From a bacterium (GTDB lineage Bacteria > Oederibacteriota > CAKKQC01), in contig CAKKQC010000040.1 of the NCBI GenBank assembly GCA_919901855.1, forward strand, positions 62,001-126,000: a stretch of DNA of 64,000 nucleotides. The letters are read 5' to 3'. Within the stretch, counting starts at the first letter, position 1, and every line of letters begins with the position of its first letter. Below the pieces are notes generated by a model. The model ran no database searches. It was not told the DNA's origin and was given only the letters and a program-made list of their open reading frames with translations. Shown one piece after another: positions 1 to 64,000 of the stretch. The translations under genes and the position numbers were made by a program.

Positions 1-1348
1 CCAGCTTGTACGCCGTGTCGGCGTCGAGCGGCGCGCGGCTGGTCGCGACCGGGATTTCAAGGGCGATGCGGTCCTGCTCGCCGAACCCGAAGCTTCGCAG
101 GAACTGGGTGAGCGACGCGGCGCCGATCAGCGGGGCCATGCGCGCCATCGCAATGTTACAGGACGAGTTGAAGGCGTCCGAGAAGCTTCCGACCGTGCGG
201 TGCGCGGTCCAGTCCCAGAACGGCTCGGGGCCGATCATGAGGTAGCCCCGGCAGCGGAAGGGGAACAGGCGCGACGTGTCCGCGTGCGACTCGAGGAGCG
301 CGGCCATCGAGACGATCTTGGCGATCGAGCCCGGCTCATACAGGGAATCGAAGGCGCGATTGCGCAGGGGATCGTTGTCGTTCCCCATGATCTGGGCCCA
401 TTTCCGGTTGAGCTGGTTGGGCCGGAACGTCGGATGCGAGACGGCCGCCAGAATGCTTCCCGTCGATGGTCGGATGATGACGACCGCCCCCTTCTGCCAG
501 CCGAGGGCCGCGTCGACGATCCGCTGGAGCCGGGCGTCGATCGTGAGCGTGACTACGTTTCCCTGCATGGTGTCGCCGAGGGCCTCCTCGAGCCCCGCGC
601 GGCCGTGGTCCGTCGTCCGGTACCCGACCACGTGGGCCGTCCAGAAGTCGCAGGGGTAGACCGGGGACGACGTCGCGAGATCGAGGGCGGCCAGCGGCTG
701 ACCCGTCCGGTCGAGGATGTAGGGGATGTTGCCGCGGCTCCGGGCCTCCTGCGCGCGGGCGAGTGCGGCCTGAATCTCGGCGGACCGGGGGGCGAGGGCC
801 AGCGCGAGCTGGTACTGGTCCACGGCCTTCGGGAGCTTCCCCTGGGCGTAAAGGAGCTGGCCCTGGAGGAGGTTCGCGACGGCGCTGCGGGGGTTCAGTT
901 CCAGCGTGTGCTCGAGTTCGGCCTCGGCCTGGTCGTACGCGCCGCCGTCGAGGAGGCGCCGGGCCTCCTTCACGTGGTTGATGAACGGGTTCGAGCGTAA
1001 CCCCTTCGCGATCGCGGCCGTGTAGCTGTTTCGCGCCTTCGCGCGCCAGCCGGGCGCGGCCTGCTTGAGGAAGAGATAACCGGCGCAATCGTGGACCCAC
1101 GGGTGCTCGGGCTTGAGGGACCACGCGCGCTCGAAAGCCTCCTGCGCCTTCGGATACTCGCGGCGATCGATCGCGTGCCGCCCCTCGTAGAGGGCGGCCA
1201 GGAAGGAGAGACGGTCCTTCGCCAGCCAGCCCACGAAGAGGGCGAGGGCCAGCACGACCGCCAGCCGGCCCAACGGGCGCGGTGACCAGCGGCGGGCGTG
1301 CCGGCGGGGCTCGAACAGGCTTTCGCGCTTCCGGCGTCTGAGCAACAT
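1..1348 (-). CDS. TPR-containing penicillin-binding protein (transpeptidase), partial
   Basis: Reading leftward from ATG at 1348 gives 449 residues open to the window edge. An arginine-rich N-terminus and one membrane segment (about residues 29-43) are followed by TPR-like helices (about 50-205). A PBP signature RGNIPYILDRTG comes next, then a transpeptidase domain with the SxxK motif SIAK (Ser341, Lys344) and the SxN motif SCN (396-398). The KTG motif would lie beyond the edge. The family cross-links peptidoglycan on the outer face of the inner membrane. The usual class B pedestal is very short here and the TPR block takes its place, which is unusual. The start sits six bases after a TACAAT box, so the mRNA is probably leaderless. 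Overlapping long frames on both strands are shadows. The PBP call is secure; which peptidoglycan machinery it serves is unknown. Confidence 0.88.
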   Translation of the reverse strand, partial: MLLRRRKRESLFEPRRHARRWSPRPLGRLAVVLALALFVGWLAKDRLSFLAALYEGRHAIDRREYPKAQEAFERAWSLKPEHPWVHDCAGYLFLKQAAPGWRAKARNSYTAAIAKGLRSNPFINHVKEARRLLDGGAYDQAEAELEHTLELNPRSAVANLLQGQLLYAQGKLPKAVDQYQLALALAPRSAEIQAALARAQEARSRGNIPYILDRTGQPLAALDLATSSPVYPCDFWTAHVVGYRTTDHGRAGLEEALGDTMQGNVVTLTIDARLQRIVDAALGWQKGAVVIIRPSTGSILAAVSHPTFRPNQLNRKWAQIMGNDNDPLRNRAFDSLYEPGSIAKIVSMAALLESHADTSRLFPFRCRGYLMIGPEPFWDWTAHRTVGSFSDAFNSSCNIAMARMAPLIGAASLTQFLRSFGFGEQDRIALEIPVATSRAPLDADTAYKL

Positions 1349-1354
1349 CGGCCA

Positions 1355-1360
1355 ATTGTA
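1355..1360 (-). promoter_or_regulatory. -10 box of leaderless promoter for the PBP gene
   Basis: On the minus strand TACAAT is followed by exactly six bases and the ATG at 1348. Transcription starting about seven bases after the box would begin at the start codon. I see no convincing -35 and no ribosome binding site. Confidence 0.5.
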
Positions 1361-1519
1361 GCCGATGCGGGGCTTCAGGCGACTTCAGCCGCCCTGCCCA
1401 GCGTGTGGCAAAGCGCCCGGTTCGGGGCTGTGCGAAGGCCGGACGACGGAGCATGCTGGAAACGGAAGGAGAGATGGCGATGGCAAGACGGAACGGGGTA
1501 GCGGGGCGCGACGGGCGGC

Positions 1520-1549
1520 TTGACACCCGCCGGGCGGGGTTGCTAGCGT
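1520..1549 (+). promoter_or_regulatory. Sigma-70 type promoter for the exported protein and recA, with palindromic spacer
   Basis: TTGACA (1520-1525) and TAGCGT (1544-1549) are separated by 18 bases, and TGC precedes the -10 (extended -10). The spacer contains a perfect palindrome, CCCGCC G GGCGGG (1526-1538), where a repressor could block polymerase. No canonical LexA box is visible. Confidence 0.6.
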
Positions 1550-1570
1550 GAGGCCCTCGGCGGACATTTC

Positions 1571-2134
1571 ATGCGCATCCGGCGCGTTTTCATGGCTCTG
1601 ATGACCGCGCTTCCGATCGCGGCTCCCTTCGGGGCCTCGCAGGCGGGAGCGGAGGGCACTGTCGCCGGGGTCTCCCTCGGCCTCGCGATGGTGTCGGATC
1701 AGCTCGTGGTGCGCGACAGCTTCCTCGGGGCCGCGCTGTTGCCGGCTCCGTCGGTGGGCGCGCACCTCCGCCGGGCACCGGAGTCGACCGGGGCTCTGGG
1801 CTGGGACCTGTCGATGGAATTCGCGCTGTTCGAGAGCGAGTCCGACAACCGGATCCGGATCTTCTATCTTCCGGCCGAGGCAGGCGCCCTGTTGGGGGTG
1901 ACCACCGTCCAGGATGTCGCGCTTGAACTGAGGGTCGCGGCCGGCGGGGCGCTGATCTCGGGTGGCCTGGGATCTACGCACGAGACGATCGGCCTCGGGC
2001 TCACTTCCGTGGGCGGGCAGATGTCGTATGCCATTCACCGTCTTTCCGTCGTTCTGGGCATCGAGGCGGGCGTGCTGTGGCAGAAGCACCCACAGTCGGT
2101 GTTTCAGATACGGCTGGCACTGTTAACCGGGTAA
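1571..2134 (+). CDS. Exported protein of unknown function
   Basis: 187 residues. The N-terminus [19 protein letters not shown] is a clear signal peptide, probably cleaved near Ala27. The mature part alternates polar and hydrophobic residues with many Gly and Ser and ends in amphipathic strands, which looks like a small outer-membrane beta-barrel or periplasmic beta protein. I recognise no family. It is transcribed from the promoter at 1520-1549 and ends 38 bases before recA, so the two are probably cotranscribed. The association with recA has no obvious functional meaning. Confidence 0.65.
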
Positions 2135-2172
2135 TTTCACATAAGCGGGGCCTGGGCCCCAAGGAGGCAGTC

Positions 2173-3294
2173 ATGGCGATCGAAGCGCAGGTGGACGGAA
2201 AACCGAAGGAAGACCGGGATCACAAGGAGCGCCAGCGGGCGCTCGACCTCGTACTCGCGGGGATCGAGAAGCAGTTCGGCAAGGGGGCCGTGATGCGGCT
2301 AGGCGATTCGAGGGTGGAGCCCGTGAAGTCGATCTCCACGGGGGCGCTCTCGCTGGACCTGGCGACCGGGATCGGCGGAGTGCCCCGGGGGCGCATCGTC
2401 GAGCTCTTCGGCCCGGAGTCGTCCGGCAAGACGACGCTGGCCCTCCATATCGTCGCGCAGGCCCAGAAGGCCGGGGGTGTCGCGGCGTTCGTGGACGCCG
2501 AGCACGCGCTCGACCCGGGCTACGCGACCCGGCTGGGGGTGAATATCGCGGATCTGTACATCTCGCAGCCGGACTCCGGTGAGCAGGCGCTCGAGATCAC
2601 CGAGCAGCTCGTCAGCAGCGGATCGTTGGACGTGGTTGTCATCGACTCGGTCGCGGCGCTGGTGCCCAAGGCGGAGATCGAGGGCGAGATGGGCGACCAG
2701 TTCATGGGCCTGCAGGCCCGGTTGATGTCGCAGGCGATGCGGAAGCTGACCTCCGTGATCAGCCGGTCTTCCACCTGCGCGATCTTCATCAACCAGATCC
2801 GGGAGAAGATCGGGATCATGTTCGGAAACCCCGAGGTGACCCCGGGCGGCCGGGCGCTCAAGTTCTACTCCTCGATGCGGCTCGACATCCGCCGCGTGGA
2901 GACCCTCAAGGACGGGACCACGGCGGTCGGCAACCGGGTCAAGGTCAAGGTCGTGAAGAACAAGATGGCGCCGCCGTTTCGCGAGGCCGAGTTCGACGTC
3001 ATGTTCGGCGAGGGCATCAACCGGCTCGGGATCCTGCTCGATCTCGGGGTGGACAACGGGATCGTCGAGAAGAGCGGCGCCTGGTTCAACTACGGGACCA
3101 CGCGGATCGGCCAGGGCAAGGAAGGCGCCCGGGTATTCCTCAAGGAGAACGTCAAGGTCGCCGAGGAGATCGAGCGCAAACTGCGGGAGAAGCTGGGGAT
3201 GGCCGCCGGCCCCGTGCCGGCGCCCGCGGCCGCTCCGGCTTCGGCGCCGACTCCACCCGCCTCAAAGAGGCAATCCGAAGGAGGGAAAGCGTAA
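2173..3294 (+). CDS. recA: Recombinase RecA
   Basis: 373 residues. RecA forms ATP-dependent filaments on single-stranded DNA for homologous recombination and SOS signalling. Walker A GPESSGKT lies near residue 80, and [22 protein letters not shown] and INQIREKIG are all intact. The ATG at 2173 is chosen because it follows AAGGAGG (2161-2167) at ideal spacing; the frame is open further upstream but without support. The C-terminal tail is rich in Pro and Ala instead of the usual acidic residues. No SOS box was found upstream. The AsmA-like gene follows after six bases. Confidence 0.98.
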
Positions 3295-3300
3295 GCGACC

Positions 3301-5466
3301 ATGGCTGACAACAACCTGAAGAAGAAGGGCGGGCTGCTGGGCAAACTCCTCATCGCCGCGGGCGCGTGTGCCGTGCTCTTTGCGCTGGCGGTCGTCTTGG
3401 CTCCGCGGTTCATCCCATGGGAGAAAGTGCGCCAGCAGATCGAAGAGAAGGGCAGCGCGGCGCTGAATCGCGAGGTCCGGCTCAAGAGTCTCTCGGTTAG
3501 CCTGTTCTCGGGCGTCGAGATCACGGGGTTCCGGATCGGTCCCGCCAAGGGCCGGGAGGAACCCGACCTCGTGTCCGCCGGCCGCGTGGTGGCCAAGTAC
3601 CGTCTCCTTCCGCTCCTCTGGCTCCAGGTCGTGGTCCGCAAGATCGAGCTCGTCGAGCCGAAGCTCTTCGTCGGCAAGGATGCAAAGGGGCAATGGAGCT
3701 TCGCCGACCTGATGGGGAAGGCTCCCGCATCCGCCGGAGGTCCCGCCAAGCCGATGACGCTGCCCATAGGGGTCGACGTGGACTCGATCAAGGTGACGGG
3801 CGGCTCGCTCGAATACCGGGATGCGTCGGCGAAGCCCGTCTTCTCGGCCGGCGTCGGGAAGCTCGATGTCCTGATCCGCGGTTTCTCCCTGTCGGGAGCG
3901 CTCGCGTCGGTGAAGACTTCCTGCGTCGTGGAACTGGACGGTAAGGCGATGCCGGTGGAAGCCGCGGGGAAGCTCGGGATCAACCTCAACCGGTCGCTGG
4001 TCACTCTCAAGGACTTCGCCGTGGGTCTCCCCGGCATCAAGGCCACGGCCTCGGGCGAAGTAACGCAGATCCAGGTCCTGCCGACCATGAACCTGACCAT
4101 TCACGCGGTCGCGGACCTTCCCGCCGTCTGGGCCGGGTATGCCGGGTTCATCCCCAAAGGCGTCCGGGACATGATGTCGCTGGCCGGGCTGGCGACGGTG
4201 GACGCCAAGGTGGGCGGCACGCAGAACAAGCTCAGCCTCGAAGGGTCGGCCGTCGCGAAGGCGGTGGCGGTCGACCTCAAGGACTGGCCGGGGGCGTTCG
4301 AGAACCTCGAGGGTAAGATCTCGTTCACCGAGGACACGGTCTCAGCGACGGATCTGCGCTTCATGTCGTATGGCAGCCCGTTCACGTTCGAGTGCCAGAT
4401 CCGGAACCTCGGGTTCGCGAAGCCGATGGCGTTCGACTATCGTAAGTTCTCGCCGAAGGGCAAGTTCTCGGCCGTATGCCCGAAGCTCGTGCTGGACAAG
4501 CTGCTGCCGCCGCCCATGAAGATGGTCGGGGGCGAGAAGCCCAAGCCGGGGGCCGAGCCACCCCCGCCGCCGGAGATGGACTTCCGCGGCATGATCCCGA
4601 AGGGCGTCGAGATCGAGGGGGATGCCCGGGTCGACGAGCTCCGCGCGCGCAAGCTCGTGTTCCTCAAGGAGAAGGTCCACGTCCGGATCATGGGCGAGAC
4701 CATCCACTACGAGCTGACGGACGCCTCCTACGGCGGCACCCAGACGGGGTCGGGGAAGGTCATGCTGGGCACGTTCCCGATCACGTTCGAGGCTGCGGGC
4801 AAGCTCACGGGATTCCAGATCGGCCGGTTCATGGACGACAGCCTCGAGACGTTCGTAGCGGGTGGTTCGGCTGGGAAGGGCCGCATCGAAGGTGCGACTG
4901 CTGCGGACTACGCGATCTCGTGCAAGGGCATCTGGCCCGCGTCGATCAGGAAGTACATCAAGGGTACGGCGCTGGTCAGCATCGAGAACGGCAAGGCGAC
5001 GAAGCTCGCATTCCTGAAGGGGTTGGGCAAGGTCCTGAAGACGGATATGTTCGAGCGGGACATGACCTTCAAGAGTCTCGGCGGCCACTTCGTCCTGGGA
5101 GGCGGAAAGGCGGACACGCCGGATTTCGCCATGGATCCGGGGCCTGAGGGTGACCTGGGGCTCACGTACAAGGGCTCCATCGGGCTCGAGGACTACGCGC
5201 TCAAGGGCGAGATGACGACCCGGTTCCACCCGCGGAACGCGGACGAGGTCATGAAGGGCGAAATCGGCAAGGCGCTGTTCACGAAGGACAAGGATGGCTG
5301 GGCGGTCGGCCTGTGGGACGTCAAGGGTACGCTGTTCCTGCCGATTCCGACGCCATCGACCAAGCAGCTCGGAACCAAGGCCAAGGCGGCGGCCCAGACC
5401 GAGCTCAAGAAGGCCGCTCCGGCGGCCACCAAGGCGCTCAGGGGCCTCTTCAAGAAGAAGAAGTAG
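3301..5466 (+). CDS. AsmA-family inner-membrane protein
   Basis: 721 residues. A lysine-rich start, one membrane anchor (about residues 13-33) and a long periplasmic beta-rich region follow the AsmA pattern. REVRLKSLSVSLFSGVEI near residue 55 resembles the conserved AsmA N-terminal block. A proline-rich linker (PGAEPPPPPEMDF) occurs near residue 420, and the tail is very rich in Lys. AsmA-like proteins belong to the bridge-like lipid transfer superfamily and influence outer-membrane lipid supply. It starts six bases after recA, with AAGGAGGG inside the recA end as a possible distant ribosome site, so it is probably cotranscribed with recA. The substrate is unknown. Confidence 0.75.
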   Translation: MADNNLKKKGGLLGKLLIAAGACAVLFALAVVLAPRFIPWEKVRQQIEEKGSAALNREVRLKSLSVSLFSGVEITGFRIGPAKGREEPDLVSAGRVVAKYRLLPLLWLQVVVRKIELVEPKLFVGKDAKGQWSFADLMGKAPASAGGPAKPMTLPIGVDVDSIKVTGGSLEYRDASAKPVFSAGVGKLDVLIRGFSLSGALASVKTSCVVELDGKAMPVEAAGKLGINLNRSLVTLKDFAVGLPGIKATASGEVTQIQVLPTMNLTIHAVADLPAVWAGYAGFIPKGVRDMMSLAGLATVDAKVGGTQNKLSLEGSAVAKAVAVDLKDWPGAFENLEGKISFTEDTVSATDLRFMSYGSPFTFECQIRNLGFAKPMAFDYRKFSPKGKFSAVCPKLVLDKLLPPPMKMVGGEKPKPGAEPPPPPEMDFRGMIPKGVEIEGDARVDELRARKLVFLKEKVHVRIMGETIHYELTDASYGGTQTGSGKVMLGTFPITFEAAGKLTGFQIGRFMDDSLETFVAGGSAGKGRIEGATAADYAISCKGIWPASIRKYIKGTALVSIENGKATKLAFLKGLGKVLKTDMFERDMTFKSLGGHFVLGGGKADTPDFAMDPGPEGDLGLTYKGSIGLEDYALKGEMTTRFHPRNADEVMKGEIGKALFTKDKDGWAVGLWDVKGTLFLPIPTPSTKQLGTKAKAAAQTELKKAAPAATKALRGLFKKKK

Positions 5467-5472
5467 AGGCCA

Positions 5473-5502
5473 TTGCTTGCGGGCGCACGCGCCCCTTAGG
5501 CT
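5473..5502 (+). promoter_or_regulatory. Leaderless promoter for the glycosyltransferase operon
   Basis: TTGCTT (5473-5478), an 18-base spacer and TAGGCT (5497-5502) are followed by six bases and the ATG at 5509. There is no ribosome binding site. Confidence 0.5.
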
Positions 5503-5508
5503 AGGCCG

Positions 5509-6405
5509 ATGAAGATCAGCGGCATCACGATCGCGTACCGCGCCGTCGAGAACGGCTACCCCCTGACCGAGAGCCTGCGGTCGCTCCTGCCCCTGTGCGA
5601 CGAGATCGTCGCGAACGTGGGGAGATCGGACGACGGAACGCTCGAGGCCATCGCGGGGCTGGGGGTCGACCGGATCAGGCTCCTGGAGGAGGAATGGGAC
5701 CTGTCCCTCCGGGAGAAGGGGCTCCTCCTCTCGCGGGAGACCAACCGGGCGCTGGACGCGGCGACCGGGGACTGGGTCGTCTACCTCCAGGCGGACGAGG
5801 TCCTGCACGAACGCGACATCGAGGGGCTGCGGGACCTGATGGCGTCCTGTGAACGGCGTAGCTCCGGCTGCGTCCGCAGCCACGTGGACGGGATCGAACT
5901 CGGGTACTTCCACTTCTACGGATCTACCCGGTTCGTGCAGGACAATCCATTCGGCTGGTACACGCGCGCGGTGCGGGTGGTGCGCCGCGACCCCGCGATC
6001 AGGTCCGTGGGTGACGCGCTTAAGTTCCGCCGGATCGAGGGCGGCCGGTCGCACCGCCTCCGGGCCGTGCGCTCTGCCGCCCGCGTGTACCACTACGGCT
6101 GGGCGCGTCCGCCCGAGGTGATGCTGAAGAAGCAGCGGCACTTCGACCGGTTCTGGCATTCGGACGACGAGGTCGCCCGGCGCTACGCGACGATCGACGC
6201 GCGGACGATCTATGCGGATACCGCGAACCTCGTCCCGTTCGCGGGCACGCACCCGGCGGTGATGGCGGAGCGGGTGGCGGCGTCGACCTGGGCTTTCGAC
6301 CCGGGCCCGCGGTCCCGGTGGCCACGTTGGGCGCGCATAGCGCTCCTGGCCGTCCGGCATCCGCTCGGAAAGGTGCTTGCGCGGTGGCGGGGCTCCAAGC
6401 CATGA
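5509..6405 (+). CDS. Glycosyltransferase, family 2-like
   Basis: 298 residues. The N-terminal Rossmann-like part (ISGITIAYRAVENGYPLTES, then DEIVANVGRSDDGT) matches GT2 enzymes of the kind that extend glycans or lipid-linked sugars. The position of the metal-binding DxD is occupied by YLQADEVLHE, so one acidic residue is replaced and the exact motif is unclear. The C-terminal half (FYGSTRFVQDNPFGWY, VYHYGWARPP) resembles other uncharacterised proteins of this type. It has no membrane segment. It is the first gene of a translationally coupled set with the Nudix hydrolase (ATGA overlap). Donor and acceptor are unknown. Confidence 0.75.
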   Translation: MKISGITIAYRAVENGYPLTESLRSLLPLCDEIVANVGRSDDGTLEAIAGLGVDRIRLLEEEWDLSLREKGLLLSRETNRALDAATGDWVVYLQADEVLHERDIEGLRDLMASCERRSSGCVRSHVDGIELGYFHFYGSTRFVQDNPFGWYTRAVRVVRRDPAIRSVGDALKFRRIEGGRSHRLRAVRSAARVYHYGWARPPEVMLKKQRHFDRFWHSDDEVARRYATIDARTIYADTANLVPFAGTHPAVMAERVAASTWAFDPGPRSRWPRWARIALLAVRHPLGKVLARWRGSKP

Positions 6406-6827
6406 GGGCCACGATCCGGAGCGCTGGGTGCGTCCTCTATCGGCGCCAGGGCGGCCGCGCGGAGTTCCTCCTGATTCGCAACGCGAAGGGGCACTGGGAC
6501 TTTCCCAAGGGGCATGTCGAGCCAGGGGAGTCGTCGCAGGCCGCCATGCGCCGCGAGACGCGGGAGGAAACCGGGTTGCATTTGGGGTCTGTCGAACCGG
6601 GATGGACCCGGCGCCTGCGGTACCGCGTTCGCGAGGAAGGTCGCATGCGGCCCAAGACCGTCCTGTACCGGCTGGCGCAGGCGCGACCCGGCCGCGTGAG
6701 GCTTTCCGTCGAGCATACGGCGTCCCGCTGGACGGACACGGCCGGGGCCCTGAGGCTTCTCGGGTTCGCGAACGCGCGGCGACTGCTCCGGGAGGCGGCC
6801 CGCCGCCTCGCGGCGGGGCGGACATGA
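6402..6827 (+). CDS. Nudix hydrolase, Ap4A-hydrolase-like
   Basis: 141 residues, starting at the ATG that overlaps the preceding stop as ATGA. The Nudix box occupies residues 37-59 (GHVEPGE then RRETREETGL) and carries the metal-binding RExxEE residues. FPKGHVEPGES is typical of bis(5'-nucleosyl)-tetraphosphatases and related diadenosine polyphosphate hydrolases, so the likely role is nucleotide house-cleaning in the cytoplasm. An earlier in-frame ATG lies inside the glycosyltransferase gene and is less likely to be used. Confidence 0.88.
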   Translation: MRATIRSAGCVLYRRQGGRAEFLLIRNAKGHWDFPKGHVEPGESSQAAMRRETREETGLHLGSVEPGWTRRLRYRVREEGRMRPKTVLYRLAQARPGRVRLSVEHTASRWTDTAGALRLLGFANARRLLREAARRLAAGRT

Positions 6828-7369
6828 CCCCGTCGCGCCACGCTGTGGCCTCGGCCGCTCTCGCCGCCGGGTGCGGGCTGGCTTGGCGCTCGCCGGAGGC
6901 GGCTGCGGCCGCGTTCGTGGGCGGGACGCTGCTCGACGTGGATCACTGGTTCGACTACACCTGGAACCGGGTCGGTCCCTTCACGGTGCGGCGGTTCGTC
7001 CGGCTGTGTGTCGAGTACCGGCTCCCGAAGTTCTACCTGCTGATGCACTCGTTCGAGTGGCTGATACCGTTCTGGCTGGCCGCGTGGATGCTCCCGGCGC
7101 CGCCCTGGGTGCGGGCCTGCACGCTGGGGCTGATCCTGCACATGGCGATGGACATGGCCGGGAACGGCATGGCGCTCGGAGCCTACTGGTTCGTATACCG
7201 GTGGCGCCACGGCTTCGACGCGCGAGCCATGGTCCTGCGCCTGCCTCCCGAGGCGATTTGCTGGTGGGGCAGCCTTGGTGCTTATCGCCGGGGTCGCCGG
7301 TCTCGGTCGGCGCGCGGCTACCGACGTCCGGAGGTGCCCGAACGCGGGCCGAAGCGGCCGGTGCCTTGA
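6824..7369 (+). CDS. YdjM/DUF457-like membrane protein, putative metal-dependent hydrolase
   Basis: 181 residues. The ATG overlaps the Nudix stop as ATGA. Several hydrophobic helices carry conserved polar residues in the pattern of YdjM-type proteins: GGTLLDVDHWFDY, LMHSFEW and LHMAMDMAGN, offering His and Asp residues that could bind metal. The C-terminus is a long basic tail. The biochemical role of the family is not established, and the frame extends upstream inside the Nudix gene, which I exclude. Confidence 0.6.
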   Translation: MTPSRHAVASAALAAGCGLAWRSPEAAAAAFVGGTLLDVDHWFDYTWNRVGPFTVRRFVRLCVEYRLPKFYLLMHSFEWLIPFWLAAWMLPAPPWVRACTLGLILHMAMDMAGNGMALGAYWFVYRWRHGFDARAMVLRLPPEAICWWGSLGAYRRGRRSRSARGYRRPEVPERGPKRPVP

Positions 7370-7406
7370 CTGAACACCGTCCAGCCCGGATGATGGACGC
7401 CTGAAC

Positions 7407-10013
7407 ATGCCCGTACGGCGTCCCGCTCCCGGAACCGGCCCTGTCGCGGTCAAACCGCGGATCTACCGCGGGCGCCACCTTGCGGAGATCGCGTTCCCGC
7501 TCGGCGGTATCGGCACGGGCAACGTCTCGCTCGGCGGCTACGGCCAGCTCCAGGACTGGGAGCTGTTCAACCGGCCCGGGAAGGGCCTCGACCTCCAGGA
7601 CACGTTCTTCGCCGTGTGGGCGCAGGCTGCGGGCCGCGAACCGGTGGCCGCGGTGCTCGAAGCCGAGGCGCCCCCGCCGTTTACCGGTTCGTACGGCTTT
7701 CGCGGGCGGGTCGCCCCGGGCCTGCCGCGTCTCGCGTCGTCCTCATTCACGAGCACGTATCCCTTCGCGCGGGTGAAGCTCGAGGACCCCGCGCTGCCGG
7801 TGGCGGCGTCGCTGGAGGCGTTCACGCCCTTCGTGCCGCTCCGCGACATCGACTCCGGCCTGCCCGCGGCCGTATTCCTCTGGACGCTCGCGAACCGGAG
7901 CCGCCGGAAGGTCGCGGCGTCGGTCGCGTTCTCGCTCCTGAATCCGATCGGGCTGGACGGCACCGAGGACTCGGTGGGAGCGCGGAACGCGGCGTTCGGC
8001 GGAAACCGCAACGATCTGGTGCACGACCGGCACGTCTGGGCGCTCCACATGACGAGTGGGCGGTATGCGCCCGGGGACGTGCGGCACGGCTCGCTCGCGG
8101 CGGGCGTCCTGTGGCCGCGCGTCAGCGCGGTTACCCGCTGGCCCGTCCAGCCGGGCTGGGGCCTCTGGGACCTCATGGAGGTCTGGCGGGAGTTCGCGGC
8201 CACGGGGCGGATCAAGGGTCCGTCGGATCCCTCGGTGTCCCCGGACGGTCGCACGGAGCGCGGGACGCTAGCCGCCCTCCTCGACCTCGAGCCGGGCGAG
8301 ACGCTCACGGTGCCCTTCGTGCTGACCTGGAACTTCCCGAACCGGCGGAACGACTGGAACACGGAGCCGGAGGTGCGCGGGAAGATCATCCGGAACTACT
8401 ACACGACCTGGTTCCCGGACGCGGCCGCGAGCCTTGCCTACGTCGTGCGCGAGTTCGACCGGCTCCAGCGCGAGTCCCGGGACTTCGAGCGCGCCTTCTG
8501 GGGCTCGACCCTGCCGTGGGACGTCCTCGAGTCCGCGGGGAATCAGCTCGCGACCGTCCGGTCGCCCTCCGGGTGGCGGGACGCCGAGGGGCGGTTCTTC
8601 GGGTTCGAGGGCTGCGGGTGCGGGTACGACGCCGGGGGGGATCGCACCGGGTGTTGTCCGCTCAACTGCACGCACGTCTGGAACTACGCCCAGACTCTCG
8701 CATACCTCTTTCCCGAGCTGGAACGGACCATGCGCACGACCGACTTCATGATCAACACGCATCCCGGCGGGGACATGGCGTTTCGCACGCTGGCGCCGGT
8801 GGAAGCCGGGGCGCTCTGGAACCACGCGCCGGCCGCGGACGGCCAGATGGGCACCATCATCCGGCTCTACCGCGACTGGCAGATCTCGGGGGATCTCGAG
8901 TTCCTGAAGGCGCTCTGGCCGAAGGCGAAGGAGGCGCTCGAGTTCGCCTGGAAGGCCTGGGATGCCGACCGGGACGGGATCATGGAGGGCGAGCAGCACA
9001 ACACGTTCGATATCGAGTTCTACGGTCCCAACCCGCTGACGACTGTGCTCTACCTTGGGGCCCTGCGGGCCGGGGAGGAGATGGCAGTGGCCGTCGGGGA
9101 CTCCGGCGCCGCCGCCGAGTACCGCCGCGTGTTCGAGGCGGGGTCCCGGAAGGCGGCGGAGCTCCTATGGAACGGCGAGTACTTCGTCCAACCCGACCCC
9201 GAATCGATAGCGAAACCCAACCAGCACGGCGACGGGTGCCTGGCGGACCAGCTCCTCGGCCAGTGGATGGCGCACCTGACCGGCCTGGGCTACCTCCTGC
9301 CCGAGGCGAAGGTGAAGAAGGCGATTCTCGCCATCCACCGGCACAACTTCCGCCCGTCGCTCCGGGGTCTCGTGAACACCGGCCGCGTCTACGCCCACCA
9401 GGACGAGGGGGGCGTGCTGGAATGCACGTGGCCGGGCGGCGGGCGCCCGAAGGCGCCGTTCCCGTACGCGGACGAGGTCTGGACGGGCTCCGAGTACCAG
9501 GTCGCCGCGCACCTGATCTGGGAGGGCCGCGTCCGCGAGGGGCTCGAGATCGTGAGCGCCGTCCGGGCCCGCCACGACGGCGAGCGGCGCAACCCGTTCA
9601 ACGAGCCCGAGTGCGGCAACCACTACGTCCGGGGGCTGTCGAGCTGGTCGCTCCTGCTGGCGCTTTCCGGGTTCCGGTGGTCGGCGCCCGAGCAATCGAT
9701 GCGATTCGTGCCGGCCCTGGCGGGGCCCCGGTTTGCGAGCTTCTTCTCGACCGGGACGGCGTGGGGGACGGCGGCCCAGGGCGTCCGGGGGCGCCGCGGA
9801 CTGGTGACCCTGACGGTGGCGGCGGGGACGCTCTCGGTGCGGCGGCTCCGTCTCGATCCAGGTTTCGTGCGGCTGGAGCGCGCCTGGATCGAGCCGGGCA
9901 TGACCTTCCTGCGGGGGGCGTTGGAGCGCCGGAAGGGCGAGGCGCTGGTCGAGTTCGCGGACCGGGTGGAGGTCCAGGGCGGCCAGGCGCTCGTCGTGAG
10001 TTTCTCCCGGTGA
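7407..10013 (+). CDS. GH116-family (GBA2/DUF608-like) beta-glycosidase
   Basis: 868 residues. The N-terminal domain (IAFPLGGIGTGNVSLGGYG, LQDWELFNRPGKG) and the (alpha/alpha)6 domain match glycoside hydrolase family 116, the non-lysosomal glucosylceramidase group. Conserved blocks include WNYAQTLAYLFPELERTMR, QHNTFDIEFYGPN, LADQLLGQW and DEVWTGSEYQVAAHLIWEG. No signal peptide is visible, so it should act in the cytoplasm on glucosides, xylosides or glycolipids. It ends 13 bases before exbB, which suggests cotranscription with the TonB system, perhaps linking sugar uptake to breakdown (inference). The start ATG is weakly supported: no clear ribosome site. Confidence 0.88.
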   Translation: MPVRRPAPGTGPVAVKPRIYRGRHLAEIAFPLGGIGTGNVSLGGYGQLQDWELFNRPGKGLDLQDTFFAVWAQAAGREPVAAVLEAEAPPPFTGSYGFRGRVAPGLPRLASSSFTSTYPFARVKLEDPALPVAASLEAFTPFVPLRDIDSGLPAAVFLWTLANRSRRKVAASVAFSLLNPIGLDGTEDSVGARNAAFGGNRNDLVHDRHVWALHMTSGRYAPGDVRHGSLAAGVLWPRVSAVTRWPVQPGWGLWDLMEVWREFAATGRIKGPSDPSVSPDGRTERGTLAALLDLEPGETLTVPFVLTWNFPNRRNDWNTEPEVRGKIIRNYYTTWFPDAAASLAYVVREFDRLQRESRDFERAFWGSTLPWDVLESAGNQLATVRSPSGWRDAEGRFFGFEGCGCGYDAGGDRTGCCPLNCTHVWNYAQTLAYLFPELERTMRTTDFMINTHPGGDMAFRTLAPVEAGALWNHAPAADGQMGTIIRLYRDWQISGDLEFLKALWPKAKEALEFAWKAWDADRDGIMEGEQHNTFDIEFYGPNPLTTVLYLGALRAGEEMAVAVGDSGAAAEYRRVFEAGSRKAAELLWNGEYFVQPDPESIAKPNQHGDGCLADQLLGQWMAHLTGLGYLLPEAKVKKAILAIHRHNFRPSLRGLVNTGRVYAHQDEGGVLECTWPGGGRPKAPFPYADEVWTGSEYQVAAHLIWEGRVREGLEIVSAVRARHDGERRNPFNEPECGNHYVRGLSSWSLLLALSGFRWSAPEQSMRFVPALAGPRFASFFSTGTAWGTAAQGVRGRRGLVTLTVAAGTLSVRRLRLDPGFVRLERAWIEPGMTFLRGALERRKGEALVEFADRVEVQGGQALVVSFSR

Positions 10014-10026
10014 ACCGGGGCTGACG

Positions 10027-10596
10027 ATGGAGCTCCTGCGCCATGTGGCCTTTGCCGGTGGTGAATGGGTCATCTGGGTCCTCGCCGCGCTGTCGGTGCT
10101 CGCCGTCGCGGTCGCCCTGGAGCGGGCGTTCGTGTTCTGGCGGGAGGGCGTCCTGTCCCCGCGCCAGATCGCTGTGGCCGAAGCCCGGCTGCGATCCGCC
10201 GGGGGCGCGCCGGTCCTGCCCCCGTTCATGGCCCGGCGACTGTTTACGGAAGGGCTCGGCGAGGCGGCGGCGGGACGGATCCGGGACCGGCTCGACCTGG
10301 AGCGGCGGCTCGTGATCCTGGGCACGCTCGGTGCGCTCGCGCCGTTCGTCGGGCTGTTCGGCACCGTGCTCGGCATCATCCGGGCCTTCCGCGACCTCGC
10401 CCAGGTGGGCGCGGGGCATCCGGAGATCGTGATGCAGGGGATCGCGGAAGCCCTGATCGCCACCGCCCTCGGCATCCTCGTCGCCGTCGTCTCGCTGACC
10501 TGCTACAACCTGCTAAACCGGCGGATCAAGGAGGCGTTCGCGGAAGCCGAACGCCTCGAGCTGCTCCATGGCCGCGCCCTCGACCGGGGACGATAA
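10027..10596 (+). CDS. exbB: ExbB/TolQ/MotA-family proton channel subunit
   Basis: 189 residues with three membrane segments (about 15-35, 97-120 and 140-165). The core GTLGALAPFVGLFGTVLGII and the GIAEALIATALGILVAV segment are diagnostic. With ExbD it uses the proton motive force to energise TonB. It overlaps exbD by 29 bases, so translation is coupled. TolQ is the alternative, but the adjoining tonB and receptor favour ExbB. Confidence 0.92.
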   Translation: MELLRHVAFAGGEWVIWVLAALSVLAVAVALERAFVFWREGVLSPRQIAVAEARLRSAGGAPVLPPFMARRLFTEGLGEAAAGRIRDRLDLERRLVILGTLGALAPFVGLFGTVLGIIRAFRDLAQVGAGHPEIVMQGIAEALIATALGILVAVVSLTCYNLLNRRIKEAFAEAERLELLHGRALDRGR

Positions 10597-10975
10597 CCGC
10601 GAGATCACGGACATCAACGTGACGCCCCTCGTGGACGTCACGCTGGTCCTCCTCGTGATCTTCATGGTGACCGCGAGCCTCATGATCACCCGCGTCTTGC
10701 CCGTCAAGCTTCCCGAGTCCGCGACCGGCGCGCCCGCGGGGCAGGTGACCTGGCAGGTCGTGCTACTGCGGGGGCCCGGGTACCTGCTCAACGGAAAGCG
10801 GATGACCGGGGACGAGCTCGCAGCGAAGGTGCGCGCGGAAGTCCGACTGCGTTCCTCGCTCCGCGTGGATCTCGCGGCCGACGGAGGGCTGTCCTACCGC
10901 GAGATCGTCGCGGCGCTCGACTTGCTCAAGCAGCAGGGCGTCCGCCATGTCGCGCTCTCGGTGGTGCCACGGTGA
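10568..10975 (+). CDS. exbD: ExbD/TolR-family proton channel subunit
   Basis: 135 residues. DINVTPLVDVTLVLLVIFMV contains the conserved membrane Asp that carries protons through the ExbB/ExbD stator. A short periplasmic domain (about residues 50-135) follows. The stop overlaps the GTG start of tonB (GTGA). Confidence 0.93.
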   Translation: MAAPSTGDDNREITDINVTPLVDVTLVLLVIFMVTASLMITRVLPVKLPESATGAPAGQVTWQVVLLRGPGYLLNGKRMTGDELAAKVRAEVRLRSSLRVDLAADGGLSYREIVAALDLLKQQGVRHVALSVVPR

Positions 10976-11583
10976 GCGCGTCCCGGCCCGGCTTCGCCGT
11001 CTTCCTCGGGGTGTCGGTCGTCCTCCATCTGGCGGCAGCCGGCGCGCTGCGCGCCGGGATCGGGACGACGGAACGTGCAGGGGAGGAGATGGTCATCGAT
11101 CTCACGGGGTCGTTCCGCACGCGTGCCGTCGCCCAAGCGGTTTCCGCCCCGCCCCCCGCTCCGGTTGAGGCGGCGGGGCGCGATGTTTCCATCGGCGCCG
11201 AACCGTCCCGGGATGCGACGATCGGCCAGGGCGCGGGGGAGGATGAGGAGGCCGGCGATCCTGCCGCCCCGCTGGTTGGCATCACCGCACTCCCCGAGCT
11301 GAAGGATCGGGGGGCCTTGCGGGAGAAACTCGAGCGGTACTACCCGCCGGAAGCGCGCGCCCGCGGCATCGAGGGGGTCGTCACGCTCGAGGTCGTCGTG
11401 AGCTCGCGCGGCCGAATCGTCTCCGCCCGGGCGGTCAGGGCCGATCCCGCGGCGTTCGCGGCCGAGTTCTCCGGGGCTGCGGTCTCTCTCGCCCGCGAGC
11501 TCGAGTTCACGCCCGCCTACCTGGGTGCCCGGCCGGTCGCGGTCCGTATCCGCCTGCCCGTCCGGTTCGAGATCGAGCGCTGA
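10972..11583 (+). CDS. tonB: TonB-family energy transducer
   Basis: 203 residues from a GTG start overlapping the exbD stop. One N-terminal membrane helix (FAVFLGVSVVLHLAAAGAL), a short linker with a few prolines (SAPPPAPVE) and a C-terminal TonB domain (YYPPEARARGIEGVVTLEVV, ending VRIRLPVRFEI). The linker is much shorter and less Pro/Lys-rich than in Escherichia coli TonB. The partner receptor begins six bases downstream. Confidence 0.9.
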   Translation: MSASRPGFAVFLGVSVVLHLAAAGALRAGIGTTERAGEEMVIDLTGSFRTRAVAQAVSAPPPAPVEAAGRDVSIGAEPSRDATIGQGAGEDEEAGDPAAPLVGITALPELKDRGALREKLERYYPPEARARGIEGVVTLEVVVSSRGRIVSARAVRADPAAFAAEFSGAAVSLARELEFTPAYLGARPVAVRIRLPVRFEIER

Positions 11584-11588
11584 GCGAA

Positions 11589-13793
11589 GTGAGCGGGAAG
11601 CGGCGGACGGCCGCGTCCATGGCGGTCGCGTGCGCCGCCGTGCTGGCGGCGCCGCTCTCCCGTGCCGACCCGGAAGCAACGGCTAGTCTGCGCGGCATCG
11701 TCTTTGAGCTGGGCACCCGTCGCCCGGTGGCCGGGGCGGAAGCGTCCGTCGACGGCCGTCCGGCCGCTGTGACTGACGATCGCGGGGCCTTCGTCGTCGA
11801 CTCCCTGCCGCCGGGGCTGCACGAGGTCCGCGTCGCGGCGTTCGGGTACGAGCCCCTCAGGGCGTCGGTCACGCTGACGCGGAGCCTCGAAGGGCGTCCC
11901 TTCTATCTGGAGCCCGGACTAGGCGCCCTGCCCGAGGTCGAGGTCGTCGCGCGGGTCCGCCGCGAGCCGTCCCGGCAGGCGATGACGCGCGCGGAATTGG
12001 CCGCCGTGCCCGCGACGGCGGGGGACCCCCTGCGAGCGGTCACGGCGCTTCCGGGGGTCTCCGCGGCGTCCGACATCGACAGCAACCTGTATGTCCGGGG
12101 CGGCGGGCCGAACGACAACGCCATGTACGTGGACGGTATTCCGGCCGGCTACCCGTACCATTTCCAGGGCGTGGCTTCGACTTTCCAGGCAGACGCGATC
12201 GAGACGCTCTCGTTCTACAGCGGCGGGTTCCCGGCCAGGTTCGGCAACCGGACCGGGGGCATTTTCGACCTCTCGACGCGGTCGGAGGTCCCGGACCGGT
12301 TCGCGGGCGCGTTCGACGTCAGCCTGATCGCCTCTTCGCTCGTGGTCGCCTCTCCGCTCCCCGCGCCCGGACTGTCCGTGTTCGCGGCCGGGCGGCGCGG
12401 ATACTTCGACTTCGTGGTGCCGCACGGAGTCAGGGACACGGCCGTGCCGCGTTACGACGACTACCTGGTGAAAGTCACGCTGACGGGGACCGGGTGGGGG
12501 GTCGCCACCCTCGAGGCGTTCGGGGCGGACGATACCGCGGTGGCGCAGGTGCGCAGCCGGACGGACCCGTCCGTGCAGGGGGAGTTCGACTGGCGCCACG
12601 CGTTCCACGTGGCCGCCCTTCGGCGCGAGCCCGCGGGGGGCGGTCCGGGGCTGTCGGCCGTACTGGCGGGGACGCTGTCGCGGCAGTCCGTGGACCTCGG
12701 GCAGGGGTACTTCTTCAACGAGTCCCCGGAATCCGCCTACACGCGGATTTCGGGCCGCCTGGACGCGGGCGCGCATCGCGCTGCCGCGGGGGCGGAGGCC
12801 ACGGTCACCCGGCACCGGCTGGACACGTACTTCGCCCGGTTCCCGTCCGAGGGGCAGGGGACGTACTCGTTCAGCCTGCTGACGAAGATCCGGTCCACGA
12901 GCCGGCTCATGGAACGTCAGGGCGGGGTGTGGCTCTCCGATCGTTGGGAGCCGAATCCCGGGAGCTGGATCGAGGTTGGCGCGCGAGCGGACGGCGACAC
13001 CAGGGCGCGTCGCGTGACACCCGCCCCCCGGGTGGCGGGACGAATCGCCGTGGCCCGGGGTCTGGGCGTGCAGGCCGCCGGGGGGCTCTACCTGCAGCCG
13101 CCCCAGACGCTCGAAGTCGCGCCGGACTGGGGCAATCCGCACCTCGCGTCCAGCCGGGCGTGGCACGGGATCCTGGGCGCGGTGGCGGAGCGCGGGGGCT
13201 GGGTCGCGTCGGTGGAGGCGTACGTGAAGCGGTACGACGACCTGGTGACGCCGGATCCGGCCGCGATCTACGCGAACAAGGGCTCGGGGTACGCGCGCGG
13301 GGCCGAGGTGCTCGTGCGCCGCTCGTTCGAGGAGCGGCTCGCGGGCTGGCTCGGCTATGCCTGGGCGGCTTCCCGGCGGCGCGACGCGCCCGGCGGGGAC
13401 CTGCGGCGGTCGGACTACGACCTGCCCCATGCGGTGACCGCGGTCGGCCGGGGCCGGCTCACGAAGGCCCTGACCGTCTCCGCCCGCTGGCGCTGGTCCA
13501 CGGGTCTTCCGTACACGCCGGTGACCGGCCAGACTGCCGACGCGACGGGGGCGGCGGTGCCCGTCTTCGGCGCCGTGAACTCGCGGCGCCTCCCCGCATA
13601 TCACCGGCTGGACCTCCGGGCCGAGTACCGGGTGCGGTTTGAGACCTGGACGCTGGTGCCGTACCTCGAGCTGCTGAATGCGTACGACCGCCGTAACCTC
13701 GCGACGGTCGTCTGGACCAGCAATTACTCGGGCGAGCGGCGCATCCGTCAGTTGCCGCGGACGCTCTTCTTCGGGTTGGGGGCGACCTTCTGA
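11589..13793 (+). CDS. TonB-dependent outer-membrane receptor with carboxypeptidase-like N-terminal domain
   Basis: 734 residues from a GTG start. Signal peptide to about residue 25, then a carboxypeptidase-regulatory-like domain (LRGIVFELGTRRPVAGAEAS; about 30-100), a plug (LRAVTALPGVSAASDIDSNL, YVRGGGPNDNAMYVDGIP) and a beta-barrel ending in Phe (FFGLGATF), as outer-membrane proteins do. The N-terminal domain arrangement resembles SusC-like and other receptors for large substrates. The ligand cannot be told. It is energised by the exbB-exbD-tonB genes immediately upstream and the four are probably one operon. Confidence 0.92.
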   Translation: MSGKRRTAASMAVACAAVLAAPLSRADPEATASLRGIVFELGTRRPVAGAEASVDGRPAAVTDDRGAFVVDSLPPGLHEVRVAAFGYEPLRASVTLTRSLEGRPFYLEPGLGALPEVEVVARVRREPSRQAMTRAELAAVPATAGDPLRAVTALPGVSAASDIDSNLYVRGGGPNDNAMYVDGIPAGYPYHFQGVASTFQADAIETLSFYSGGFPARFGNRTGGIFDLSTRSEVPDRFAGAFDVSLIASSLVVASPLPAPGLSVFAAGRRGYFDFVVPHGVRDTAVPRYDDYLVKVTLTGTGWGVATLEAFGADDTAVAQVRSRTDPSVQGEFDWRHAFHVAALRREPAGGGPGLSAVLAGTLSRQSVDLGQGYFFNESPESAYTRISGRLDAGAHRAAAGAEATVTRHRLDTYFARFPSEGQGTYSFSLLTKIRSTSRLMERQGGVWLSDRWEPNPGSWIEVGARADGDTRARRVTPAPRVAGRIAVARGLGVQAAGGLYLQPPQTLEVAPDWGNPHLASSRAWHGILGAVAERGGWVASVEAYVKRYDDLVTPDPAAIYANKGSGYARGAEVLVRRSFEERLAGWLGYAWAASRRRDAPGGDLRRSDYDLPHAVTAVGRGRLTKALTVSARWRWSTGLPYTPVTGQTADATGAAVPVFGAVNSRRLPAYHRLDLRAEYRVRFETWTLVPYLELLNAYDRRNLATVVWTSNYSGERRIRQLPRTLFFGLGATF

Positions 13794-13803
13794 TCGCGTT
13801 TGC

Positions 13804-13812
13804 TACGATAAT
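13804..13812 (+). promoter_or_regulatory. -10 region (TACGATAAT) upstream of the outer-membrane barrel gene
   Basis: An AT-rich TACGATAAT stands out from the GC-rich surroundings. A start here would give a leader of about 28 bases containing GAAGGGGGG (13831-13839) before the ATG at 13847. No clear -35. Confidence 0.45.
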
Positions 13813-13846
13813 GGGAATGCATTCTGTCCGGAAGGGGGGCCTCCAG

Positions 13847-15400
13847 ATGATGATCAGGTTCGTGGCCGTACTCGCGCTGTTTGCCGCCGTGCCGGGGCCC
13901 GCCGGGGCTTCGGAGGTCCGCACCGCCGCCATCGGGGGCATCGAAGGCGCGGTCGACGACGAGGCGACCGCCTTCTCCCTGTTCAACCTCGACAACGCGG
14001 CCGGGCTGGGCCTGCTGGACCGGGAGAACCGGCTCGACTGGGCGATCGGACTCGGGGGCGCGACGCAGCAGGTCGACAACGGGTCGGTTACGACGAAGCG
14101 GACCCTGGGTGACGCCGTCCTGCGGTCGCCGGGAGGGCGGTACGAGGGGCTGGTCTGGTGGCTGTCGGGCAGCGATGTCGTCCGGTTGTCTGCCGACATG
14201 GATCTTGCCACGCTGAAGACCGCCACGACGCCTCCGGAGCCGGACGCCGATCAGAAGGTATCCTTCTCGAACAGTTTCCTGGCCGTACAGTACGGACGCC
14301 GGCTCGGCGAGAACCTCGCCCTTGGCGTCATCGTCCGCCCCCGGTTCGGGGCCCTGACACTTCCATCGACGTCGCCAGCCGGGATGCCCCGCATCACGAA
14401 GAACACCAACTCGTTCTCCATGCTGGACTTCAATGTAGGCGCGGGCCTCCGGGTCCCGATGCGGGAATCGGCGCTGATGCTGGGCCTGAACTTCCAGCCG
14501 TACAACGATGCGCCGGACGTGCTGGCGCTCCTGGACCCGGCGTCCCTGGGGTCGGTGAATTCGGGCGGGTTCAAGCTGAAGCGCGAGATCGTGGTCGAGA
14601 ACGGGATCAAGCAGACGATGGAGGTCACACCTGCGGGGTCCGTTCTCGGCCTGCAGGGGACGCTGGCCGGGAGGGGCCCGTTCGAGGGTGTCTTCGCGCT
14701 CGATATCACGTCCGCCGTGTCCAAGGAGAAGGACACGACCGATGCGTCCGCGGTCGCGGGCGGTGCCGCCAAGACGGAGGAGGGGACGCTGAGCACCTTC
14801 TCGCGGACCCGGTGGACCATGGGCGGCCGGTATCGCTTCGCTCTCGGCGAGTTCGCGTCTCTCCGGACCGCCCTGACCCTGCATGGCGAGCCGAGTAAGA
14901 CCGAGGCCGAGGACTTTCCCAACTCGACCGCGGTGCTCAACACCACGAAGGGCAATCCCGTGACTCTGGCGCTGGGCATCGCCTACCACACCGTCCAGGG
15001 GTTGACCGTGGGGCTGGGCTGGGACAACACCGGCGACACCCAGACGACGACCAACGCATCCGGCGGGACGACCCGGCAGGTCAAGCCGTCGGTGTCGAGC
15101 ATTCGGCTCGGGGGCGAGTACTGGTTCACGCCCGCGTTCGCGGGACGGCTGGCGCTCGTGTCGGCCGTGTCCCAGCAGGAGGACAACGATCCCTTGACAC
15201 CTCCGGCGGGAAGCTCACCGGACAATCCGAAGACGAAAGACGGGGCGATCGTGGTCGGGGCCGGCTACAAGGCCTCGCCCGTGTGCCTCGACCTGCTGAT
15301 CGCCGTCCACTCGATCACGGAAGATCCGGCGCCGGCCCCCCCGGTCAAGCTGACGAACGGACGACTCGACATCGTGCTGGCGGCCAAGCTGGTCTTCTGA
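13847..15400 (+). CDS. Outer-membrane beta-barrel protein, FadL/OmpP1-like in outline
   Basis: 517 residues. The start at 13847 is chosen because it follows GAAGGGGGG, whereas the earlier in-frame ATG at 13811 lies inside the likely -10 box. Signal peptide MMIRFVAVLALFAAVPGPAGA. The mature protein contains repeated amphipathic strands (RFALGEFASLRTALTLHG, VTLALGIAYHTVQGLTVGLG) and ends LAAKLVF with a terminal Phe. It could be a FadL/OmpP1-type channel for hydrophobic compounds or simply an abundant porin. It is convergent with the minus-strand gene ending at 15423, and I see no terminator hairpin between them. Confidence 0.7.
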   Translation: MMIRFVAVLALFAAVPGPAGASEVRTAAIGGIEGAVDDEATAFSLFNLDNAAGLGLLDRENRLDWAIGLGGATQQVDNGSVTTKRTLGDAVLRSPGGRYEGLVWWLSGSDVVRLSADMDLATLKTATTPPEPDADQKVSFSNSFLAVQYGRRLGENLALGVIVRPRFGALTLPSTSPAGMPRITKNTNSFSMLDFNVGAGLRVPMRESALMLGLNFQPYNDAPDVLALLDPASLGSVNSGGFKLKREIVVENGIKQTMEVTPAGSVLGLQGTLAGRGPFEGVFALDITSAVSKEKDTTDASAVAGGAAKTEEGTLSTFSRTRWTMGGRYRFALGEFASLRTALTLHGEPSKTEAEDFPNSTAVLNTTKGNPVTLALGIAYHTVQGLTVGLGWDNTGDTQTTTNASGGTTRQVKPSVSSIRLGGEYWFTPAFAGRLALVSAVSQQEDNDPLTPPAGSSPDNPKTKDGAIVVGAGYKASPVCLDLLIAVHSITEDPAPAPPVKLTNGRLDIVLAAKLVF

Positions 15401-15422
15401 CGAGCCAGCCGAGTCCGGAGCC

Positions 15423-15776
15423 TCAGGGCGCGAGAAGGATCGTAAGCGTCGCGGCTGTCGCGACGAGTCCCAGCAGGAGTGCCGCGGTCAGGCGGAGGAG
15501 ACGCACGGGGCCGGCGATGCGGCGCCGGAGCTGCCGGCGGAGCGCGCCGGACATTCCCGACCCGGCGGCGCCGGACGGCTGGGGGGCCGCAAAGCGTCCG
15601 AACAGGGACTTCGCGATCGTATCGGTCAACCGCTCGGTCGCGACGGCGAGCGACCAGAAGAGACCCGCGGCCAGCCCCGCGACCGCGCCGGCGACGGGCA
15701 GGAGCCAGCGGACGAAGAAACCCGGCGTCCGGCACAGCAGGGAGGGCGCGAGGGCGATCAGCGTTCCCAGCGCCAT
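15423..15776 (-). CDS. Small membrane protein of unknown function
   Basis: 117 residues from the ATG at 15776. Two hydrophobic stretches near the N-terminus (MALGTLIALAPSLL and LLPVAGAVAGLAAGLFW), a basic middle part and a final membrane helix (LLRLTAALLLGLVATAATLT). No family recognised. The frame remains open upstream to the end of the permease gene, but only CTG or ATA codons could start there, so the N-terminus may be longer by about 30 residues (LDNPGLLRRVGGRLIRWW). It is the last gene of a minus-strand trio with the FtsX-like permease and the PqqD-like protein. Confidence 0.5.
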   Translation of the reverse strand: MALGTLIALAPSLLCRTPGFFVRWLLPVAGAVAGLAAGLFWSLAVATERLTDTIAKSLFGRFAAPQPSGAAGSGMSGALRRQLRRRIAGPVRLLRLTAALLLGLVATAATLTILLAP

Positions 15777-15859
15777 GCCGCCCAGTCCGTAGGGGAGCCA
15801 CCACCGGATCAGGCGCCCGCCGACGCGCCGCAGGAGGCCGGGATTATCCAGGGCGCGTA

Positions 15860-16528
15860 TTACACTTCCTTGCGCATCGCTTCGACGGGCTGCATGCGGG
15901 CGGCGATGAGCGACGGGTAGATGGCGGCCATGACCGACAGGACGGAGCCGAGCAGGACGGTCATAGCCACGCCGCCGGCCAGGCGGTTCCACGGGGCGCC
16001 CGTCAGGACGGCGCGTCCGTAGAGTGAGGCGTCGAGGGCCAGGCATGAAGCGAGGCCCGCCACGCCGCCGACCGTGGAGCTCAGGGTGCCCAGCAGGAGC
16101 GCCTCGATGAGGAAGAGTTTCACCACGAAGCTGTTGAGGGCGCCGAGACACTTCATTGTCCCGATCTCCTTGATCCGTTCGGTGACGGACATGAGGAGCG
16201 CGTTGGTGACGCCGACGAGGCAGACGACCATCGAGGTTCCGATGAGCCACATCTCGCGTGCCGCCAGCCCGCCTCCGGTCTCCTCGAGGTCGATTCCGCG
16301 CCGCTGGAGCGCGAAGTTGACGTCCGGGTCGTTCAGGGCGATGAGTCCCCGCAGGAGGTCGTGGCCGGTGACGGTGAAGGCGAGGAAGGCGCAGGCGAGG
16401 GCGATCGAGCTCGACGTGATAGCTGAGCGTCCGAACCGGACCTTGAGGCTCATGAGGGCGATCTCGAGGGCCTTGTGCCACGGCAGGACCCGCTGGCGTC
16501 CGGGGACCCTGGGGAGCGAGGTGGCCAT
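15860..16528 (-). CDS. Miniature FtsX/MacB-like permease
   Basis: 222 residues. A first helix (SIALACAFLAFTVTG) is followed by a short extracytoplasmic stretch of about 40 residues and three helices. The stretch VTNALLMSVTERIKEIGTMK, with LGAL just after it, is the hallmark of FtsX-type ABC permeases. The end AAIYPSLIAARMQPVEAMRK is equally typical. MacB and FtsX have a much larger extracytoplasmic domain; here it is nearly absent. The start ATG shares its A with the TGA of the PqqD-like gene, so they are translationally coupled. No ABC ATPase is encoded nearby. Confidence 0.75.
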   Translation of the reverse strand: MATSLPRVPGRQRVLPWHKALEIALMSLKVRFGRSAITSSSIALACAFLAFTVTGHDLLRGLIALNDPDVNFALQRRGIDLEETGGGLAAREMWLIGTSMVVCLVGVTNALLMSVTERIKEIGTMKCLGALNSFVVKLFLIEALLLGTLSSTVGGVAGLASCLALDASLYGRAVLTGAPWNRLAGGVAMTVLLGSVLSVMAAIYPSLIAARMQPVEAMRKEV

Positions 16529-16959
16529 CACCGGCGGGCCGGATCGCCGGCGGCAGGGAATCCGACGAGATGGCGCTCGGAGAGGTGGCTGAGGAACTGC
16601 AGGACCGCCGCCCTGGCCTGCGGATCCGGCCAGCCGAAGTCCTCACCCACGCGCCGGGCGATCTCCTGGACCGGCGTGGCGCCGTCGCAGAGCCGCCAGA
16701 CGACCGCGCCGATCCGGTCCAACTGGAAAGTCTTGTGCTCCGGAAGGGTGAAGAACCAGGACAGGGCGCGCACGGCCCGGCCGTCGCGCCGCCGAACGGA
16801 CAGCACGATTTCGTCGCCGGCCTGTGATTCCCGGACGTGCGGCGCGCGGACGGGCACCAGGCTCAACGCCTCGGCCTGGTCGATGCGCCGGCGTGGCGGG
16901 GAGAAGATGCCGAGGCGGGCCACCGCGTTCACGGTCGTGTATTGTACCGCAACGATCAT
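16528..16959 (-). CDS. PqqD-like protein
   Basis: 143 residues. The C-terminal half (FQLDRIGAVVWRLCDGATPV then IARRVGEDFG and FLSHLSERHLVG) has the PqqD winged-helix pattern: an aromatic/hydrophobic strand, a LCDG turn and helices. PqqD domains bind precursor peptides for radical-SAM or other modifying enzymes. The N-terminal 60 residues are unlike known PqqD and may form a small beta domain. No modifying enzyme or precursor peptide is visible in the neighbourhood. The gene diverges from coaE with only 18 bases between start codons. Confidence 0.7.
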   Translation of the reverse strand: MIVAVQYTTVNAVARLGIFSPPRRRIDQAEALSLVPVRAPHVRESQAGDEIVLSVRRRDGRAVRALSWFFTLPEHKTFQLDRIGAVVWRLCDGATPVQEIARRVGEDFGWPDPQARAAVLQFLSHLSERHLVGFPAAGDPARR

Positions 16960-16977
16960 GTTATGGTGGGGACACAC

Positions 16978-17604
16978 ATGGCTGGATTGGTGATCGGGCT
17001 CACGGGTGGCACGGGGACGGGGAAGACCGCGCTCGCCGGCTATCTGCGCCGTCTCGGGGCCGCTTACTACTCGGTCGACGCGGCGGCCCACGTGTTGTAT
17101 GCGCGCGATCGCGGGCTGGTGGACCGCCTGGTCCGCATCTTCGGGCCCCGCGTGGCCGGGCCCGGCGGCGTTGATCGGGCTGCTCTGGGGACTGCCGCGT
17201 TCGGGTCGGCGGGCGCGCTGAGCCGTCTGAACGCCGCCATCCAATCCCCGCTGCGCCGGGAAGCCCGCGCCGCGATCGCGCGGATGCGCCTGCGTCACCG
17301 GGTCACCGTCGTGGAGGCGGGCGCGATCCTCTTCGATCTCGGCCTCGCCCCGCTCGCGGACCGCATCGTGGTGACGCGGTGCGGGTCCGCCGTCCGGCGC
17401 CGCCGCCTGGCGCGGCGGCGCGGGATGCGGGCCGCGGAAGTTTGCCGCCGCATGGCGATCCTGCGGCCGGCGGAGTCTCGCATGCTGGCCGCGGCTCGCC
17501 GGTGCCGGCGGGCCCGCCTCGTCGAGACCGGGGGCAGCCCCGAGTCGCTCGGGGCCCTGGCCGTCCGGCTCATGGGGGAGGGGTATGGCCTCCGCGCGGT
17601 TTGA
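16978..17604 (+). CDS. coaE: Dephospho-CoA kinase
   Basis: 208 residues. CoaE phosphorylates dephospho-CoA in the last step of coenzyme A synthesis. P-loop GLTGGTGTGKT at residues 6-16, then YYSVDAAAHVLY in the place of the substrate-binding Asp motif, and the lid region RRRRLARRRGM. The protein is unusually rich in Arg. Two in-frame ATGs exist (16963 and 16978); the second is chosen because the earlier one overlaps a TATGGT -10-like box (16962-16967). It overlaps the next gene by 20 bases. Distant coaBC (38495) belongs to the same pathway. Confidence 0.82.
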   Translation: MAGLVIGLTGGTGTGKTALAGYLRRLGAAYYSVDAAAHVLYARDRGLVDRLVRIFGPRVAGPGGVDRAALGTAAFGSAGALSRLNAAIQSPLRREARAAIARMRLRHRVTVVEAGAILFDLGLAPLADRIVVTRCGSAVRRRRLARRRGMRAAEVCRRMAILRPAESRMLAAARRCRRARLVETGGSPESLGALAVRLMGEGYGLRAV

Positions 17605-18979
17605 CGCCCAGCGGCTGCAGGCGCTCCTCCCGCACGGGGCGGTAGTCGGGCTCCTGCTGGGTGTCATCGCCCTCGCGGTGGCCACGGGCGAGCGCCGTCT
17701 CTACCTGCTCGGGGGATTGCCGGTCGTGATGTCGTACTTTCTCTGGGGGCCAATGGGGTCCGCGATGCTGGCGACCGCGCTCGGCCTGCTGGCGCTGGTG
17801 GTCTGCGCGCGGACGCCGTTCGTGTTCGCGGTGCCGGTTCAGCTCGCCTCGCTCTGGGTGGCGTCCATGGTCTCGGCTCGCGTCTTCGACCGGCAGATCC
17901 TCAAGATCTCCCTGGCGAGGGAGCAGGACCTGGTGGCTCTGGCCGAAAGCGAAGCAGCCCTGGAGCGCGAGCGCGCCAGGATCGGGGCGGCCCGCCAGCG
18001 GATCGAGAAGATCGGCATGCTCAACAACGTGGCCTCGGACCTGGGCGCGACGCTGGAACTCCGGGAGGTCGTCGAGGCGACGCTTCGCCGGACCCGGGAG
18101 CTGACCGGGCAGTCCGGCGAGGCCCGCCTCGTGCTCTTCGACGATCAGGGATCGAAGGTCTACCGGACGGGTGCCGAAGGCCTGAGCGTGGCGCGGGAGG
18201 AGACCGATGTGCTCTGCACGTGGGTGCGCGATCGCGGCCTGCCCCTGCTCGTGGGTGACCTGCGGCGGGAGCCGAGGTTCCGGAGCGCCGAGGCCGAACT
18301 GCCCGCCTGCCGGTCCTTCATTGCGGCGCCCCTGTCGCGCGAGCGTCGGGTGATGGGGGTCCTGGCGGTCGAGGCCCCGGAGCCGAACGTCTTCAGCCAG
18401 GAGGATTGGCGCATGCTCTCCCTCATGTCGGACCTGGCGTCGGTGGCCATCCAGAACGCCCTGCTCTACCAGCGGACGCAGGAGGAGGCCATCACGGACG
18501 GGCTCACGGAAGTGTTCGTCCACCGCCACTTCCAGGAACGCCTGACGGACGAGCTGCGGCGCGCGGCGGACCAGGCCATTCCGCTCACCCTGCTCATGGC
18601 GGACATAGACAACTTCAAGCGGGTGAACGACACGCACGGTCACCTGACCGGTGACGCCGTCCTTAGGCGCATCGCCCGGGCGCTCCGCGAGGGTGTCCGC
18701 GGAACGGATCTGGTGGCGCGGTACGGTGGGGAGGAGTTCGCGGTGTTGCTGGTGGAAACGCCGCTGGACGCGGGGGCGGTCGTGGCGGACCGTCTGCGTG
18801 CCTCCGTCGAGGCGCTCCGGTACGAGGATGTCGGTCTCGCGGAGGCGGTGACGGTCTCGATCGGCGCGGCGGGGTTTCCCGGTCAGGCTTCCGATGAACG
18901 CGGGTTGATCGAGAAGGCGGACGAGGCGCTCTACGCGGCGAAGGGAGCGGGCAAGAACCGCGTGACGGTGGCCGGGTAG
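17585..18979 (+). CDS. Membrane-bound GAF-GGDEF diguanylate cyclase with intact I-site
   Basis: 464 residues. An N-terminal membrane domain (about 17-95), a coiled coil (about 105-145), a GAF domain (about 150-300) and a GGDEF domain (about 305-460). The active-site signature is RYGGEEF, and the product-inhibition site RGTD lies exactly five residues before it, so the enzyme should make c-di-GMP and be feedback-inhibited. ITDGLTEVFVHRHFQERL and DIDNFKRVNDTHGH are typical. The start ATG follows GGGGAGGGG inside coaE. The signal sensed by GAF is unknown. Confidence 0.93.
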   Translation: MASARFDAQRLQALLPHGAVVGLLLGVIALAVATGERRLYLLGGLPVVMSYFLWGPMGSAMLATALGLLALVVCARTPFVFAVPVQLASLWVASMVSARVFDRQILKISLAREQDLVALAESEAALERERARIGAARQRIEKIGMLNNVASDLGATLELREVVEATLRRTRELTGQSGEARLVLFDDQGSKVYRTGAEGLSVAREETDVLCTWVRDRGLPLLVGDLRREPRFRSAEAELPACRSFIAAPLSRERRVMGVLAVEAPEPNVFSQEDWRMLSLMSDLASVAIQNALLYQRTQEEAITDGLTEVFVHRHFQERLTDELRRAADQAIPLTLLMADIDNFKRVNDTHGHLTGDAVLRRIARALREGVRGTDLVARYGGEEFAVLLVETPLDAGAVVADRLRASVEALRYEDVGLAEAVTVSIGAAGFPGQASDERGLIEKADEALYAAKGAGKNRVTVAG

Positions 18980-19011
18980 CTTGCGGCCCGCCTCGGACGG
19001 AGTGGATTCGG

Positions 19012-19019
19012 TATAGAAT
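19012..19019 (+). promoter_or_regulatory. -10 region (TATAGAAT) before the small membrane coiled-coil gene
   Basis: TATAGAAT lies 39 bases before the GTG at 19059 and stands out in GC-rich DNA. The resulting leader contains GGACGGAGGG as ribosome site. A -35 is not evident. Confidence 0.4.
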
Positions 19020-19058
19020 GGAGATTCGGCACGAGCCGGATCGCAGGACGGAGGGCAT

Positions 19059-19496
19059 GTGAAGGCAAAGACGGTTTGGATGTGGACGGCGGGGCTGACG
19101 GCCCTGACCCTGATCGTGGGCTTCCAGCGCGGCCCGGTGGCGCAGTCGGTGCTGTTGCACTGGCCGGTGGCGATCATCCTGCTCATGGGCTATGCGTACC
19201 ACCTGCGCGGCGGCCTGGTGGCGGCTGGCACCGCGACCCTGATGGTGATCGGCCTGCGGCTGGGGGGCGTCCTGGGAGATTGGACGCTCGTCGGCTGGCA
19301 GGTCCTCGTCTACGGTGTATTCGGGCTGTATCCTTTCAAGTTCATCCAGATTCGCGAACAGCGCCATCATCATTACCGGACATTGATCGAGTACAAGCGC
19401 GGCGAGACGGATTCCCTCCGGCAGAAGCTCGATGAGGTGGACCGTAAGTGCCGCGAACTCGATCAGCGGACCCGGCTCGCTGGGGGGGGCGGCTGA
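19059..19496 (+). CDS. Small membrane protein with C-terminal coiled coil
   Basis: 145 residues from GTG with the ribosome site GGACGGAGGG. Three or four hydrophobic helices (about 8-90) lead into a charged helix (YKRGETDSLRQKLDEVDRK) of coiled-coil type. The layout resembles the membrane and coiled-coil part of the neighbouring GGDEF proteins without an output domain. The stop overlaps the next start (TGATG). No family recognised; a partner in the same sensory complex is a plausible inference. Confidence 0.6.
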   Translation: MKAKTVWMWTAGLTALTLIVGFQRGPVAQSVLLHWPVAIILLMGYAYHLRGGLVAAGTATLMVIGLRLGGVLGDWTLVGWQVLVYGVFGLYPFKFIQIREQRHHHYRTLIEYKRGETDSLRQKLDEVDRKCRELDQRTRLAGGGG

Positions 19497-20461
19497 TGGC
19501 TTCGTCGCCGCCGAAGGGATCGCCCGCCGTGCGGTGGGCCGAGCGCGCCTCGCCGGCGGCCCTGTCCGCGGTGGCCGTGACGCTGGCGGCGGCGTTCGTC
19601 GTCCTCGGCTTCCTGGCCGTACGCAACTGGGAGCAGGTGCCCATGGCGCTTCAGGTGTTGCACCTCGCCGTGCTGGCGATCGGGTTCGCGGCGCTTCTCT
19701 GGGGCTTCTGGGGCGCCGTCGGATCGGCGGGCGGCGCGTGCCTGACCGCGCTCGCGGTCACCGTGATTGCCGGCCGGGTGAGTCTCGAGAGTCATCGGGC
19801 ATTCACGCGAGGCCCCTTTCTCATGGAATGCGCGTTCTTCGGCCTGCTGGCGTGGCTGTGCCTCCAGTTCCTCGAGCGCGAGGAGGTCGAGGAGACGGCG
19901 GACCGCCGCCAGCTCGAACGGCTCGAGGAGGAATTCCTCGAGCTGGCGATCCAGTTCGGGAAGCGCGAGGAGCTGCTCAAGGTCCTGGAGAAGAAGCAGG
20001 ATCGCCTTCGCCAGCTTGATGCGTTGGGCGGACGGATGCGTGCCGAGGGGGCCGATGCGGCGGGGTACATCCAGATCTGCCTCGCCGAGGTGGTGCAGGG
20101 CGTCGGGAAGGGCGAGGCGGAGATCGCACTCTACCAGGACGGCACGGGCGTGGTCCGCCACCCCCGGGGTGGGAGCCCGGTGGGCGTGGCGGACGGCCGG
20201 GATGAGATCGACCGATGGCTCGAGGAACACCGGACGGCGCTGCTGGTGAACAACCTGACCCACGACGTCAGGTTCACGCCCGGATTCGGGCGGAGCCGTC
20301 AGATCGTTTCGGTGGTGGCGGTCCCACTCGTGTTCGGGGGGAAGCTCATGGGTACCCTGCGCCTGTCGTCCACGACGCCGCAGGCATTCACGCATGAGGA
20401 CCTCCGGTTCGCCAGTGAGGCCGTCGGAATCCTCTTGCCGCTGGTGTTCCGCACGGCGTAA
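19496..20461 (+). CDS. Membrane-anchored GAF-domain protein without output domain
   Basis: 321 residues. Four or five membrane helices (about 17-135) are followed by a long charged coiled coil (REEVEETADRRQLERLEEEF, about 135-190) and a GAF domain (about 195-320; VVAVPLVFGGKLMGTLRLSS). It ends there: there is no GGDEF, kinase or other output. It sits between two GAF-GGDEF proteins with similar layout and may be a sensory partner or decoy. Its TAA stop forms the first bases of the repeat at 20459. Confidence 0.75.
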   Translation: MASSPPKGSPAVRWAERASPAALSAVAVTLAAAFVVLGFLAVRNWEQVPMALQVLHLAVLAIGFAALLWGFWGAVGSAGGACLTALAVTVIAGRVSLESHRAFTRGPFLMECAFFGLLAWLCLQFLEREEVEETADRRQLERLEEEFLELAIQFGKREELLKVLEKKQDRLRQLDALGGRMRAEGADAAGYIQICLAEVVQGVGKGEAEIALYQDGTGVVRHPRGGSPVGVADGRDEIDRWLEEHRTALLVNNLTHDVRFTPGFGRSRQIVSVVAVPLVFGGKLMGTLRLSSTTPQAFTHEDLRFASEAVGILLPLVFRTA

Positions 20462-20600
20462 AGGCCGCTTCGAAGACTCAGCGGCCTTTGGAAGCAGCGG
20501 ATGATTTGTTGGTTCTGCGATGGCTTCTAAAGGCCGCTTCGAAGACTCAGCGGCCTTTGGAAGCAGCGGATGAATTGCTGGTTCTGCGATGGCTTCTAAA
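20459..20600 (+). repeat. Two tandem 69-bp repeats, each with a terminator-like hairpin
   Basis: Copies at 20459-20527 and 20528-20596 differ at two bases. Each begins TAAAGGCCGC and contains the perfect 9-bp inverted repeat AAAGGCCGC / GCGGCCTTT around a 12-base loop, like an intrinsic terminator with a short T run. Each copy ends with ATGGCTTCT: the second supplies the start codon of the GGDEF gene at 20589, the first starts a 17-codon dead-end frame (20520) that stops within copy 2. Confidence 0.9.
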
Positions 20601-22073
20601 GAGGGGTCCGATCGGGGAGGTATTGCCGTGGGAGAAACCGAACAGGACATTCTGCTGGCCAGCCTGCTGCTCCTCGGTGCCGCCTTGCAGTACCTGCTCG
20701 GCGGCCCCTGGTTGCTCGTCGTGGGGGCCGTGGCCGTAGGCATCCGGGTCAACTTCTCCCGGGACGACCGCCGGGGCATCGTGGCGACCGCGATCGCCTG
20801 TGTTCTCTGGATCGCCCTGCATACATCGGTGACCAGCATGCTGACCCGTCTCCAGGTGGCGATCGAATTGGGCGCCTTTTCGGCCTTTGTGGTCGTCTTC
20901 TGGGTCGCCCGGCAGATCAACCGCGAACGCCTCCTGGCGGACGAGACCCAGCTCGAGGACGCCCGAAAGGGCGGCGCCGACATGCAGGCCAAGCTCCGCC
21001 AGCTTCGCCGGGACTCGGAGGTCATGGTCTGGGAGAGCGAGGAGCTGACCCGGCTCTTCGGAGTCACCCGGAGCGTGGGCGAGGTAATCCGCGAAGAAGA
21101 GATCGTGAACGTGATCCGGGAGACGGCCCAGGCCTATCTGAAGCTGCCGGCCTATGTGCTGCTGCTCGCGCGCGACGAGGCGATCCGGGTCCGAGCCCAG
21201 ACGGGGTTCGACGACGACACGCTGGCGGACGCGGCGTTCCCGCCCGGCGGCGGGACTCTGGCGGCCTGGTTCCTTCGGCAGCGGGAACCCGTACTCGTGG
21301 ACGACGTGTCCGAGGACCCGAGGTTCGCGGGCGCCATGTTCCCGTACCGTTCGCTCGTCATGCTGCCGATGCTGGTGAGGGACGAGCCGGTCGGCGCGCT
21401 CGTGGCGCTCGACGGACACCAGAGGTCGTTCACGCGACAGGACTACACGCGGGCCGGCATCCTGGCAAAACAGCTTTCGCTGGGGATCGGCAAGACGCTC
21501 CTCTACGGGCAGATCGAGGAGCTGTCGATCACGGACGGACTCACCAAGCTGTACCGTCACCGGCACTTCCAGGAGCGGTTCGAGATCGAGCTCGAGCGGG
21601 CGCGGCGATACAGCCGCCCGTTGTCCCTGCTCATGGGCGATCTCGACCAGTTCAAGCAGTTCAACGACGCCTACGGGCACCTGGAGGGGGACGATGTGCT
21701 CAAGCACGTGTCCCGCGCCATGGAGGCGAACTTCCAGCGCCCGGCGATTCTGGCCAGGTACGGAGGGGAGGAATTCGCGGTGCTCCTGCCGGACACGAGC
21801 CGGGAGCGGGCGGCCGAGCTCGCGGAGAAGTTCCGCGCGGCGCTCGAGGCCGCGCCGATGACGGCGGCACCGCTGGCGGCAACGCCGTCATCGGCGCCGG
21901 GACCTCGTCCCGCGGTGACCATGTCGATCGGCGTGGCCGCCTTCCCGGAGGATGCCCAGACCCGGCGTGACCTGATCGCGCGGGCCGATCTCGCCCTCTA
22001 CCGGTCGAAAGACGCGGGGCGCAACCGGGTCACGATCTTCGACGCCGCGTGGCAGAACGCGCCATCCGGATAG
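20589..22073 (+). CDS. Membrane-bound GAF-GGDEF diguanylate cyclase without I-site
   Basis: 494 residues. Membrane helices (about 18-115), coiled coil, GAF domain (about 155-310) and GGDEF domain (about 315-485) with RYGGEEF at the active site. The inhibitory RxxD motif is replaced by QRPA, so product inhibition through the I-site should be absent. A low-complexity Ala/Pro insert (about residues 425-440) interrupts the C-terminal part of the GGDEF domain. The start ATG lies within the end of the second 69-bp repeat; the in-frame GTG at 20631, 14 codons on, is an alternative start. Confidence 0.9.
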   Translation: MASKEGSDRGGIAVGETEQDILLASLLLLGAALQYLLGGPWLLVVGAVAVGIRVNFSRDDRRGIVATAIACVLWIALHTSVTSMLTRLQVAIELGAFSAFVVVFWVARQINRERLLADETQLEDARKGGADMQAKLRQLRRDSEVMVWESEELTRLFGVTRSVGEVIREEEIVNVIRETAQAYLKLPAYVLLLARDEAIRVRAQTGFDDDTLADAAFPPGGGTLAAWFLRQREPVLVDDVSEDPRFAGAMFPYRSLVMLPMLVRDEPVGALVALDGHQRSFTRQDYTRAGILAKQLSLGIGKTLLYGQIEELSITDGLTKLYRHRHFQERFEIELERARRYSRPLSLLMGDLDQFKQFNDAYGHLEGDDVLKHVSRAMEANFQRPAILARYGGEEFAVLLPDTSRERAAELAEKFRAALEAAPMTAAPLAATPSSAPGPRPAVTMSIGVAAFPEDAQTRRDLIARADLALYRSKDAGRNRVTIFDAAWQNAPSG

Positions 22074-22085
22074 ATCCCGGCTCGT

Positions 22086-22107
22086 TGTTCCAGCGTCTGC
22101 TGGAACA
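22086..22107 (+). terminator. Hairpin after the second diguanylate cyclase gene
   Basis: Nine-bp arms TGTTCCAGC / GCTGGAACA around the loop GTCT, extendable by a G-U and a G-C pair. There is no T-run, so this would be a weak or Rho-assisted terminator, or an operator. It lies just before the rho promoter. Confidence 0.5.
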
Positions 22108-22128
22108 GCGCAGTTCTCCTGAACTGAC

Positions 22129-22159
22129 TTGACAATGATTCCAAGCGGGTGGTACTAAT
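22129..22159 (+). promoter_or_regulatory. Promoter of rho
   Basis: A perfect -35 TTGACA (22129-22134), an 18-base spacer and -10 TACTAAT (22153-22159). Transcription from about 22166 would give a leader of roughly 136 bases before the rho start codon. Confidence 0.75.
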
Positions 22160-22219
22160 GAACCAGCCTCGGTAGCAGACACGTTGAAGACGTGATCCTG
22201 AGGTTTCCCAATCCAGTTA

Positions 22220-22280
22220 CCCGCGGACGGGCCAAGATACCGCGGGGCAAGCGGCCGGAAGGCATTCACAAACCGGCCGC
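22220..22280 (+). promoter_or_regulatory. Two hairpins in the rho leader
   Basis: Perfect inverted repeats CCCGCGG / CCGCGGG (22220-22226, 22240-22246) and GCGGCCGG / CCGGCCGC (22251-22258, 22273-22280). The second ends ten bases before the ribosome site GGAGGT (22292-22297). Rho autoregulates through its leader in other bacteria, so these may serve that purpose (inference). Confidence 0.5.
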
Positions 22281-22301
22281 ACGATCCGAATGGAGGTTCC
22301 C

Positions 22302-23618
22302 ATGCCTGAGGTCGAGGAAGAAGAATCCCGAGCCGTCGCCGGCAGCGGCGAGCAGCTTAATGCGGCCGCGCTGAAGCTGAAGACCATATCGGACCTGCAC
22401 AAGATCGCGAAGGATCTCGGGGTCGAGGGTATCGGGGGACTCAAGAAGCAGGACCTCATTTTCAAGCTGCTGGAGGCCCAGGCCCAGCGCAGCGGACTCA
22501 TCTTCGCCGAGGGCGTGCTCGAGTGCCTGCCCGACGGGTTCGGGTTCCTTCGCAGCGGGAACTACAACTACCTGCCGGGGCCCGACGACATCTACGTCTC
22601 GCCTTCGCAGATTCGCCGGTTCGACCTGCGGACGGGGGATGCCGTGTCCGGCCAGGTCCGCCCGCCCAAGACTGGAGAGCGATACTTCGCACTCCTGCGC
22701 GTCGAGGCGATCAACGACGAGCATCCGGACATGACGAAGGCGAAGATCTTCTTCGACAACCTGACGCCGCACTACCCGAACAAGCGGATCCGGCTGGAGA
22801 CGACACCCGACGAGCACGCGATGCGGATCATGGACCTCATGACCCCTTTGGGCATGGGGCAGCGCGCGCTCATTGTCGCGGCGCCCAGGACCGGAAAAAC
22901 CATGCTGCTCCAGAAGATCGCTAACTCGATCACGACGAACCATCCCGACGCGCACCTGATCGTCCTGCTCATCGACGAGCGACCCGAAGAGGTCACGGAC
23001 ATGCAGAGGAGCGTCAAGGGCGAGGTCGTGAGTTCGACGTTCGACGAGCCGCCGGAACGGCACGCGCAGGTGGCCGAGATGGTCATCGAGCGGGCCAAGC
23101 GTCTGACCGAGCACAAGCGCGACGTCATCATCCTGCTCGATTCGATCACGCGCCTCTCGCGCGCGTACAACACGATCGCGCCGCCGACGGGCAAGGTGCT
23201 GTCGGGCGGCGTGGAATCGAACGCGCTCGGCCGGCCGAAGCGATTCTTCGGTGCGGCCCGGGCGACCGAGGAGGGCGGCTCGCTGACGATCGTAGCGACG
23301 GCCCTGATCGAGACCGGCAGCCGGATGGACGAGGTTATCTTCGAGGAGTTCAAGGGCACGGGGAACATGGAGGTCAACCTGGACCGCCGTCTCGTGGACC
23401 GGCGCGTGTATCCGGCCATCGACCTGTCGCGGTCGGGGACGCGGAAAGAGGAGCTTCTCCTCTCCGAGGACGAGTTGCAGGGGGCGTGGCTCCTGCGGAA
23501 GGTCCTGACGGCCATGAACCCCGTAGAAGCCATGGAGTTCCTCGTCGACAAGATCAAGAAGACCAAGGGCGGCAACAAGGAATTCTTGAAGCTGATGCGA
23601 GCCGCCCGCGTGGAGTGA
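22302..23618 (+). CDS. rho: Transcription termination factor Rho
   Basis: 438 residues. Rho is a hexameric RNA helicase that ends transcription. N-terminal helical RNA-binding part ([15 protein letters not shown]), cold-shock-like fold ([20 protein letters not shown]), Walker A APRTGKT at about residues 194-200, [20 protein letters not shown] and the Q/R-loop region with [23 protein letters not shown] 22302 is preferred over the ATG twelve bases upstream because GGAGGT is correctly placed only for the former. The stop overlaps the GTG of the next gene (GTGA). Confidence 0.97.
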
Positions 23619-24502
23619 GACCCCTCGGGTCGTTCGCGCTGGTCCTCGCGGCGCTGGGAGTCTGGGCGGCCGGTCCCGCCCCCGCGGCCGAGGCCCCGGA
23701 GTCGCCGACCGGCCTGCAGGGCCTGTACGTGACAATCCACACGGTGCGGCAGGGGGAGACCGTGGCCTCGCTGGTGCAGCGCTACCGGACCACCAGGGGG
23801 ACGCTCGAGGGCCTCAACTCCCACCTGAACCTCGACGCGCTCAGGCCGGGGGATCGCGTGCGCATCCTGTCCCGGCCCGGGGTCTTCCAGAAGCTGCAGC
23901 CCGGGCTGACGGTTTCCGACATCGCCCAGGTCTACCAGATGGACCCGCGCGACCTGTTGCGGGTCAACGGTATCGCCAATCCGCGGCGGCTCCCCGCGAA
24001 CGGGGAACTCTTCATACCCGATGCCGGCCCCCTGCCGTACGAGGCTCAGCGCCGCCTCTCCCGGAAGCGGGCGACGCGCGCGGTGCGGGCGCCCCGCGGG
24101 GCCTTCGGGAAACCCGTGAGCCTGCCGGGTGCCCTGGTGGTGTCCGCGGGCTACGGCCGCCGCATCAGTCCGATCGACGGTCAGCCGCAACTGCACGTGG
24201 GGATGGACCTCGTCGCCCCGTGGGGGACACCCGTGCTCGCGGCCCGGGACGGGGTGGTGTCGGATGCGGGCTTCCGGGGGGGGTACGGGAACCTCGTCAT
24301 CCTCCAGCATGCGAACGGCTACGAGACCCGCTACGGCCACTTGTCGGATTTCGTCGTGAAGGAGGGGGATCACGTGACGGAAGGCCAGGTGATCGGTCAC
24401 GTCGGCTCGACCGGCGATTCGACCTCCTTCCACCTGCATTTCGAGGTACGGCAGGGAGGGACGCCCCGCGACCCCCGCCGGTACCTGACCCGGTATTTCT
24501 GA
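23615..24502 (+). CDS. LysM-M23 peptidoglycan endopeptidase
   Basis: 295 residues from a GTG overlapping the rho stop. Signal peptide ([20 protein letters not shown]), two LysM domains that bind peptidoglycan (about 37-85 and 88-136) and a C-terminal M23 domain with the zinc ligands intact: HVGMD at about 194-198 and HLHFE at about 273-277. The family cuts peptide cross-links in the wall or activates amidases (NlpD/EnvC type, which have lost ligands); the intact ligands here indicate an active enzyme. Longer upstream frame lies inside rho and lacks a reason for use. Confidence 0.92.
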
Positions 24503-24528
24503 CTGGTGGGTGGTCGTGGTATGATAAT
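24499..24528 (+). promoter_or_regulatory. Leaderless promoter of rpmE
   Basis: CTGACT (24499-24504), an 18-base spacer and GATAAT (24523-24528, within TATGATAAT). Six bases separate the box from the ATG at 24535 and there is no room for a ribosome site. Confidence 0.6.
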
Positions 24529-24534
24529 CCCATC

Positions 24535-24759
24535 ATGAAGAAGGGCATTCACCCCGCTTACGTCGAGTGCACGGTCGTCTGCGCCTGCGGCGAGACCGTC
24601 AAGACCCGCTCGGTCAAGGCCGAGATTCACGTGGACGTCTGCTCGAAGTGCCATCCGTTCTTCACCCAGCAGCAGCGGTTTGTCGACACTGCGGGCCGGG
24701 TCGAGAAGTTCAACAAGAAGTACGCCAAGGGTAAGGCCGCGCCCGCGACCGCCAGCTAG
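24535..24759 (+). CDS. rpmE: 50S ribosomal protein L31, zinc-binding type
   Basis: 74 residues. [20 protein letters not shown] and [11 protein letters not shown] match L31, with the Cys residues of the zinc-containing form. The usual FYTG is [18 protein letters not shown]. The rho-rpmE-prfA-prmC neighbourhood is common among bacteria, though here the M23 gene is inserted. The mRNA is probably leaderless. Confidence 0.96.
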
Positions 24760-24843
24760 CCCGCCTCCCAGGCAGGCACCAGAGTTCCCCGTCTCCGCTT
24801 TCCAATCCCAGCGTCCTGACTGCACTCACCGGGAGACTGTTCA

Positions 24844-25959
24844 ATGGCCATCACCGAAACCGAGCGCGCCAAGCTGACCGCCGTCGAAAAGCGGTTCGAC
24901 GACCTGGCGCAGGAGCTCAACGACCAGGCGTCGGGCGGGGCCGGGGGCCCGCGCGAGGCCCGTGCCAACCTGGCCCGGTCCCTGAGCCGGCTGGAACCGC
25001 TGGCGACTGCCTGGCGCGCCCTCCGCCATCTGCTGGATGAGCGCGGGGCATTGCTCGAAGTAATGGCGGGGGATGACCGCGACCTTTCCGCCCTTGCCCA
25101 GGAGGAGCTCGAAGGTCTGGCGGGCCGGGAGCGTGAATTCGAGGCGCGAGTTCGCGGTCTGCTCGAGGAAGGCGAACGGGATCCCGCGGATGACCGGGGG
25201 GTCATCCTCGAGATCCGGGCGGGGACGGGCGGGGAGGAGGCCGGGCTCTTCGCGGCCGACCTGCTCCGCATGTACATGCGGTTCGCGGAACGGCGCGGCT
25301 GGACCACGGAGACCATCGAGGTGTCCCGCACCGAATTGGGGGGAATCCGCGAGGCGGTGCTCGGCATCGAGGGCGCCGAGGCGTGGCGTTGGCTCAAGCA
25401 CGAGGGGGGCGTCCACCGCGTCCAGCGGGTTCCCGTGACCGAGGCCGCGGGCCGGATCCACACTTCGGCGGTGACCGTGGCCGTGCTGGCCCAGGCGGAA
25501 GAGGTCGACATCGAGGTCCGGCCCGAGGACATCCGTATCGACACCTTCTGTTCATCCGGAGCGGGCGGGCAGAGCGTGAACACGACATACTCGGCCGTCC
25601 GGATCGTCCACGTCCCCACGGGGATCACGGTGCAGTGCCAGGATGAGCGTTCACAGCTCAAGAATCGGGGGCGCGCGATGAAGGTCCTGCGCGCGCGCCT
25701 GCTGGCCCAGCGGGAGGATTCCCTGCAGCAGGCGCGCGGCGTCGCGCGCCGGGCCCAGGTCGGGACGGGGGATCGGAGCGAGAAGATCCGGACCTACAAC
25801 TTCCCCCAGGCCCGCGTCACGGATCACCGGATCGGGTTGTCGATCCACCAGCTACGGGACGTGCTGGACGGCGACTTGAACCAGATGGTGGAGGCGCTGG
25901 ACAAGGCCTACCGGAAGCCCCAGGCGTCCGGGGCCGCGGACGGCCCTTCGCCGGCATGA
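24844..25959 (+). CDS. prfA: Peptide chain release factor 1
   Basis: 371 residues. RF1 releases peptides at UAA and UAG. The peptidyl-hydrolysis motif GGQ is in SSGAGGQSVNTTY, and the stop-codon-recognition tripeptide is PVT (RVPVTEAAGRIHTS) as in RF1 (RF2 has SPF). The usual Asp after NTT is Tyr here. A long N-terminal coiled coil is normal. Ribosome site GGGAG lies 9 bases before the ATG. The stop overlaps the prmC start (ATGA); PrmC methylates the GGQ glutamine of this protein. Confidence 0.97.
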   Translation: MAITETERAKLTAVEKRFDDLAQELNDQASGGAGGPREARANLARSLSRLEPLATAWRALRHLLDERGALLEVMAGDDRDLSALAQEELEGLAGREREFEARVRGLLEEGERDPADDRGVILEIRAGTGGEEAGLFAADLLRMYMRFAERRGWTTETIEVSRTELGGIREAVLGIEGAEAWRWLKHEGGVHRVQRVPVTEAAGRIHTSAVTVAVLAQAEEVDIEVRPEDIRIDTFCSSGAGGQSVNTTYSAVRIVHVPTGITVQCQDERSQLKNRGRAMKVLRARLLAQREDSLQQARGVARRAQVGTGDRSEKIRTYNFPQARVTDHRIGLSIHQLRDVLDGDLNQMVEALDKAYRKPQASGAADGPSPA

Positions 25960-26846
25960 GGCGGGGCCCGGCCGGAGGTACGGTGGCCCGGCTGCTCATG
26001 CACGGGATCGGGCGTCTCAGGTTAGTCGCGGGCGGGATGGCGCGCCTGGAGGCCGAGGTCCTGCTGGCCCGCGCGGCGCGCGTGCGGCGGGAGTGGTTGA
26101 TGGCGCACCCGGAGGAGGTCCTGCGCCCCGGCGCGGCCCGGTGGTACGCGGCCGCGGTCGAGCGGCGCCGGACGGAGCGTGTCCCCGTGGCGTACCTGAC
26201 GGGGGAGCGGGAGTTCATGGGGCTCCGGTTCGCGATGCGGCCGGGGGTGTTCATTCCGCGTCCCGAAACCGAGGGCCTGGTCGAGCGGGTCGAGGCGTGG
26301 CTCCGCCCGCGCCTGCCGCTCTCGCCCCGCGACATCGTGGTCGATGCCTGCACGGGGTCGGGCGCGATCGCGGTTTCGCTCGCGCGGCGGCTTCGTGTCC
26401 GGGTACTGGCCATCGACCTGTCGGCGGATGCCGTCGCGCTGGCGCGGTCCAATGCGCGCCGGCTCGGGGTCGGGGCGCTCGTCCGGGTGCGCGAGGGCGA
26501 CGGCCTGCCCGTTCCCGGCGGGTCCTCGCGGGTGGTCGCGGTCGTGTCGAATCCCCCGTACGTGCGTGCGGCCCTGTGGAGCCGCCTCGCGCCCGATATC
26601 CGCGGGCACGAGCCGCGGCGCGCCCTCACGGCCGGGCCTGACGGCCTGACCGTGATCCGGCGTCTTCTCCGGCAGGCGGGGACGCGGGTGATGCCCGGGG
26701 GGCTGGTCGCCCTCGAGATCGCCCCGGGCCAGCGCCGGTGCCTGCTCGCCCTGCTTGGCCGCGACCCGTGGACCGGGGGGCGTGTCGAGTGCGACCTCGC
26801 GGGACGGGTCCGGTACGCGCTGGCGCTCAGAAAAGCCGCGCAATGA
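25956..26846 (+). CDS. prmC: Release factor glutamine methyltransferase
   Basis: 296 residues. S-adenosylmethionine-dependent N5-glutamine methyltransferase acting on RF1/RF2. N-terminal helical domain ending in VPVAYLTGEREFMGLRF, then FIPRPETEGLV, the SAM motif VDACTGSGAIAVSLAR and the catalytic NPPY (VSNPPYVRAAL). Translationally coupled with prfA. Confidence 0.94.
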   Translation: MRRGPAGGTVARLLMHGIGRLRLVAGGMARLEAEVLLARAARVRREWLMAHPEEVLRPGAARWYAAAVERRRTERVPVAYLTGEREFMGLRFAMRPGVFIPRPETEGLVERVEAWLRPRLPLSPRDIVVDACTGSGAIAVSLARRLRVRVLAIDLSADAVALARSNARRLGVGALVRVREGDGLPVPGGSSRVVAVVSNPPYVRAALWSRLAPDIRGHEPRRALTAGPDGLTVIRRLLRQAGTRVMPGGLVALEIAPGQRRCLLALLGRDPWTGGRVECDLAGRVRYALALRKAAQ

Positions 26847-26876
26847 GGCCCCTGGCGCGGCATGCGGCCCCCCCCC

Positions 26877-26905
26877 TTGCGGGACCCCGGGCCCGTTGAT
26901 AAGGT
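26877..26905 (+). promoter_or_regulatory. Leaderless promoter of the lipoprotein gene
   Basis: TTGCGG (26877-26882), a 17-base spacer and TAAGGT (26900-26905), then six bases and the ATG at 26912. No ribosome binding site. Confidence 0.55.
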
Positions 26906-26911
26906 TCGGAC

Positions 26912-27574
26912 ATGAGCGCAATGAGGGCGGGCTGGGGGATGCGGCTGGGAGCGGTGCTCCCGGCCGTCGTCCTATGGCTGGCGGGGTGTTCCGACACTTC
27001 CCGGCTCAACATGTACGTCGACTCGATCAAGGGCGTCGACGGGACCAACGTGGGGAAGAGCTATATCGAGGCCGACATCGTGGGCGGGCCCGTCAACTAC
27101 TGCCTGCCCATCCAGGATCAGGCCAGCGTGACGGTCAAGCTCGAACAGCCCGGAACGGTCGGTCCGACGTTGAGCGGATACGTGACGGGATACCGGATCG
27201 ACTACTATTACTATCATCCCGAGAACGGAAGCCTGCAGGGCCCCGTGACCTGGATGTCGAGCGATCAGGCCGTTGCGCACCAGCCCGTGTCCACTTCCGT
27301 CGTCTTCACCGTCCCGGTCGTGACGTTCGAGGTCAAGGCCTGGGCGGTGGGATTGGCGTGCCCGGGCATTCCCGTCCATCAGGGCGTCGCGAATATCCAG
27401 CGGGTCCTGGCGCGGGTTACCGTCCTCGCCGAGGATGCGACCGGCAAGAAGCTGTCGGCCCAGGGCTCCATCACCGTCTACCTCAATGACTATGCCCCGG
27501 CGCGGCTGGCGGGGGACACGTGCGTCGTCATGACCGCCCCCGCCTACTGGAGCGCGGTGACGAACTGCAAGTAA
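26912..27574 (+). CDS. Lipoprotein of unknown function
   Basis: 220 residues. A lipoprotein signal with lipobox LAGC (VVLWLAGCSD) predicts lipid attachment at Cys26. The mature part is beta-rich with four further cysteines (NYC, LAC, DTC, TNC), perhaps two disulfides, and an unusual run GYRIDYYYYHPENG. It looks like an immunoglobulin-like or other sandwich domain, but I recognise no family. It is a single-gene unit: its own leaderless promoter and a strong terminator at 27606-27646. Confidence 0.7.
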   Translation: MSAMRAGWGMRLGAVLPAVVLWLAGCSDTSRLNMYVDSIKGVDGTNVGKSYIEADIVGGPVNYCLPIQDQASVTVKLEQPGTVGPTLSGYVTGYRIDYYYYHPENGSLQGPVTWMSSDQAVAHQPVSTSVVFTVPVVTFEVKAWAVGLACPGIPVHQGVANIQRVLARVTVLAEDATGKKLSAQGSITVYLNDYAPARLAGDTCVVMTAPAYWSAVTNCK

Positions 27575-27605
27575 GGCAACCGCCCCGGTTCTGGCCGGGT
27601 GCCAG

Positions 27606-27646
27606 GCGGCGCCGCCCCGCTTCGGGGACGGCGCCGCGGTGTTTTT
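27606..27646 (+). terminator. Intrinsic terminator after the lipoprotein gene
   Basis: Nine-bp arms GCGGCGCCG (27606-27614) and CGGCGCCGC (27629-27637) with an inner CCCC/GGGG pairing, followed closely by TTTTT (27642-27646). Confidence 0.88.
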
Positions 27647-27663
27647 CCGGGGAGGCCGGACGT

Positions 27664-27716
27664 TACCGCCGCTGCGGCGGTACCATTATCGGTGTGGGAA
27701 TAGCGGCAGGAGGTGA
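27664..27716 (+). promoter_or_regulatory. murA upstream region: hairpin, -10 and strong ribosome site
   Basis: An 8-bp perfect hairpin TACCGCCG / CGGCGGTA with a 3-base loop (27664-27682) runs into TACCATTAT (27681-27689), a likely -10. AGGAGGTGA (27708-27716) is a near-perfect anti-16S match three bases before the murA ATG. The hairpin might be an operator. Confidence 0.5.
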
Positions 27717-27719
27717 CGC

Positions 27720-28982
27720 ATGGACCGGTTCGTGATTAGGGGGGGGCGCCCCCTGCGGGGCGAAGTCGGGATCGCGGCGTCCAAGAACGCGGCGCTGCCG
27801 GCGATGGCCGCGGCGATGCTTACCGCGGAAGCGGTCCGCCTCGATGGTGTGCCGGGATACAAGGACGTCCGGACGATGGCCCGGATTCTGCGGCACCTCG
27901 GCGCGAGAGTGGATGAGACCGAGGCCAGCCTCGAGATCCATGCCGCCGATCCCGGCAATCATGAGGCGCCTTACGACCTCGTCCGGACGATGCGCGCCTC
28001 CTTCTTCGTGCTCGGGCCGGTGCTGGCCCGGCTTGGCCGGGCGCGCGTGGCGTTTCCGGGAGGATGCGCGATCGGGGTGCGGCCGGTTGACGAGCACCTG
28101 AAGGGGCTGGCCGCGCTCGGCGCCACGATCGTGGTCAGCGAAGGATACGTCGAGGCTACGGCGGACCGCCTCCGGGGCGCCGCGATCGCCTTCGGCACGC
28201 CGAGCGTGGGCGCCACCGAGAACGTGATGATGGCCGCCTGTCTCGCCGAGGGCACGACGGTCATGTCCAACGCGGCCCGGGAACCCGAGGTCGTGGACCT
28301 GGCCGAGCTCCTGATCCGCATGGGCGCGCGCATCACGGGCGCGGGGACGGGCACCGTGACGATCGAGGGGGTGAAGGCGCTGGGAGGCGCGACTCACCCG
28401 ACGGTGCCGGACCGCATCGAGGCCGGGACCTTCATCGTGCTCTCGGTCCTGACCGGTTGCGGGATTGCGGTCCGGGGGGCGCGGCGTGACCACCTGCAGG
28501 CGCTCGAGTCCGCCCTCCGGCAGGCGGGGGTGGCGATGGATGAGCGGGATGGCGCGCTGGTCGTGTCGTGCGAGGGCCGGTGGCGGGCGTCGGACGCGGT
28601 GACCCAGCCGTACCCGGGATTCGCGACGGATCTGCAGGCGCAATGGATGGTGCTCATGGCGCTCGCGAACGGCAGCTCGGTCGTGCGGGAGACCGTCTTC
28701 GAGAACCGGTTTCAGCACGTGCCCGAGCTCGTCCGGCTGGGCGCGGACATCGCCATCAGGGGGAACACGGCCGTGATCCGGGGGGTGTCGCGCCTGAGCG
28801 GCGCTCCCGTGATGGTCTCGGACCTGAGAGCGGGCGCCGCGCTGGTGCTCGCTGGGCTCGCCGCCGCGGGGACGACCGAGGTCCAGCGGATCTACCACCT
28901 CGATCGCGGGTATGACCGGCTGATCGAGAAGCTGCGGGGGGTGGGAGCCGAGATCGAGCGGGTGCCCGGGCCCCCAGTCTAG
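27720..28982 (+). CDS. murA: UDP-N-acetylglucosamine 1-carboxyvinyltransferase
   Basis: 420 residues. MurA commits UDP-GlcNAc to peptidoglycan by transfer of enolpyruvate. [15 protein letters not shown] carries Lys22, and the active-site loop [19 protein letters not shown] carries Cys116, so the enzyme should be fosfomycin-sensitive. [19 protein letters not shown] and [14 protein letters not shown] are typical. It begins the long biosynthetic run; hisD follows after 36 bases but has its own -10-like box. Confidence 0.96.
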
Positions 28983-29006
28983 CCGGGCGCCCTCCTCGAC
29001 ATCCGG

Positions 29007-29012
29007 TACAAT
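29007..29012 (+). promoter_or_regulatory. -10 box of leaderless promoter for hisD
   Basis: TACAAT is followed by CAATCC and the ATG at 29019, the same six-base spacing as at the PBP, glycosyltransferase, rpmE and lipoprotein genes. No good -35 and no ribosome site. Confidence 0.5.
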
Positions 29013-29018
29013 CAATCC

Positions 29019-30299
29019 ATGCGAGTCTTCCGTGCCTGGATTCCCGCCGACATGCGCGCTTATGCCGCCCTCCAGCGGTCGCGCGCCCTGGTCCTGCCGC
29101 CCGCGGTTCTGCGCTCCGCCGCGCGGATCGTGGGGGATGTCCGCCGGCGTGGCGATGCGGCGGTCCTGGCCGCCGTCCGGCGGTTTGACGGCGTCCGGCT
29201 GACCCGCCGCACGCTCAGAGTCGCGCCTGCCGCGATCCGGCGGGCGTGGATCGGTCTCCCGCCGGCCGACCGCAGGGCGATGCGGGTGGCGTGGCGGAAC
29301 ATCGTCTCTTTCCACCTCCGCCAGCGGGAGCGCGGCTACGTGATGCGGACCCCGTACGGGGTCCTCGAGCACGTCATCCGGCCGCTCGGCCGGGTCGGCA
29401 TCCACGTGCCCGCGGGAACCGCGCCCCTGGTCTCGACGATGCTCATGTGCGCGGGCGCGGCCCGGGCCGCCGGCGTTCGCGATCTCGTCCTGGCGGTTCC
29501 GCCGCGCTGGCGGGGGGGCGTGCACCCGGCGGTCCTGGCCGGCGCGTTCCTGGCCGGCATCGACGAGGTCTACGCGGCCGGAGGACCGGCGGGCGTAGCC
29601 ATGCTCGCCTACGGCACGGAGACGGTGCCAGCCGTGGACAAGGTCGTGGGGCCGGGGAACCTCTATACGCAGGCCGCCGAAATGCTCGTCCAGTCCGGCG
29701 CCGGGCTCATGGGCCCGAGCGAACTGGTGGTGCTGGCGGACGGATCGGCCGCCCCGGCGGCGGTCGCCGCGGACCTGCTGGCCCAGGCCGAGCACGCGGG
29801 CGACAACTGGGCGGTGCTGGTTACCCCGTCCCGGGTGCTTGGCGCGGCCGTGATGGCCGAAGTGGTGCGCCAGGTGATCCGCCTGCCGCGCGCGGCGGTG
29901 GCGGCCCGGTCATTGGCCGGCCGGAGCGCGGTCGTTCTCGTGAGGTCGATGGCGGCGGGGCTGGGCGTGGCCGAGCGGTTCGCCCCCGAGCACCTGGAGA
30001 TCGTCGGCCGGGGCGCGGAGGGGATCGCGGCCCGGGTGCGGTGCGCGGGCACCGTGCTCGTGGGACCCTGGAGTCCGGTGGCCGCCGCCGATTACGGGGC
30101 CGGTCCGAACCACGTCCTGCCGACGTCCGGCATGGCCCGGCACGTGTCCGGGTTGGGGGTCAAGGACTTCGTCAAGCACATGAACATAACCCGTCTCACG
30201 GCGAGGGGCCTGGGACGGCTGGCACCGCCGCTGGCCCGGCTGGCCCGCCTCGAGGGCCTCGAAGGGCACGCGCGGAGCATGGAGATGAACCGTGGCTAA
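29019..30299 (+). CDS. hisD: Histidinol dehydrogenase
   Basis: 426 residues. HisD oxidises histidinol to histidine in two NAD steps. Motifs VVGPGNLYTQAAE, GPSELVVLAD, LLAQAEHAGD (zinc and catalytic region), ERFAPEHLEI, DYGAGPNHVLPTSG and EGLEGHARSM are all in order. The protein is unusually Arg- and Ala-rich. It overlaps hisB by 8 bases. Confidence 0.96.
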   Translation: MRVFRAWIPADMRAYAALQRSRALVLPPAVLRSAARIVGDVRRRGDAAVLAAVRRFDGVRLTRRTLRVAPAAIRRAWIGLPPADRRAMRVAWRNIVSFHLRQRERGYVMRTPYGVLEHVIRPLGRVGIHVPAGTAPLVSTMLMCAGAARAAGVRDLVLAVPPRWRGGVHPAVLAGAFLAGIDEVYAAGGPAGVAMLAYGTETVPAVDKVVGPGNLYTQAAEMLVQSGAGLMGPSELVVLADGSAAPAAVAADLLAQAEHAGDNWAVLVTPSRVLGAAVMAEVVRQVIRLPRAAVAARSLAGRSAVVLVRSMAAGLGVAERFAPEHLEIVGRGAEGIAARVRCAGTVLVGPWSPVAAADYGAGPNHVLPTSGMARHVSGLGVKDFVKHMNITRLTARGLGRLAPPLARLARLEGLEGHARSMEMNRG

Positions 30300-30894
30300 T
30301 CGCAGGAGAGTCGGCACCGTCAAGCGGGACACGCGGGAAACCCGGATCGCGCTCAAGCTCGGACTGGACGAGCGGAAGCCCCGGACGACCGTCGCGACCA
30401 CGATCCCGTTCTTCGACCACATGCTCACGCTCCTTGCGGCGCACGGGGGGCTGGCGCTGACGCTGAAGGCGAGCGGCGACACGGAGGTGGACGACCACCA
30501 CCTCGTCGAGGACGTCGGCATCTGCCTGGGCCAGGCCCTGACGAAGGCGCTGGGCGACAAGGCGGGGATCCGCCGGTACGGGGACGCGACCGTTCCCATG
30601 GACGAGGCGCTCGTCCAGGCGGTGCTCGACCTGTCGGGCCGGGCCCACCTCAGTTACGGGCTCAATCCTTCGGCGAAGAAGGTCAAGACCTTCGACGTCG
30701 CGCTCGTGCGCGAGTTCTTCGAGGGGTTGACCCGCGAGGGGCGGCTGACCCTGCACCTGCGCCAGCTTTCGCGCGGCGGGAACGCGCACCACGAGATCGA
30801 GGCGGCGTTCAAGGCGGTCGGACGCGCGCTGGGCGAAGCCGTCGGACTGCGCCCGGGAGTGCGGGACATCATGTCGACCAAGGGCCGGCTGTAG
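30292..30894 (+). CDS. hisB: Imidazoleglycerol-phosphate dehydratase
   Basis: 200 residues from GTG. Monofunctional dehydratase without the phosphatase domain found in enterobacteria. Metal-binding motifs FFDHML, EVDDHHLVEDVG and NAHHEIEAAFKA, and the C-terminal STKG, are intact. Confidence 0.96.
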   Translation: MANRRRVGTVKRDTRETRIALKLGLDERKPRTTVATTIPFFDHMLTLLAAHGGLALTLKASGDTEVDDHHLVEDVGICLGQALTKALGDKAGIRRYGDATVPMDEALVQAVLDLSGRAHLSYGLNPSAKKVKTFDVALVREFFEGLTREGRLTLHLRQLSRGGNAHHEIEAAFKAVGRALGEAVGLRPGVRDIMSTKGRL

Positions 30895-30903
30895 GCTCTT
30901 CGC

Positions 30904-31530
30904 GTGGCCAGACCCCGAATCCTTCTCATCGACTACGGGATGGGCAACCTGCGCAGTGCGGGCAAGGGGTTGGAGGCGCTGGGCGCCCGGGTCGAGACCT
31001 CGGGATCTCCGGCCGCCTTTCGCCGGGCTGACGGTGTCGTCCTGCCCGGCGTCGGCGCGTTCCCGGCGGCCATTGGCAAGCTGCGTTCGGCGAAGCTCAC
31101 GGCCCCGATCCGGCGGTGGATCGCGGACGACCGGCCGTTTCTTGGCATCTGCCTCGGGCTCCAACTGCTCTTCGACGAGAGCGACGAGTTCGGGAAGACG
31201 CGGGGACTCGGGAGCTGCCGCGGCCGGGTCGTCGGTTTCCCTCGCGGACTCACGATTCCGCACATGGGCTGGAACCGGTTGGTGCCGGTCAAGGCGACTT
31301 GGCTGCTGAAGGGCCTCCCGGCGCGTCCGTTCGTCTACTTTGTGCATTCGTTCTTTCCGGTGCCCATGGACCGGGGGATCGTCGCGGCCGAGACGATCTA
31401 CGGGGTGAGGTTCGCGTCGGCGGTCGAGCGGGGCTCGGTCGCGGGAGTGCAGTTCCACCCCGAGAAGAGCCAGCGCGTGGGCGCGAGGATTCTCGCGAAC
31501 TATCTCTCGATGGTCGCCCGCCGGGCGTAG
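30904..31530 (+). CDS. hisH: Imidazole glycerol phosphate synthase, glutamine amidotransferase subunit
   Basis: 208 residues from GTG. Class I glutaminase with nucleophile Cys83 (LGICLGLQLLFD) and the His/Glu of QFHPEKSQ. It supplies ammonia to HisF. The hisB stop TAG and following bases form TAGGCT six bases before this GTG, which fits the leaderless pattern seen elsewhere but could be chance. Confidence 0.95.
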   Translation: MARPRILLIDYGMGNLRSAGKGLEALGARVETSGSPAAFRRADGVVLPGVGAFPAAIGKLRSAKLTAPIRRWIADDRPFLGICLGLQLLFDESDEFGKTRGLGSCRGRVVGFPRGLTIPHMGWNRLVPVKATWLLKGLPARPFVYFVHSFFPVPMDRGIVAAETIYGVRFASAVERGSVAGVQFHPEKSQRVGARILANYLSMVARRA

Positions 31531-31539
31531 GATCCGGCC

Positions 31540-32271
31540 ATGCTGATCTTTCCGGCCATCGACCTGCTGAACGGACTCGTTGTCCGGCTCAAACGGGGGG
31601 AGTACAGCCAGACTTCCGCCTACTCCGACGATCCCGTCCGGGTGGCCAAGGAGTTCAAGGCTGCCGGGGCCACGCACCTGCACGTCGTCGACCTTGACGG
31701 GGCCCGGACCGGAACTCCGATCCATCTGTCCGTGGTCGGTGAGCTGGCTGACAAGACGGGCCTGGCGATCGACTTCGGTGGCGGGTTGCGGAACCGCAAC
31801 GACATCGAGGCGGCCCTGCGCGCGGGCGTGAAGACCGTCATCATTGGGACCGCCGCGTACCGGGATCCCGACTTCCTGCGGTGGGCGGTCGAGACGCACG
31901 CGGACAATCTGGCGGTGGCCGTGGACGTCAAGGGCGACCGGATCGCGGAGCAGGGCTGGACCCGGATGGGTGAGACGGGCGCGCTCGACGCCCTGACCGC
32001 CCTGGCTCGCCGCGGGGTGCGCCGGATCGTCTACACGGATGCGGACCGGGACGGCACGCTCGAGGGTGTCGACGTGGAACGCCTGGGGCTGGTCATGGAC
32101 CGGGCGGAGACGGAGCGGCTCGAGGTCGTGCTGGCGGGCGGGGTGCGCGACCTGGACGACATACGCAAGCTGAAACCACTGTCCGGGAAGGGGCTCGCGG
32201 GCGTCATCGCGGGCAAGGCGCTCTACGAGGGCACGCTCGATCTCGCCGAGGCGATTCGGGCCGCAAAATAG
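31540..32271 (+). CDS. hisA: ProFAR isomerase
   Basis: 243 residues, a (beta/alpha)8 barrel that isomerises ProFAR to [24 protein letters not shown] has the catalytic Asp; the second conserved acid is in [13 protein letters not shown]. The hisH stop forms TAGGAT six bases before the ATG. HisF is its relative and lies next door. Confidence 0.95.
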
Positions 32272-32276
32272 TCTGC

Positions 32277-32282
32277 TAGAAT
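32277..32282 (+). promoter_or_regulatory. -10-like box within the his operon, before hisF
   Basis: TAGAAT lies in the 30-base gap between hisA and hisF. A start about 32289 would leave a 13-base leader with GGAG. It might serve hisF-hisI-trpE-trpG separately. No -35 identified. Confidence 0.3.
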
Positions 32283-32301
32283 GGGCTTTCCGGAGACTCG
32301 C

Positions 32302-33063
32302 ATGCTGGCCAAGCGCATCATCCCCTGTCTCGACGTCAAGGGCGGTCGTGTCGTCAAAGGCGTGAAGTTCAAAGCGCTGCGTGACGCCGGCGACCCCGTG
32401 GAAGCCGCGCGCCGGTACGACCGGGCCGGGGCCGACGAGCTGGTCTTTCTGGACATCACCGCGTCGCACGAGCGCCGCAAGACCATTCTGGATGTCGTGC
32501 GCAGGACGGCGAGTCAGGTCTTCATGCCCCTCACGGTGGGCGGCGGGATCTCGAGCGTCGCGGATATCCGCGCCCTGCTCAACGCGGGCACGGACAAGGT
32601 CTCGCTCAATACCGCCGCCGTCCGCCGGCCGGGTCTCATCCGCGAGGCGGCCCGGCGGTTCGGCAGTCAGTGCATCGTCCTCGCCATCGACGCCCGGCGG
32701 GAGGCGCGGGGCCGGTGGAAGGTCTGGACGCACGGCGGCCGAAAGCCCACGCGCCTCGATGCCGTGGCCTGGGCGCGGCGCGGCGTCGCGCTGGGGGCGG
32801 GCGAGATCCTCCTCACGAGCATGGATGCGGACGGCACGAAGGACGGCTATGACCTCGCACTCACGCGGGCGGTGGCCCGGGCTGTGAGCGTGCCCGTGAT
32901 CGCCTCCGGCGGCGCGGGGACTCTTCGGCATCTCGCCGACGTGCTCACGAAGGGGGAGGCCGACGCCGCCCTGGCGGCCTCGATCTTCCACTTCGGGAAC
33001 TTCTCGATCCGGCGGACCAAGCGCTACCTCGCGGCCCGGGGCATCCCGGTTCGGGAGGCATGA
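32302..33063 (+). CDS. hisF: Imidazole glycerol phosphate synthase, cyclase subunit
   Basis: 253 residues, the normal family length, from the ATG with GGAG upstream; an in-frame ATG at 32281 would add 7 residues and overlaps the -10-like box. [18 protein letters not shown] and [11 protein letters not shown] carry the two catalytic aspartates. Its stop overlaps the hisI start (ATGA). Confidence 0.96.
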
Positions 33064-33458
33064 CGGCCGTGTCGGGGGGGGTGGCGCCGCGGGTCAGGTT
33101 CGACTCGCAGGGGCTGGTGCCCGCGATCGTGCAGGAAGGACTTCGCGGCAGGATCCTCATGATGGCCTGGATGAACCGCCGCGCGCTCTCGCTCACGCTG
33201 AAGACGGGATTCGCGCACTTCTACAGCCGGTCCCGGGGCAAGCTCTGGAAGAAGGGCGAGGAGTCGGGGCACGTGCAGGAGGTCCGCGAGGTGCGCCTCG
33301 ACTGCGACGGCGACGTCGTGCTCCTGATCGCGCACCAGCGCGGCGGGGGGGCCTGTCACGCGGGCTTTCGCTCGTGCTTCTTCCGCCGGCGCCGCGGCGG
33401 CCGGTGGGTCGTCGCGGACGCCAGGATATTCGATCCGGCCCGCGTCTACAAGCGATGA
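33060..33458 (+). CDS. hisI: Phosphoribosyl-AMP cyclohydrolase
   Basis: 132 residues. [36 protein letters not shown] and the zinc/magnesium region RLDCDGD and [14 protein letters not shown] are typical. Only the cyclohydrolase is present; no HisE pyrophosphohydrolase domain is fused and no hisE or hisG is in the window. Coupled to trpE by an ATGA overlap. Confidence 0.95.
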
Positions 33459-34915
33459 GACTCGCGCCGTCCGCTGCGCGGAACTGGGGGTCCGCGACGA
33501 CCGGCGACCGCGTCGCGGCATGGAAGGAGGTCGGAGCCGACCTCGAGACGCCGGTCTCGGCGTATCTCAAGATCCGGCAGTCGCCTTACGGGTTCCTCTT
33601 CGAGAGCGTCGAGGGCGGGGAGCGGATCGGCCGGTATTCGTTCCTCGGGGCCTCCCCGTCCGCGTTCTTCGTCGGGCGGGGCGCCACGCTCGAGGAGCAC
33701 CGGGGGGGCCGGGCCCGCGTGACCCGGGGGAACCCGCTCGACCTGCTCCGGCGGCGGTTCCGGTTCCGGCCGCGGGTCCCGGGCCTGCCGCGGTTCGAGG
33801 GCGGGCTCGTGGGCTTCGTCGGGTACGACGCGGTCCGGTACATGGAACGGCTCCCGAAGGCGCCGCGGGACGACCTCGGCCTGCCCGAGCTGTTCTTCAT
33901 GCTCCAGGAGTCGGTGCTCATCTTCGACCACGTGCGGCACACGATCACGATCCTCGCCCATGCGCCCGGGACGGGGGCCCGGGCGCGGGCCGCCGCCCGG
34001 GCCGAGGTCGAGCGGATCGAGGCGCGGCTGGCGGCTCCGCTGGTGCCGCCGCCGTCGATCTCGCCGGGATCCTCGCGCGGGATCGAGATCGAGTCCAACA
34101 CCCGGCGGGAGAAGTTCCTCGCAAGCGTCCGGTCGGCCAAGCGCTACATCCGGCGCGGCGACGTTATCCAGGTCGTACTCTCGCAGCGGTTCTCGATGCC
34201 GTATCGGGACGACGCCTTCTCCGTGTACCGGGCGCTGCGGGTCCTGAACCCCTCCCCGTACATGTTTTTTCTCGAATGCGGCGAGGTCTCCCTCGCCGGT
34301 TCATCCCCTGAAATGCTCGTGCGGCTCGAGGGCGACGAGGTGGAGACGCGGCCCATCGCGGGTACGCGGCCCCGCGGCGCGACTCCGGAAGCGGACGCGA
34401 GAATGGAGCGGGAGCTGCGCGTCGATCCCAAGGAGCGGGCGGAGCACGTCATGCTCGTGGACCTTGGGCGCAACGATCTCGGGCGCGTGTGCCGGTACGG
34501 GTCGGTCCGGGTGTCCGACAATATGGTGGTCGAGCGCTACTCCCACGTGATGCACCTGGTGTCGGGGGTCAAGGGGACGCTGGTGCCCGGCCATGATGCC
34601 TTCGACGTGCTGAAGGCGGTCTTTCCGGCGGGGACGGTGTCGGGCGCCCCCAAGGTGCGCGCGATGGAGATCATCGACGAGCTGGAACCGACGCGGCGTG
34701 GCACCTACGCGGGGATCGCCGGATACGTCAGCCGGAGCGGCAACATGGACACCGCGATCGCGATCCGGACGATCATGATGACGCGCGGGCGGGCGTACCT
34801 GCAGGCCGGGATGGGGATCGTCGCGGACTCCGTGCCCGAGCGCGAGTACGAGGAATCGGTGAACAAGGCCCGCGCCGGACTCCTCGCGATCGCGGCGGCA
34901 GGAGGTGGGAAATGA
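33455..34915 (+). CDS. trpE: Anthranilate synthase component I
   Basis: 486 residues from the ATG overlapping the hisI stop. The N-terminal [10 protein letters not shown] and [10 protein letters not shown] region corresponds to the tryptophan-binding LLES element (here LFES), favouring TrpE over PabB. The chorismate-binding domain has [66 protein letters not shown] and [10 protein letters not shown]. It converts chorismate to anthranilate with the TrpG amidotransferase encoded next (ATGA overlap). The other trp genes are not here. Confidence 0.93.
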
Positions 34916-35508
34916 TACTGATGATCGACAACTATGACAGCTTTACGTACAACCTCGTGCAATACCTGGGGGAGATGGGGGAAGATCTCGTCGTATTCCG
35001 GAACGACAAGATCACGATTTCGCGGATCGAGCGGCTGAAGCCGGCCTGCCTCGTCATGTCGCCGGGTCCCGGCCGCCCTGAGGACGCGGGTATCATGTGC
35101 GCCGCCATCCGCCACTTCACGGGGAAGATCCCGATCCTGGGGGTCTGCCTGGGCCACCAGGCGATCGGCCACGTCTTCGGCGGGAAGGTGCGGCAGGCGG
35201 CGAGGCTCATGCACGGCAAGACCTCACCCATCTACCACGACGGCGAGACGCTCTTCCGGAAGATGCCTAATCCATTCGAGGCGGCCCGGTATCACTCTCT
35301 CCTGGTAGAGAGGCGCGGCCTGCCGTCCTGCCTCAAGGTCTCGGCGTGGACGGAGGAGGGCGAGATCATGGGGCTTCGCCATGTGGATCAGCCGGTGGAA
35401 GGAGTGCAGTTCCACCCGGAATCGATCATGACCCAGGACGGGAAGGCCCTGCTCCGCAATTTCCTGGCCGGCGCGAAAGCCTGGCGGGCGAAGCGGCGGT
35501 CGGCTTAG
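34912..35508 (+). CDS. trpG: Anthranilate/aminodeoxychorismate synthase, glutamine amidotransferase subunit
   Basis: 198 residues. [20 protein letters not shown] start, [13 protein letters not shown], nucleophile Cys79 in [15 protein letters not shown] and the GVQFHPES motif. In many bacteria one such subunit serves both tryptophan and folate synthesis. Next gene begins at the base after the stop. Confidence 0.95.
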
Positions 35509-36747
35509 TTGGGCCGAGCCGGACCGGCCGTTCTCCTGGCCGACGACCTGACCGGGGCCTGCGATGTCGGCATCGGGGCGCTCAGGGCCGGAACGAAGGT
35601 GCGATGCGTGTTCTTCCGCAGTGCCGGGATGCCCGTACCCGCGGGCGGAGTCACCGTGCTGGATCTCGAGACGCGGCGGCTGTCGCGCGCGGCCGCGGTG
35701 CAAAGGGCGATCCGGGCGGGGCGGTGGCTGAAGCGGGCCGGCGTCCGGCCCGGATATTTCAAGATCGATTCCACCCTGCGCGGGCATCCAGTCGCCGAGG
35801 CCGAGGCGATCCGGGTGGCCACGGGGCGCCGGCTGATCTGGTTCGTGCCCGCGAATCCGTCGATGGGGCGGACGACGGTCGGCGGGCACCAATTCGTGCA
35901 CGGCGAGGCTCTCGAGTCGACGGCATACGTCCGGGATCCCCTCCACCCCGTGAAGACGGGCGACCTGCTCGAGCTGGCGGCAAAGGAGCTGGGGGGCCGC
36001 GCGTGCGCGCACCTGCCCCTTGCCGAGCTGGGGCGGGGCGCTGCCCACGTGCGGAGCCTGCGCCGCGGCTGGCTTGGCGGCGGGGTGCGGCTCGTGGTCG
36101 CGGATATCGTCAGGGAGTCCGACCTGGCGAGGCTCGCGGCGTGCATCCCGGCCGACGACCTGGCGGTGGGGGCGGCCGCCCTCGCCGCCCATCTCTTCGG
36201 TCGTCCCGGTAGCCCGGCCGTTCGGGCGTCCGCCCGAACGGCCCAAGCAAGCCCCCTCGTTTCGAGGGGACTTGCCGTGATCGGGAGCCTGAATCCGCTG
36301 ACGGCGACCCAGGTGGCGCGGGCAGGAGGTCTGCGGGGCGTCCGCGTCCGGCGGTTGGCGTCCGACGATCTGCGCAGGGGGATCGCGGTGCCGGCCGCGC
36401 CGGAGTGCCGGTGGCTGATCCTCGCGCTCGATCCCGCCCGGTTCAGGCGCCTGCTGGCCGCCCGGTCGTGGCAGGGAGAGCGGATCGCGCGGGGGCTGGC
36501 GCGTCTGGCCGCGAAGGCGTCCGCGCTCCGGGCGCCCGACGTTCTGCTGCTGTCCGGCGGGCTCACGGCGGCCGCGGTGTGCGAGGCGATGGGGATCCCG
36601 GAACTGCGGCTGCGGCGGGAGGTGGAGGCCGGGCTGGTGGCGTCCGAGGCCGACGGGCCGGCCGGGCGCCTCACTGTGCTGACGAAGCCGGGGGGATTCG
36701 GATCGAAGGACGCGCTGGCGGTGATCATGAGGGGAGGCCGGACATGA
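35509..36747 (+). CDS. DUF1537-family four-carbon acid sugar kinase-like protein
   Basis: 412 residues from a TTG immediately after the trpG stop. The N-terminal domain (VLLADDLTGACDVGIGALRA, FKIDSTLRGHP, NPSMGRTTVGGHQFVHG) and C-terminal nucleotide-binding domain (AVIGSLNPLTATQV, LLLSGGLTAAAV, LTVLTKPGGFG) match the OtnK/DtnK family, which phosphorylates sugar acids such as threonate or erythronate. Its usual partner genes are absent; here it sits between trpG and yicC. The linker between the two domains (residues 236-256) is encoded by two DNA palindromes. It overlaps yicC by ATGA. Substrate unknown. Confidence 0.85.
   Translation: MGRAGPAVLLADDLTGACDVGIGALRAGTKVRCVFFRSAGMPVPAGGVTVLDLETRRLSRAAAVQRAIRAGRWLKRAGVRPGYFKIDSTLRGHPVAEAEAIRVATGRRLIWFVPANPSMGRTTVGGHQFVHGEALESTAYVRDPLHPVKTGDLLELAAKELGGRACAHLPLAELGRGAAHVRSLRRGWLGGGVRLVVADIVRESDLARLAACIPADDLAVGAAALAAHLFGRPGSPAVRASARTAQASPLVSRGLAVIGSLNPLTATQVARAGGLRGVRVRRLASDDLRRGIAVPAAPECRWLILALDPARFRRLLAARSWQGERIARGLARLAAKASALRAPDVLLLSGGLTAAAVCEAMGIPELRLRREVEAGLVASEADGPAGRLTVLTKPGGFGSKDALAVIMRGGRT
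36216..36275 (+). repeat. Two consecutive palindromes inside a coding sequence
   Basis: First: 13-bp perfect arms GGCCGTTCGGGCG / CGCCCGAACGGCC with a 2-base loop (36216-36243). Second: 13-bp arms GCAAGCCCCCTCG / CGAGGGGACTTGC with one mismatch and loop TTT (36247-36275). They encode the linker between the two domains of the DUF1537 protein without breaking the frame. Confidence 0.9.
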
Positions 36748-37634
36748 CGGATCGACCGGGAGTGGCCTACAGCATGAGCGGGTTCGGCCGGGGCGCCGTC
36801 GAGGCGGACGGTATCCGGGTGTCCTGCGAGATGCGAACCGTGAACCAGCGCGGCCTCGACATTTCCCTCTCCCTTCCGGCCACGTTGCTCTGGGCGGACC
36901 CGCTCCTTCGGAAGATGGTCTCGGGGGCCGTGCATCGCGGGCGCGTGGACCTCAACCTTTCCGTGTCCGCCGGGGAGTCCCGGGGCGGGGGCGCGCTCCT
37001 GGATGCCGTGCTGGCGGCCCGGTGGGCGGCGGAACTCGGCAGGCTCGCGAAGCGTCTCCACCTCGATCGACCCCGGGTGGATGCGCTTCTCGCCATCCCG
37101 GGCGTGGTCAGACCGAAGGCTTTTGCCCCGGCCCCGGCGCGACTCAACCCCCTGATCCGGCGGGCGTTCGATTCGGCCCTGAAGCGGCTGCTGGTCATGC
37201 GCCGCCGGGAGGGGCAGGCGCTGGCCGCCGACCTTGGCCGGCGATTCGACCGGCTCGAGAGGCTGGCGGCGGGGGTGCGGGCGGATTGGCCGGCGGCCGC
37301 GGCCCGGCAACAGGACCGGCTGACGGCGCGCCTCAAGGAGGCGCTGGAGCGGATGGGGGAGGAACGTCGGAGTGCCCGCGATATCGTCACGGCTCTCGAG
37401 CGGGGGGACGTCAGCGAGGAGCTGACCCGGATCGCGAGCCATCTCGACCAGTGCCGCGGGGCCCTGCGGGCGGGTTCCCCGGCCGGGCGTCAGCTCGAGT
37501 TCCTGGCGGCGGAGCTCCAGCGCGAGACCAATACGACGGGGGCCAAGTCGATCGACGCCGGGATTACCCGGACCGTCGTCGCGATGAAGGAGGAGGTCGA
37601 GCGTATCCGGGAACAGGTGGCGAACCTTGAGTAA
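36744..37634 (+). CDS. yicC: YicC-family endoribonuclease
   Basis: 296 residues, from the ATG that overlaps the preceding stop. N-terminal SMSGFGRGAVEADGIRVSCE, VNQRGLDISLSLP, and the C-terminal ERGDVSEELTRIASHLDQCR with RQLEFLAAELQRETNTTGAK and IDAGITRTVVAMKEEVERIR are diagnostic. YicC proteins are RNases that affect small-RNA turnover. The placement directly before gmk is the common bacterial order. Confidence 0.94.
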   Translation: MTDRPGVAYSMSGFGRGAVEADGIRVSCEMRTVNQRGLDISLSLPATLLWADPLLRKMVSGAVHRGRVDLNLSVSAGESRGGGALLDAVLAARWAAELGRLAKRLHLDRPRVDALLAIPGVVRPKAFAPAPARLNPLIRRAFDSALKRLLVMRRREGQALAADLGRRFDRLERLAAGVRADWPAAAARQQDRLTARLKEALERMGEERRSARDIVTALERGDVSEELTRIASHLDQCRGALRAGSPAGRQLEFLAAELQRETNTTGAKSIDAGITRTVVAMKEEVERIREQVANLE

Positions 37635-38199
37635 CCGCGGATTCCCCGTTGTCATCTCGTCCCCGTCGGGCGGCGGCAAGACCACCATCGCGGGAGCCCT
37701 GCTGGCGGCGCTGCCGTTCCTCCGGAAATCCCGCTCCACGACGACCCGCCAACCGAGGCCGGGTGAGCGTCCGGGCGTGGACTACGAGTTCGTTACGGGA
37801 GAGGTGTTCGAGCAGCGCAAGGCGGCGGGGGCGTTCGCAGAGTGGGCCAGCGTCCACGGTCACGGGTACGGGACTCCAAGGGAATACGTGGACGAGACGT
37901 GCTCCGCCGGGCACTGCCCGCTCCTCGTGATCGACATTCAGGGCGGGCGCGCGGTCCGGCGCGCGTATCCGGCCGCCCTGCTCGTGTTCCTCATGCCGCC
38001 CTCGCTGGACGAGGTCGCGCGGCGCCTGGGGGCCCGGCGGAGCGAGCCGGACGCGCGGCTGGAGGCCCGGCTGGGCAATGCCCCGGGGGAGATTGCGGCG
38101 GGGCTCGAATACGACTATATTGTTATGAACGCGTCGATTGAGCTTGCCATTGAGCAGGTGAGACAGGTTCTGTTGCGCGAACGCGAAACCCGTTCATGA
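37627..38199 (+). CDS. gmk: Guanylate kinase
   Basis: 190 residues from a TTG that overlaps the yicC end by 8 bases. P-loop SSPSGGGKTTI, STTTRQPRPGE, GVDYEFVTGEVFEQR, TPREYVDE, VIDIQGGRAVRRAYP and YDYIVMNAS match guanylate kinase, which converts GMP to GDP. Arg-poor lid compared with relatives; otherwise normal length. Confidence 0.95.
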   Translation: MSNRGFPVVISSPSGGGKTTIAGALLAALPFLRKSRSTTTRQPRPGERPGVDYEFVTGEVFEQRKAAGAFAEWASVHGHGYGTPREYVDETCSAGHCPLLVIDIQGGRAVRRAYPAALLVFLMPPSLDEVARRLGARRSEPDARLEARLGNAPGEIAAGLEYDYIVMNASIELAIEQVRQVLLRERETRS

Positions 38200-38253
38200 T
38201 CCGGCCGGCTTCATCAAGTTCGCCGAACGCTGTCGAGAGTCCGAGGAGGTAGC

Positions 38254-38469
38254 ATGAAGAGAACCGAGATTCCGCCGCACGAGGAATTGATGTACAAGAT
38301 CAAGAACAAGTACGAGTTCATCCTGGCGGTATCCAAGCGTGCGCGGATGCTGGTTGAAGGCGCCCCCGCGGCCGAGGGCATCGAGGGCGTGAAGCCGACG
38401 ACGAAGGCGCTGGGCGAGATCCTCCATGGCAAGATCCCGTGGACCATCCACGAGGATCCGGACAAATAA
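38254..38469 (+). CDS. rpoZ: RNA polymerase omega subunit
   Basis: 71 residues. MYKIKNKYEFILAVSKRARM, then VKPTTKALGEILHGKI, fits the omega family, which assists assembly of RNA polymerase. The ATG follows GAGGAGG at 38244-38250. Between gmk and coaBC, as in many bacteria. Confidence 0.9.
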   Translation: MKRTEIPPHEELMYKIKNKYEFILAVSKRARMLVEGAPAAEGIEGVKPTTKALGEILHGKIPWTIHEDPDK

Positions 38470-38494
38470 CCCCGCCCCCAATTCCTTGTCGACC

Positions 38495-39748
38495 GTGAGG
38501 TCCCGCCGGCCGTCCGGACTTCGCAAGGCGCCCGCCGCCGCGAGGCGATCATCGCCTGACCGGCCCGCAATCCTGCTGGGCGTGTCGGGTTCCATCGCGG
38601 CCTACAAGGCAGCCGAACTCGCCAGCCGGCTGACCCAGGACGGGAACGAAGTGCTGACGGTCATGACCCGCGCCGCGACCGAGTTCGTGGCTCCGCTCAC
38701 GTTCCAGACGCTGACGGGCCAGCCGGTCGGGGTGGACATGTTCGCCGAGCGGAAGGGATCGAAGGTCGAGCACATCGCCCTGGCTCGCCGGCCGGCGGTC
38801 GCCTTGATCGCCCCGGCGACCGCCGATCTCCTGGCCAAACTGGCGCAGGGGCGTGGCGACGACCTGCTCACGACCGCCGTCCTCGCGACGACTGCTCCGG
38901 TGCTCGTGGCGCCCGCCATGAACGCGGCCATGTGGGCCAATCCGGCGGTGCAGGCCAATGTGGCGGCCCTGGTCCGCCGCGGCATGGAAGTCATCGAGCC
39001 CGGCGTCGGGGCCCTGGCGTGCGGCGAGACGGGTCCCGGACGGATGGCCGACCTCGACGTGATCCTGGCTTCCGTACGGAAACACCTGGCGGTGTCGGAG
39101 GCCTGGGCGGGACGGGGCGTGCTCGTGAGCGCGGGACCCACCCGGGAGCCGCTGGACGGCGTCCGCTATATAAGCAACGGGTCGTCCGGGCGCATGGGCT
39201 TCGAGATCGCGGCCGCGGCCCGCCGGCGCGGCGCGGAGGTTGTCCTGGTGACCGGCCCCTCCGCTCTCGCGGTACCGTTCGGCGTCCGGGTCGTTCGCGT
39301 GACCACGGGCGAGGAGATGCGGAAGGCCGTACTCGCGCACTTCCCGAAGTGCGACCTGCTCGTCAAGGCGGCGGCGGTGACCGACTACCGGCCCCGTTCC
39401 GCGAAGCCGGGGAAGACCAAGGCGGGTCATTGGGACGTCCCGCTCGAGAAGGTCCCGAACATTCTGGCCGAAGTGTCGAAGCGCCGGATGAAGGGCCAGG
39501 TGCTCGTCGGGTTCGCCGCGGAGGTGGGGGACCCCGAGGCGGAGGGGGCGCGAAAGCTGTCCGAGCGGCGCCTGGACCTCCTGGTGGCCAACTCCCTCGA
39601 CGAGGCGGGGTCGGGATTCGGCAGCGAGACCAACCGGGCCGTGCTCATGTTCCCGGGCGGTCGCCGGGATCGCTTGCCGGTCATGTCCAAGACCGAGCTG
39701 GCGGACCGGATACTGGACGCGGTGGCGCCGCTGTTCCGGAAGGCCTGA
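38495..39748 (+). CDS. coaBC: Bifunctional phosphopantothenoylcysteine decarboxylase/phosphopantothenate-cysteine ligase
   Basis: 417 residues from GTG at 38495; a TTG at 38486 is equally possible. The CoaC part has GVSGSIAAYKAAELASRL, the active-site His in VEHIALAR and APAMNAAMW (PxMNxxMW motif). The CoaB part has VLVSAGPTREPLDGVRYISN and SSGRMGFEIA, KAAAVTDYRP and a C-terminal NxxDxxG-like VANSLDEAGSGFGSETN. Together they make 4'-phosphopantetheine, the precursor used by CoaE (16978). Confidence 0.95.
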   Translation: MRSRRPSGLRKAPAAARRSSPDRPAILLGVSGSIAAYKAAELASRLTQDGNEVLTVMTRAATEFVAPLTFQTLTGQPVGVDMFAERKGSKVEHIALARRPAVALIAPATADLLAKLAQGRGDDLLTTAVLATTAPVLVAPAMNAAMWANPAVQANVAALVRRGMEVIEPGVGALACGETGPGRMADLDVILASVRKHLAVSEAWAGRGVLVSAGPTREPLDGVRYISNGSSGRMGFEIAAAARRRGAEVVLVTGPSALAVPFGVRVVRVTTGEEMRKAVLAHFPKCDLLVKAAAVTDYRPRSAKPGKTKAGHWDVPLEKVPNILAEVSKRRMKGQVLVGFAAEVGDPEAEGARKLSERRLDLLVANSLDEAGSGFGSETNRAVLMFPGGRRDRLPVMSKTELADRILDAVAPLFRKA

Positions 39749-39768
39749 CCGGGGACAGCCTTCCGACT

Positions 39769-39784
39769 TGTGATATTGATCACA
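39769..39784 (+). promoter_or_regulatory. CRP-type palindromic operator upstream of the MBL-fold gene
   Basis: TGTGATATTGATCACA matches the CRP core TGTGA-N6-TCACA exactly, including the inner T/A. Its centre lies about 42 bases before a start predicted from TACGCT (39807-39812), the distance of class II activation. The binding protein is unknown; no crp gene is in the window. Confidence 0.65.
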
Positions 39785-39868
39785 TGAGGCTGACTGGGTA
39801 AACCTGTACGCTCAAGGTGGATTGGTGGGACGCGGAACGTTGTTTGAAGGTTCAGGGAGGTCGCAGAC

Positions 39869-40693
39869 GTGAAAGTCCGGTACATGGGCGTGCGAGGGAG
39901 TATCCCGTGCCCGGGGACGGCGACCCTGCGGCTGGGCGGCAACACTTCGTGCGTCGAGGTCGCGGCGGACGGCGAGACGATCATTCTCGACGCCGGATCC
40001 GGCATCCGCTCACTGGGCAACCGGCTGATGAAGGAGGGCAAGCCAGTCCGGGCGAGCATCTTCTTCACGCACGTGCATCACGACCACATCCAGGGTCTCC
40101 CGTTCTTCGTGCCCGCCTTCCTGCCGACCACCCAGCTCAAGATCTACGGGGAACGCAAGGGCGACTTTGGAATCCGCGAAATCATCAGCGGGGTCATGAC
40201 CGCGCCGTTCTTCCCCGTTCCCATCGCCGCGTTGCGCGCCCAGATCGAGTACCACGACATCAAGGAGGGCGACGCCGTCAAGGTCGGGGCGAACGTGACC
40301 GTGATCGCGGGCCGGCTGAACCACCCCAACGGCGCCCTGGGATACCGGATCGAGTCGGTCGAGAAGGGACGCAAGCGCGTCTTCGCTCACATTACCGACA
40401 CCGAGCACGGGGCCGAGCCCGACCAGAACGTCATCGCCCTTATTCGCGACGCGGACGCGTTCTCCTACGACTCCTCCTACACCCCCCAGGAGTACGAGAC
40501 CAAGAAGGGCTGGGGCCACTCCACCTGGGCCGAGGGGATCAAGCTGGCGAAGCTGGCGCGGGCGAAGCGTTACCTGCTCTGGCACCACGATCCGTCGCAC
40601 AGCGACAAGGACATGGAGAAGATCCTGGCCGAGGCTCGCAAGGAGTTCAAGGCCACCCTGCTCTCCTACGAGGGGCTGGAGCTCTCGCTCTGA
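39869..40693 (+). CDS. Metallo-beta-lactamase-fold hydrolase
   Basis: 274 residues from GTG with GGGAGG 10 bases upstream. MKVRYMGVRGSIPCPG and LRLGGNTSCVEV begin the fold. Metal ligands: HVHHDH at residues 68-73, HPNGALGYRIE, HITDTEHG (Asp) and WHHDPSHSD. This matches PhnP/RNase Z-like phosphodiesterases of the type often found next to signalling genes; the substrate may be a cyclic nucleotide, cyclic phosphate or RNA. The CRP-type site upstream suggests control by a cyclic-nucleotide or similar sensor. Confidence 0.85.
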   Translation: MKVRYMGVRGSIPCPGTATLRLGGNTSCVEVAADGETIILDAGSGIRSLGNRLMKEGKPVRASIFFTHVHHDHIQGLPFFVPAFLPTTQLKIYGERKGDFGIREIISGVMTAPFFPVPIAALRAQIEYHDIKEGDAVKVGANVTVIAGRLNHPNGALGYRIESVEKGRKRVFAHITDTEHGAEPDQNVIALIRDADAFSYDSSYTPQEYETKKGWGHSTWAEGIKLAKLARAKRYLLWHHDPSHSDKDMEKILAEARKEFKATLLSYEGLELSL

Positions 40694-40814
40694 CCCGGGG
40701 GGTTCCGCCGGCGAATCCCGGGTTCGACTGTTCAACTGACACTTCCAGGCGTCAATCCCGGGGTTTCTGACATCCCCTGAGCGCGGAAACACTGGCCGGG
40801 GGACGGGACCCGAC

Positions 40815-40831
40815 TTGGCCCGATTCCTGCA
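40815..40831 (+). promoter_or_regulatory. Sigma-54-like promoter
   Basis: TTGGCCCGATTCCTGCA matches the -24/-12 consensus YTGGCACGRNNNTTGCW at 15 of 17 positions, with GG and GC in place and the required ten bases between them. Start expected about 40843. Target is either a small RNA ending at 41032 or the leader of the giant gene. Confidence 0.45.
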
Positions 40832-40934
40832 GTATGTAGTCTGTGACGCGTCGGTCTAGAGTCGGCGCGATGGGTGAGATCGGATTGGTTGTCGAAGGGT
40901 GCCTAGTTCGGTAGCGAGACGGTACAGGAGCCGG

Positions 40935-41034
40935 CGAAAAAAAAGACGCCGGTGGATTGTTGAGCCCTCCCTCAAAAGCTCTATTCCTGTGTCCGCGTGC
41001 TCTCGTGCCGGACTGGCACCCTTCTTTTTTTTCG
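40935..41034 (+). repeat. Inverted repeat with A8 and T8 tracts
   Basis: CGAAAAAAAAGA (40935-40946) and TCTTTTTTTTCG (41023-41034) are perfect 12-bp complements 76 bases apart, striking in DNA of this composition. The T tract belongs to the + strand terminator; the A tract is flanked by CCGGCG / CGCCGG and could end minus-strand transcripts. Confidence 0.75.
41005..41032 (+). terminator. Intrinsic terminator upstream of the giant gene
   Basis: Stem GTGCCG / TGGCAC (one G-U pair) with loop GAC, five bases, then T8 (41025-41032). It would end transcripts coming from the MBL-fold gene or from the sigma-54-like promoter. Confidence 0.7.
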
Positions 41035-41158
41035 GGGGGACGGGTCTCGTTGTCAGAACCGTCAGGGGCGTCAGCAGACTGACGCCGCAAGCGCTTTCCG
41101 GACCATGAGCCCCCCCATTAGCTGCGTTGCCGCCTACCCGTATTCCCCCCGATTCCGG

Positions 41159-41164
41159 TAAATT
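41159..41164 (+). promoter_or_regulatory. -10-like box at the giant gene
   Basis: TAAATT, seven bases, then ATG at 41172. Similar to the leaderless arrangement with one base more. No -35 seen. Confidence 0.35.
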
Positions 41165-41171
41165 AGACGCG

Positions 41172-44100
41172 ATGCGTCCCGCCCGACCGCCCGGTCGCGT
41201 ATCCGCCCTGAGGTTCTTGCCACGCTTCCTCTGTTTGTCCCTGGCGGTTTTCGCGTTCCTGACGGTTTCAGCTGTCCACGCCGCACCGCCTCCGCCGGTC
41301 GTCGCCGGTGTCGCCGGCCCGCATCTCGCGACCCTCTCCTGGCAGGTGGCAGCGACGAATCTCGGCAACGGCCAGCCGATCACGTGCTACCGGATTTTCC
41401 GGGCGACCGGGGTGGACGGGCCTTTCAGCGAGATCCACCGGTTCGCCATGCCGCCCGGCGGGTTCGTCGATGGCAGCGTGACAATCTTCGTCGACCCGGC
41501 CGCCGCCCCGACGTTCGGGCACTCCTACACGTACTACGTCGGCGTCTACGACGCGCTCAACCTGTCCGGCGATTCCCTGAAGGTCACGGTGACGCCTGGA
41601 TGGGCGGCGTGGCCCATGGGCCGGAATGATTCATTCCGGTCCGGCCGGAGCGCCGGGGTGGTTCCCACGCCGCCCGTCGAGCTCTGGGAGACCCAGGGCG
41701 TCAACAACTTCCCGCGGAACATGATCCACCATGCCGGGGTGCTCTACTGCCCGGGAGAGATGGCGGACATCTACGCCTATGACGCGTTCACGGGTACGCA
41801 GCTCTTCAGCTTGAGCGTGGGCTCGAGCATATATTTCAGCGCGCCTGTCGTGGGTCCCCAGGGGATCCTGTATGCGACCCTCGACACCACCAACACGGCG
41901 GCGACGCTCACCGCGCACGCCACGCCGTCCCTGGCCATGAAATGGAGTCAGCCGGTGACGGAACCCAAGGGGCTTTCGCTCTGCAACATGGATCCCGTGA
42001 TCGCCTCGAACGGGCTGGTCATCTGGGGTAACGACGCCGGCGACGCCGTCGCGGTCCGGGACGCGGGGACGTATGGTGCGACCGTGTGGATCAACTCCAA
42101 CGCGGCCGGGGCGTGCGACGGCGACACGGTCGTGCTCATGAATGGGAATCTCGTATTCCTGCGGCGAAAGGCGGCGCCGCCGCACGACGTGGTCTGCGTG
42201 ACGTCCGGGGGGGCGCCGGTCTGGACGCGCACGATCGACGGCACGATGTCCACGCACGCCTACGCGGCCCAGCTTGCGGTGGGGCCGACCGGACGGATTC
42301 ACGCGGGCACGACCTCCCTGCTGGCTCTCAACGACGACGGCAGTTACGCGTGGCGGTATGGCGCTCCCGGTATCATCACCGGGCTGGCCGCCCAGGCCGA
42401 CGGCGGGGTCGTGATCACGACCGAGGGCGCCGCGTTCCGGGTGGAGTCGGTCGATCCGACCGGCTCGCTCCGGTGGTCCCGGACCGTGCACGGGAACGAC
42501 GTCGCGGAGATCTCGCCGGCCGTGATCACCGCCGACGGGAAGGTGATAGCGACATTCGCGGACGGTACCAACCCCAAGGCCCTGGGACTCCTCGGGTTCC
42601 GGGAGTCGGACGGCCTCCTGCTCTGGCAGTGGGATTCGCCGGAGACGCAGACGTGGGCGGAGTTGATCTCGTCACCGGTGGTGACCCCGGACGGGCGAAT
42701 CTACGTGGCCCTCTACGACGCCATTTACTGCCTTGCCTCTCCCGCGGTCGTCACCGTTTCGAAGACCGCGAGCCCCCCACTAGTGCACGCTGGCGGTGAG
42801 GTCCTCTCGTATACCGTTTCGTGGAGCAATGCGAGCGGGATGACGGGCCAGAACTTGTGCCTCTGGGACACCCTGCCGGCGGGCCTCGGCTACGCCGCGG
42901 GGAGCTTCGCCGCCACGGTCGAAGCGGGAGCGACAGTGTCCCCATCGTACGCGACGTCGTGGGCGGGGCCCTGGACGGCGGGAGAGCCGGCCGACGGGAC
43001 GTCCGCGCCGCTGCTCCTGCGCTGGGCCGTCTCGCGGGTCGGTGGACTCCAGTCGGGCCGGCTCACGTTCGGCGCCCGGGTGCAGGGCTCGGTGCCGGAC
43101 GGGACCTGGATCGGGAACGCGGCCGGCGGGACGTTGTTCGACGGGTCCGCCTCGCCCTACATCCAGAGCGCGGTCGCAAGCGCGACGGTCGTCAACCAGA
43201 CGATCGCGCCGGGCGGGCTGACCGCTCTCGGGCAGAACCAGCAGGCGGACCTGAACTGGTCCCCGGCGTGGGCCGGCGGCTATCCCGTCTCTTTCTATCA
43301 GGTCTTCCGGGCGCCGGATCCTGCCGGACCGTACGCGCAGACCGGTGTCACGGCGCCGGCCGGCCCCCTGACCGGATCGGCCACCGATTTCACCGACGGG
43401 GGGCTGGTCAACGGCTCGTCCTATTGGTACCGGGTACGTGCGGTGGACATCCTGCTGATCCCGGGGCCGTGGTCGCAGACGGCGTGCGGGAGGCCCCTGG
43501 ACTCCGCTCTCAATCCGCCGACGGCGTGCGCGGCTTGGGGCCTCGCGGGAACGGGCAACCGCGTCCTGGTCGCGTGGATGCCCGGTCCGTCCGGTACCCA
43601 TCCGGCCACCGGCTACGCCGTGTACCGCACCTCATTCCCCGGCGTTCCCGTTGCCGAAATGCCGATCGGGGTCACGGCCGGATCGGCGTCCTGGTTCGTC
43701 GGCGCGGTCGACGGCGCGGGCGTCAACCGGTTCTACGTGAGATCGCTGGGCTCGGTATCCGATCCGTCGCCGTTCTCGGGTCCCGTGAGCATCTCGGGCT
43801 CGCCGCCCGCGACGCCGGGCTGGCTGACGGCGGCCGGGAGCGACGGGCTGGTTCGGCTCCAGTGGAGTCCTGCCGGGGCGGGAACCTTCCCGGTGTCCGG
43901 CTACCGGGTCTACCGGGCGACCTACGCGGGAGGCTGGAGCGTACCCGCCTCCCGACCGCCCGTGCTGGCGACGGTCTGGGGGCTCTGGACCACGGTCTGG
44001 ATCGACACGGGTGCGGCAAACGGGACCGCGTACTGGTACACGGTCGACGCGTTCGACGACCGCGCCCCGCCGAACGAGAGCGGGAACTCGAACCAGGCCA

Positions 44101-47100
44101 CGGTCGTCCCGGCCATCGTCCTGCGCGCCGCCCTCGCCGCGACGCCGTCCGGGGTCTCCGTGGGCGAATGGTTCACGGTCGTGCTCAGCCTGACCAACAT
44201 GGGAGCCTCCGCCGTGAACGGCGTCCTCCCGGTGCTTGGGTTCACCGCGGGGGCGGGCCTCGCCGTCGTGCAAGCGGGTCCCGTGCCGCCCGGGCCGGTG
44301 TCGCTGGCGCCCGGGGCGTCGCTGTCGTTCGTATGGACGTTGAGCGCGTCCGGAGTCGGCGTGGCCGGGTTCACGGCCACGGGAACCGGGACCGACTCCG
44401 TGGTGGGACTGCCGGTGGCGGCGAACGCGGGATGCCAGGCGGTGCTGTCGGGCGCCAGCGGATGGTCGCCGACCGGGTTGTGGCACGAGGTCGCCGATGC
44501 GTCTACCCGGCCGGGACGGATGTTTACCAGCGGGTCCCCGAACTCGTGGTGGTACGGATGGGACATGACCGGGACCTACAACACGGGAAGCACGAACAGC
44601 GGGGCGATCGTCCAGACGATCGGGCCCGTAATGCCGGGCGACGTTCTGTCATTCTGGAGCTGGGAAGAGACCGAGGGAGGACTCTTCTACGACACCCGGA
44701 TCGTCTCGGTTTCGACCGACGGCGGCTTCATCTGGACCGAGCTCCTCCAGCTCGACGTCCCCCAGAACGAGTGGCATCGCGTGAGCGTTCCGCTCGGCGC
44801 GTACGCGGGCCAGACGATAATGCTGAAACTCGAGTTCGACACGGTGGACGGGTCGGTGAACGACTTCGCCGGCTGGTACGTGGACGATGCGACCGTGGGG
44901 CCGGCCGCCGTGCTGGAGCCGTCCATCTCCGCGCCGGTCTCGACCACGGTGGGGCGCTGGGTGCAGGTTGTCCTCACCATCACGAACACGGGCAGTGTCG
45001 CCGCGACCGGGGTCGTGCCGGGGCTCTTCACGAGCGGCGCTCCGATGGCGATGATGGCCGGGCCGGTGCCGGCGGGGCCGGTGACCGTCGGCGCGGGGAC
45101 GTCCCGGTCGTTCACGTGGACGCTCAGCGCCTCGGGTTCGGGGTTCGTATGGCTCACGGCGACGGCGACCGGGTTCGACGGGATCACGGGGGATCTCCTC
45201 CAGATCGAGGTGAACACCACGCTCAACGTCTCGACTCCCGCTGCGCTCGCCGGAGTCCTGACGATGTCCCCGGCGGCGGTCGCACCCGGGGAGTGGTTCC
45301 AGGTCCGGTTCCAGGTGAACAACACCGGCGGCGTAGCCGCCGACGGGGTCTTCCCCGCGCTCCAGATCAACGCCGGCGGCGGTCTAGTGGCCCCGATCGG
45401 CGGCCCCGTGCCCGGCGTGCCGGTCCCGTTGTGCGCGTTCTGCAGTCAGACGTTCGTGTGGACGTTCAGCGCGTCCGGAACCGGGCTGGTGTCCTTCACG
45501 GCGACTGCGTCGGGCGCGGAGTCGGGGTCGGGCGTTCCGGTCTCGAGCCCGGGCTACACGGCCACGGAAGCCGTCTCCGGCCTGCGGACGGCCGTATCGG
45601 TCACCCCCGCCCCGCCCCCGATCGGGGCCTGGATCCAGATCGTGCTCGCAGCGACGAACACGGGGGCCTCGACCGTCGCGGGTATCGTGCCCCAGCTCCA
45701 GCTCGACGCGGGAGCCTCCCTGGTCGTGTTCCAGTCGGGCCCTTCTCCGGCGGGCCCGGTGACGCTCGGGCCGGGCGCGTCCCAGTTCTTCACCTGGACC
45801 TACAGCGTGTCCGGCGGAGGGACGCTGGCGCTGACCGCTACGGCGGCGGGCACCGACCTGGACACCGGGTTGCCGGTCCGGAAGGCCGCGTCGCTCTCGA
45901 TGTTGGTCGGGGTGACGGGAGGCTGGGCTCCGGCCGGCCTCTGGCACACGGTGACGGACGGGGCCACGCCCGCGGGCCGCACGTTCTCGAGCGGGAGCCC
46001 GACCTCCTGGTGGTACGGGGTGGCCGGGACCACGACGTACGAAACGCCCGGAATGCCCAACAAGGGCGCGCTCACGGGCGTGATCGGTCCCGTCGCGGCC
46101 GGCGACATGCTCACGTTCTGGAGCTGGGAGGAGGTCGAGGGGAGCGGGGCCAGCACGATCTACGATACCCGCAAGGTCTGGATCTCGGCGAACGGGGGTG
46201 CGGGCTGGACCCAGGTCCAGCAGTTGCTCACTCCGATCAGGATCTGGCGCCGGGTGGAGGTGCCGCTGGCGCCGTGGATCGGCCAGACGATCTGGGCGAA
46301 GCTCGAGTTCGACACCGGCGACTCGACCGCGAACGCCTATCGCGGATGGTTTGCGGACAACCTGCGCGTCGGCCCGGCGGCGTCGCTGCGGGCCGCGCTT
46401 TCGACTGTGCCGGCGCTGACCGTGCCCGGCCAGTGGGTCCAGGTCGTGCTGACCGTGACCAACTCGGGGACTTCGAGCGCCAGCGGGGTGATGCCCGCGA
46501 TCCAGGTGACGTCGGGCGGGGCGCTGATCAATCCCGTGGGCGGCCCGGTGCCCGCGGGCCCGGTCGTCATCGGCCCCGGGGCGGCCCAGGCCTTCACGTG
46601 GACCTTCAGCGCCTCGGGGGCCGGCACCGCCTGGTTTTCGGCGACGGCGACCGGGACGGATCCGGTCACTTCGGAGACGATCCAGGCGTCGGGCACGCGG
46701 TCCCTCGCGATCACGTCCAAGGCCGCCTTCGCGTGCGCGCTTTCCATCGTGCCGGCGCCTCCGTCGGTGGGCGGGACATTCCAGGTGCGGTTGACCGTGA
46801 CCAATACCGGCGGCATGAGCGCGACGGACACGACGCCCCTGCTGGCGATCAACGCGGGGGCGGTCCTCGTGTCGCTCGTCTCCGGCCCCGTGCCGTCGTT
46901 CCCCGTCTCGATCCCGGGCTTCGGCACCCAGGTCTTCACCTGGACGCTCAGCTCCACCGGGGCGGGGGCGGTCTCGTTCACCTCGACCGTGACGGGGACG
47001 GACTCGGGCGGCGGGGGCGCTATCATGTGCGTCTCGTCGGCCGCGACGATCGCGACGCCGCTCAAGGCCGCCATCGCCGCGATCCCGGCGTCCGTCCCCG

Positions 47101-50100
47101 GGGAGACGGGATTCGCGCTCGTGCTCTCGGTCACGAACATGGGAAACGCGAACGTCACCGGGATCACGGCCACGGTGTGGGCGAGCACGGGACCGTGGCA
47201 GACGCTCCTGGGCGGGCCGGTTCCCGCCGGGCCCGTCACGCTCGCGCCCGGCGCCTGGCAGGCGTTCACGTGGTCGTTCAGCGGGACCGGGTGCGGGTAC
47301 CCGGTCCTGACCGCGACCGTGACCGGGACGGACTCCGGCTCCAAGTCGCCGGTCTCGGTCGGGGCCACGCGGTCCCTGAGTGTTTACGGGGATCCCTGGG
47401 ACCCCCTGGACAACACGGGCGCGGCGGGGACCCTCCTCGCGCCCGCGACGACGACGCAGACGCACGGACCCCACGAGGTCTGCACCAGCGACACCTACGA
47501 CTGGTTCCGGATCCCGATGACCGCCGGGAACCTCTACCATTTCGACACGGTCGGCGGGGCCGGGGACAACGTCGGGGAGTTGTACAGCGACTCGACCGGT
47601 GTCTTCCTCGTGGCGTCGGACGATCAGAGCGGCGGCGGGAACCAGTTCAGCTTCGAGTACCAGCCGGCTGTCACCGCGACCTACTACCTCCGGGTCCGCG
47701 CCCGGTCATTCGGGGCCTCGTGCTCCGGGCTCCTGACCTACTGGTACGCGCCGCCGCCGCCGCCGCCGGTCGTAACGGCGGCCGCCGAGCCGCACGCGGT
47801 CCGGCTCTCATGGACGCTGGAGAGCACGAACGCCATCAGCGGCCGGCCGATCAGCCGGTACGAGGTCTGGCGCGCGACCTCGGCGGGAGGGCCGTACACG
47901 GCCTCGCGAAAGGTCTTCGCCCCGGTCCCGGGGGGGTTCGCGCCGGGATCGGCGACGCTGGCGGTCGACGGCGCCGCGAGCCCGGTCTACGATTGGACCT
48001 ACTGGTACCGGATCGAGGCCGTGGACAACGCGGGCGTCCGTGGCGCGACGACGGTGTCGGTGAAGCCGGCGTGGTCGGGCTGGCACCGGTTCCGGGGCGA
48101 CTCGTTCAACGCCGGGTACACGTCGGCGCGGATTCCCGACCGGCTGGTGCAGGTCTGGAGGACCCCGATCGGGGCCAACGCGTACCGCGGCCAAGTCCAG
48201 CACAAGGGGAAGGTATACACCTCCGACGAGGCGGGGATCGTCGCCGAGTTCGACGCGCTGACGGGCGCCGTCGGGCCGTCCCTGGCCACGAAGAGCGGCG
48301 GCGTGACCATGACCATGCCGCTGATCGATCCCGACGACACGCTCTGGCTGGCGACGTGCACGGCCGTGAAGGAGACCTCCCTCTACAACGTGACCACGCC
48401 CGCTTTGGCCGCCCGGTACAACTTCCCGATGAGCGTCGCGGGGAAGGGCTACGAGAACGTCCGGCTGAACATCGCGGTCATGCAGCACGGGGACATCTTC
48501 GTCGGAAACGACTACGGCGACCTGAGCAGCGTCTTTCCCCACCCGGTGTCCCCCGCGCAGGCCTGGCTCTACCAGGAGTCGACGACGGCCTCCTACAGCG
48601 GCGGGGGGGTCGTGATCCCCAACGGGAACGTCGCGTTCCTGGCCAGCCGGACGTGGGGGAACCTGATCGCGCTGACCAGGACCGGGTCGGTGGCCTGGTC
48701 GATCACGATCGCGGGGACGCCGGCCAACGGGCGGTACGTCTCGCCGCTCGCGCTCGGGCCGGACAGCCGCCTCTACGCGGCGACGACGACCCTGACGGTC
48801 GTGCGCCAGGACGGGGTCCCGGCGGGCAGCGTCGCCCTGCCCCTCCCCGCGACCGGGATCGCGATCGCGCCGAACGGCACGATCGCGGTGTCCATGTCGC
48901 TCACCGGCAGCTCCGCCCTCGTGCGGTGCCTGAACGCCAACCTGACCACGCGGTGGACGGCGACCGTGGACGGGGGGGCGGCGACCGAGATCGCGCCTCC
49001 CGTGATCACGGGGGGAAGCTCCGTGCTCGTGGTTTACAAGGACGGGGTGGCGGAGGATGGGCTGTGTCTCCTGAGCCTCGCTGACGGACACGAATTGTGG
49101 AACTGGCATGCGGGGATGGCGACGAAGGCGGCGACCGCGCTCGTCTCGCCGGCGGTCACTCCAGACGGCTGGGTGTACGCGGGTTGGAACAACGCGGTGT
49201 ACGGTTTCCAGTCGCCGCCGGTCCTGACCGTGCGCAAGCGCGTGGACCGGACGGTCGTGTCGGGGGGCGAGGTGCTCTCGTACACGCTCTCGTGGAGCAA
49301 CTCGGGGCTGGTCACGGCCTTCGGGATGACGTTCACGGACACGATGCCCAACGGCACGGCATGGCGGGCTGGCGGGGTGCGGTTCTGGGCCCAGGCCGAC
49401 GCGGCCGGGGCTCCCGCGCTCAGTGCCTCCGCCTGGGGAGCCTCGGCGGCGGGTCCCTGGACGACGGGAGAGCCGGCCGACGGCGCCGGGGTCCCTGCGG
49501 TCCTACGCTGGGTCGTGAACCGGGTGGCGCCGGGCGCGTCCGGGTTCCTGAGGTTCACCGTGGCGGTCTCGGCGACGCTGGCTGACGGTGACACGATCGT
49601 GAACCGGGCGTCGGCCACGGTCATGACCGATCCGTACGTGACGCTCTCCGACACGGCCTCGACGGCGGTGCGCAAGCCCGTCATCGCGATGTCTCTCAAC
49701 GCATCGGCCGCGACCGTGTACGCGGGGTATCCCGTTCCCACCTTCACGTTGAGCTTCAGCAACGCGGGTTCCGGCACGGCGACGGCGCTCGCGCTGCACG
49801 TGAGCGGGTTCCAGGAAAGTGAGTACGTGCCAGGCGGCGTGGTGACGAAGCTTCCCGCGGGCGTCCTCGCGTACATGTCCTGGACCACGACGGGTCTCTC
49901 GACCACCTCCTGGCTTGCGGGGGAGCCGGGCGTGAACACGGCGGACCCGTTGTACCTGCGATGGGTCGTGGACCAGCTCGGACCGGGCCGGTCCGGCTCG
50001 ATCACCTTCCGGGTCGACATGGCCGCGGCGGTCCCGTGCGCGACGGTGATGACGTTGAGCGTCGCGGGCGCGAGCTGGTTCAGCGAGGCCCTGCCCATGA

Positions 50101-53100
50101 CCCTGTCGTTCTCGCGGACGGCCGCGGTCTTCCGCGTGTGCCCGCCGGGGTGCGTGACCGCCACGGCATGGGAGGCGGGCGGCGCCGTCGCGGTTTCCTG
50201 GGGCCCCGCGGCCGCCGGGACCTTCCCGGTGTCGCGCTACGCGGTATGGCGGGCGACGTGCGGCGCGTGCGGTTTCGTCACGCTCGCTACGCTCTGGAGC
50301 GACACGGCGACGTCGTTCCGGGACGCGGGGGTCACGGCGGGGCGGACGCTCCGGTACGAGGTCGCGGCCGCCGACACGAACGGCGTGTACGGATGCGCGG
50401 GGCCTCCCTACCCGGCCGTGACGGTGCCGTACCCGCCGGTCCTGTCGGCCTGGTTCGGACCCCTGCCGGGGACGGTGTCCATCGGGCAGCAGTTCCTCTT
50501 GACGCTATCGGTCAGCAACTCAGGCGCGGGGCCCGCGACGACGGTGGCTCCGTCGCCCCCGGCGTCCTGGGGCACCGGAACCGCGCCCGCCGGCGGGCCG
50601 GCCCCCGCCGGGCTGGCCGTTCTCGCGCCCGGCGATACCGCCGTGTTCACGTGGACGGCGACGGGCGGCGCGCCCGGGACGGTGTCCTGGACGGCGACCG
50701 CGACGGCGTTCGGCGGCTACTCATCCCCGCTCGCCGCGAGCGGCGTCGTGGTGGTGCAGGGGGCGGCGGCTTTGGCGGTCGAGGCGCACCGAATGACCGC
50801 CTTCGCGTGCCCGGGGACGCCCGTGCTCGTCACGCTGACCGTGACCAACACCGGGACGGCGGACGCGACGGGGGTCACGGCGTCGCCCTTCCTCGCCTCC
50901 GGTCCCGGGGGCCTCGTGCCCGCGGGGGGCCCGTGGCCGGCGATGCCGGTGACGCTGGCGGGCGGGGAATCCGCCACTTTCACCTGGACTTTCACGGGCG
51001 GGTCCGGCGGGACGGTCGTCCTCACGACCACCGTGTTCGCGGCGGACTTGAACTCGGGGGCCGCGCTGGCGGCCGGCCCCGCGACTACGGAGCCGGTCGG
51101 CGTGGTGGCGGCGTCGTTCGCCGTCTCCCAGACTCAGGCGCCGGCGTCGCCGGTTTCCGGCGGGCCGGTCGCGTGGAGGATCGTCGTCGCCAACACGGGT
51201 TCGGCGACGATCACGTCGCTCACGGTGGCCGACACGGTTTCCCCGGTTGTGACCGGGGTCGCGCGGGACGCCCCCGCGGGATTCGTTCCGCTCGCGCCGG
51301 CGTCGACAGGAAGCGGATCGTGGTACGCGTGGACCGGGGCGGCCGTGAGCCTCGCCCCCGGCGCGGCCTTCACCTTCACGATCACGGGAACCGTGGGTGT
51401 CGTCTGCGCGTCCACGTCCGTCAGCAACACGGCGTGGGCGGCGGCCGGATCGCTGTGCGGGGAGGCGGAGGCGCGATCGGGCGTGGCGGGGTTCTCGATC
51501 GCCCAGCCGGTTCTGAGCGTCGCCGCGGCGCTGCAACAGACCCCGGTGTCCCCGGGTGTCGGATCCCCGGTCACGTACCGCCTGGTCGTCACGAACACGG
51601 GGGCGGCCACGGTGACGGACCTGGTCGTGGCCGACACGGTGGCGCCGTCGGTCACGGGGGTCTCCCGCGACGCGCCGGCGCCGTTCGCGGTCCTTCCGCC
51701 CGCCCAGACGGCGTCCGGCACCTGGTACGCCTGGTCCGGATCGGGTCTCTCGCTCGCCCCGGGGGCCGCGTTCACTTTCACGATCACCGGCGTCGTGGGC
51801 GACGTATGCGTCCAGACGGTCGTGAGCGACACCGCGTTCGTGAGCGCGCGGTCGGGGTGCGGGGTGGCCGAGACCTCGTCCAACAGCCCTGGCTTCGTCT
51901 TCGGGGCGCCCGTCTTCACGATCTCCCTGGCGCAGACCCAGGCGCCGGCGACCGGGAGCGTCGGCGCGAGCGTCTCCTGGCGCCTGGTCGTCGACAACAC
52001 GGGGGGGGCGGTGATCACCCGGCTCAGGATCGTGGACACGCTCCCGGCATTCGTGACCGGGGTCTCGGCGGATACCCCCGGCGGGTTCGCGATGTCGGTC
52101 GCGCCGTCCCCCGCCGGGTCCGTCTACGCGTGGGAGAACGGGAGCCTGAGCCTCACTCCGGGGACGGTGATGACGGTCACGATCACGGGAGCCGTGGGGC
52201 CGGTCTGCGGGCCGGTCGTCGCGGGTTCCACCCCGTGGGGCGAGGCCTGGACGGGATGCGCCGCCGCCTACGCCGCGGCCCCGGGTGTCCCGTCGTTCCT
52301 GGCGGTGGCTCCGCACATTGCCGCGGTCTCGGTCGCGCAGACGCAGACCCCCGCCTCGCCCTCTGCGGGGGGAACGGTCACGTACCGCATCGTCGTCGTC
52401 AACCTGGGCACGGCGACCCTGACGGGGCTCTCCGTCGTCGACACGCTGCCCGGCGTGATCACGGGAGCCGTCCTCGACGGCCCATCGGGGTTCACGGCCC
52501 TGCCGGTCGCCGGCACTCCGGCAGGCACGCTGTACTCGTGGTCGGATTCGGGCGGGCTGGTCGCCGTTCCCGGCGCGGCGTTCACTTTCACGATCACGGG
52601 CGTCGTGGGTACGGTTTGCGCATCCACGGCGGTGTCGTCGACCGCCTGGGCGGTCGGCACGGCCGCGTGCGGTCCGGTCGGGGCGTCCTCCGGCGTCACG
52701 GGCTTCACGGTCATTCCGCCCGTCTTCACATTCGGCGTCCTCCACGATCAGCAGACGGCGGGGACGACGGGCGCGCCTCTGCTCTACCGGATCATCGTGA
52801 CGAACACGGGATGGGCGACGATCTCCGCGCTCGCGGTCGTCGACACGCTCTCACCGGTTGTGACGGCGGTCGCGACGGGACAACCCCCGGGTTTCGGCGT
52901 CCCCGCCGTCGCATCCGTGGCCGGAGGAACCCGGTACGCATGGAGCGGCGCGGCCAGCCTCGTTCCCGGCGCCTCGTTCACGTTCACGGTGACCGGCGTC
53001 GTAGGCGGCGTGTGCGTCTCCACCCGGGTGTCGGGCACCGCCTGGGTGGAGGCCGCTACGGCGTGCGGAAGCGCGATACAGCAGGCGACTTCTTCCGGAT

Positions 53101-56100
53101 TCACGGTCGCGCCTCCCGCCTCCGGGCTCGCGGCCGCCGGCTCCGGCCCGGCGTCGGCGTCCGTCGGCCAGTCGTTCCTGGTGACGCTCACGGTGACCAA
53201 CACCGGAGCGGCTCCGGTGACCGGGCTGGTCGCGGCCGGCTGGGATTCCGGGGGCGGCGCGGCGTCCCTGTCCGGCGGCCCCTGGCCCGCGGGGCCGGCG
53301 TCGCTGGCGCCGGGGTCCGGCATCGTCTTCACGTGGACCGCCACGGCGGCGTCCGGCGGCACGGCGGCGTTCACGCTCTCCGCCTCGGGTGCCGCGTGCG
53401 GGGCCCCGTCGCTCTCCGCGGCCTCCGGGGTGACGGTCGCGATCGAGGCCGGGGCCGCGCTCGTGGCGGCGCTCGCGGCGGGCCCGTCCCCGGTCTGCGT
53501 CGGGAGCCCGATCACGGTCGCCATGACGGTGACGAACACGGGGGAGGCGGCGGCGTCGGGGGTGACCCCCGCGGCGCCGCGGGTGACGGGCGCGGGTTCG
53601 GCGGTGCCCGTCTCGGGGCCGGTCCCGGGAACTCCGCAGTCGCTCGCGGGCGGGGCGGCGGTGACCTTTGTGTGGGTCTACACGGCGGCGGGGGCGGGCG
53701 AGGCGGTCTTCTCGTCCACGGCGTCCGGGACCGACGCGAACTCGGGTGCGGCGGTCCCGACGGGTGTCGCCGCGTCTGCTCCCGCCTGGGTGAGCGGAAC
53801 GGCCGTGCCCCTGACCGTGGACATCTCCAGGAGCCCGGCGTCCCCGGTCGCGGCGGGACCGGTTTCCTGGACTATCCGGGTCACGAACGCGGGCGCCGAG
53901 ACCGTGACCGACCTCCTCGTAGTCGACAGCCTGCCCGGCGAGGTCGCCCTGGTCGCGGAGTCGAACACCGGCGGCCTCATTTGGAACGGCGCCGCGGCCG
54001 GGGTGGTGGCGTGGCAGGGGGCGATAGCGATGGCTCCCGGCGCGACGGTGACGGTCACGATCGACGGGACCGCGGACGCGTGTTTCACCGGAATCGTCGT
54101 AAGCGGCGCGTGGGCGAGGGGTGTCTCGGCTTGCGGGGCGGGCGAGGCGGCGTCGGTCATCGACGCCTTCCCGCTCACGGCGCTCTCGCCCGCCGTCCTC
54201 GTGCAGGCCGGTCACTCCCCGGCCCAGCCGGATCCGGGTGGAGCGGTCACGTACACGCTCGTGGTGACGAACGCGAGCCCGAGCGCGACCCTGACCAGCC
54301 TCCTCGTGACGGACACCCTTCCGCCCGCGTTCGCGTTCGTGGCGCAGTCCGACAACGCCGGGCTGATCTGGAACGGCGCCACGACCGGAGCCGTCGCGTG
54401 GGAAGGCCCCGTGTCCCTCCCGCCGGGCGGAAGCGCCACGATCACGATCGACGGCGTCGTTTCCGCCTGCTTGACCGGGCAAGTCGACAACACGGGCTGG
54501 GCCGCGGTCGGGAGCCCATGCGGCGTCGGGCAGGCCGCCAGCGCGATCGACCGGTTCGACCTGACGGCGCTGACGACTTCGATCGCGTTCTCGCTGGGCC
54601 GGACGCCCGCCTCGCCGGGCCCGGGCGATGTCGTGACGTATTCGCTGGTGATCGGGAACACGGGGACGGCGACCCTGACCGCCGTGACCGTGACGGAGAC
54701 GCTGCCCGCGGACATCCTCTTCACCGCGCAGGCGTCCCCGCCGGGGCTCGTCTGGAATGCCGCCACCACGGGAGTGTTGGCCTGGGCCGGCTCCGTGGGG
54801 CTCGCGCCGGGCGACATGCTGACGGTGACGGTGACGGGAGTCGCGGCCTGTGCCGCCGGTCCGGTCGGCGCGGAAGCGTGGGGGCAGGCGGCGGCCTCGT
54901 GCGGAGCGGCCGAAGCGTCGGCCGCGGACTCTTTCGTCCTCGGGGCGCCCGGCACGCTGGCGGCCGCCGCGGCGTCCCCCGCGGAGGTTTCGACGGGGCA
55001 GGCCTTCCTCGTCACGCTTACGGTGACCAACACGGGGGGCACGCCGATCACCGCGCTCGTGCCGGATGTGGCGGTCGGCCCGGGCGCCGGGCTCGTGACC
55101 GTCCCGGTGGCGCCGGTCCCGGCGACCGTGGCGACCCTTGCGCCGGGGGCGTCGGTGACGTTTGCCTGGACCTTCACCGCGACGGGCGCCGGAGCGGTCG
55201 GGCTCTCGGCGACCGCCACCGGGGCGGTGTGCGGGTCGGCGACTATACAGGCGGCGGCGGGCGCGGCGCTGACCGTGGAGACGGCGGCCTCCCTCTCCGC
55301 AGCCGTGGCCGCGTTCCCGTCCCCGGTCTGCGCCGGCTCGCCGTTCCTGGTGACGGTGACCGTCACGAACACGGGCGGAGCGGACGCGACCGGGGTCGCC
55401 GCGGCCGCGCCATCGGTTTCCGGCGCGGGGTCGGCGGCGCCGGCGGCGGGGCCCTCTCCGGCGATGCCGGTCACGCTCGCGGGCGGGGCGGCTCTGACCT
55501 TCACCTGGTCCTTCACCGCGGGCGCGGGGGGGGACATCGTCCTGACCGCGACGGCGACCGGTTTCGACGCCAACAGCGGCGCGGGGCGGTCGAGCGGCCC
55601 GGCGGTCCCGGCGGCGCTCATCGTCGGCAGCGTCCCGGTTCTGTCGGTGTCGAAGACGCAGACGCCGGCGGCGCCGGTGGCGGGCGGGCCCGTGAACTAC
55701 ACGATCGTCGTCACCAACACGGGGGCGGCGACGGTGACGTCCGTGACCGTGGCCGACACGGTGTCGCCGGTGGTGACGGGGGTCGTGGCGACGACGCCGG
55801 CGGGGTTCACGCTCCAGCCGGTCGGGCAGGGAACCGGGGGCACGGTCTACGGCTGGGTGAGCACGGGCCCGCTGTTGCCGGGGGCGTCGGCGACGTTCCA
55901 GCTCGACGGCACCGTTGGGGCGATCTGCTCGCCGGTGGCGGTGGGAAACACGGCGTTCGTGGAGGCGCAGACGTCGTGCGGGATCACGAGCCTGCGGTCA
56001 AATGGGACAGGGTTCACACTGGCGCCGCCGGGGACGGGGATGACGGTGGTGACCACGCAGACCCTGCCCGGCCCGGGCATCGGGACCGCGTTCGGGTACA

Positions 56101-59100
56101 CGATCCAGGTGACGAATACGGGCGTCGCGCCGATCACGACACTGACCGTCGTGGATACGGTGTCGCCGGTGCTCGTAAACGTGACGCCGGCCCAGCCGGC
56201 GCCGTTCGGGCCGCCGGTGGTCACGAGCGTTGCCACGGGGACGCGGTATGAATGGTCGGCAACCGGGCTGAGCATTGGGCCGGGCGTGCCACAGACGTTC
56301 ACGCTGGGCGGGGCGGTGGGTCTGGTCTGCGACCCGACTGGCATGGCGAACACGGCCTACGTGCAGGCGGCGGTCGGGTGCGGGACGCTCCAGCAGTTCG
56401 GGATAGCGCCGGGGAACGTGGTTCTCCCGTCGGCAAACGGGATGACCGTGGTGCAGACGCTCACGCCCGCCTCGCCCGTGGTTGGCGGGCCGGTCGGTTA
56501 CGCGATCCAGGTGACTAACACGGGGGCGGCGACGCTGACGGCCGTGGTGGTCACGGACACGGTGCCGCCGGTGCTTACCGGGGGCACGCCGACGACGCCG
56601 GCGGGGTTCGCGGCGCCGGTCGTGAGCCAGGCGGCGGGCGGGACGCTGTACACCTGGACGAGCACGGGTCCGTTCCTGCCGGGGACGGTCGCGACCTTCC
56701 GGGTGGACGGGGCCGTGGGGGCCCTGTGCGGGAGCGGGAGCGTCTCGAACACGGCGTTCGTGGCCGGGGCGTCGGCGTGCCAGGCCGGGGGACAGGCGTC
56801 CAACGTGACCGGATTCGTCGTGGCTGGTCCGGCCGTGGCGATCACGGTGACCGACACGCAGTCCGTGCCGTCGCCGGGCACCGGCGCGCCCCTCGCCTAC
56901 ACGATCCAGGTGACGAACACGGGGTCGGCGACGGTGACGTCGATGACGGTCGTGGACACGGTCTCGCCGCTGGTGACGGGCGTTGTGGCGGCCCAACCCG
57001 GCGCGTTCGGGGCGCCCGTGGTGACGAGCGTCGCTGGTGGGACCCGGTACGAGTGGTCGGCGACTGGGCTCGCGCTCGCGCCCGGCGGCGTGTACACCTT
57101 CAGCCTCACCGGGGCGGTGGGGGTCGTCTGCGGCCCGGTGGCGGTGGGAAACACGGCGTTCGTGGAGGCGCAGACGTCGTGCGGAGTGACGAGGCTGGCC
57201 TCGAACGTGACTGGCTTTACGCTGGCGCCGCCGGGGGTGTCGGTGGCCATGGTACGGTCGCGCGCGCCCGCATCGCCACAACCGGGCGGGAGCGTGTCGT
57301 ACACGCTCATCGTCCAGAACACGGGCGCCGCGACGCTTGCGGACCTCACCGTGACCGACACGCTGGCCGCCGGCGTGACGTTCGGAAGCGAATCGAGTGT
57401 TCCCGCGCTTGCGCATTCGGCTGCCGGACCGGTTCACACCTGGTCGGGCGCGCTGACGCTGACGCCCGGGATGACGGTCACGGTCACGATCGACGGGACG
57501 CTGGCATGCGCGGGCGGGACGACGGACAATCCGGCCGGGGTGACGGCGACCGGCCCCTGCGGGACGGTCCAGGCCTTCCCGGCAGCGGACTCGTTCGTGG
57601 TGCCGGCCCCGGCGGCCCTCGCGGGGATGGGGGCGGCAACGCCGTCGCTCACGGTCGGCGGAACGATCACGGTGGCCCTGACGGTCACTAACACGGGAGG
57701 AGTGACGGCTCCTGCCGTCACTCCCGTTATCGTCGTCGGGCCGGGTGCCGGGCTGGTCTCGACCCTCGCGGCGCCGACGGGCGCCGTCCCGCTGGCGGCC
57801 GGGGGCTCGACCACATTCGCGTGGACGTTCGCCACGTCCGCTCCTGGGCTCGTCGTCTTCTCGGTCACGGCGTCGGGGGGCGGGTGCGGCGGCGTGACCC
57901 TCCTGGCCTCGGCGGTCCTGTCGACCACGATCCAGGCCCTGCCGGCCGCGCTGGCGGCGAGCCTGGCGACTTCGCAGTCCGTGATCTCGACGGGGCAGGC
58001 GGTCCTCGTGTACCTCACCGTCACCAACACGGGCGGCTCCGCCGCCGCGAACGTGGGCGCCTCGATCTGGCGTTCCTCGGGGGCGGCGGGGTGGAGCGTG
58101 ACGGGGCCCGTGCCGGCGAGCGTGGCGAGCCTCGCGCCCGCCGGCGCGCAGACATTCGTGTTCACGGTGACGGGCCTCTCGGCGGGGAGCCTCGGCTTCA
58201 CGGCCACCGCCGGGGGAGACCTCGGCGCGACCTCACCGCCCGCTACGGCGTCCGCGATCACGGTCCAGTCCGCCGCGGCGCTGTCCGCCGTCCTGGCGGC
58301 CTCCCCGGGGAGCCTCTGCGTGGGCCAGGACATCGTCGTCAGCGCCCGGGTCACGAACACGGGCCAGGCGGGCGCCTCCGTGACCGCCGCGCCGGTCCAG
58401 CCCGCGGGTGCCGCGATGACGCCCGTCGCCGGGCCGTTCCCGGCCCTGCCGTATGTCCTCGCGGGGGGCGCGTCCGTGACCTTCACCTGGACCTACACGG
58501 CCGCGGCGGCCGGGTCCGTGACCTTCACAACGACGGTGTCGGGCGCGGACGTGAATTCCTCGGTCGCGGTGTCCTCGCCGCCGGCGGCGTCCGGGATCGT
58601 GACCGCGGGAGCGCCCGCCGCCCTGGCTGCCGCGCTCTCTTTCGCGCCGGCGACGGCGTCCGTCGGGCAGGGGGTGACGGTCACGCTGACGGTGACGAAC
58701 ACGGGCGGCACCGATGCCACCGGAGTGGGGATCGCCGCGACGACCTTCGCCGGATCCGGCGCGTTCGGCGCCGTCGCGCCCGCGTCCCAGACCGTACCCG
58801 GGGGGTCCCAGCGCACCTTCTCGTGGACCTACACGGTCCTGAGTGCGGGTACGCAGTCGTTCAGCGTGACCGCGTCGGGCCTCACGTGCGGAGCCTCCAC
58901 GGCGGCGGCGGCGACGACGGGCGGTTTCACGGCGACGGCGCCCGCGGCGCTGTCCGGCACGCTGCTCGTGACGCCGGCGGGGCCCGTGACCGTCGGCCAG
59001 CTTCTGGTGGCGTCGCTGACCGTCGTCAACACCGGGGGGGCCGACGCGAACGCGGTGACGCCGGTGCTCTCGCCGGCGGGGGTTACGGGACTATTCGCCG

Positions 59101-60227
59101 GCCCGGTGCCGGCCGCTCCCGTCGTCATCGTGGCGGGCGGGAACCGGATCTTCGTCTGGACGTTCACGGTCACCGGCGCCGGGAGCGCCGGGTTCGCGGC
59201 GAGCGCGTCGGGGACCGACGCCAACAGCGGGTTCGCGATCGCGATGCCGGGGCAGGTCGCGCCGGCTACGGCCGTCCTGTCGGGGGCGGCCCTCGTCGTC
59301 GACTCGTTCACGCTCACTCCGGGGCCGAACGTGCGGTTCACGGCCACGCTGACCGCGACCATGGTCGTGCGCAACACGGGGGCGGAGGCCGCGAACGTGA
59401 CCGCGCTCGCGCGCTCGGCCACCGACCCGGCGGTGCTCATTCTGCCGTCGGCACTTTCGGCGGCCCCGCCGTTCGTCGTGGCCGGGGGCGCGATCCAAAC
59501 GATCACGTGGACGTACTTCACCGCGGGGTCGTGCGGGTTCTCGGGCGTGACAGCGACGGTGACGGGGACGGCGGTCGTGAGCGGGAGCGCGGTCGGCGCG
59601 GCGGCGTCGACCCCCGCCGTGGGGGTGGCGGGGCTGCCGGCCGCCGTAGTGGCGTCGGCGGGCCAGCCGAAGGTCGAGATCCGGGGGACGACGCCGGTTG
59701 CGGTGACGGTCGTGGACGGCTGCGGGGTGCCGGTGCCGGGAGCACCGGTGACGGCCGTGATCGTCACGGACACCGGTGGGGCCGCCGTCTCTCCCGCGTC
59801 TGGGGTCACCGACGGGAATGGGCGGATCGTTCTCGATTTCCGGGTCGGTGCGGCGCCGGGCCGAAACGCGATTCGGATCGATGTGCCGTCCGGATCGAAT
59901 CCGTCCGCCACGGTCGCGGTGGAGGCGACGCCTCCCGCCAAGCCGACGACGTACCTCTCCCAGAACACGTTCAACCCCGGGCGGGGCGAACGGCTCAGGA
60001 TCAGGATCATGGAGCCCGCGCCGGTCCGGCTGGTGGTGCGGGTTTACAACGTCGCGGGCGAGCTGATCCGCCGCGTGAACGAGGCCGACGTCCTGCCGGG
60101 GCTGACGGTGTGGGAGTGGGACGGCCGGACGGCCGAGGGGGGGCCGGCGGCGAACGGCATGTACTTCATCCAGATCCAGAGCGGCTTGGGCGTCGAGACC
60201 AAGCGCGTGGTCGTGCAGCGGAAGTAG
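41172..60227 (+). CDS. Giant exported multi-domain surface protein (FN3, beta-propeller, CARDB, DUF11, FlgD-like end)
   Basis: 6,351 residues, about 19 kb. Signal peptide to about residue 37 (ALRFLPRFLCLSLAVFAFLT); the ATG 15 codons upstream would put the hydrophobic core too far in. Order: FN3, PQQ-like propeller (143-523), DUF11, three FN3, CARDB-like, a jelly-roll-like domain with SWWYG and FWSWEE (1095-1245), CARDB, a second jelly-roll copy (1580-1735), CARDB, a PPC domain (2073-2192), again FN3 and propeller (2195-2681), DUF11, FN3, CARDB, then blocks of 5, 3 and 5 DUF11 repeats separated by CARDB pairs (51100-57600), more CARDB, an invasin/Big-like domain (6157-6257) and a FlgD-like end (RLVVRVYNVAGELIRRV). 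Each of the 13 DUF11 repeats has a Cys-x16-Cys pair. Likely a cell-surface fibre or adhesin; the exact role is unknown. Long open frames in other phases are composition artefacts. Confidence 0.9.
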   Translation: MRPARPPGRVSALRFLPRFLCLSLAVFAFLTVSAVHAAPPPPVVAGVAGPHLATLSWQVAATNLGNGQPITCYRIFRATGVDGPFSEIHRFAMPPGGFVDGSVTIFVDPAAAPTFGHSYTYYVGVYDALNLSGDSLKVTVTPGWAAWPMGRNDSFRSGRSAGVVPTPPVELWETQGVNNFPRNMIHHAGVLYCPGEMADIYAYDAFTGTQLFSLSVGSSIYFSAPVVGPQGILYATLDTTNTAATLTAHATPSLAMKWSQPVTEPKGLSLCNMDPVIASNGLVIWGNDAGDAVAVRDAGTYGATVWINSNAAGACDGDTVVLMNGNLVFLRRKAAPPHDVVCVTSGGAPVWTRTIDGTMSTHAYAAQLAVGPTGRIHAGTTSLLALNDDGSYAWRYGAPGIITGLAAQADGGVVITTEGAAFRVESVDPTGSLRWSRTVHGNDVAEISPAVITADGKVIATFADGTNPKALGLLGFRESDGLLLWQWDSPETQTWAELISSPVVTPDGRIYVALYDAIYCLASPAVVTVSKTASPPLVHAGGEVLSYTVSWSNASGMTGQNLCLWDTLPAGLGYAAGSFAATVEAGATVSPSYATSWAGPWTAGEPADGTSAPLLLRWAVSRVGGLQSGRLTFGARVQGSVPDGTWIGNAAGGTLFDGSASPYIQSAVASATVVNQTIAPGGLTALGQNQQADLNWSPAWAGGYPVSFYQVFRAPDPAGPYAQTGVTAPAGPLTGSATDFTDGGLVNGSSYWYRVRAVDILLIPGPWSQTACGRPLDSALNPPTACAAWGLAGTGNRVLVAWMPGPSGTHPATGYAVYRTSFPGVPVAEMPIGVTAGSASWFVGAVDGAGVNRFYVRSLGSVSDPSPFSGPVSISGSPPATPGWLTAAGSDGLVRLQWSPAGAGTFPVSGYRVYRATYAGGWSVPASRPPVLATVWGLWTTVWIDTGAANGTAYWYTVDAFDDRAPPNESGNSNQATVVPAIVLRAALAATPSGVSVGEWFTVVLSLTNMGASAVNGVLPVLGFTAGAGLAVVQAGPVPPGPVSLAPGASLSFVWTLSASGVGVAGFTATGTGTDSVVGLPVAANAGCQAVLSGASGWSPTGLWHEVADASTRPGRMFTSGSPNSWWYGWDMTGTYNTGSTNSGAIVQTIGPVMPGDVLSFWSWEETEGGLFYDTRIVSVSTDGGFIWTELLQLDVPQNEWHRVSVPLGAYAGQTIMLKLEFDTVDGSVNDFAGWYVDDATVGPAAVLEPSISAPVSTTVGRWVQVVLTITNTGSVAATGVVPGLFTSGAPMAMMAGPVPAGPVTVGAGTSRSFTWTLSASGSGFVWLTATATGFDGITGDLLQIEVNTTLNVSTPAALAGVLTMSPAAVAPGEWFQVRFQVNNTGGVAADGVFPALQINAGGGLVAPIGGPVPGVPVPLCAFCSQTFVWTFSASGTGLVSFTATASGAESGSGVPVSSPGYTATEAVSGLRTAVSVTPAPPPIGAWIQIVLAATNTGASTVAGIVPQLQLDAGASLVVFQSGPSPAGPVTLGPGASQFFTWTYSVSGGGTLALTATAAGTDLDTGLPVRKAASLSMLVGVTGGWAPAGLWHTVTDGATPAGRTFSSGSPTSWWYGVAGTTTYETPGMPNKGALTGVIGPVAAGDMLTFWSWEEVEGSGASTIYDTRKVWISANGGAGWTQVQQLLTPIRIWRRVEVPLAPWIGQTIWAKLEFDTGDSTANAYRGWFADNLRVGPAASLRAALSTVPALTVPGQWVQVVLTVTNSGTSSASGVMPAIQVTSGGALINPVGGPVPAGPVVIGPGAAQAFTWTFSASGAGTAWFSATATGTDPVTSETIQASGTRSLAITSKAAFACALSIVPAPPSVGGTFQVRLTVTNTGGMSATDTTPLLAINAGAVLVSLVSGPVPSFPVSIPGFGTQVFTWTLSSTGAGAVSFTSTVTGTDSGGGGAIMCVSSAATIATPLKAAIAAIPASVPGETGFALVLSVTNMGNANVTGITATVWASTGPWQTLLGGPVPAGPVTLAPGAWQAFTWSFSGTGCGYPVLTATVTGTDSGSKSPVSVGATRSLSVYGDPWDPLDNTGAAGTLLAPATTTQTHGPHEVCTSDTYDWFRIPMTAGNLYHFDTVGGAGDNVGELYSDSTGVFLVASDDQSGGGNQFSFEYQPAVTATYYLRVRARSFGASCSGLLTYWYAPPPPPPVVTAAAEPHAVRLSWTLESTNAISGRPISRYEVWRATSAGGPYTASRKVFAPVPGGFAPGSATLAVDGAASPVYDWTYWYRIEAVDNAGVRGATTVSVKPAWSGWHRFRGDSFNAGYTSARIPDRLVQVWRTPIGANAYRGQVQHKGKVYTSDEAGIVAEFDALTGAVGPSLATKSGGVTMTMPLIDPDDTLWLATCTAVKETSLYNVTTPALAARYNFPMSVAGKGYENVRLNIAVMQHGDIFVGNDYGDLSSVFPHPVSPAQAWLYQESTTASYSGGGVVIPNGNVAFLASRTWGNLIALTRTGSVAWSITIAGTPANGRYVSPLALGPDSRLYAATTTLTVVRQDGVPAGSVALPLPATGIAIAPNGTIAVSMSLTGSSALVRCLNANLTTRWTATVDGGAATEIAPPVITGGSSVLVVYKDGVAEDGLCLLSLADGHELWNWHAGMATKAATALVSPAVTPDGWVYAGWNNAVYGFQSPPVLTVRKRVDRTVVSGGEVLSYTLSWSNSGLVTAFGMTFTDTMPNGTAWRAGGVRFWAQADAAGAPALSASAWGASAAGPWTTGEPADGAGVPAVLRWVVNRVAPGASGFLRFTVAVSATLADGDTIVNRASATVMTDPYVTLSDTASTAVRKPVIAMSLNASAATVYAGYPVPTFTLSFSNAGSGTATALALHVSGFQESEYVPGGVVTKLPAGVLAYMSWTTTGLSTTSWLAGEPGVNTADPLYLRWVVDQLGPGRSGSITFRVDMAAAVPCATVMTLSVAGASWFSEALPMTLSFSRTAAVFRVCPPGCVTATAWEAGGAVAVSWGPAAAGTFPVSRYAVWRATCGACGFVTLATLWSDTATSFRDAGVTAGRTLRYEVAAADTNGVYGCAGPPYPAVTVPYPPVLSAWFGPLPGTVSIGQQFLLTLSVSNSGAGPATTVAPSPPASWGTGTAPAGGPAPAGLAVLAPGDTAVFTWTATGGAPGTVSWTATATAFGGYSSPLAASGVVVVQGAAALAVEAHRMTAFACPGTPVLVTLTVTNTGTADATGVTASPFLASGPGGLVPAGGPWPAMPVTLAGGESATFTWTFTGGSGGTVVLTTTVFAADLNSGAALAAGPATTEPVGVVAASFAVSQTQAPASPVSGGPVAWRIVVANTGSATITSLTVADTVSPVVTGVARDAPAGFVPLAPASTGSGSWYAWTGAAVSLAPGAAFTFTITGTVGVVCASTSVSNTAWAAAGSLCGEAEARSGVAGFSIAQPVLSVAAALQQTPVSPGVGSPVTYRLVVTNTGAATVTDLVVADTVAPSVTGVSRDAPAPFAVLPPAQTASGTWYAWSGSGLSLAPGAAFTFTITGVVGDVCVQTVVSDTAFVSARSGCGVAETSSNSPGFVFGAPVFTISLAQTQAPATGSVGASVSWRLVVDNTGGAVITRLRIVDTLPAFVTGVSADTPGGFAMSVAPSPAGSVYAWENGSLSLTPGTVMTVTITGAVGPVCGPVVAGSTPWGEAWTGCAAAYAAAPGVPSFLAVAPHIAAVSVAQTQTPASPSAGGTVTYRIVVVNLGTATLTGLSVVDTLPGVITGAVLDGPSGFTALPVAGTPAGTLYSWSDSGGLVAVPGAAFTFTITGVVGTVCASTAVSSTAWAVGTAACGPVGASSGVTGFTVIPPVFTFGVLHDQQTAGTTGAPLLYRIIVTNTGWATISALAVVDTLSPVVTAVATGQPPGFGVPAVASVAGGTRYAWSGAASLVPGASFTFTVTGVVGGVCVSTRVSGTAWVEAATACGSAIQQATSSGFTVAPPASGLAAAGSGPASASVGQSFLVTLTVTNTGAAPVTGLVAAGWDSGGGAASLSGGPWPAGPASLAPGSGIVFTWTATAASGGTAAFTLSASGAACGAPSLSAASGVTVAIEAGAALVAALAAGPSPVCVGSPITVAMTVTNTGEAAASGVTPAAPRVTGAGSAVPVSGPVPGTPQSLAGGAAVTFVWVYTAAGAGEAVFSSTASGTDANSGAAVPTGVAASAPAWVSGTAVPLTVDISRSPASPVAAGPVSWTIRVTNAGAETVTDLLVVDSLPGEVALVAESNTGGLIWNGAAAGVVAWQGAIAMAPGATVTVTIDGTADACFTGIVVSGAWARGVSACGAGEAASVIDAFPLTALSPAVLVQAGHSPAQPDPGGAVTYTLVVTNASPSATLTSLLVTDTLPPAFAFVAQSDNAGLIWNGATTGAVAWEGPVSLPPGGSATITIDGVVSACLTGQVDNTGWAAVGSPCGVGQAASAIDRFDLTALTTSIAFSLGRTPASPGPGDVVTYSLVIGNTGTATLTAVTVTETLPADILFTAQASPPGLVWNAATTGVLAWAGSVGLAPGDMLTVTVTGVAACAAGPVGAEAWGQAAASCGAAEASAADSFVLGAPGTLAAAAASPAEVSTGQAFLVTLTVTNTGGTPITALVPDVAVGPGAGLVTVPVAPVPATVATLAPGASVTFAWTFTATGAGAVGLSATATGAVCGSATIQAAAGAALTVETAASLSAAVAAFPSPVCAGSPFLVTVTVTNTGGADATGVAAAAPSVSGAGSAAPAAGPSPAMPVTLAGGAALTFTWSFTAGAGGDIVLTATATGFDANSGAGRSSGPAVPAALIVGSVPVLSVSKTQTPAAPVAGGPVNYTIVVTNTGAATVTSVTVADTVSPVVTGVVATTPAGFTLQPVGQGTGGTVYGWVSTGPLLPGASATFQLDGTVGAICSPVAVGNTAFVEAQTSCGITSLRSNGTGFTLAPPGTGMTVVTTQTLPGPGIGTAFGYTIQVTNTGVAPITTLTVVDTVSPVLVNVTPAQPAPFGPPVVTSVATGTRYEWSATGLSIGPGVPQTFTLGGAVGLVCDPTGMANTAYVQAAVGCGTLQQFGIAPGNVVLPSANGMTVVQTLTPASPVVGGPVGYAIQVTNTGAATLTAVVVTDTVPPVLTGGTPTTPAGFAAPVVSQAAGGTLYTWTSTGPFLPGTVATFRVDGAVGALCGSGSVSNTAFVAGASACQAGGQASNVTGFVVAGPAVAITVTDTQSVPSPGTGAPLAYTIQVTNTGSATVTSMTVVDTVSPLVTGVVAAQPGAFGAPVVTSVAGGTRYEWSATGLALAPGGVYTFSLTGAVGVVCGPVAVGNTAFVEAQTSCGVTRLASNVTGFTLAPPGVSVAMVRSRAPASPQPGGSVSYTLIVQNTGAATLADLTVTDTLAAGVTFGSESSVPALAHSAAGPVHTWSGALTLTPGMTVTVTIDGTLACAGGTTDNPAGVTATGPCGTVQAFPAADSFVVPAPAALAGMGAATPSLTVGGTITVALTVTNTGGVTAPAVTPVIVVGPGAGLVSTLAAPTGAVPLAAGGSTTFAWTFATSAPGLVVFSVTASGGGCGGVTLLASAVLSTTIQALPAALAASLATSQSVISTGQAVLVYLTVTNTGGSAAANVGASIWRSSGAAGWSVTGPVPASVASLAPAGAQTFVFTVTGLSAGSLGFTATAGGDLGATSPPATASAITVQSAAALSAVLAASPGSLCVGQDIVVSARVTNTGQAGASVTAAPVQPAGAAMTPVAGPFPALPYVLAGGASVTFTWTYTAAAAGSVTFTTTVSGADVNSSVAVSSPPAASGIVTAGAPAALAAALSFAPATASVGQGVTVTLTVTNTGGTDATGVGIAATTFAGSGAFGAVAPASQTVPGGSQRTFSWTYTVLSAGTQSFSVTASGLTCGASTAAAATTGGFTATAPAALSGTLLVTPAGPVTVGQLLVASLTVVNTGGADANAVTPVLSPAGVTGLFAGPVPAAPVVIVAGGNRIFVWTFTVTGAGSAGFAASASGTDANSGFAIAMPGQVAPATAVLSGAALVVDSFTLTPGPNVRFTATLTATMVVRNTGAEAANVTALARSATDPAVLILPSALSAAPPFVVAGGAIQTITWTYFTAGSCGFSGVTATVTGTAVVSGSAVGAAASTPAVGVAGLPAAVVASAGQPKVEIRGTTPVAVTVVDGCGVPVPGAPVTAVIVTDTGGAAVSPASGVTDGNGRIVLDFRVGAAPGRNAIRIDVPSGSNPSATVAVEATPPAKPTTYLSQNTFNPGRGERLRIRIMEPAPVRLVVRVYNVAGELIRRVNEADVLPGLTVWEWDGRTAEGGPAANGMYFIQIQSGLGVETKRVVVQRK
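55932..57184 (+). repeat. 50-bp exact direct repeat inside the giant gene
   Basis: Positions 55932-55981 and 57135-57184 are identical over 50 bases, 1,203 bases (401 codons) apart and in the same frame. Both encode VAVGNTAFVEAQTSCG, the end of a DUF11 repeat. Flanking sequence is clearly diverged. Confidence 0.9.
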
Positions 60228-60306
60228 TTTGCGGTCCACGCAATCCTCGAATCCCGTTCGTTTGCGATGTCAATAGTGTCAAATCGCCCGCGGTTTGACA
60301 TCCTCG

Positions 60307-60322
60307 TGTGACGAATATCACA
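60307..60322 (+). promoter_or_regulatory. Second CRP-type palindrome, upstream of the TIG-domain gene
   Basis: TGTGACGAATATCACA contains TGTGA-N6-TCACA exactly. It lies 80 bases after the giant gene and 107 before the ATG at 60430. A TTGTCA (60351-60356) could be a -35, but I find no matching -10. Confidence 0.6.
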
Positions 60323-60429
60323 ATCTCCCTCTTCCTTCCGGGAGTGCTGTTTGTCACTTGTTTCGGGCCGCGGTCTGGGGGAAACTAGGAGCCAAATTCC
60401 CGGCATCGCACCACTAGGAGGCACCGCCC

Positions 60430-60522
60430 ATGCCAACTTTCGAACTATGCACGCGGGTCCGCGGCCGCGCCGCGGCCGCGGTTCCACCCGCCTCTCCGGA
60501 AGACCATGGCGACCGTCGTTGA
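60430..60522 (+). CDS. Possible 30-codon leader ORF
   Basis: ATG at 60430 follows AGGAGG (60416-60421) at eight bases, the best ribosome site nearby. It encodes MPTFELCTRVRGRAAAAVPP and ten more residues, stopping at 60522, 17 bases inside the TIG-domain gene in another frame. It may be a leader peptide coupled to that gene, or a sign of a frameshift between signal and body. No similarity recognised. Confidence 0.35.
   Translation: MPTFELCTRVRGRAAAAVPPASPEDHGDRR
60453..60491 (+). promoter_or_regulatory. Large GC hairpin before the TIG-domain gene
   Basis: Perfect 11-bp arms CCGCGGCCGCG / CGCGGCCGCGG around one C (60459-60481), extended by GCGGGT / ACCCGC with a four-base bulge (60453-60491). 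It lies between the AGGAGG-ATG at 60430 and the ATG at 60506 and could control access to the latter. Confidence 0.65.
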
Positions 60523-61051
60523 GTACGGGCCCAAGAAGGGCAAGGCCGGATTGCCGGTCAACATCATCGGCGACGGGTTCTCGGTTCTGACCAATGTCCG
60601 TGTCAGATTTGGGTCGCTCGAGGTCGCGGCTCCCCTGACTGTCGTCAAGAACGACCAGCACGTCAAGGCCGAGGTCCCGTCGCTCCCGGACGGGCCGGTG
60701 GCGCTCGTACTGGTGGCCGATGAGATTCCGGACGGTCTGTTCGTCGGGGGATTCACGGTCGGCACGGTTCCGGAGGGGACCGCGGTCACGGACGTCTATC
60801 CGGACGTCCTCGATCCGAACCTGCCGACGGACGTGCGGATATTCGGGTATGGGTTCAGGGACGTCGGCGCGGCGGGCGCGGTGTCCGTCATGTTCGGGTC
60901 GTCCACGGTACAAGGGACTGCCGTGGATTCCACGCTCATCGTGGCAACCGCGCCGCCCAGGCCCCCGCGTGGCACCCAGTGTTTCAACGTCACGGCCACC
61001 TTTGTGGACGGCACCCAGGCCGTCGCGGCCGAACTCACCTGCTATACCTGA
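60506..61051 (+). CDS. TIG/IPT-domain protein
   Basis: 181 residues. Two immunoglobulin-like TIG domains: about 3-90 (PKKGKAGLPVNIIGDGFSV, VRVRFGSLEV) and 92-181 (VYPDVLDPNLPTDVRIFGYG, VSVMFGSSTVQG, ending TAVAAELTCYT-like). TIG domains occur in surface and secreted proteins, but no signal peptide is visible from this start, which is odd between two exported proteins. Ribosome site CCGGAAG is weak. An upstream ATG with a better site is in another frame (60430). Confidence 0.65.
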   Translation: MATVVEYGPKKGKAGLPVNIIGDGFSVLTNVRVRFGSLEVAAPLTVVKNDQHVKAEVPSLPDGPVALVLVADEIPDGLFVGGFTVGTVPEGTAVTDVYPDVLDPNLPTDVRIFGYGFRDVGAAGAVSVMFGSSTVQGTAVDSTLIVATAPPRPPRGTQCFNVTATFVDGTQAVAAELTCYT

Positions 61052-61085
61052 AGCCGGGAGCCGGTCCTCTCATGAAGGACGCATA

Positions 61086-64000
61086 GTGGGCGGGGGATTC
61101 GCCGGAGGTCCGGCCCCCGGCGTCCGGCGCCGGTATCCGCGACGGCTCCTCGCGTCGTTGGCGGTCGCCATCGGCGTTGCCGTGATCTTCCCGCGAGCGG
61201 GCGTAGCGGCCGAAGGGGATGTCCTCTGGACTCGGACGCTGGAGGGGACCGCCGGCACGGTCTCTCCGCAAGGCAACAAGGTTTCCGGCGTCGCGCTGGA
61301 TTCGCTCGGGAACATCTGCGTGACCGGAACGGTCACGGTCACCGGCAACGGCGTGAACATCTGGGTGGCCAAGTTCGATCCCGCCGGTAACCAGTTGTGG
61401 TCGCGGACGTTTGCCGGAACCGTCTTCCCGCTGGGCAGCAACACCAGCGCGGGAGGCAACGACATCGCGGTCGGCGATGCGGACAATCTCTACGTGGTGG
61501 GGCGGTATTTCGAGGGGAGCGGCAGCGGAGGCTTCAACGGGTTCCTGATGAAGATCACGGCATCGGGTGACGGACCTCCGGTCTGGTCGGTGACGCAGAA
61601 CGGAAGCTTCAACAGTGCCGACGCCTACAACGGCGTCGCTTGGGACCCCCTGGCGGCCGCGGTTTACGTCACCGGATACGAGACCCAGACCTCGGGGTCC
61701 GGCAACCTCGTGATCCGGAGGTACACCCCGGCCGGGGCGGTGGTCTGGACCAGGACGGACACGGGGCCGGGGGCGTTCGGGGACATCGGCCAGGGCATCG
61801 CGGTCCATCCCAGCGGCGACCTGATCGTGGCCGGCAAGCGCATGGCTTCCGGCGCGGATGCCCGGGGCTGGGTCATGCGGATTCCCGCCAACGGCAGTGC
61901 GTCCCTCTGGAGCGTCGATTTCGCCGGCACCGCCGTGAGCAACAACAACACCGGGTTCCGGGTCTCGCTCGTTTCGAATCCGGCCAGCATGGCTTATGTC
62001 GCGGGCCGGGTGGTCAATGCGGGCCAGGTCGAGGACGGGTTCCTGGGGCAGTTCAACTGCGCCACCGGAGCCATGGTCTGGAGCCGGACGATCAACATCA
62101 ATGGGGTCAACCAGTTCGACGAACTGATGGCCGTGGCGGGGGAACCCAGCGGGAGCGTCTTCGCGGGCGGCGATATCTCCCCCGACGTCACCGCGCAGGC
62201 GGATATCTGGGTAGGCAAGTTCGACTTCTACGGCAATCTCCTCTGGACCAGGACATTCGGCGCCGCTCCCCTGGCCAACGAGTTCTGCAACGGGCTCGCG
62301 CTGGCCGCGGACGGGTCGCTCTATGCCGGGGGCCAGCAGGACGCCGATTACCCGGTGCAGGTCCGGAACTCGAAGGCCTGGATCCGCAAGTACGCGCCGG
62401 GCGGCGCGGGCGCGTGCGCGCCGGCCATCACGGTCAGGGCGCTGAATCCCGAGCCGTTGTACGCGGCCGGGGGAGACGAGGTCCTTTACCGGTTCTCGTT
62501 CAGCGTGTCGGGCAACATCACGGTGTTCAACCTGACCATCACCGCCTCGGCCACGGGAGGCGCGGGGGCTCGAACCTATGTCGCGCCGTCGCTTTCCGTC
62601 ACCGTGTTCGGCGGGGGAGGACTCCTGCATTTGGGATACTCGCCGGACGGGATCAACTGGTTCCCGGGCGAGGCGGCGGTGCCGGAGCCATTCTACCTGC
62701 GCTGGGTGGTCTCCCAGGTCTTCCCGGGGCGAAGCGGGATCATCTCGTTCCGGGCGTCCGTGGCGGGTGGATCCCCGCAGCTCCTCCAGGTCTTCTCTGG
62801 TTCGTCGACCTGCTCGTGCGATCCCGGGCTCACGACCAGCGCCGCGTTTTCCTACGCGACGACGGCCACCGGCCGCCGCATCGCCCCGCCGCTGATGGGA
62901 CTCAAGACCTACGACGGCCCGGCGGACAGCGACGACACCGCCAACGCTATCGCGGTGGACGGGAGCGGGAACGTGGTGGTGGCGGGGTGGGAGACGGGCG
63001 TCGCCGGCGGGGACAACTGGCTCGTGCGCCGGTACGACCCCACGCTGAAGACGCTCCTGTCCTCGACCGGCTACAACGGCCCCGGGAACGGGACCGACCG
63101 GGCGTCCGCCGTGGCCGTGGACGGGAGCGGGAACGTGGTGGTGGCGGGATACGAATGGGGCGCCGGCGGATCGTACAACTGGCGGGTGCGCAAGTACGAC
63201 GCGACCCTCTCGACGCTCCTGGCCACCATCGACTACGACGGCCCGTCGACCAGCGCGGACATCGCCTACGCCGTGGCGGTGGATGGGAGCGGGAACGTCG
63301 TGGTGGCGGGATGCGACTGGGATGCTTCGGCCGAACGCGAGTGGCATGTGCGCAAGTACGACCCGACGCTCTCGGCCCTGCTGGCGAGCGTCTCCTACGA
63401 CAACCCGGTCTTGAGCGACGACTACGCCCGCGCCGTGGCCGTGGACGGGAGCGGGAACGTGGTGGTGGCGGGGAGCGCATGGCGCAGCGACGGCAGGCCG
63501 CACTGGCACTTGCGCATATACGACGCGGCGCTTTCCGGGCCTTTGACGAGCACCGACTACGCGGGTCCTGGAACCGGTTATGACTCCGCCAACGCCGTGG
63601 CGGTGGACGGGAACGGGAACATACTGGTGGCGGGGGACGAGGACGGTATCGCCACGGGGGTCGATTGGCGGATCCGCAAGTACAACCCGGCGCTCACGGC
63701 GGTGCTGGCGAGCGTCTCCTACGACGGGCCGGCGAACGGCGACGATTTCGCCAACGCTTTGGCGGTGGACGCGAACGGGAACGTGGCGGTGGCGGGATAC
63801 GAATGGAACGGCTTCTCCCAGCAGGAGGCCTGGCGGGTGCGCCGGTACGACCAGGGGCTGAACCTGGTCGATTCGCAGGCCCACGACGGCATGTCCGCTT
63901 ACGCCGACAAGCTTTATGGCGTCGCCGTATGCGGAACCAGCACGGTGTACGTGGCGGGCGGCGAATCGGTCATGGGACAGGGGGCCGACTTCGCCGTCGC
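61086..64000 (+). CDS. Exported SBBP-type beta-propeller repeat protein, 3' end missing
   Basis: At least 971 residues from GTG at 61086, open at the window edge. Signal peptide (RRLLASLAVAIGVAVIFPRA, cut near VAAEG). Residues about 45-450 contain SBBP-type repeats (GVALDSLGNICVTGTVTVTG, WVAKFDPAGNQLWSRTF, IWVGKFDFYGNLLWTRTFG). A DUF11/CARDB-like domain follows (about 455-590; YRFSFSVSGNITVFNLTITA, YLRWVVSQVFPGRSG), then six near-identical 54-residue repeats with AVAVDGSGNVVVAG and VRKYD motifs. The middle domain resembles those of the giant protein. SBBP proteins are secreted or surface-bound propellers of mostly unknown role. Confidence 0.85.
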   Translation, partial: MGGGFAGGPAPGVRRRYPRRLLASLAVAIGVAVIFPRAGVAAEGDVLWTRTLEGTAGTVSPQGNKVSGVALDSLGNICVTGTVTVTGNGVNIWVAKFDPAGNQLWSRTFAGTVFPLGSNTSAGGNDIAVGDADNLYVVGRYFEGSGSGGFNGFLMKITASGDGPPVWSVTQNGSFNSADAYNGVAWDPLAAAVYVTGYETQTSGSGNLVIRRYTPAGAVVWTRTDTGPGAFGDIGQGIAVHPSGDLIVAGKRMASGADARGWVMRIPANGSASLWSVDFAGTAVSNNNTGFRVSLVSNPASMAYVAGRVVNAGQVEDGFLGQFNCATGAMVWSRTININGVNQFDELMAVAGEPSGSVFAGGDISPDVTAQADIWVGKFDFYGNLLWTRTFGAAPLANEFCNGLALAADGSLYAGGQQDADYPVQVRNSKAWIRKYAPGGAGACAPAITVRALNPEPLYAAGGDEVLYRFSFSVSGNITVFNLTITASATGGAGARTYVAPSLSVTVFGGGGLLHLGYSPDGINWFPGEAAVPEPFYLRWVVSQVFPGRSGIISFRASVAGGSPQLLQVFSGSSTCSCDPGLTTSAAFSYATTATGRRIAPPLMGLKTYDGPADSDDTANAIAVDGSGNVVVAGWETGVAGGDNWLVRRYDPTLKTLLSSTGYNGPGNGTDRASAVAVDGSGNVVVAGYEWGAGGSYNWRVRKYDATLSTLLATIDYDGPSTSADIAYAVAVDGSGNVVVAGCDWDASAEREWHVRKYDPTLSALLASVSYDNPVLSDDYARAVAVDGSGNVVVAGSAWRSDGRPHWHLRIYDAALSGPLTSTDYAGPGTGYDSANAVAVDGNGNILVAGDEDGIATGVDWRIRKYNPALTAVLASVSYDGPANGDDFANALAVDANGNVAVAGYEWNGFSQQEAWRVRRYDQGLNLVDSQAHDGMSAYADKLYGVAVCGTSTVYVAGGESVMGQGADFAV
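62955..63926 (+). repeat. Six tandem repeats of exactly 162 bp
   Basis: The anchor GTGGACGGGAGCGGGAACGT or close variants starts at 62955, 63117, 63279, 63441, 63603 and 63765, every 162 bases (54 codons). The AVAVDGSGNVVVAG core is nearly identical at DNA level, while the sequence between cores varies. A seventh, degenerate unit may follow (GVAVCGTSTVYVAGG). Confidence 0.92.

Follow-up and report, generated by a model that had tools for sequence, protein, structure and literature searches.

The translationally coupled genes for a PqqD-like protein and a miniature FtsX permease (mini-FtsX), located in the window (the whole stretch of 64,000 nucleotides that was analysed), are best explained in terms of a conserved type VII ABC complex of asymmetric build, of whose second copy they would form the displaced half; we assign this reading a probability of about 0.6. 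An earlier note had proposed a stripped-down export or quality-control module working with proteins encoded elsewhere. Its second part held, with the cognate ATPase on contig C23 and a 'giant' permease on contig C63; rather than a self-contained module, the pair would be a displaced fragment of the larger conserved system. In the open-licence literature, we found no paper that joins Coatesbacteria with PqqD and nothing relevant on PqqD with an oligopeptide transporter, and full-text searches retrieved neither a paper on DUF6785 nor one in which PqqD is connected with FtsX ABC transporters, or M28 with both FtsX and MacB. The system is real and conserved, has apparently not been described before, and represents a new architecture among the type VII ABC systems, not a class of its own. 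The features of the locus are collected in the table.

Table. Features in and next to the PqqD/mini-FtsX locus (positions in the window).
Feature	Position	Strand	Remarks
Third ORF, ~3 hydrophobic segments, lineage-specific	15423..15859	minus	Coding-like GC3
Mini-FtsX, 4-TM type VII ABC half-permease, 223 aa	15860..16531	minus	No MacB-like periplasmic core domain
PF02687 FtsX C-terminal domain (TM2-TM4, residues 97-215)	15887..16243	minus	Family motif EIGTMKCLGA
Stop/start overlap (GTGA / TGATG) coupling PqqD and mini-FtsX	16528..16531	minus	Sequence
PqqD-like (RRE-fold) protein	16528..16959	minus	143 aa as longest ORF
PF05402 PqqD domain	16564..16743	minus	Residues 73-132 of PqqD-like protein, Pfam
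GAF-GGDEF diguanylate cyclase, divergent neighbour of the pair	17585..18979	plus	Domain scan

The PqqD similarity claimed before passed the profile search, with a match to PF05402 at E=1.3e-12 and 48.3 bits versus a cut-off of 23.4 (Pfam), and the fold matches agree. The AF2 model (pLDDT 80) exhibits a winged helix of three strands and three helices in RRE order with one inserted helix, and Foldseek ranks TbiB1 with bound leader peptide as the best PDB fold, followed by PqqD. The protein thus shares with PqqD and the discrete RiPP recognition elements (i) a PF05402 score above the cut-off, (ii) the RRE fold, and (iii) leader-peptide complexes as nearest structures. It differs from them in the extra helix, which is located between strands 2 and 3, in an N-terminal extension, and in having ABC and multi-TM membrane genes as neighbours, with no radical-SAM (rSAM) enzyme or precursor seen among them. 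Scores against the equivalog models for known PqqD proteins are far under the cut-off (PQQ, 29.2 versus 46 bits). Since residues 1-19 are modelled with low confidence and homologues begin near residue 13-18, the annotated ATG is probably too early, with GTG at 16932 or 16923 being the true start.

The coupling of the two genes was likewise borne out: in ...CGGTGATGGCC..., the PqqD stop codon TGA overlaps with either a GTG (4 nt) or an ATG (1 nt) as start of mini-FtsX. The latter matches PF02687 (E=1.8e-15; 57.5 bits versus a cut-off of 25.5, Pfam), contains four hydrophobic TM segments, and is modelled by AF2 (pLDDT 86) as four long helices, for which MacB-type transporters are the top PDB folds, with LolCDE and FtsEX after them. 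As the earlier note had recognised, the permease is missing its ectodomain: neither Pfam nor the AF2 model reveals MacB_PCD or another large extracytoplasmic domain, and TM1 and TM2 are separated by only ~40 residues. GC3 values of 0.88-0.91 in all three minus-strand ORFs support that these are coding, and no sigma-70 promoter was found near the pair. The third ORF, which had been listed with the pair as a membrane protein, shows none of the common start codons (ATG/GTG/TTG) close to its 5' end. Its membership in the system is doubtful; with no homologue detected in 58 other genomes, and none at the same-family locus L057, it was ruled out as a conserved part.

No ATPase or rSAM gene adjoins the pair in the window, as had been noted. 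The divergently oriented diguanylate cyclase is the first of three GAF-type genes in a row beside CoaE (17585-22073), two of which carry GGDEF-like sequence (the first one domain-scanned); the CoaE-GGDEF order is also kept in a genome of the same family (L020), and a 69-bp tandem repeat (20459-20601; 2.1 copies, 97% identical) is located between two of the GAF/GGDEF-type genes. On the other side of the pair, the window holds an ExbB-ExbD-TonB-TonB-dependent receptor operon (10027-13793), directly upstream of which lies a large gene (7407-10013) that looks glycoside-hydrolase-like.

The nearest relative locus, L057, is on a Candidatus Coatesbacteria contig from another genus of the same family, and keeps the pair at 68% (FtsX) and 43% (PqqD) identity in the order found in the window (OMP - mini-FtsX - PqqD - CoaE - GAF-GGDEF), with the third ORF missing. 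Beyond this family, a mini-FtsX alignment run against 84,980 species genomes yielded >550 relatives, and PqqD and mini-FtsX were found adjacent in several phyla. All locus counts refer to the best 80 of these relatives, a best-scoring and not a random sample in which counts are not independent events. A LolD-like ATPase lies directly downstream of mini-FtsX in 71 of the 74 such loci with enough flank, which provides the conserved link with an ABC ATPase that the earlier note had proposed to look for; the link with an rSAM enzyme did not materialise, none being recognised beside the pair in the relative loci read. Giant-type genes are present in 51 of the best 80 loci, and PqqD is located directly upstream of mini-FtsX in 8. 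By its sequence relationships, mini-FtsX represents a 4-TM half-permease of a distinct subfamily that is normally encoded together with a LolD-like ATPase.

In part of the relatives, the cluster has the order giant - 650-aa multi-TM protein - ~300-aa protein - PqqD - mini-FtsX, as in G003, G082 and a partial G005 contig, with the LolD-like ATPase next in G003 and G082. The same order is found in Latescibacterota (L059, L061, L103) and Omnitrophota (L094, where the giant is cut by the contig end), and the order PqqD - mini-FtsX - ATPase in Planctomycetota (L113) and Hydrogenedentota (L130). All six mini-FtsX-bearing genomes among 98 relatives also match the PqqD of the window. PqqD is nonetheless an accessory part of the system, since it adjoins mini-FtsX in so few of the best loci and was not found beside the mini-FtsX copies of the Desulfobacterota clusters.

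The giant comprises ~1450-1720 residues with Peptidase_M28, then MacB_PCD (in several members) and then FtsX (Pfam); its hydrophobic segments are one at the N-terminus, a triplet before the FtsX unit, and TM1 - core domain - TM2-4. A single FtsX unit was recognised, so that the giant needs a second permease half. That mini-FtsX is this half is supported mainly by co-occurrence: strong mini-FtsX matches and giant matches coincide in the same 6 of 98 relatives (G000, which is the window's own genome, G001, G003, G005, G082 and G083), the remaining 92 having neither (hypergeometric 9.5e-10, with relatedness ignored, G000 and G001 sharing a family), and 21 of 21 further mini-FtsX genomes, most of them picked for having no giant near mini-FtsX, encode 1-9 giant matches elsewhere. 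Many of the Latescibacterota and Gemmatimonadota genomes (G098-G104, G113, G117) contain several giant matches (up to 9), an unusual expansion, with some of the matches being pieces of a single gene.

M28 enzymes bind a dinuclear metal centre through the ligands HxD, D, EE, D and H. An alignment of 12 giants shows that, with few exceptions, HxD is replaced by [YF]xD (or has another residue before xD), and EE by a variable residue followed mostly by His. On account of these alterations, the comparison covering the HxD and EE motifs, we infer that the M28-like domain is a pseudo-peptidase or has an altered site. The other partner genes encode the 650-aa multi-TM (OPT-like) protein and a DUF6785/6784 protein. 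For the former, assignment as an OPT transporter was not supported (hhalign probability 1.7%, with only two OPT sequences; no Pfam match). The ~300-aa protein (L014, 6665-7555, and relatives), usually located upstream of PqqD, conserves a W..GxxxxxPxxW motif and has no Pfam or NCBIfam match among the members scanned. Extended PqqD-like genes also adjoin an OPT oligopeptide transporter with no FtsX in two unrelated genomes (L015, 9028-11368; L016, 4582-7163; OPT identity Pfam-confirmed for L015); these loci are related to the system of the window but separate, and were set aside.

The genome of the window, a MAG related to Ca. Coatesbacteria, encodes exactly two giants (on C12 and C63), two mini-FtsX (a PilZ::FtsX fusion on C12 and that of the window, contig C40) and two cognate ATPases (C12, 73% identity; C23, 70%; next best 46%). 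The genes on C12 form a compact cluster (giant - OPT-like - PilZ::FtsX - ATPase), whereas C63 carries giant - OPT-like - a 644-aa protein resembling DUF6785/6784 (as judged by sequence and position), and the C23 ATPase is solitary with no permease adjoining. In the trees, the C63 giant and OPT-like protein join those of the PqqD-bearing Latescibacterota clusters L059/L061/L103 (SH-aLRT 99 and 91), and the mini-FtsX of the window falls within the clade that holds the same clusters (89/92; closest grouping 82/30). The C12 FtsX and ATPase join Omnitrophota/G003/G082, apart from the mini-FtsX of the window; the placement of the C23 ATPase is poorly resolved. Going by gene copy number and by trees whose support is in part weak, the simplest reading would be one compact (C12) and one dispersed copy (C40, C23, C63), with the pair of the window belonging to the latter.

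Alternatively, mini-FtsX might homodimerise on the ATPase to form a small, independent mechanotransmitter or regulator under the control of PqqD, in which case the giant would act separately as a transporter. The extra TM segments ahead of the giant's FtsX unit would be consistent with such an arrangement, as would the many Latescibacterota and Gemmatimonadota mini-FtsX-ATPase loci with no giant within 10 kb. However, every tested genome with such a locus has giants at other sites, the occurrence of the two permeases is perfectly correlated among the 98 relatives, and a giant with a single recognisable FtsX unit is left in need of a second half, which makes a homodimer unlikely. The pair could also be a decaying remnant of an operon lost in this lineage, considering that the genes are dispersed, that the third ORF has no orthodox start codon, and that the ~300-aa 'GWxGISFxIPxxW' partner was not found in the genome with either a sequence or an 8-row profile search. 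Decay is nevertheless highly improbable, given open frames with strong GC3, other components that are intact in the same genome, and the conservation of both identity and order in L057.

A RiPP pathway, in which PqqD presents a precursor to a radical-SAM/SPASM enzyme encoded elsewhere while permease and ATPase export the product or confer immunity, would account for the RRE fold with leader-peptide complexes as nearest structures, and PqqD-like proteins near enzymes and transporters have been taken as a sign of RiPP clusters (PMC7470986). The genome indeed encodes three SPASM-domain proteins, but their genes reside on other contigs (C6, C72, C10) with no link to PqqD. Moreover, the neighbours of PqqD and mini-FtsX in the relative loci read include no recognised rSAM gene, the conserved association is instead with a peptidase-like permease and multi-TM proteins, and the PQQ equivalog score remains below its cut-off. 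RiPP or PQQ biosynthesis was hence rejected as the main explanation and appears quite improbable.

Returning to the asymmetric type VII complex, we propose that mini-FtsX, with no ectodomain, and the giant, with its large one, would heterodimerise in LolC/LolE-like fashion on two ATPase subunits. ATP binding would then zip the TM bundle such that the ectodomain of the giant alone moves, that is, by the mechanotransmission described for MacB (PMC5985334), and the M28-like domain may not cut its substrate, a peptide or a protein, but hold or present it. PqqD, on the cytoplasmic side, might bind peptides as an adaptor or gate and in this way tie the ATPase cycle to a peptide in the cytosol, be it a substrate signal or the tail of one of the partners. 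The PilZ domain found at the N-terminus of the C12 mini-FtsX (L051, 9176-10231; G000:C12) points to an ABC permease that is controlled directly by cyclic-di-GMP, and its position, equivalent to that of PqqD, suggests that PqqD and PilZ could be alternative cytoplasmic input modules. GGDEF genes lie near the PqqD-bearing members of the window, L057, L094, L012 and L014 and are absent from the other named loci, and GGDEF or PilZ genes recur beside PqqD-bearing members in other genomes; together with the PilZ fusion, this renders a cyclic-di-GMP input to the system plausible, albeit from small numbers. It is then tempting to speculate, although we hold this broader view only tentatively and at clearly less than even odds, that the PqqD/RRE protein is a non-RiPP, cytoplasmic peptide-binding input of a heterodimeric type VII ABC envelope machine with an M28-like pseudo-peptidase giant half, and that the whole constitutes a previously undescribed system by which bacteria of many phyla handle peptides or proteins.

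With LolCDE (likewise type VII), the system shares a separate LolD-like ATPase, the expected two FtsX-type halves and the fold match. LolC and LolE, however, both possess periplasmic domains, whereas here one half is bare and the other carries an M28-like and MacB ectodomain. LolCDE equivalog status is not attained either: LolD is the best NCBIfam match of the cognate ATPases, at 239 and 226 bits versus a cut-off of 308, and the permease scores 43 versus 362 bits. BceB resembles two MacB halves joined in one protein, of which the first has lost the periplasmic domain (PMC5985334), and BceAB-type systems are thus similarly asymmetric type VII permeases; yet BceB is a single fused chain, while the bare half is here a separate gene with a peptidase-like partner, and no two-component system was seen. 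FtsEX and YbbAP-TesA, the latter a type VII ABC system acting with a hydrolase (PMC12646458), would have in common with our proposal that ATP drives mechanotransmission to a partner outside the cytoplasm which is an enzyme or resembles one (PMC12646458, PMC5985334), but they are devoid of the PqqD, OPT-like and DUF6785 partners, and the enzyme-like M28 domain is here part of the permease chain, with a catalytic site that looks degenerate.

For RRE-Finder, a PqqD-like protein close to enzymes and transporters points to a RiPP cluster (PMC7470986), a rule to which the present PqqD family is probably an exception; a PqqD match near a transporter should hence not by itself be equated with a RiPP cluster. 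The system is present in Coatesbacteria, Latescibacterota, Gemmatimonadota, Planctomycetota and Omnitrophota, and also in Hydrogenedentota, Kiritimatiellota, Lentisphaerota and Desulfobacterota, with PqqD in only some of these phyla. The cultured members Desulforhopalus singaporensis and Desulfosediminicola flagellatus make its PqqD-less core testable. Finally, the PqqD-bearing members would bring together an RRE, which is a domain for peptide recognition, a peptidase-like ectodomain, and mechanotransmission of the type VII ABC kind.
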